A stretch of 30,426 nucleotides of DNA from Halichondria panicea. Its lineage: Eukaryota > Porifera > Demospongiae > Suberitida > Halichondriidae. Made by a program: the position numbers and the translations under genes. Of the stretch, positions 1-30,426 are shown in pieces (the first letter of the stretch is position 1; every line of letters starts with the position of its first letter). A model generated the notes under the pieces. That model saw only the letters and a program-made list of their open reading frames with translations, was not told the origin of the DNA and did not search any database. Location: positions 3,934,175 through 3,964,600 of the forward strand of contig NC_087390.1 of NCBI RefSeq assembly GCF_963675165.1. Reading direction: 5' to 3'.

Positions 1-405
1 CACAACACTATGCAATCTCATTCTACATTCTAAAAGTAACTCCTTGTTGGTGGTCAGAGGTGGTTCTAGGAGGGTTCTAGGTCAGATGGTCAGATGATGA
101 GGTGGTGAGAAGGGAACAGTAGAGGTGTTGAGAAAAGGAAAAATGGAAAAATAAAAATTGTTGGAACGGTCTCACTCAGGAAAAGCACAGATCTGTTCAA
201 GCACAAGCACCGTTTAAGTTCAGCACAAGCAGATCTGTTCCAACAATTTTCAATTTTGGGGTTAATTTTTGGGTTCTGATTTTTACAACGTTGTGGGAAC
301 GGTCTGAAACTTTGAGTGAAACTCAGCCTGTTGACGCTCATATCTATGGAGGGCCATTTGGGCCATTTGGGTCAAAAATAAGGGAATATAAACTCATGTC
401 AACAC
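1..405. other. Non-coding flank with short internal repeats
   Basis: No convincing coding sequence. A 14-bp perfect inverted repeat (AAAATTGTTGGAAC at 154-167 and its complement at 237-250) could form a stem with a loop of about 70 bases. Two copies of GGAACGGTCT followed by ACTCAG lie near 163 and 299, and CAGATCTGTTC occurs twice. A 9-bp tandem duplication (GGCCATTTG) lies at 352-369. The segment may be the outer part of the element proposed for 406-4290, but no clear terminus is visible. Confidence 0.5.
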
Positions 406-790
406 ACGGTTAGAAGACACGCTCAGGCAACACACGCTCAGAAGACACGCTCAGTAAACGTGCTGAGGCAACACACGCTCAGAAGACGCGTTAGGCAACG
501 CGCTCAGGCGACGCGCTCAGAAGACCTGCTCAGGCAACACACGCTCAGAAGACACGCTCAGAAGACACGCTCAGGCAACGCGCTCAGAAGACCTGCTCAG
601 GAAACGCGCTCAGGCAACACACGCTCAGAAGACGCGTTTAGGCAACGCGCTCAGAAGACCTGCTCAGGAAACGCACTCAGGCAACACACGCTCAGAAGAC
701 GCGTTGCCTGAACGCGCTCAGAAGACGAGCTCTGGAGACACGCTCAGCCAGCACACGCTCAGCCAGCACACATACACGTTCAGGAGACTC
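406..790. repeat. Minisatellite, 13-15 bp units (left inverted arm)
   Basis: This is a degenerate tandem array of units such as ACACGCTCAGAAG and ACGCGCTCAGGCAAC, at least 20 units long. A rare variant, GTAAACGTGCTGAGG at about 452-466, marks one position in the array. The same variant, embedded in the same neighbouring units, occurs in reverse complement in the array at 4141-4290, so the two arrays are homologous and inverted rather than merely similar in composition. The open reading frame through the array (460-711) is an effect of the repeat. Units are too short and too directly adjacent for a CRISPR-like reading. Confidence 0.9.
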
Positions 791-883
791 GCTCAGCCTT
801 GATACCTTGACCTTTGTACTGGCGATTTTTGACCTTTGTACTGTGTACTGTGTAGTAGAGAAATCGTGTGAAAATTAATTATC

Positions 884-2042
884 ATGGCAGTTTACCTTGT
901 GAACAGTCACATAGACCTCTGTATAGCACTACAAAATGTGATTGAGGACTACCAGAGGGATCATGTTCAGCAACCTAGGATTGTAATAACTGAAGAACAA
1001 GTATTACATAGCCATTTCTCGGTGCAAGATATGGCAAAACTACTACAGTGTTCAGCCAAAACTGTTTATCGGCGAATACAAGAGTTTGGATTCACCAGTT
1101 ATCTACATTCTGTTGTAAGCGACGTTTCCCTGGAGTCCATCGTTTCTCTGTTTGTCCAGCAACATCCCATGAACGGACCACTTAAGATCACAGGGAATAA
1201 GAGTACCCAGACAAAGAGCAAGGGACAGCCTAGCACGTGTTGACCCTGCTGGTGTCTCTAGTAGATTAAGAATAACTCTACATCGACGGTGATATTCTGT
1301 ACCTGGTTCAAATAGTCTTTGGCATGTGGATGGATACCACAAGCTTATCCACTGGAAAATAGTCATCCACGGTGGGATAGATGGCTATTCAAGGCTCATA
1401 GTATATCTGCATGCTGCAGTCAACAACAGAGCTGAAACGCTCCTTTTTTGCTGGTGTTGAAACATTTGGGCTACCATCAAGAGTTAGAAGCGATAAGGAT
1501 GGAGAAAATGTGAGTATTTCGAGGTATATGCTCAACCACCCTGAGAGAGGACCAGGAAGAGGAACCATGATAACAGGTCGCAGTGTACACAACCAAAGGA
1601 TTGAGAGACTTTGGCGTGATCTGTATGTTGGTTGTGTAGCTCCTTTCTATGGTCTGCTAGATGCGTGTGATGACAGAGATATTTTTTCTCTTCACTATTC
1701 TGTGCTGTCCTTGCTCAGTTACGGCAGTTCAGTAACTCATGGAAAAATCATCCTCTTAGTAGTGAAAGAGGAAAAACTCCGTATCAGCTGTGGGTTCTTG
1801 GAATGTGCACTAGTGCGGAAGACGCTGCACTACAGAGTGTATTGGAGCCACTGAGTAATGTAGGTTAAATTATACAATGCATTCATACCTGGAGTGGTAC
1901 TCTGATCCAGCGCAAGTTACCACCTTACTTAGCTGATGTGTTGGAAACTGTAATTGATCCTGATCCAGACACTATAACCCTTGATAACTTCGGTAAAACA
2001 TATGTTCTTGTTAGAACATTTGTGCATGCCTTTTCAGAGTGA
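884..2042 (+). pseudogene. DDE integrase-core transposase-like gene, broken
   Basis: The reading begins at ATG 884. Residues about 45-72 form a helix-turn-helix (DMAKLLQCSAKTVYRRI), as in the metazoan stand-alone integrase-core family with an N-terminal HTH. The catalytic core is recognisable across three frames: WHVDGYHKLIHW (first Asp at 1329-1331), [26 protein letters not shown] (second Asp at 1492-1494), then [17 protein letters not shown] (Glu at 1603-1605), and later [15 protein letters not shown]. All three acidic catalytic codons remain. The gene is dead as written: a frameshift lies near 1200-1210, a TGA at 1290-1292 replaces a codon after LHRR, and further frameshifts lie near 1437-1450 (in a T run) and 1690-1716. 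A C-terminal remnant (VIDPDPDTITLDNFGKTYVL) ends at TGA 2040-2042. It converges with the HECT remnant on the other strand. The family assignment is confident; that it mobilises DNA is inferred from the family. Confidence 0.85.
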
Positions 2043-2263
2043 AGTAGATCACAGGTATAATTTATAATTATTGAGTTGTGATCCAAAGATTTTCTCCGTG
2101 CACTTTAATTTGTTCTTATCAATGTACGACAATTCAATCAGAGGTGAATAAAATAATGTTGTTTGAGCAACTCAGCATGCGGTAACAATGAGAATAAGAT
2201 GGCAGAGTATATATATATATAGATAGCATGGGTATATATAAGAAAAATGGAAAAAAAAAAAAT
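2043..2263. other. Spacer between convergent remnants
   Basis: This AT-rich gap separates the stop codon of the integrase remnant on + from the stop codon of the HECT remnant on -. It contains AATAAAATAA near 2147-2157, a plausible polyadenylation signal for the + gene, and a (TA)n tract at about 2208-2221. No coding sequence is seen. Confidence 0.5.
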
Positions 2264-4006
2264 TTAGACTTGGCCGAAACTTACTGCACAGGTAATACCC
2301 TGAGCAAATTTGTATTTAAATTTTTCACAGTCATTGTGGTTGGTTGTTGGAATGAACAATGTGTTTGTGCACGTGCTAGATGTAGGTAAATCTGATTTAG
2401 CCTCATCTTCAGCATTGAAGACAGCTCTTCCTCAAACCCTAGTGGAGGACACCAGCAGCTCCTGTGGTGAAAATCAACACATCTGGAGGAAGATTTTCCG
2501 GTTCACTGTTGTTCACCACAGTTACTTTTCCATTCCCATCTATAACAAGTTATTTTGCAACTATAATATTCACCTTCCAAATCCAGTGCCTCTGTTCAGT
2601 CCCCAAGGCTCAAACAAAAGGAGCAAGGAGGAGCAAGCTTCTCCACTTCTTCGGCAGTAAGCTCTGCATTGAACTTGAAGAGAGCCTTGAGAATAATCAC
2701 GGTGCTCTCTTTTCTCCCTACGTACAGCTACGTACTAATAGCTAGCATTCTATTATATATTACCTATAGGGATGACTTGATGTCTCTTCACTTCCTGCTT
2801 TATCCCTGCACAAAAATAATGTCCTAGTTTCATATTTGAATGCGTGCATGCCATTTTTACCCTTCTTGCGCTTGGACTCTCGGTAAGAATGACGGAAATT
2901 CCCTGTTAAACTGTTTCACTGTCACTGCAACAGAAGAGGTATATATACGTGTATATATATAGGGGCTTTCTGAGCAACCTGGGTCCTATATGGAATTGGT
3001 AGCTAGGTATCGCGCATGCACATACCTGTCAGAAGGCACTTGACAGGGATGACCAGGTGCATCACCAGCTATTAGCTAAGATAGCCAACAAGAACGTATT
3101 CAAAATTAAGGGCAGCAACGTATAGTGTTATAGCATTTTAATGCAAGTTAGCTTACTGTGGTGGAGTATGGGAGTTTTGGCATTTGGCTACATGTTCCCT
3201 GAGATTCTTTAACTGCATACATTCCCCACAAGTGATGCATTTCTCAACCATCTGTATAAGTGTTGTATATAAGAGTGTATACTGTTACTGTGCCGTAAGT
3301 ATAGTCGCTACACTCGATACCACAACCACAACAACATACAATGTCAGTGCCAGCAAGCTAGACACAAGAACTAGTGCAGGTGTACATATCTGGTATATGC
3401 ATATCTGGTATATGCAACTTACATATGTTTGGGAATTAGACTTATCCTCAAGTGGTGTCGTATCCAAATTCCTCTGAATCGGACGTATGTCAGAGCATTT
3501 GAAGAGATACACTCTAGCAGCATCGCATTAGCTCCACCCTCAGAGAGCTTGGGGAAATGGTCAACCAGTATCTCATCGGCGCTGCATTCCATGTCAGTAA
3601 AAGTGATTTTCTGCTCCCCTAATCCACCATCCAAAAGCGCTTCACGCTCCCACATAGTTTTGGACTGGTCACTTCTAGCAAGACAATAGAATGCATGTGT
3701 CCAGCATGTGCTTGCTTTTTGCTTCTTTTTGCCAGAGCCCACAGAAAATAATTTACGCTTCTTGCCAGCGTTGTAAGGTGCAAAATTGAATTTTTGCTCT
3801 TGGCCTATCTCTTCCTTCACATTCTTTAGAGTTTTGAGAGCTATTGAAGCCTAGGTCTCCTATGACGTCATCTATATAATTAATTATAGGGACGATTTAG
3901 CAAGGTAGTTTAGGCTATAGTCTAGTCAATACTTACCATCAATACCTAGCCCAGACCTTGAAGTAGAAGGTTGATTGTCTGCCCTACTGGATGATGATGG
4001 ATTGCT
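2264..4006 (-). pseudogene. HECT E3 ubiquitin ligase-like gene (G2E3-like), broken
   Basis: Visible exons, in gene order: 4006-3937 (Ser-rich, ends STSRSGLGID), 3840-3423, an exon ending at 2574, and 2539-2264. The splice joints fit: donor GTAAGT after 3937 with acceptor AG before 3840 is in phase, donor GTAAGT lies after 3423, and donor GTGAAT after 2574 with acceptor before 2539 is in phase. The 3840-3423 exon carries a Lys-rich stretch, then a block with the pattern of the G2E3-like family N-terminus: CWTHAFYCLAR, GLGEQKITF, FPKLSEGG, LLECISSN, then RPIQRNLD after a 1-base frame change. The last exons match the end of a HECT C-lobe: NLPPDVLIFTTGAAG, then LPTSSTCTNTLFIP with the catalytic Cys codon at 2371-2369, then a C-terminus FGQV with TAA at 2264-2266. 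Frameshifts and stops (near 2435, 2425 and in the exon upstream of 2574) break it. The HECT N-lobe is not seen between 2760 and 3420. Family-level function would be ubiquitin transfer through the Cys. Confidence 0.72.
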
Positions 4007-4070
4007 CTGTAGAGAACTAAGAGACCTCTGAGGTAGGTACCAGCTGTAAATTTGACCTCTGATTTGACCC

Positions 4071-4140
4071 TTGCACTTTGAACCTTTTACTCTAAATAAA
4101 GTCAAGTCCTTTGCACTTTAACCTTTTGCTCTAAATAAAG
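4071..4140. repeat. Imperfect direct repeat with two AATAAA motifs
   Basis: A unit of about 31 bp (TTGCACTTTGAACCTTTTAC then TCTAAATAAAG) at 4071-4101 recurs at 4110-4140 with few changes. Each copy ends in AATAAAG. It lies directly inside the right minisatellite arm. It is upstream of the HECT remnant and on the opposite strand, so the AATAAA motifs are unlikely to serve that gene. Confidence 0.7.
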
Positions 4141-4290
4141 CGTGTGTTCCCTGAGCGCGTTATCTAACCGTGTATTGTTTGAGCGCGTCTTCTGAACGTG
4201 TGTTGCCTCAGCACGTTTACTGAGCGCGTCTTCTGAGCGCGGTTCCTGAGCACGTCTGCATTGCCTGAGCGTGTTGCCTGAACGTACGGT
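4141..4290. repeat. Minisatellite (right inverted arm)
   Basis: The array has units such as GAGCGCGTCTTCTGAACGTG and TTGCCTGAGCGTG. Its reverse complement matches the array at 406-790 collinearly over about 60 bp around the shared variant GTAAACGTGCTGAGGCAACA, with few mismatches, and both arrays also share ACACGGTTAG. Together the two arrays form a pair of inverted arms about 3.4 kb apart. Confidence 0.88.
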
Positions 4291-4500
4291 GGCCGATAGG
4301 GGTCACCCGCCTCCGCCAACTAATACCGCCCGCGGCTAACACTCGGTAAAGGGTCACCGCCTCATTTTGCCGCGAGCGGTAAACGAAGAAATGCCGCCGC
4401 CAGGGTCGCCGCCTCATTTAGCCGCCAGCGGTAAAACCTACCCGCCTGAAAATACCGCTCGCGGTATAACCCTTACCGCCCTAAAATGGCGACATCGCAA
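4285..4500. repeat. GC-rich hairpin cluster, about 52 bp periodicity
   Basis: Imperfect repeats start with GGGTCACCCGCC (about 4299), GGGTCACCGCCT (about 4350) and GGGTCGCCGCCT (about 4402), with a weaker copy near 4440. Each contains a near-palindrome built on CCGC..GCGG, the clearest being ATACCGCTCGCGGTAT near 4453. The segment is far richer in GC than its surroundings. It abuts the right minisatellite arm and may be part of the same element or a separate foldback element. Confidence 0.75.
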
Positions 4501-4506
4501 GAGGTC

Positions 4507-5341
4507 AAAAGGTCAATGTTTATAATTAAAGCGCACCTTGGTTTATCATGAGTTGTGTTCAGATGCTCAGCAAGTATGGCTCTTACTATTCCCCCTAGAA
4601 CCCTCATAAAACTAAGCATTAATAGAGGTAGTGAGGTGAGAGTTCACCTGTGGTGTTCTCGCTTCCTAGATCCTCCCTATCTCTGTTAAACTAGTTGCTT
4701 ATAGTTGCTTATAATTATAGATAAGCTGAGGGAATATTTTTGGTTTGGAAGGTCCTATAAATGTATTTTGGCACGGCTATGGACAGTAGATGGAAGGTTT
4801 GTTTTATTCACTTCACCTCACCACACGTACACAGGAATAATTGTTTGCTTGCTTGTATAGTCTAAGCTGGTTAAAGAGAAAGTTTCGAAAAATGGGGTTG
4901 AAGAAAAGACTTGGTGATGCCCCAGATGAAAGATAGAGGTGAATGTATGTATTGTAGAGGATGTGCATGTGATTTAGTAGCTAAGCCAATATCTAGATGG
5001 GCAGACTGATTGTTTAGCCTCCCATTCACGTGGACAAACTACTGTTCCATCTGATGTTAATTACCTGAATGAGGGCCCTCACGCCACGCACAGGGACCCA
5101 TTCCCACCCCCGTGATGTAACCCCCGTGGACAGAAGCCAATGCCTATAATATCTGATATGACGCTTAGTTACAACTATGCTAGCTACGACTATAGTGAAC
5201 ATACTATTATTGTAGGTGTTAATGCAAACCCCATACAAGCTCCGTCGTTTGCTAACCAGAAAGTATGAGATATGTGTTGGAAGGTTAGTGCTTTAGTGCT
5301 TTATACTGTGGTGCTTTATACTGTGTTAAGACTGTAGTGAA
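4507..5341. other. Spacer, nothing coding recognised
   Basis: This is AT-rich sequence with short tandem duplications: AGTTGCTTAT twice at 4693-4712, and GTGCTTTATACTGTG twice at 5296-5325. The upstream exons of the integrase remnant at 5342 would be expected here, but I cannot identify its helix-turn-helix part. Confidence 0.4.
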
Positions 5342-6052
5342 TATCTACTAGAGACGTAGTTGATGAGATCAATTGATCCTGAAGGAGTGTTACTGAGAAG
5401 GAAGCGACAACTCTGAAGAAGAGTGTACTACAGCAAAGTTTGTCTACACTGTATAATTAAATTATGATTATGTTACACATTCTATCTGTAGGGACCGAAC
5501 TATATATGGCATATAGATGGATACGATAAATTAAACGATAAATTAAAGCCGTATGGACTCTGCATCCATGCCTGTGTTGATGGGTAAGATTTTACTAATT
5601 TTTAGTATGTTTTTAAATGGAAGTCTTGATTAGTTACTCAAGGAAGCTAATATGGTTTAAGGTTGGTCCAACGAACAACAACCCCAAAGTCATTGCCAGG
5701 TATTACCTTGAAGCTGTGGAAAGACTGAAGGGTATGTATACATTATATGTAGCATTGCTACGTTAGGGCATAATTGTTGCTGGCTTTGTAGGATGCCCTA
5801 TGGTAGTAAGAGGAGACTGTGGAACTGAAAACTGTAGTGTTGCCCAAATCCAAATTGCCTTTCATATGAATCATGATGACGACCAATCAAAAGTTTCATT
5901 TATGGTCCTTCAACAGCTAACATAGTGAGTTGTACTCAATGTCATATAAAATTATAATCATTATTGTATTTATGTAGCGAGTTGAGGCATTCTGGTCTCA
6001 GTGGTCTCAGTGGAGACGCTCTTGTTGTCATTGGTGGATAGATGTTTGCAAG
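5342..6052 (+). pseudogene. Second DDE integrase-core gene, with introns, broken
   Basis: It belongs to the same integrase superfamily as 884-2042 but to a different lineage (motifs GPNYIWHIDGYDKL and EVGPTNN-like). Exons: about 5342-5437 (ISTRDVVDEI, frame change, then SIDPEGVLLRRKRQL, TGA at 5414-5416, RRVYYSK), 5492-5583, 5634-5731 (YSRKLIWFKVGPTNNNPKV), 5792-5924 (CPMVVRGDCGTENCSVAQIQ), and 5978-6052 (RVEAFWSQ, ending WWIDVCK). The last four introns use good GT..AG sites (GTAAGA/TTAG, GTATGT/GTAG, GTGAGT/GTAG, GTGAGA/ACAG) and the phases match; the first donor (GTTTGT) is weak. The acidic triad is present: Asp in WHIDGY, Asp in RGDCGTEN, Glu in RVEAFW. Damage: a stop at 5414, a frameshift near 5905, and an exact 12-bp tandem duplication (5524-5547) that inserts four residues after HIDGYDKL. 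The C-terminal part beyond 6052 is uncertain. Confidence 0.8.
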
Positions 6053-6089
6053 GTGAGATTATTTTTAATTAAATTTTACAGCGAACTTC

Positions 6090-6548
6090 AGCTGAGGAAA
6101 CACATGGTATTTTCGCAGCTATCTCTTTGTAGTTGCCTTCATCAACACCCTGCCAACCTTGAAGTGGTAGAGGAAGGGAGGTCCAGTGGAGCTACTGAAA
6201 CACCTTCAGCAAGGTAGCCGTCAACGTCAATAACTACAGCTCCCGAGAGTAGTTACACTAAACACACAGTTACACTAAACACACAGATTCGTCCTATATC
6301 TGCTATTTACCTTTCAACAAGTTCCGCTTTTTTCTGTCAGTACCTCAGTGCTTGGTTGTTGTGTTGTTCTAACGGTGAAGCACCAGGAATGTCATCCTCA
6401 GTAAGTTCAACGTCAACACATCCACCTTCAGCCATATCATGTGCATGTACGTACCATCAAGAGTTTAATAAAGAGTTTAATAAACACTCTACAGCTGCTT
6501 GCTAGCTACCAGCTGCTAAAAGAGTACATTACTCATAGTCAGCCTTAC
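6090..6548. other. Spacer, possible end of the integrase gene
   Basis: A possible acceptor (TTTTACAG, ending at 6081) may open a further exon, but I cannot match what follows to the integrase C-terminus. Exact tandem duplications occur at 6251-6284 (17 bp) and 6461-6484 (12 bp). No independent gene is seen. Confidence 0.35.
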
Positions 6549-6734
6549 CTTAACCTGTGTTCTTGTAAGTGCTATTTTCTTTGAGGTGTAGCTCCTCTCT
6601 GTGCGCTTGATTCTTGTACCGTTCAACCTTAAAAGTTCAAATTTTCATTTAGTATTGCATAAATTGATCAAGCACATGGCAACTAAAGTGACACAGTTGA
6701 TAGTAAAATGGGCGTGGCAGCAAGCACTTCCGTC
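6549..6734 (+). repeat. Dispersed repeat, copy 1
   Basis: About 185 bp in direct orientation matches 13200-13389. Shared blocks include CTATTTTCTTTGAGGTGTA, CAAGCACATGGCA, CAACTAAAGTGAC and a long 3' block around AAAATGGGCGTGGCAGCAAG. There are several small indels between copies. Non-coding. It looks like part of a dispersed element. The second copy follows directly after a piggyBac-type element, suggesting that element inserted into or beside it. Confidence 0.85.
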
Positions 6735-7080
6735 TGTCCACAAACAACACTATCAAAGGACAACGTTTTCGCATCATACAAAATAAAATAATCCTTTGTA
6801 TTGCTTTGTCCATATTGCTTTGTCCAAACTCCATCTAAATAGTAAATGTGTGATCATTGTCCCATTTGATTGAGAATCATACAACTTAATTTTTTGTATC
6901 GATACTTTTTTTTTTGCATTCCGAGATACAACTGTCTAGCAGGTGCTGTGATGTGAACTGGCTATCTCAACGTTGCATCCCGTTGCATCACCTCGCATGA
7001 TTCGCTAATGATGAAAATCCAGTTTGATGACAATACACTCCATCTTGACTCCATCTTGTTGTCGTTTTCAGGATGATGGC

Positions 7081-7800
7081 CCAAAATGATATGTGTGTTG
7101 GATCAATCTCGGTAGATGACGAGGTGAATTTGTCTAAACTTTCACAACTGTCAATAACTGACAACTGTCAATAACTGTCAATGCACAACTACTCAGTTGG
7201 AGTCTTGCCAGGAGCGCATGGAAGTTGTTCAGATCATTGTACAGATCATTGTATGCCAATGAAATGAAAAGGGACCTTAATGCAGCAATAATTAAATTAA
7301 GCAAAACATGGGCTTTTTTCCTTCCTCTACCTACACGTTGAAGAAAACACGTTGAAGAAAAGAAACTCACCGAACGTACAATGAAATTTATGTCTGAAAT
7401 TCCTTGGGAAAATCAGTACTTCTTCACAATTACAGGCCCCTTCCGAAGCCTCCACAACCTCCACCACCGTGAGTTTAGTCCAATCACTATAATTATTTAT
7501 AGTTATTATGAATAAGAAGAAGAAGTCCAAGCGTGTCAGGAAACAGGGGGTACGTACCACCCTGATCCTCACTGACCCTCACCAGGTGAGTTTACCAAGT
7601 CATTACTTGAGACCTGATCTACCGACTTCACCTGATCTACCTGATCTACCGACTCCCAAGAGGAAGAAGACGGTGAGTTTGCAACACTTAAAATCACATT
7701 GTCATTATTGCTAGGGACGATGGCAACGACAAGGACAGATGTAACTTATGACAATGATGGCTACTTATGGATCAAAGGAATTCGTTACGGCAAAACGTGA
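7081..7800 (+). other. Possible short exons of an unrecognised gene, weak
   Basis: Four short protein-like stretches each end at a GTGA donor: about 7340-7470 (contains KFMSEIPWENQYFFTITGPF), 7508-7584 (MNKKKKSKRVRKQG, basic), about 7610-7671 (ends PTPKRKKT) and about 7716-7797 (contains TYDNDGYLWIKGIRYGKT). GGTGAGTTT occurs at the end of several of them. I do not recognise a family and cannot find acceptors that join all of them in phase. The even spacing of GTGAGTTT could also reflect duplication of a short segment. Tandem duplications at 7144-7177, 7230-7253 and 7333-7360 break the readings. Confidence 0.22.
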
Positions 7801-7937
7801 ACAATTTTACTCTTATTTTAATCTCATTTCATTGTTATTTTGTTATTAATTAATTTTGTTCTGCATTTATCATTATATATGGCATTTATCATCATTATAG
7901 TGATGAGGAGGAAGAGGAAGAGACCTACTGTCGCTAC

Positions 7938-8636
7938 CGTCAATAGAATGCCCATACAACAAGGGTGCAACATGTGTTGCCATAACAACCATGGTTATTA
8001 CGCTCACCCGTTTTTATCATTTTAAATGCCCGGCCAGCGGTGAGATAAAATCCAAAGAGATAAAATCCAAAAATTTTTTTTTTATGGATCAGCCTATCAT
8101 ATGGTATAAAGGCTTGACTAAGCTTGATTTTCACATCATATGAATGTAACAGTGCTAAGATATATCTATATCGGTGAACGATCTATGAAATTTACAAACT
8201 GTTCATTACTGCTAATTCTATTTTAGCTATACTATACTTACACTACTGATATTCTAGCTATACTATACTACTTGCCAGAGTCACACAGTGAGCCCTCTCC
8301 TGGTCTTTCACCGTCCTGGTCCATAGCACTAGCGTCTAGGTCCATGTCATGCACATGTCCTCAGTCCCAGACAGTTCATCAGCGTCTGGCATAAAGCTGG
8401 TAGCCGGTATCCATAGGCACTGTCATCACCAGAGCTGTTCAAGCACATCGGCACAAGTAAACAATCTAGCCATAGCTTCGTGCGGTAAGATGCTAATGAA
8501 ATTTTAACATAGCAACGTGGCTTGGAAAATTCTAGACTAAATTGCACGTGATTCTACAGCTCTTCCTCTATACAGGGATGTGCGTAGTTCGAGCTACTTC
8601 CGAAGTATCGCAGAATTAGAATTTTGCAAAAAAGTC
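7938..8636 (-). mobile_element. piggyBac-derived element, copy 1 (truncated at both ends)
   Basis: This is the reverse complement of most of the element at 12307-13184. The match starts at about 7938 and runs to about 8636, ending in a T-rich tract next to GACTTTTT in the other copy. Both terminal inverted repeats are lost. On the - strand it carries the same small coding start (MARLFTCADVLEQL, ATG near 8474), broken after that by a deletion of about 33 bp relative to copy 2. A 15-bp tandem duplication at 8042-8071 is absent from copy 2. The SET-domain reading begins exactly where this copy ends. Confidence 0.85.
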
Positions 8637-9051
8637 ACAACTACCCGTGGGCCCCAAATTGAGGGTGGAAGTTTTTGAGGGCAAAGGAAGAGGAGTTGCC
8701 CTTGAGGCAATACCGAAGGGGTCCTTCGTGTGTGAGTACGTGGGCAAGCTGCTCAATTTTGCATTGACGAAGGCTGCAGAGAAAGCCTATGAGCAGCAGG
8801 GAGTCGGATGCTACATGTATTATTTTAAGGATGACTCCAAGTGAATGTGGTGAGCCTAATTTATATTATGTATAATTTCATATATTTAAATTAAAATTAA
8901 TAGTATTGATGCCACTAAAAAAGGCCGTTTGATAAATCACTCTCGCTTAGCACCAAATTTAATCCCCAAGAAATTTGGTGAAGAGCTGCTGTACGATTAT
9001 GGAGAGGAAGACAGAGATGTCATAGGGGGGTGGACTGGACCACCTCCATAA
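8620..9051 (+). pseudogene. SET-domain (KMT5A/SET8-like) fragment
   Basis: Exon 1 is open from 8620 with no ATG; its first codons come from the end of the adjacent transposon. It reads EGKGRGVALEAIPKGSFVCE, then YVG, then GCYMYYFKDDSK. An in-frame TGA (8842-8844) follows, probably a former Trp codon. A GTGAGC donor at 8850 and an AATAG acceptor at 8903 define a 54-bp intron that rejoins the frame as MCIDATKKGRLINHS. The end reads FGEELLYDYGEED, stop at 9049-9051. Motifs GKGRGV, YVG, CYMYYF, RLINHS and ELLYDYG in this order are those of histone H4K20 mono-methyltransferase-type SET domains. The segment normally lying between RLINHS and GEELLYDYG is about 20 residues too short, so the fold is unlikely to be complete. 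The fragment lacks any N-terminal region. Methyltransferase activity is not expected as written. Confidence 0.82.
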
Positions 9052-9138
9052 AACAAAAAAAAAGGGGGGTGAGAGGCGACAGCCTCCATAACCAAAATGA
9101 ACGGTGGACCGGACCACCAAAAAAAAAGGGGGGTGAGG
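9028..9138. repeat. Imperfect 75-bp tandem duplication
   Basis: GTGGACTGGACCACC followed by an A run and GGGGGGTGAG at about 9030-9071 recurs at about 9104-9138 as GTGGACCGGACCACC, A run, GGGGGGTGAG. The first copy supplies the last codons and stop of the SET fragment. Confidence 0.8.
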
Positions 9139-9323
9139 GGGCTATTGGCAACACCAGCCAACTCTCACCAACCTGAATTCCGTTCCATGAACCGTCAGAC
9201 TGGTGTCACTCATAACATATATAGTGTCGAATAATATATAATAGAATAATATATAATAGAAACTTTTCAGTTCAGTTTGCAGTTCAGTTTGACGTATTAT
9301 TATGGTAAACTCTGCATCTATGT

Positions 9324-9374
9324 GGTAGTAGTAGTAGTAGTAATAGTAATAGTAGTAGCAGCTAGTAGTAGTAC
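9324..9374. repeat. (GTA)n microsatellite
   Basis: GTA repeats interrupted by a few AAT and GCAGC variants. Directly upstream, GAATAATATATAATA is duplicated exactly (9229-9258). Confidence 0.95.
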
Positions 9375-9379
9375 CGTAC

Positions 9380-9500
9380 CGTCGCGAAAATACGCCCACC
9401 CTTTTCTGCAACAACTTTGGGCCTATTAGGGGACTGGGCGTTTATTCGCGAAAGGCGAATTTTCACTGGAATATACGCCCACTGGAATATACGCCCACCG
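9380..9500. repeat. Short inverted repeat segment around TACGCCCAC
   Basis: CGCGAAAATACGCCCAC (about 9383-9399) is partly complementary to GGGCGTTTATTCGCG (about 9437-9451), and ATACGCCCAC occurs three times. A 16-bp unit (CACTGGAATATACGCC) is duplicated at 9464-9495. It may be the end of an unidentified small DNA element. Confidence 0.5.
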
Positions 9501-9684
9501 CGCCTTAACCTAGAAATAACGCGGCTTAACCTCGAATTAATTTGTGCAAACTCAGCAAAAAAATTTTTTTTCATTTTTTGTTGATAGCAGTTACCATACA
9601 CATCTTTTTTGTGCATACCATTAATAATTATGATAATGCTAACACAATACCAATTGAATACACAACCGTGTACACGTATAGTAG

Positions 9685-10855
9685 ATGTGACAGGGTCTAG
9701 GAAAACACCCCTTAACGCGGGTATACTTCTCTAAGCTTCAAAATGATACCAAGATCGACCTCCTAGCTATTTTCTATCCGGAGATATGTTCAAGGGAACG
9801 CTACGAAGGTATTGCAAACGCCCTCTTGAGTAAAACGCTCAAACGTCATGAATAATTGAAGTCAATTATTGCCTTCCGGGCACTTCCGTATACTCATAAA
9901 GCTTCGTAAAAGATGTTCTGGAGAAGACTAGTTAGTTAGATGAAGGCTAGGCGTTCTGGGACTCTCTAGCTAGCTAGTATAGCTATGTAGCTGGATTGCT
10001 TGGCACCTAGGAAGGATCTTCAAAGAAATAAAGAGGCAAAGACTCCCGTCGCTCGAATGGTAAGCTCTCATGTCTTGTTATAAGCTTGTACTTATTATCT
10101 GTGTAATGTATCAGTCTTATAAAAGATCCCTCACTTGTATGGAGCCTACAGAAAGTGTCTCTGTCCTTCATACAGCTTAAAGGAAGCCTAAGTGATCTAT
10201 AATAAGTGTAAGTGATCTATTATAGGTAGTCTTTCACTTAGTATTCGTCCGTATCGATCTAAGGCTTGATCCAACTTATTAGTAGCCTTATAAGAAGCTT
10301 TCCTCCTTTAATTTAGTACTGGTATCACTGCCATTGTGCTTAGTAGTAACAGGCCTGATGGGATGGGTGATCACATCATGGAGGGCCCAGGAAACTGCGT
10401 GGAATTGTCGTATAACATTTATATTGATGGTTCCCCCAGGTGGTGGTAAGTGTCAGAGGCCTGAGAAACGCTTGTCTATTGGCTAGAATGTAAGTGACAT
10501 TGATATTGTGTCTATCTTAACTTACTACTTATCTGTAGGTTGTTATTGAGTGTTTATGAGGATAAGTGGCACGGGATACGTACATCTAAAGAAACAAGAG
10601 TGGATCTACGCCAAGCTAGCTAGCTAGATAGCTGCTCTTTCTAATCTATTTCTGTTGCTAAATTATGTTTGTTAAGAAGTGGAGCTATAATATACCTGGC
10701 TCCTCTTGATGATTGTAAGTAAGTACTGGACTGATGAAGTTAGCACCTGTGAAAAAAAAAATTTTTTGCCCATGTTTTTCATTTCTACTAAATTGGCCTA
10801 TAGGTTAATTTAATTAGTGCCGCGTTAAGGGGGGTTTTCCTAGGCCCTGTCACAT
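9685..10855. mobile_element. Non-autonomous DNA element with 36-bp terminal inverted repeats
   Basis: The left end at 9685-9720 begins ATGTGACAGGGTCTAGGAAA. The reverse complement of 10820-10855 begins ATGTGACAGGGCCTAGGAAA, and the two ends stay nearly identical through CCCCTTAACGCGG. The interior of about 1.1 kb has no long reading frame. A CAGGG start recalls hAT ends, but no 8-bp target duplication is visible; the bases outside CAGGG are themselves inverted, so the true boundary is unclear. Superfamily left open. Confidence 0.85.
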
Positions 10856-10856
10856 A

Positions 10857-12302
10857 TACACCGGCTCTAAACAACTCATCTACTCCAGTGCAATACAAGC
10901 TCCAGAGGTGATCTAAGTAACGCGTAGTAAATCAGCTAAGAACAGCTATATACATGCAAGTACAATTGCATCATAGAGCTGCTGTGGCAGTGTACTGTTC
11001 CGAGATCCTGACAAAAATAGGTTACAGTTTCTAAGTTATGCATCTTTCTTGGCGAGGAACAAAATGAATCAAACCGTAGTGTAGCGTACCGTCTACACTA
11101 CACTCTAAAAATAGAACACTATGAGGCTATCTAAGAGGCTATCTAAGTAAGTATCTAAGCAATGTAAATCAGCTAAGAAGGTTTATAATAGCTACTAGCT
11201 TACCTCTGAAATGATCATTCACTGTGGCCTTGGTTGGTTGACTGTCTGTTCTTTGTTCTGTAAGGAGATCCTGATACAGTGTAGACTAGCTAGCTGCGTA
11301 GTTTCCTATAAAGAAACTCTTAGCTTCTTTGCAAAGAAAAAGAAACAAAAATTATAGCCGGTACTATACTGTGACATTGATCATAACCGCGGCTAATCTA
11401 AGCAGCCCCTAATTATAATTGAGATATTGTAGCTCGCCTTAGACTCATTGAGTACAAACAATGAATGTACGACACTGTTCCATTCGGTGTGCACCCCACC
11501 AGAAAGAAATTTATACGTATTGTGGTGTTTGTAATCACTCCACGTTGTAATCACTCCACGTGGATGATTGCAACTGAAGATCGCTTGGACGCTTCCATCA
11601 ATGATTGTTGGGGTATGGGAGATTTAAAATGTTGAAACAAATCCATGTAATCACAAATGTAATCACAAATCTAGACATGTGATTCTAGACACAAGACTAG
11701 AAGATATGCCAAACCTCACAGACGATTTAACCTACTTTTTTCGACTGTGTGAAGTTGCTAAAGTACCCCAATAGTGAAGTCTATGGACTGATGGTCCCAG
11801 AAACTCAAGCGAATCCAGTATAAAACCTAACCAAAGCATCCAGCCTAAAATGAGTTTGTTGGCGAGAGCATACCAGTACTCTTGTCCGACTCTGTCACTG
11901 TACTGGCACCATCACTGCACTGGCACCAGGTGGTTCATGAACATCGTCAACAACTGTTCGCCAATAGAAGCTGACACATAAGAGCTATCACTCTCTGATT
12001 GAGGTGTGCTACTACCGGTTCCTGATGCTACAGGAATAGCTACAGGAATAGGAGTGGGTGTTGTAGTCGCTTAGAAGGTAGAAGGAATGCGAAAGGTGGG
12101 GGAGCGTTTATGGAGAGTTACCCAATCCCACACACTGACATCACTGGACTTATATCGGTCTCGCATAAATCAATTGCCTCCAACCACCTTTTCCTCTTGA
12201 TCTCTTCACCGCATCATCTTCACTTAACTCTGTTCGACTTCTGTTCGACTTCTTGCACAGAATACAAGCAATAGTACCTTTATTATAGTAGCGACTGAAG
12301 AA
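10857..12302. other. Spacer, no gene recognised
   Basis: AT-rich non-coding sequence. It contains exact two-copy tandem duplications at 11123-11146 (12 bp), 11530-11561 (16 bp), 11646-11669 (12 bp), 12027-12050 (12 bp) and 12230-12251 (11 bp). Confidence 0.5.
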
Positions 12303-12306
12303 CTAA

Positions 12307-13184
12307 CCCTTTAACCGTCACGGGCCACGATCGTGGCCTGACTTTTTTTTGCGAAATTCTGCGATACTTAGGAAGTAGCTCGAACTACACACATCCCTGT
12401 ATAGAGGAAGAGCTGTAGAATCACGTGCAATTTAGTCTAGAAATTTTCAAGCCACGTTGCTATGTTAAAATTTCATTAGCATCTTACCGCACGAAGTTTA
12501 TAGCTATGGCTAGGTTGTTTACTTGTGCCGATGTGCTTGAACAGCTTGAGGACAGCAATGGCGATGTCTCCTCTGGTGATGACAGTGCCTATGAAGGAGA
12601 GGGGATAGTAGGATAGTAGGATACCTCCCAAAGGCTACCAGCTTTATGCCAGCTTTATGCCAGACGCTGATGAACTGTCTGGGACTGAGGACGTGCATGA
12701 CATAGACCGAGCTATGGACCAGGACGGTGAAAGACCAGGAGAGGGCTCACTGTGTGACTCTGGCAAGTAGTATAGTATAGCTAAAATATCAGTAGTAAGT
12801 ATAGTATAGTAGTAAGTATAGTATAGCTAAAATAGAATTAGCAGTAATGAACAGTCTTTATGTGAGCTTGTAAATTTCATAGATCGTTCACCGATATAGT
12901 AATACATGTACGTAATGTACTTCAAATATATAATTATCTTAGCACTCATATGATGTGAAAATCAAGCTTAGTCAAGCATATGATAGGCTGATCCATAAAA
13001 AAAAATTTTTGGGTCACCGCTTGCCGAGCATTTAAAAATGATAAAAACGGGTGAGCGTAATAACTGTGGTTGTTATGGCAACACATGTTGCACCATTTTA
13101 TTGGTATATGGTTGCTAGGCATTTTATTGCTCTGGAAATCCGATAGAGAATTTACAGACATTTCACTTCACTGTTAATTAAGGG
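12307..13184 (+). mobile_element. piggyBac-derived element, copy 2
   Basis: The left end reads CTAA then CCCTTTAACC; the right end reads TTAATTAAGGG then TTAA (13185-13188). This fits piggyBac-type ends (CCC start, TTAA target), with the left target decayed to CTAA. A perfect 16-bp palindrome, GGCCACGATCGTGGCC, lies at 12323-12338, just inside the left end. The only coding part is the start of an acidic protein (about 12494 on: MARLFTCADVLEQLEDSNGD, then SSGDDSAYEG; after a frame change, ADELSGTEDVHDIDRAMDQD), like the acidic N-terminus of piggyBac transposase-derived proteins. The DDD catalytic core is absent, so the element could only have been moved by a transposase supplied in trans. Tandem duplications at 12603-12618, 12639-12660 and 12791-12824 are absent from copy 1. 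Confidence 0.82.
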
Positions 13185-13199
13185 TTAAACTACCATTTT

Positions 13200-13389
13200 T
13201 ACCTTGTTGTAAGTGGCTATTTTCTTTGAGGTGTACCTGCTCTGTGTGCTTGACGACAATGGTTCTTGTACCATTCAATAGATTCAGTATTGCTCAAGCA
13301 CATGGCATTTTAAAATGCAGTTGCAACTAAAGTGACCATTTTCATGCACAGTTGATAGTAAAATGGGCGTGGCAGCAAGCACTTCCGTC
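13200..13389 (+). repeat. Dispersed repeat, copy 2
   Basis: Direct-orientation match to 6549-6734. Its start lies only about 12 bp beyond the TTAA target at the right end of the piggyBac element 12307-13184. Relative to copy 1 it carries small insertions near 13250 and 13310-13350. Confidence 0.85.
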
Positions 13390-16300
13390 CCCCGAGATTA
13401 TATCCTTGTCTCAATGTTCTTCCAGTGATTTCTCAGTCCAAGTTCTTGCCACACATCGACACAAAATCAGAATGGATTGGAAAGCAACATTGATCTTTAA
13501 TATCGAGTCTCAAATATAAACTCAGCTACCCCGCAAAGATGGCTAGTGGAAATCAACAAATCGGTCAATAAGCCACTTCAGCTGAAGCAATAAAATAACT
13601 CATTTACAATAGATGCAATTCATATGTGAGTTCTTACCCCACAAATAAAAAGAAGAAGCTAAGTGAGAAGAAGCTAAGTGTTGTAAAATCTTCAAATTTT
13701 GTGTGTACTTATAATGTTTCATTTTGTACCTAGCCATGCCTCAAGACTAGCCATGCCTCAAGACAACTTTTCAATCTTTTCAAGAGAAGCTCTTGACCTC
13801 AAAACCAGTAAAATCACACGTCATAGGTTGCAACGCGCACGGTCCCAGATTCCTTACGTTGGATCCGGTGCCAATCCCCTCCCTCTACTATCTATGGAAT
13901 TTGTGACTCTTTTCACCAGTCCTATAATTATGTCAACTAACCTTAGTTTAATGAGCTATACTGCTACATCGATCATACTGGAACACACCCATACTGGAAC
14001 ACACCCATGGTGTGTGGTCTGTTTTACTACTTAATGTATGAGCATTAGAAATTACCCCCTCGTCCCCCCCGCCCTGATATAACACACTAGCAGAATAATC
14101 ATACTCACCTGCCTAAAAAGGTAATCAACAAAAGCAATCACAACAAACCGCACAGCAATTGACTAAAATACAAAACTCGATTTTTTTATATACATACGTA
14201 AGCAAACCTAAATTTTTTACAGCAAAACTATACAAAACTATAGCAATTACAAACATGTTGTAGTCAACACATTACACCTTGGCTCACCTCGCTGCTACTG
14301 TTCTTCTGTTCACTGTACATATGCGACCATGCATCTCAATCCCGTAACAATTAATGTACCTACACCAGTTAATCAATGTCTACCATAACTTAGCAGTTCC
14401 GGCCAACTATTTACATCAAAGCCTATAACAAATTACAAACATCCTTGCTGTCAATGTCACTGCTTTTTGTTCACTGTACATACGTGGCCAGGAAACCTGT
14501 CACTACTGTCTCTTTCTTCTCCAATCCCCTGTTTCAACCATCGTTTGCCAGGAGTCTTTAATGCTGTGTTTTGTACCATCCAAGCGTAGTGTGTTTATGT
14601 TGCAAGTCTTTTGCAACCTGCCCACCATGTTCTCTGGCAAACTTACGCCAGTTTATAGCGGTTGTTCAAGGTCTCGTCCTCCTTGTCACACGTAACGTTT
14701 GCAAATTTGGTGAGTGTGATTTCTCTGTGCATTGTACTTTGGCAGGTGGTGTATCAAAGTGCTCTAGCATACGTTTTCGTTGATAACTTTTTATCGATTC
14801 ATCTTCTTGTAGCATTGCTTTTGGGACTTTTAGTTTTCTTTGTCCCTATAAATTTTATGCAACTTCTGTTTCTCTTCGTTCTTTGTTGGTTTTACCTGTC
14901 AATTATGTGATGTATAATTGAAAGTTTGTTTGGCTACACATAATAATTTATGTATTTACATATTCAGTTTTGCCCACTAGCAATAATTATCATTATATCA
15001 ACTTGAGAAAATGTGTAGTATTCTAAGTGCCTTAGTGCCTAGTAATAAATAATTGCCAGACAGTGTTCTTAAAAGTGGAATTTTATGCCATGCTTGATTA
15101 ACGATTGGGTGTCAAAGTTGTCTGCAAATGCTTCTCCTCGTGTACCTCTTTAGTACTGTCTCATTGCTCATTGACTAAAATCAATGATATATTTGAATTT
15201 GATGCTGCACTCGTTGCAGGGTGTGCGGTAGACAACGTACTCTGAGCAAGGTACTCTGTTCTCGAGCTCCATTTTTTGTTCTATCTCGCAGTAATGCAGT
15301 AATGAATTTGTGATGCCTCTTAAAGTTTCCTTCGCTTGATTGGAAGTATGTTTCATTTAGTCCATACATAGTCAGGGCAGCGCAGGGCAGCGGAAGAATA
15401 ATAGTTTAAAGTCTGTTTTTCATTTCTCCGGGTCATGTCCATTCAAGGGTCATGTCCATTCAATTCTTCGACTGCACACCGTGCAAATCCACAGTTGAAA
15501 TAAAGACAGTCTGGCATACCCAGCAACAAACCCATTACAATTGAATCTACAGGGCTGTTAAACCTAATCCCAAATAGGGGCTCAGACAGATATACCTACA
15601 GGAGTGTGCTTATGATAGCATTCTAGCATTCTAGCATTCTTGAAAAGCGTCAGTATTATAATTATGCTGTACAATACCGTACATGCTGCAGAAAAAATTA
15701 ATTCCACTTCTGAGTGGCACATCTTTTAGAACACACAAAATTGCGTTGAGCACTTATGTTCTACAGCTACATGCTCGGTTTCACTGCTAGCTAGCTGCAC
15801 TGTTGAGAGCTGGCTCGTGAACAGCGTTCGTTAATTGACTGTAGCTATGACTGTAGCTATGGGTCAAACAACTGTGAAATAAGTCAAAGATGCAAGATGC
15901 AGGATAATTGTCTTAATGTCAGCATTTTTATAAGCGCCAGAAAATAATTCCAGCAACAGTATAAATACAGCAACAGTATAAATAGCCTGAGAAACTACAA
16001 ATTGACTTTGCTTGGCCTAATATAAACAATTTTTGATTATCAAGTGCTCTAGAGCTCTTGTTAGAAGAATATTAAGAGCAAAGCTATTACTGTATGCTTA
16101 TTTTTGTGCTTTCTTCTATAGGGATGCAGGGACTAGGGATGCAGGGACACAACTTGGAGAAACATTTCCTACCATGCCAAGACTATAATACAATGATAAT
16201 AATTACTATTATTATGCTCTTAATTAATTACATGTATGTACCTTTCTACCTATAATTATCTTGTATGTCATTCTGTTGTAGGATAAATGTAGCTAGCTCC

Positions 16301-16850
16301 ACCTGTAACTTGTGCATGGATATGGCTGCATGCCCGCTTACTTTGCTGAGAGGGTGGAGCTCAGTATATGCAATATATGCAAAGGGGGTGGAGCTGCAAA
16401 GGGGGTGGAGCTGAGGTCATGTGACGTTGGCTAGCTCTCTTAGAGTAGGATCAGGAGTAGGATCAGGAGTAGGCAGTGTAGTATTGTTTCCAGTGTAGTA
16501 TTGTTTCCACAAATGCGGAGTCTTTTTACTACTTTAGGCTAAAAGAATATACATTTGTTAGTTTAAATCTAGCTGAGGAAAGCTAAAGAATCGGCCGATC
16601 ACCTGTGATAAGTCCTGATGCACCTGGCTCACCGCTGTTTCTTAGTGTTAAACTGAATTGCGTTAAACTGAATTGCAATGAAATATTGAAAAAATGGGTG
16701 TGGTTTCACACAAATAAATCAAGTAAACTTCTAACCATGGTTATGGGTATTTCTATGGGAAGAGTGTCTTAGAAAACATTACAGCTGCATCAAATTACCT
16801 ACGTAATGATACTACTTGCGCAGCATACTCGCTATTTTTTGCGCTTGCAT
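13390..16850. other. Long non-coding stretch
   Basis: No supported gene. Short open frames at 13699-14034, 14571-14910 and 15168-15369 have no recognisable motif and poor codon structure. The stretch is notable for its density of exact two-copy tandem duplications: 13651-13680, 13731-13764, 13975-14006, 14223-14242, 15373-15392, 15430-15463, 15837-15860, 15951-15984, 16119-16148, 16379-16412, 16443-16466, 16474-16507 and 16647-16676. A C-rich tract lies near 14056-14075. Confidence 0.5.
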
Positions 16851-17287
16851 TATCATCACCACAAAGATAGTGGCACCATAGTAGCTTTCTTGTTAGCTCC
16901 ACCATGACTTCCACGATATGTTCTGTGTGTTCTGTGGTGTGTGGAAGGTTCTATTTCGAAGAGAAAGAGTTGCTCTACAGATATGGCTGCAGTAGCTCTA
17001 AAGGAATTAAAACATATTAAAAATGATGTCAATATTGTACAAAAGTACAAACATTGTAAATGAAGGTGACCATTGTCAGCAGCATATTCTGGTCTGTGTC
17101 AAGTATGTGGGGCCCCTTGAAAAGCTGAAGAAAAGACTTCAGCTATCAATAGCCAGACAGACCTGCAGGAGTACATATCTACAGATAGTGAAAGTACACA
17201 TCTAGCATCTCTGTCACAACATTATCCACTTCTCTAAGAAGGCAGAACGACAAAATAGTGCTTAATACAACCCCAAAAGGGTGATAG

Positions 17288-17700
17288 CTACTTGGGGAAA
17301 CCATACAGAGAGTGACTGTTTCGTTTGTTTCCTTTGGATTTGTACTCGCCAAGGAGGTTAGCCACAAAAGAGTTGCACCCAGGGTAGATCCTCACCACAG
17401 GAGCAATTCCAAAGCCTTCTTCCAGAGAGAAGTAACAATGACGTCTTCTGAAGAGCATGCACTTCCCATTCTCCCAAAATTGCACAGTCATGCTAGAGAA
17501 GAGGACATGCTATAAAAGAGGAATGGAAAGTAGGATTAGCCGGGGAAGTAAGGGGCAGAAAAGCATTCAAGCTTGTTTTAAGAGAACTTACCAGGCATGC
17601 AATTCCGAATGAAATTGACCGCCTGAAATGTATGCCAAATATTATCTCCATCTGGCACCAGCCAAAGTTGCTGCCAGACCACCACCTCTTAAAACAAAGA
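17288..17700 (-). pseudogene. Possible two-exon gene remnant, family unknown
   Basis: An exon-like stretch at about 17690-17592 reads VWQQLWLVPDGDNIWHTFQA and FIRNCMP and ends at a good donor, GGTAAGT. Another at about 17509-17288 follows TTTTATAG and reads MTVQFWENGKCMLF, FSLEEGFGIAPVVRIYPGC, then SFVANLLGEYKSKGNK. The codon flow looks protein-like, with Trp, Cys and Tyr placed as in a folded domain, but joining the two in phase is not clean in the frame that reads best, so either the splice site or a frameshift is misjudged. A SPRY-like end is one possibility that I cannot support further. Confidence 0.3.
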
Positions 17701-17711
17701 AGGCAACACAA

Positions 17712-18335
17712 CTTACAAATATTCAGAAGTAGACATCCTATAACTCATGTTAAAAAAATAGCTACTGTCAAGTTTTATACTAGCATGTAGCTAGGAGCTT
17801 AAAGTTTAATCTGCTACGCTTCTTTTGTCTCTAACACTTCTTACCTTAGGCTGCTTGTCATGTTCTTGATCTGGTTCTGTTAAAAGTCTTGTAAGTCTGC
17901 GACACATTACTTAATTTTGGTGTACCTTGGACTAATGGATAGCTAAAAGCAAGGGCTTTCTTTCCATGTGATTTGTTTCCTCTGTTTTGACATCATGTCC
18001 AGTAGGAAGCCACAAGTAACTTGCATTACGTGAGCTTCCTGTTGGTCATGGTACATGAATACTAAGGAATGTGTTATCTTCTCTACTTCCGGGATAAACT
18101 AAGTGGTGCAATTTACATTGCGTGAAACAGCGGTGGGCTGGAGCCCTCAAACAGCAAGTTTTATCTCTAACTTTGTACTTGGTCATGATTTAACAGCTAG
18201 TTCATTACTAAGAAGGACGTCTTAGCTCTTGAAAGGGAGTGCTTCCCATCCGCATTTTAATTAATAAGATTGATACCTGCATGACGTCATCTTATTATTA
18301 CAGACTTACACAATCAGATAAAATTAAATGTAAAT
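17712..18335. other. Spacer, nothing recognised
   Basis: AT-rich sequence without a supported reading frame or repeat structure, ending in the TTAA at which the element 18340-19239 sits. Confidence 0.45.
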
Positions 18336-18339
18336 TTAA

Positions 18340-19239
18340 CCCTTTCCCGGCTTAAGCCGTCATATGACGGCAGTGGTAGTGATAATTTTCAAAAAATCGT
18401 TGTGGGCGCTGTGTTGGAGCTATGCACACACTGTAGGTACCAGCACATGCGCATTGGGCTGCTCTTTCACATGGTATCTTTAATATCTTGCCTTGAGGTA
18501 CGCTTTGTGCAGTACTGTCGAAAGAAAAGTGACCGTTTGATAATGGCTACAAGATCTTTGTAGTACAACCTCAGCGAGGTTCTAGGACAGCTAGACAGTG
18601 AGAATAACGATACTTATGGCCTTGTTGAGTAAGAGGACAGTGACTGGGATCATACCAAGAGAGGAAACTACTTCTCAGAGGTCAAGCTATAAACATAGAG
18701 CCTGAAGAGCCGGAGGAAGAAGCTCCTGAGCATGAACCAAAGTCCTGGACCTTGTAAGTAACTATGGAGTATCATATGTAGTCTGGATAGCTTCAGTATG
18801 GTATGCTTAGTCTAGTTAGTACACAAGTGGACATCATGAGCCACCATTGAACTTGTAAACCTGTGTGTAGGTGAAGAAAACATTTCCCGGGAAAAGAGCG
18901 TCTGCCGATACGACCTCGCAGAGAAGTTTCTGCTGATCCTGATTGAACCATGTCACCGTGAGAACATTGAGAACACTTACTTAGTGTTTTTAGTTACTTC
19001 ATGCCTTCATACAATATTCTTTATGTTCATAATTGTGAAATGTGTAAAAAATTGTTAATTAGTGGGGGGGTGGTCAGTTGCTAGGTAACGATGATGATGT
19101 CATGGTACCCCCAGGATCTGGGCTACCTGTAGGAAATAGTTGCAAGTGATTTCAATGCATTGTTCATGAGATATGTATTTTTAAAGAAAAATATGTATTT
19201 ATTCTGTATTTTGTTTTTTTAATTAAAGCCGGGAAAGGG
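18340..19239 (+). mobile_element. piggyBac-type element with intact TTAA target sites
   Basis: TTAA at 18336-18339 and 19240-19243 flank inverted ends CCCTTTCCCGGCTT (18340-18353) and AAGCCGGGAAAGGG (19226-19239), a perfect 14-bp match. A perfect 16-bp palindrome, GCCGTCATATGACGGC, lies at 18356-18371, at the same place as the different palindrome in copy 2 at 12323. A broken coding start near 18544 (MATRSL, stop, NLSEVLGQLDSENND, later EDSDWD) resembles the copy 2 protein start in a diverged form, and an acidic stretch (EPEEPEEEAPEHEPKSWTL) runs into a GTAAGT donor near 18757. The transposase core is missing. At 900 bp it is about the size of copy 2. Confidence 0.88.
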
Positions 19240-19351
19240 TTAATCTTGATTACATTGTAAAAAATATATATGTTCTCGTTCAACACGAACTGTATAGAGT
19301 GCATCAAAGTCGTTCTTCGTAGAAATTAGACCAGGGCCTTAACCACCCAGA

Positions 19352-20221
19352 GTGTGTGTGGGTGCATGCCGTGTTTGTGTGTGGTGTGTGTGTGTGTGTG
19401 GGAGGGGGGAGGGGGAGGGGGCGTGCATGCCGTGTTTGTATTTGTGTATTTGGTGTTGGTGTTGTGTGGGAGTGTGCACGCCGTGTGTATGTGTGTGCTG
19501 TGGTGTGTGTGTGCTGTGTGTGTGTGTGTGTGTGCTGTGTGTGTGTGTGGGAGGGGGTGTGCACGCCGTGTTTGTATTTGTGTGTGTGTTTGTGTGTGTT
19601 GTGTGGGACGCCGTGTGTATGTGTTGTGTGTATGTGTTGTGTGTGTGTGTGTGTGTGTGTGTGTGGGAGGGGGGGTGTGCACGCCGTGTTTGTGTGTGTG
19701 TGGGTGGGAGGGTGTGTATGTGTGTGCGTGTGTGGTGTGCGGTGTGCACGCCGTGTGGGGGGGTGTGTGTAGGCCTGTGTGTAGGCCGTGCGTGTGTGTG
19801 TTGAGGGGGGTGTGTGTGTGTGTGGGAGGAGGGTGAGGTTGTGTGTGTTATGTGTGTTGTGTGTGTGTGGGAGTGTGGGAGGGGGTGTGTGTGTGTTGTG
19901 TGGGAGGTTGTGTTTGGGTGTGTGTGCACGCCATGTGTGTTATGTGTGTTGTGTGTGTGGGAGGGAGGGGGTGAGCACGCTGTGTTTGAGTGTGTGGGGG
20001 GGGTGCACGCCGTGTTTGTGTGTTTGTGTGTGGGGGTGTGTGTTGTGCACACACACGTGTGTGGGAGGGGGTGTGCATGCCGTGTTTGTATGTGTTGTGT
20101 GGACGCCGTGTGTGTGTGTGGGGTGGGTTGGGTTGTGCACGCCGTGTTTGTGTGTGTGGTGTGGCACGCCGTGTTTGTGTGTGTGTGTTTGTGGTGTGTG
20201 TGTGTGGGAGGGGTTGTGCAT
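19352..20221. repeat. TG-rich satellite, block 1
   Basis: The + strand is almost only G and T apart from a recurring core, GTGTGCAYGCCGTGT. Two unit types alternate: (TG)n GGGAGGGGGTGTGCAYGCC followed by GTGTTTGTATTTG, and TTGTGTGGGGGTGTGCACGC followed by CGTG. Long reading frames on both strands result from the lack of stop codons in TG repeats. It ends abruptly at GTGCATGGAAAAG. Confidence 0.95.
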
Positions 20222-20612
20222 GGAAAAGAATGAAAAGGAAAACGAAAACGGAAGGCGGAAACGGAAAACGGAAACGGAAACGACTATTACCATTCTGTAT
20301 TTTTTTGCAGTAGTGAAAGCAGAAATGTATTGGGAAATTCAAGGAGCAACTAGCTTGAGACAAGGGGTGCTTCATGTTCACTAAATCTCATCAGTACAGT
20401 GCTTTTATGCTTTCATGTTCACTTCACTCTCATCAGTTTAATTATCATTCTGTGTTTTAAATTGAATATATAAATCAATAAATAAACATGAGAGTGAACA
20501 TGAAGCAAGTGAAGTAAAAACCGAAAACCGGACAAGTACAAGGCTACCATGCAGTACTGTTAGATGGCTAGGTTCAGCTGTATCTCCAACATAATTACAA
20601 TCTTGTGTAACT
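20222..20612. other. Spacer with purine tract and inverted repeat
   Basis: A purine-rich tract of GGAAAAC/GGAAAC units covers 20222-20283. TTCATGTTCAC at 20371-20381 and 20412-20422 is complementary to GTGAACATGAA at 20494-20504, with the match extending through CTCTCATG. It may be the remnant of a small foldback element. No coding sequence. Confidence 0.5.
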
Positions 20613-20614
20613 AA

Positions 20615-20770
20615 AGGCCTGTCCACACTAGACACTCAATGCGCATTCAAACTGAATTGAGTGTGTCCACACCCAATGCGCATTGCGCGAATTCGAATTA
20701 CAACTGCTTTGACCCAATCCACCTCTGTAGGTGGATTGAATGCGCATTGCACAGGATTCGCGTGCGTTAT
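20615..20770. mobile_element. Harbinger-like 5' end (partial element)
   Basis: GGCCTGTCCACACTAGACAC starts at 20616 directly after TAA, the form expected of a PIF/Harbinger end with a 3-bp TWA target. The subterminal region carries three copies of the perfect palindrome AATGCGCATT (20638-20647, 20675-20684, 20739-20748), a second copy of TGTCCACAC at about 20665-20673, and a 10-bp perfect hairpin (CAATCCACCT..AGGTGGATTG, 20715-20738). The matching 3' end is not found in the window. The Myb-like coding start 84 bp further on fits, since this superfamily encodes a Myb/SANT-like protein beside its transposase. Confidence 0.5.
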
Positions 20771-20853
20771 TTAGAAATGTATCAATGAATTTTTATGCAG
20801 CCTTGCAGGTGCAGGTGCTCTAGCTAGCTATAGATCTACTAGATTAGGCAGAC

Positions 20854-21096
20854 ATGGCCATGGAGATGCAGCAGAAGTGGAAGAGCAGTGCTTGTGGTTG
20901 GGACAGTGAGGCTACACACGCTCTAATTAATATATGGGGCCAAACAGATGTCCAGAGCAAGCTAGACTCTGTAAAGAGGAACAGAGACATCTTCCTGAAA
21001 GTGTCTAGAGATCTCCCAAGACCTTGGATACAACTGGACAACTGGACTTGGGAGCAATGTAGGACTAAAATAAAGAACCTCACACAGAAGTATAGG
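20854..21096 (+). CDS. Myb/SANT-like DNA-binding protein, N-terminal fragment
   Basis: ATG 20854 lies in a good context. The reading gives about 80 residues with the tryptophan and helix pattern of a trihelix or Myb/SANT-like domain: WDSEATHALINIWG (first helix), VQSKLDSVKRNRDIFLKVS (second), WTWEQCRTKIKNLTQKYR (third). Such domains occur in Harbinger-type accessory proteins and in many expanded animal gene families. The frame then runs without a stop straight into the TG satellite, where it becomes Val-Cys-rich and stops being protein-like. Either a splice donor existed at the junction or the gene was truncated by the satellite. After the satellite, near 21968, AAAGGTATAGGGTGGATGAT resembles the last bases before it (GAAGTATAGG). 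No downstream part of the gene is recognised. Confidence 0.65.
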
Positions 21097-21541
21097 CGTG
21101 TGTGTGTGTGTGGTGTGTGTGTGCCGTGTGTGTGTGTGTGGGAGGGGGGGGTGTGCATGCCATGTTTGTATTTGTGTGTGTGTTGTGTGGGGGTGTGCAC
21201 GTGTGTTATGTGTGTGTGTTATGTGTGTGTGTGTGTGGGAGGGGGTGTGCACGCCGTGTGTGTGTGTTGTACGTGTATGTGTGTGTGTGTGGGAGGGACG
21301 CCGTGTTTGTGTTTGTGTTTGTGAGTGTGTGCCGTGTGCCGTGTGTGTTGTGTGTGTGTGGGAGGGGGTATGCACGGCGTGTTTGTGTGTGTGTGTGTGT
21401 GTGCCGTGTGCCGTGTGTGTGTGTGTGTGGGAGGGGGTGTGCATGCCATGTTTGTATTTGTGTGTTTGTTGTGTGGGGGTGTGCACGTGTGTTGTGTGTG
21501 TGTGTGCGTGGGAGGGGGTGTGCACGCCGTGTGTGTGTTGT

Positions 21542-21572
<31 letters not shown>

Positions 21573-21965
21573 GGAGGGACGCCGTGTTTGTGTTTGAGTG
21601 TGTGTTTGAGTGTGTGTAGGGGTGTGTAGGGGTGTGTGTGTCGTGTGTGTGTGGGAGGGGGTGTGCACGCCGTGTTTGTGTGTGTGTGTGTGTGTGTGGT
21701 GTGTGTGTGCCGTGTGTGTGTGTGTGTGGGAGGGGGTGTGCATGCCATGGGGTGTGCATGCCATGTTTGTATTTGTGTGTGTGTTGTGTGGGGGTGTGCA
21801 CGCCGTGTGTGTGTGTTGTGTGTTGTGTGTGTGTGTGTGGGAGGGGGTGTGCATGCCGTGTGTGTGTGTGTTGTGCGTGTATGTTGTGCGTGTGTGTGGG
21901 AGGGGGTGGGAGGGGGTGTGCACGTAGTGTTTATGTTTGTGTGTGTGTGGGTGTGTGTGTTATAC
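21091..21965. repeat. TG-rich satellite, block 2
   Basis: The same unit types and orientation as block 1. A higher-order period of about 290 bp is visible: the run from GTGCCGTG through CATGCCATGTTTGTATTTG, GTGCACGTGTGTT, GTTGTACGTGTATG and GGGAGGGACGCCGTG occurs at about 21121-21330 and again at about 21411-21600. A third, more diverged round starts near 21707. Confidence 0.93.
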
Positions 21966-23254
21966 AAAAGGTATAGGGTGGATGATGGCTTTCAACCACA
22001 CATCCTATCTTATTCAACACGGAATGCTCAGTTTTGAATTTTCATTTGGAATCCCGTCTCTGTTGTTGTTACCTTACTTACTGTATACCTTATATATATA
22101 TATATATATAATTATATGTATCAGTATTTAAAGTGTGTGCATGCATTTAGCTTACATTAGTTCACTTGTCATCTTTCAGGTAGGCCAGGTGGAGAGGAGA
22201 TTGATAGACTATTTTTAGGATTATCATGTGATGTTTCTTTATGTAATGGGGCAGGCTTGTGTATTGTGGTAATGTACTTGTGGATCTTAATTGTGATGTG
22301 TAAATTTCACTATCTTCATTAATTTTGGTGTATTGGTGTATCATTATTTTGGGGTTTTTGTTTTGTATACTTTTATGGTAGTAAGGCAATGGTTTGAGTT
22401 TATGTTTTGAGGGCATTCTGGAAGCTGTATGTGGCGTACACCGTGGTTGTGGTGTTTTAAAAGTATGCAGGGTACATGTATTCTGTAGTGCTCAGTGCAG
22501 GTTGTTACTCTATACCATGGGTTGGGTGGACATACCTATTAATTAAGTGAGCTTACATTTGCAGTGGCTATTATCTAAAAGACTTAGGTTATATAGTCTG
22601 AATTCAAAGTGGGCAGTACTGGTTATTGTCAATAATAATAAATGGGGGGGGGGGGGGCACAGGGGACAGAAAATAAAATTAAAACAGAAAACACAGACAA
22701 ACGATAAACAAAGAAGCACTTGAACGCCCGACCTTGAGATTCGGGAATGGGGATTAAAGATCTTTGATGGTACCAACTCTCTCCGCTCGTTCAATGCATC
22801 CACAGTCTTAAGTGTACACAGCTTAGTGTAATTATGTATAATTATTACACATTGGGTATGTTTACATAGTTATTCAATGGTTTGAGGCTATCTCATTCAT
22901 GTATTCACAGTCTTAAATAGTACCCAATTTAGTATACTTATGTATTTTACACCTTGGGTATGCTTTTAGCTATTCAATTACAGTAATAATGGTGGGAGCA
23001 CTTATCTTATGTTCTTTGGAGTGGGTTGCTGCATGCAGTTTACTTGGTTTTGTTATGGAGGCTCTCTTAGGACTTATCTCATGTGACTACTGGGTTGTGG
23101 TACTTTGGAGGGAAAAACCTAGGGTCTTATCTAATTTTTGTGGTATAGGCTTAATTAATGCTTATACATGTACATTTAGGTGACATGTGTGTGTATATAG
23201 TCTCTACATTTCTTAGAGTTAGCACAAGGCATTAGTCAAAATAAATATGTAGTA
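21966..23254. other. Spacer with simple repeats
   Basis: A (TA)n tract lies at about 22090-22112 and a G run of about 14 at 22645-22658. The 22700-22800 segment on the - strand recalls a tRNA-derived SINE but does not fold convincingly. No gene is supported. Confidence 0.45.
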
Positions 23255-23280
23255 GTGTGTGTGTGTGTGTGTGTGTGTGT
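23255..23280. repeat. (GT)13 microsatellite
   Basis: A pure GT run. It directly abuts the presumed 3' end of the Penelope-like element on the - strand. Confidence 0.95.
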
Positions 23281-25974
23281 TTTCCCCCACCAGGCAGGGG
23301 GACCCCCATGGAGAAGGGTCCCCCCGCGTGGTGGGGGACCCTTCTCCATCTAGTATGTACATAATTATTGTATACTTATTTAGAGGTTTACATGTTTATT
23401 TGTCTTAACATTATTATAGCACATATAATTATACATACATACAATCAATCATATATCTTACAATGCACCGTGGCCGATAGTTACGTTTAGACCTTTTGGA
23501 ACAACAGTATCTAATGTGAGAATCCAAAAGCGTTCAAGCTTTTTTAGTTCTTCGAGATTATCTGCTTGGTCTATTGCTTGTACGGCGAGGTGGTGTATAT
23601 TATGATCCTTGAAATTGAAATGTCTGCTAATGTAGATGGGTTGATTATGGGTGATGTTGGATCGGTGTCTACAGATTCTATAATTCAGTTGTTTTGTTGT
23701 TAGACCGACATATTGTTTTTTACAAGTAATCAGGTAGATAACGTTGGATGATTTACACGTGAAAGATCGTCTGATAGGGTGTGTCCTTCCGTTGGTGGCA
23801 CTACGGAAGTAAGTATTGCAGTTTAGGTGTGGACAGGTGGCACATCTGATGTTTTTGCAAGTTTTGGTTGACGTTTCACCCGGGCGTAGTGTTGGCCTTG
23901 TAGCATTGTGCGATGTGCTGTTGAGGCTGTGGAACTCCTGGCTGGTGGTGAGTACCATGTCAACGAATTGTTCATCTGTGGGGTATATTTTTGCACGAAT
24001 TAGGTCTTCTCCGAGTTTTTTGTGCCTTAGAGGAATAAATCTAGGTCTTGGTGCACGATAATGTTGTAGGATGATTGCCTTTAGAGCATTATAGTTTGGT
24101 GGAGGCAGACACTTAAAAGTTGGTTTTGGCTTCGAGATATTTGCGATGGTGGGTTCTTTCAGGTAGTTCTGTCTTTGTTTGTAATTGATTTTTCGAGTTG
24201 TTTTGTTGACGAGCGCTGTGGGATATTGTCTTTTGTATAGCCTTTGTTTGAACTGTTCTAAGGTCGCTAGATAGTTGTCCTTTGACGAATTAATTCTTAC
24301 GTATCTTATACATTCTCCTATTATGAGGACCTTGAATGTTGACATTGGATGACATGAATTGAAGTGTAGGTATTGGTATAAGTTTTGAGTTTTTTGGAAC
24401 GTTTTTGTGTCTAACAGGTTTGTTGCTGGGAAAGCGAGACCCTTAAAGATGGTTATATCTAAATAATCGACTGATGTTTTGGAGAATGTCCACGTGTATC
24501 TCAGTGTTGCATGGAAGCAGTTGAGTGCTGGAGGAAGGTTAGTAGGTCTTCTAGGGAGTGTTCCCAAATGATAAAGATGTCGTCTATGTACCTTTTAAGG
24601 AGGTGTGGTTTTTTGAGCTGGGTTGCAATGAACTTTTCCAAAATAGTGGACATAAAGATGTTTGCAATGGTGGGTGAGAAAGCAGCTCCCATTGCTGTCC
24701 CTTTGACTTGTTTAAAGGTGATGGGCCCAAATTCGAAAAAGTTCGAAGTGACATTGGTGTGCAACAGTTTAATAATTAGGTTCGGATCGAACAGGAGTAG
24801 ATGTTTTTTGGCATGCATTTCTTCGTAGACTATTTCTAGGCATTCTTTTTGCGGAATTGATGGGTAGAGGCTTTCTACATCGATTGTGACCAAAAAGGCA
24901 TCGTCTGGGATATGCATATATTGGAGTATACGAAGGAGAGAGCTGGAGTTGAGAAGGAAGTCTTGATGTGATCGGGCGAGAGGTTGAAGGACGTGATCGA
25001 TAAACTTGGCCGTTGGTGCTAGTAGCGAGTTTGAGTGGGATACTATTGGGCTGACTGGTGTTATGGATTTTTGGTATACCATAGAATTTGGGTGTCTGTG
25101 TTTTATTTGGTTGCGGCAGAAGAAAATTGTGGAGGTTTTTATGAGGTTTCAGTATTCTTGAATGCTCAATTAGTGTGTTCTGGAGATTTCGGTGGATTGT
25201 TGTGGCTGGGAAGGTGTCTACTTGTACATTATGTATTGGTGTCCGCTAATTGGGATGCACATATTTGTATATAGTCGCTGGTGTTCATGACCACTATGCC
25301 CAAGTTTTTATCTGCTGGTTTGATTGTGAGTGCTGCTCTATTTTTATGAAACGGTTTTTTGCGATTTTTTGTTTTTTAGGGAGATTCGTTTTTGTTGCTT
25401 GAAAAAGTGCCGGTAATTGGTCATTCAAGGAGTTCTTTGTTGTGTCTATGTAAGCTTCTAGAATAGGTTCCCCCGAGTAGATTTGAGTAATGGATGTGTG
25501 TGATGGTTTAGGTAGAAATTTCATTCGTCGGTAAATTAAAGGGTTTTGTGTGTCCTGTGATACTTGGGTTTTGACCGTTTCCTTTGTCTGTGGTTTTCGG
25601 GTTGCGTGTACATAGATTGGACGTAAAGTTTGTGCATATTAATTTGTCGAATTGTTTTAAAAGTTCGAGGTGTTGGGTGATGGTGGGGGCGTTCGGAGTG
25701 GGGGAAAAAGAGAGTCCTTTATTAAGAAGAGCGAGGTCGGTATCCTGTAAATCCACTGAACTTAAGTTGTGTACGCTTAAGTCAGTGTTGAATTGGCTTG
25801 GGGGCCTAAGGATAAAAAAGAATTTTGTGCATTTTTGGGTGATGTAATTGGGCACTTGGTCGGATTTGTCTGGTTGTGGGATAACTTGCATTTCTTTTGG
25901 GCTGGTTGACTCCCCGTTGTTTTTCGTTTTCCCTCTTTGGTTGGCTTAGGTGTTTTCTTGCTTTTGATTTCCAT
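23281..25974 (-). mobile_element. Penelope-like retroelement, RT plus GIY-YIG, nearly full length but broken
   Basis: Coding remnants run on - from ATG at 25974-25972 to TAA at 23460-23458, about 840 codons, the usual length of this family. In order: a Lys-rich start (KKTPKPTKEGKRK), LLNKGLSFSPTP, KPADKNLGIVVM (about 25290), then reverse transcriptase motifs TIDVESLYPSIP (motif A), KGTAMGAAFSPTIANIF (motif B) and YIDD (motif C, 24590-24579). A Cys motif follows (CKNIRCATCPHLNC), then a GIY-YIG endonuclease signature (IYLITCKKQYVGLTTKQL, with R and H following). The order RT then GIY-YIG is that of endonuclease-bearing Penelope-like elements. The frame changes at least four times (near 25800-25880, 25510, 25290-25080 and 24500-24567), so it is inactive. 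The 369-codon C-terminal segment is still fully open. The non-coding 3' part ends at the GT run. No hammerhead core was seen. Confidence 0.9.
23308..23349. repeat. 17-bp perfect inverted repeat (hairpin)
   Basis: ATGGAGAAGGGTCCCCC at 23308-23324 pairs exactly with 23333-23349 across an 8-base loop. Further C and G runs on both sides (CCCCCACCAGG, GGGGGACCCCC) could extend or compete with it. It lies in the 3' non-coding part of the Penelope-like element. It could be a structural end of that element or an independent small foldback. Confidence 0.9.
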
Positions 25975-28761
25975 ATGTGTTGTGTGTGTGTTGTTGTGTG
26001 GGGGTGTGCACGCCGTGTATGTGTGTTGTGCGTTTGTGTGTGGGAGGGGTGTGTGCTGTGTGTGTGTGGGAGGGGGTGTGCACGCCGTGTTTGTGTGTGT
26101 GTGTGCCGTGTGTGTGTATGGGGGGATGTGCACACTGTGTGGGGTGGGGTGTGCATGCAGTGTTTGTATTTGTGTGTGTTGTGTGGGGGTGTGCACGCCG
26201 TGTGTGTGTGTTGTGTGTGTGTGTGGGAGGGGGTGTGCACGCGTGTGTGTATTGTGTGTGTGTGTGTGTGTATGTGGTGTGCACGCCGTGTGGGGGGGCC
26301 GTGTGTGTGGGAGAGGGTGTGCCCACGCCGTGTTTGTATGTGTGGGAGGGGGTGTGCACGCCGTGTTTGTGTGTGTGGTACGTGTGTGTGGGTGGGGGGG
26401 TGTGCACGCCGTGTGTGTGTGTGTGTGTGTGTGTGGTGTGCACGCCGTGTTGGGGGGGTGTGTAGGCCGTGTATGTGTGTGTGTTGTGTGGTGTGTGGGG
26501 GTGTGCACGCCGTGTGTGCGTGTGTGTGTATGTGTGGGAGGGTGTGTGCACGCCGTGTTTGTGTTTGTGTGTGTATGTGTGTGTTGTGTGTGTGGGATGT
26601 GCACGCCGTGTTTGTGTGTGTGTGTGTGTGTGTGGGGGGTGGGTGTGTGTGTCGTGTGTGTCGTGTGTGTGTGTGTTGTGTGAGTGTTGGAGGGGGCACG
26701 TGTTGGAGGGGGCATGCCGTATTTGTGAGTGTGTGCCGTGTGCCGTGTGTGTGTGTGGGGGGGTGTGCACACTGTGTGTGTGGGAGGGGGTGTGCACGCC
26801 GTGTTTGTGTGTGTGTGTGCCGTGTGTGTGTATGGGGGGATGTGCACACTGTGTGGGGTGGGGTGTGCATGCAGTGTTTGTATTTGTGTGTGTTGTGTGG
26901 GGGTGTGCACGCCGTGTGTGTGTGTTGTGTGTGTGTGTGGGAGGGGGTGTGCACGCGTGTGTGTATTGTGTGTGTATGTGGTGTGCACGCCGTGTGGGGG
27001 GGCCGTGTATGTGTGTGTGGGAGAGGGTGTGCCCACGCCGTGTTTGTGTGTGTGGTACGTGTGTGTGGGTGGGGGGGTGTGCACGCCGTGTGTGTGTGTG
27101 TGTGTGTGTGTGGTGTGCACGCCGTGTTGGGGGGGTGTGTAGGCCGTGTATGTGTGTGTGTTGTGTGGTGTGTGGGGGTGTGCACATGTGTGGGGGTGTG
27201 CACGCCGTGTGTGCGTGTGTGTGTATGTGTGGGAGGGTGTGTGCACGCCGTGTTTGTGTTTGTGTGTGTATGTGTGTCGTGTGGGGGTGTGTTGTGTGTG
27301 TGGGATGTGCACGCCGTGTTTGTGTGTGTGTGTGTGTGTGTGGGGGGTGGGTGTGTGTGTCGTGTGTGTCGTGTGTGTGTGTGTTGTGTGAGTGTTGGAG
27401 GGGGCACGTGTTGGAGGGGGCATGCCGTATTTGTGAGTGTGTGCCGTGTGCCGTGTGTGTGTGTGGGGGGGTGTGCACACTGTGTGTGTGGGAGGGGGTG
27501 TGCATGCCGTGTTCGTATTTGTGTGTGTGCACGCCGTGTGTGTGTGTGTGTGTGGGAGGGGGTGTGCACGCCGTGATTATGTTAGTGTGTGTGTGGGTGT
27601 CGTGTGTGTGTGTATGTGTGGGTGTGTGTGTTGTGTAGGGGTGTGTGTGGTGTGTGTGTGCCGTGTGTGTCTGTGGGGGTTGAGTGTCTGTGGGGGTTGA
27701 GGGGGTATGCATGCCGTGTGTTTGTTTTTTTGTGTGGGAGTTTGTGTGTGTGTGGGAGGGGGTGTGCACGCCGCCGTGTTTATGTTTGTGTGTGTATGTG
27801 TGGGGGTGTGTGTGTCGTGTGTGCGTGTGTGTGTGTGTGGGGGTGTGTGTGTCGTGTGGTGTAAGGTTGAGGTGGTATGCATGCCGTGTTTGTATTTGTG
27901 TGTGTGTTGTGTGGGGGTTTGTGTGTGTGTGGGAGGGGGTGTGCACGCCGTGTTTGTGTGTTTGTGTGTGGGATGGGTTTGTGTGTGGGATGGGGAGTGT
28001 TTATGTTTGTGTGTGTGTGTTGTGTGGTGGTGTGTGTGTCGTGTGTGTGTGTGGGGGTGTGGGGGTGTGTGAGTCGTGTGTGTTGTGTGTTGTGTGTGTG
28101 GGAGGGGGTGTGCACGCCGTGTGTGGTGTGTGTGTGTGTGTGTGTTGGGGGTGTGCACGCTGTGTATGTGGGAGGGGGTGTGCATGCCGTGTTTATATTT
28201 GTGTGTGTGTTGTGTGGGGATGTGCACGCCGTGTTGTGTGTGTGTGTGTGTGTGTGGGAGGCGGTGTGCACGCCGTGTTTGTGTGTGGTGTGGGGTGTGC
28301 ACGCCGTGTTGTGTCGTGTTTGTGTATGTGTGTGTGTGATGTGTGTGTGTGTGCCGTGTGTGTGGGTGTGCACGCCGTGTGTGTTGGAGGGGGTGTGCAT
28401 GCCGTGTTTGTATTTGTGTGTTGTTGTGTGGGGGTGTGCACGCCGTGTGTGTGTGCTTGTGCGTTTGTGTGTGTTTGTGTGTGGGAGGGGGTGTGTGTGT
28501 GTGTGTGTGGGGGGGAGGTATGTGTGTGTGTGTGTTGTGTGTGTGTGGGAGGGTGTGTGCACGCCATGTTTTTGTGTGTGGTGTGTGTGTGTGCCGTGTG
28601 TGTGTATGAGGGTGTGTGCACACTGTGTGTGTGGGAGGGTGTGTGCATGCCTCGTTTGTATTTGTGTGTGTTGTGTGGGGGTGTGCACGCCGTTTGTGTG
28701 TGTGTGTGTGGGAGGGGGTGTGCACGCCGTGTTTGTGTGTGTGGTACGTGTGTGTTTGGGT

Positions 28762-28795
<34 letters not shown>

Positions 28796-30426
28796 TGGGC
28801 ACACCCTGTGGGGTAGGCCGTGTATGTGTGTGTGTGGTGTGTGGTGTGTGTGTGTTGTGTGTGTTGAGGGGGGTGTGTGTACGCCGTGAGTGTGTGTATG
28901 TGTGTGTGTGTGGGAGAGGGTGTGCATGCCGTGTTTGTGTGTGTGTTGTTTGAGTGTGTGTTGTGTGGGGGTGTTCACGCCGTATTTGTGTGTGTGGTAT
29001 GTGTGTGGGGGTGTGCACGCAGTGTTTGTGTGTGTGTGTGTGTGCCGTGTGTGTGTGTGGGGGCTGTGTGTGTGGGAGGGGGTGTGCGTGCCATGTTTGT
29101 GTGTTTGTGTGTGTGTGATTGTGGTGTGTTTGCCGTGTGTATGTGTGGGGGGGGTGTGTGGGAGGCATGTCGTGTTTGTGTTTGTGGGAGGGGGTGTGCA
29201 TGCCGTGTTTGTGTGTTTGTGTGTGTGTGATTGTGGTGTGTGTGTGTGGTGTGTGTGTTTGCCGTGGGTATGTGTGGGGGGTGTGTGTGTGGGAGGCATG
29301 CCGTGTTTGTATTTGTGTGTGTGTTGTGTGGGGGTGTGCACGCCGTGTGTGTGTGTTGTGCGTGTGTATTGTGCGTGTGTGTGTATGTATGTGGGAGGGG
29401 GTGTGCACACCGTGTTTGTGTTTGTGATGTGTGTTGTGGGGGTGTGTGTGTTGTGTGTGTTGTGTGGGGGTGTGTATGTCGTGTGTGTGTGTGTGGGGGT
29501 GTGTGTGTGTGTCGTGTGTGTGTGTGTATGGTGTATGTTGTGTGTTGTGTGTGTGTGGCCTCGAGGGGGTGTGCACGCCGTGTTTGTGTGTGTGTGTGTG
29601 TGTGTGTGTGGTGTGAGTGTGTGTGTGGGGGTGTGTGCACGCTGTGTGTGTGGGGGCGTGTGTTGTGTGTTGTGTGGGGGTATGTTGTGTGGGGGTATGT
29701 GTGTCGTGTGTGTGTGTGTGTGTGTGTGGGGGTGTGTGTGTGTGTGTGTTGTGTGTGTGTGGGAGGGGGTGTGCACGCCGTGTTTGTGTGTGTGTATGTG
29801 TGTGGGGTGTGTATGTGTGTGGGAGGGAATGTGCATGCCGCGTTTGTGTGTGTGGTGTGTGTGTGTGGGTGGGAGGGGCCGTGTTTGGGGTGTGCACTGC
29901 CGTGTGTGTGCGTTGTGTGTGTGTGTGTGTTGGAGGGGGTGTGCACGCCGTGTTTGTGTGTGTGTCGTGTTTGTGTGTGTGTGTGTGGGTGGGTGTGCAC
30001 GCCGTGAGCATGCCGTGTTTGTATACATATGTGGGGGTGTACACGCTGGGTGTGCTTGCCGTGTGTGTATGGTGTATGTGGGGAGGGTGTAGGCCGTGGT
30101 GCACGCCGTGTGTGTGGTGTGTTGTGTGTGTGTGTTTGTTCAAGCCGTGTGTGTGTGTTTGTTCAAGCCGTGTGTGTGTGTGTGTTTGTGCAAGCCGTGT
30201 GTGTGTGGTGTGTGGGGAGAGTGTAGGCCGTGGTGCACGCCGTGTTTGTGGTGTTGTGGTGTGAGTGTGTTGTGTGTGTGTGTGTGTGAGTGTGTGTTGT
30301 GTGTGTGTGTGAGTGTGTGTTGTGTGTGTGTGTGGGGGGGTGTGCACGCCGTGTGTGTTTGTGTGGGGGGGGGTGTGCATGCCGTGTGTGTGGTGTGTGT
30401 TGTGTGTTGTGTGTGTGTGTGTGTGT
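25975..30426. repeat. TG-rich satellite, block 3 (runs past window end)
   Basis: Same family and orientation as blocks 1 and 2, with at least 4.45 kb visible. A higher-order tandem duplication of about 710 bp is clear: landmarks TATGGGGGGATGTGCACACT (26117 and 26831), CATGCCGTATTTGTGAGTG (26713 and 27421), GTGCCCACGCCGTG and GTGGTACGTGTG each recur at 708-720 bp spacing, covering about 26075-26785 and 26785-27495. A diverged trace of the same order lies near 28680-28850. From about 27600 on the units are less regular, with CAAGCCGTGTG variants near 30143-30200. G runs (GGGAGGGGG, GGGGGGG) recur throughout on one strand. Confidence 0.95.

Follow-up and report, generated by a model that had tools for sequence, protein, structure and literature searches.

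The window analysed here, a stretch of 30,426 nucleotides from the sponge Halichondria panicea (NC_087390.1, positions 3,934,175 to 3,964,600), contains near its start a broken and decayed copy of a real cut-and-paste DNA transposon, in which two damaged genes converge between inverted minisatellite arms. The initial annotation had described this block as a single mobile unit of about 3.9 kb carrying both genes, bounded by positions 406 and 4290. The unit itself holds, as relatives elsewhere in the genome demonstrate (see below), but neither limit does. Comparison of termini and flanks places the left end at 345, where a terminal inverted repeat (TIR; 345..400, + strand; TATGGAGGGCC...) opens with the terminus TATGG and follows one copy of the target site duplication, CATATC (339..344). 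This TIR, delimited from its flanks and from alignments, includes a 9-bp internal duplication in the window copy, and its 30-base terminus has matches at 12 other genomic ends, among them the element's own right end.

That right end lies outside the window. It was placed there because a candidate end at C14:3835595, 99 kb away, is flanked by the same six bases, CATATC, and we infer that an inversion of about 99 kb displaced it. On C11 the window element has a twin with CAGGCA at both of its separated ends, and the two copies provide examples of inversions whose breakpoints fall inside such elements. At position 4285 a different element, Z, begins. It interrupts the right arm, having inserted at the 4284/4285 break, and its two flanks agree (TGAACG, at 4279..4284 within the arm and again beyond its other end, at locus L014). 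The end of Z in the window (4285..4538, + strand; TACGGTGG..., terminus TACGG) matches L014 2771-3058 at 79%, and among 23 genomic rows, one of which is the window itself, 17 begin at 4283-4285.

The left subterminal minisatellite arm (401..762, + strand) has, according to TRF, a 13-bp base unit and a 67-bp higher-order period, and matches in inverted orientation the truncated right arm (4139..4284, - strand; TRF array 4141-4285). The homology of the two inverted arrays, and their common variant unit, were correctly recognized from the start: positions 415-490 match the reverse complement of 4184-4257 at 91%, and this stretch contains the variant unit. In this group, the arms are bordered on their outer side by a separate TIR, non-repetitive and about 45-120 bp long, and an inverted unit is common to both ends in the window family and in subfamilies B (18 bp), C (20 bp), and D (20 bp, the two ends being taken from two different copies). 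Foldback elements such as FB and Galileo are likewise built of long inverted arms made of short tandem repeats, and in these elements geneless arm pairs have still moved. Their transposases are of the P or MULE kind, that of Galileo being P-like, in contrast to the integrase-type core described below, and the arms here differ in being internal to a distinct TIR. Arrays of a short, family-specific motif, plausibly protein-binding sites, also adjoin the TIRs of En/Spm (CACTA) elements, which otherwise differ in their ends, duplication length, and transposase. The initial annotation held that a minisatellite occurring widely in both orientations without the genes would make the association a matter of chance. 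Gene-free arm pairs do occur, at three loci (867-989 bp), yet they have the same ends as the complete elements and exact 6-bp duplications; they are foldback-like non-autonomous copies.

The first of the two genes encodes an integrase-type transposase on the + strand. Its N-terminal helix-turn-helix (HTH) part (872..1243) was located by tblastn (878-1195), with weak HTH matches below the cut-off, and is followed by the catalytic core (1179..1862), whose frame is broken: the first aspartate (1329-1331) is read in one frame, and the second aspartate (1492-1494) and the glutamate (1603-1605) in another. The annotation of a broken DDE integrase-core gene is thus sound, since Pfam family PF24764 matches 1402-1854 (E 4e-24) and a tblastn alignment to an intact relative spans 878-1862 (E 3e-44). 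In relatives, the transposases match PF24764 with E-values of up to 4e-84 and the rve profile is matched with E 6e-7, below that profile's cut-off; the catalytic spacing in one B copy is D-56-D-36-E. No HHCC pattern was found in B2, the one protein examined; weak HTH-like matches were found instead in these transposases.

On the - strand lies the second gene, also rightly annotated as a broken HECT-type ubiquitin ligase. Its HECT C-lobe (2273..2401; profile E 1e-6; tblastn E 3e-5 to an intact relative) retains the catalytic cysteine codon (2371-2369), and its N-terminal exon (3419..3850) is conserved, with a match at 3506-3703 to a subfamily A exon (E 1e-10). Pfam detected no HECT domain in four open frames of the window, a set to which the C-lobe frame does not belong, and tblastn searches of the window with exons of intact relatives found no HECT N-lobe; the paralogue L009 retains one (E 3e-17). 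When joined, the HECT exons of subfamilies A, B, and C match the domain with E-values of 5e-10, 6e-12, and 3e-12, respectively, and the C match covers profile positions 2-304 of 306. Like the HECT E3 ligases RSP5, UBE3A, and HUWE1, these proteins possess a HECT domain, and they align to that of RSP5 through the catalytic region, catalytic cysteine included. They differ in being encoded within a transposon and in their N-terminal exon, which matched no Pfam family. Between the N-terminal exon and the C-lobe, the window gene encodes a CCHC finger (3180..3239, - strand; C-x2-C-x11-H-x3-C), the spacing of which we take to be UBZ4-like. The pattern recurs in relatives A1 and B1; it was present in three of 12 sequences scanned, several of which do not span the finger region, and on the opposite strand in none of the 12. 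Short SUMO-binding-like stretches were also read by eye in the A, B, and C ligases.

Considered by itself, the window could be read as two unrelated broken genes around which a minisatellite happened to be inverted, as both genes are broken there and the right end is missing. This reading is refuted by the pair counts, which leave it virtually no probability: among 114 integrase loci in the host genome, a HECT match within 4 kb (Pfam plus two further HECT probes) was convergent at 64, against 0.74 expected, on the same strand at five, and divergent at none. With Pfam alone, 28 of 29 pairs were convergent (0.37 expected). The existence of TIR-bounded elements with target duplications, and of the C11 twin with its paired flanks, also argues against an accident. 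Within elements of subfamilies A, B, and D that have paired inverted ends, the convergent pair was found in 20 of 22, which answers the question originally raised of whether both genes recur between inverted arms; the exceptions are one B integrase without HECT and one B HECT without integrase. The pairing is not due to chance. At the 50 remaining integrase loci, the nearest match within 4 kb was not a convergent HECT; the HECT probes evidently under-detect, because the window copy itself is among these 50, and true loss of HECT is likely in some of them.

A second possibility is that two transposons, one bringing the integrase and one the HECT gene, nested or merged and were accidentally fixed together in a single ancestor. 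Nesting certainly occurs in these elements, with Z in the window copy and a MULE-like gene stretch (read by eye) in a D element. However, the distance between integrase and HECT is 0.42-1.03 kb in 26 of the 28 convergent Pfam pairs, an unsystematic look between the two genes noticed no inner ends, and the B element with HECT only has ordinary B ends, all of which makes such a merger very unlikely. Outside the host assembly, no relatives were found in viral contigs, and those found in genome contigs were three short contigs from the MAG of a sponge symbiont, which we regard as host DNA. In the sponge-derived contig L067, an open transposase frame is followed by about 1 kb of sequence, in which no HECT was present.

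Target duplications, for which a search had been proposed, were examined in 28 elements or reunited elements. They are exact and 6 bp long in 21; the other seven, including three of the seven D elements, lack an exact 6-bp duplication, though two of these seven have 7-bp duplications (read by eye). The termini are TATGG..CCATA in the window family, A, B, and D, and TATGA..TCATA in C. GingerRoot transposons reportedly have an integrase-related transposase, 6-bp duplications, and mostly TA..TA ends, all of which recur here, and in the GingerRoot description compared there is no HECT partner. GingerRoot is grouped with IS3EU in the part of the literature consulted (PMC10045372), where IS3EU elements are described as having TA..TA ends (TAYGG..CCRTA in fungi), 6-bp target duplications, and an HHCC-free DDE core (PMC10045372, PMC12730594). 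Judged by these features alone, the class appears to be a known one: TA..TA termini, usual 6-bp duplications, a DDD/E transposase of the integrase/IS3/IS481 kind, and, from the one protein B2, the lack of an HHCC finger ahead of the core all fit IS3EU/GingerRoot. Ginger1, with its HHCC domain and 4-bp duplications, was rejected on the same two characters. The likeness to IS3EU extends to a second gene in opposite orientation: as far as the published description was available, fungal TET-bearing families contain an oppositely oriented alpha-kinase gene and also carry TET/JBP (PMC12730594). By comparison with that description, the second gene here is a HECT gene instead, and the arms are subterminal minisatellites. 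Within the literature searches given next, the initial remark that no element with this combination was known stands for the HECT pairing; the class itself fits a known one. Among the matches listed, no paper joined IS3EU, transposon, and HECT; none was found for HECT with GingerRoot; matches for IS3EU with ubiquitin were unrelated by title; and of the titles listed for broader terms none was relevant. Novelty lies in the HECT partner, within a class that appears to be known already.

With the ends, 6-bp duplications, arms, both genes, and the recurrent convergent pair all observed, the window element is very probably a fossil autonomous DNA transposon fitting IS3EU/GingerRoot, of which the convergent integrase-like DDE transposase and HECT ligase are regular parts. 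Between subfamilies, pS and pN are 0.66-0.79 and 0.31-0.53 for HECT and 0.68-0.92 and 0.24-0.46 for the integrase, and the constraint estimated from these values is similar for the two genes. Within subfamilies, the pattern is mixed, with a pN/pS of 1.53 for the HECT C-lobe (six C copies) and 0.74 for the B integrase, and two HECT exons show replacement changes only. Copies more than 99% identical exist, with open frames of 390-435 aa, and the group has probably been active recently. A single capture of a host HECT gene by an ancestral element could have left its descendants with a gene that does nothing for them. Other IS3EU-type elements do carry additional genes (TET/JBP and alpha-kinase in fungi, in the part of PMC12730594 consulted), and HECT is undetected in some copies. 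Such a passenger is nevertheless unlikely: a useless gene should decay or disappear in most lineages, whereas HECT has kept its place and orientation across subfamilies so diverged that the synonymous sites of their transposases are saturated, and between subfamilies its replacement rate has been held down.

The transposition cycle probably proceeds as follows. The HTH-DDE protein would bind its own subfamily's TIR and subterminal minisatellite units, bring the inverted ends together, and move the element by strand transfer at positions separated by 6 bp; geneless foldback-like copies would be mobilised in trans. The ligase, expressed from the opposite strand, would attach ubiquitin, by way of its catalytic cysteine, to a nuclear target that is either needed for transposition or hostile to it. 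The window copy was later opened by Z in its right arm, and the inversion proposed above took its right end away. The ligase function is deduced from sequence, in which the UBZ4-like finger and the SUMO-binding-like stretches suggest that the target may already be marked by ubiquitin or SUMO. A reasonable possibility is that the target is the element's own transposase, through turnover or clearance of the strand-transfer complex, and not host silencing proteins: the convergent layout would suit a matched pair, and both genes exist in a separate version in each of A, B, C, and D. The SUMO-binding-like stretches of A, B, and C, as read by eye, would fit SUMO-marked chromatin proteins more readily as targets. 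We therefore propose, with considerable reserve, a broader reading in which a large IS3EU-type lineage depends on its own HECT ligase to read ubiquitin or SUMO marks and to clear from the element silencing or repair proteins that bear SUMO, a two-protein mobility system in which the ligase would have a role comparable to that of the fungal TET/JBP and kinase partners.

Transposons with enzymes that act on host regulation are instructive, and to the demethylating enzyme and kinase of fungal IS3EU a ubiquitin ligase can be added here, in the same convergent position across subfamilies that have diverged strongly from one another and include recent, nearly identical copies. Should the ligase aid movement, it would offer a direct route to asking which host proteins restrain a DNA transposon. 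Animal annotations contain lineage-specific swarms of HECT genes, which HECT-carrying elements might explain. Large cargo was considered for the D elements of 12-29 kb and rejected, as parts of the interiors of L114 and L115, read by eye, held no clear cargo. What these parts did show was an N-terminal exon resembling that of the ligase, along with minisatellites and a gene of MULE-like appearance.

The decayed element in the window contains two 13-bp-based minisatellite arrays, located by tandem-repeat analysis at 401–762 and 4139–4284 and inverted relative to each other (415–490 is 91% identical to the reverse complement of 4184–4257). Between these arms lie two broken genes: an integrase of the PF24764 type on the + strand (878–1862; E = 4e-24 for the Pfam model, 3e-44 with tblastn) and, on the − strand, a HECT ligase gene represented by a C-lobe with the catalytic cysteine (2273–2401; E = 3e-5) and an N-terminal exon (3506–3703; E = 1e-10). 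The architecture described in the initial annotation, inverted arms around these two genes, is thus present. A CCHC finger, C-x2-C-x11-H-x3-C, occupies 3180–3239, between the C-lobe and the N-terminal exon; the same pattern occurs in two individual relatives, A1 and B1, where it again separates the N-terminal exon from the HECT domain. It was found neither in the remaining nine of the 12 scanned sequences, several of them not covering that region, nor on the opposite strand of any of the 12.

Directly outside the array, related copies have a sharply defined terminus in common, TATGGAGGGCC..., which forms the left end of the window element at 345, preceded by CATATC. Twelve further ends of this kind occur in the 131-Mb host genome. 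Three end pairs of the window family delimit elements that lack genes, measure 867, 939, and 989 bp, and are flanked by exact duplications of 6 bp (TGGGAC, AACGTA, and AATAAC). At locus L018 (~1429–1700), a solo arm has TATCAT on both flanks and no right terminus, as though one of the internal minisatellite units had acted as an end.

It is close to certain that both genes are part of one mobile unit, as initially proposed. Searches with the terminal 30 bases, followed by pairing by eye, yielded inverted end pairs in subfamilies A (6), B (9), and D (7), and a convergent integrase–HECT unit lies inside 6/6, 7/9, and 7/7 of these elements, respectively; the other two B elements hold an integrase alone and a HECT gene alone. 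Target duplications, which the initial annotation had called for seeking, are exact 6-bp repeats in 21 of 28 elements (A 5/6, B 6/9, D 4/7, C 1/1, geneless 3/3, and reunited split elements 2/2), and 7-bp duplications were seen by eye in one A and one B element. The seven D elements span 12–29 kb (e.g., C13:4272500–4284481, on contig C13; loci L112 and L113), and six of them hold two or three integrase–HECT units in inverted order. Because the C13 element has a 2.9-kb internal inverted duplication that is 99.6% identical, and exact 6-bp duplications flank 4/7, D elements may move whole.

The same pairing appears genome-wide. PF24764 gave at least 156 matches (150 of 234 candidates scored), the 150 listed merging into 114 loci, and the HECT model gave 95 matches, or 54 merged loci. 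Among the loci listed, 28 of the 29 Pfam-only pairs within 4 kb were convergent and one same-strand, against a chance expectation of 0.37 in any orientation. HECT exons that are spliced or divergent escape the Pfam model, and it was therefore supplemented with two exon probes, which gave 35 and 26 matches. With all probes, the nearest HECT match to the 114 integrase loci listed was convergent in 64, same-strand in five, and divergent in none (expected 0.74), copies of one subfamily not being independent events in such counts; the 64 are a lower bound, because fragments, and indeed the window copy, are among the other 50 loci. For domain-length integrase matches, 47/70 were convergent with HECT. 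At four loci (C4:2654326, C4:3499349, C15:5971502, and C7:4194422, all contig positions), a same-strand HECT match lies ~3 kb downstream of the integrase, perhaps reflecting a rearranged subfamily.

Subterminal arms recur with a unit that varies from subfamily to subfamily. Inverted units, beginning ~45–120 bp from the tip, are found at both ends in B (18 bp), C (20 bp), D (20 bp, each end read from a different copy), and the window family (13-bp-based); in A, an 83-bp unit was present at the right end, the sole end read. En/Spm also has subterminal repeat regions, and by analogy the arm units are plausible binding sites of the cognate transposase.

Joined ligase exons match HECT in subfamilies A (5e-10), B (6e-12), and C (3e-12); the C match spans profile positions 2–304 of 306, and its alignment with RSP5 extends through the catalytic cysteine. 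In comparisons between subfamilies, synonymous sites are saturated or nearly so, while replacement changes are held down in both genes, with pN of 0.31–0.53 for HECT and 0.24–0.46 for the integrase. Within subfamilies the ratios are mixed, ranging between 0 for the D C-lobe and 1.53 for the C C-lobe, with 0.74 for the B integrase, and two HECT exons show replacement changes only, a pattern that can arise when inserted copies degenerate. In the A, B, and C ligases, short runs of hydrophobic residues with acidic ones after them, noted by eye, resemble SUMO-binding motifs and offer a lead only. The ligase may help against host restraint, control the transposase, or be carried passively.

The element, real and recurrent, fits a known superfamily. 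IS3EU elements have TA..TA ends, mostly 6-bp duplications, and no HHCC finger, and are placed together with GingerRoot (PMC10045372); the four features compared here (termini, duplication length, DDE core, and the lack of an HHCC finger) agree with IS3EU/GingerRoot. TET-bearing fungal IS3EU have TAYGG..CCRTA ends, 6-bp duplications, and oppositely oriented transposase and alpha-kinase genes with a TET/JBP gene between (PMC12730594). The duplications and the oppositely oriented second gene are shared with our element, whereas the partner is an alpha-kinase (plus TET/JBP) there and a HECT ligase here. Literature searches on HECT with IS3EU or GingerRoot, ubiquitin with IS3EU, and wider terms returned nothing relevant among the titles listed. 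Of the novelty first claimed for this combination, the HECT companion gene is apparently undescribed, an earlier Repbase entry being possible, while the superfamily was already known.

The right end of the window element has probably been displaced. At 4285 begins a sequence, opening with TACGGTGG, that is a family of its own (element Z), since 17 of 23 matching genomic rows, the window included, start at 4283–4285. About 99 kb away, an unpaired window-family end at C14:3835595, read as a right end, has CATATC as its outer flank; its arm is broken at the same kind of element, and TGAACG adjoins Z at both loci. With these two matching 6-bp flanks, the simplest account of the missing end would be that Z inserted into the right arm, making a 6-bp duplication, and that an inversion with endpoints at Z then carried the end away. 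A twin on contig C11 (L009 and L010) is similarly broken: its left (C11:3465752–3470422) and right (C11:3301933–3303218) parts, ~163 kb apart in opposite orientation, both have CAGGCA at their outer ends, which points to one element split by a ~163-kb inversion. A further PF24764 integrase, belonging to a different lineage, survives as remnants at window 5372–5930 (+; E = 5e-13 for the joined pieces) and is possibly the gene of Z.

Beyond the host genome, related transposases (50–58% identity) are encoded on three short contigs (L067–L069) in a bacterial symbiont MAG of a poecilosclerid sponge, one with a 441-aa open frame; record titles and content indicate that these are most likely sponge DNA. 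No HECT was found in the ~1 kb downstream of the transposase on L067, and L068 also shows Gypsy-like frames by eye.

Elsewhere in the window, a reverse transcriptase (PF00078, E = 3e-10) followed by a GIY-YIG-like stretch, recognized by eye without Pfam support, lies at 23458–25950 (−) and resembles a Penelope-like element. A SET-domain match at 8620–8841 (+), weak and below the cut-off (E = 0.006), may mark an exon that belongs to the host or to an element. Positions 19483–21960 and 25976–30426 are taken up by very long minisatellite tracts, rich in GT, in which the unit GTGTGCACGCCGTGT recurs.
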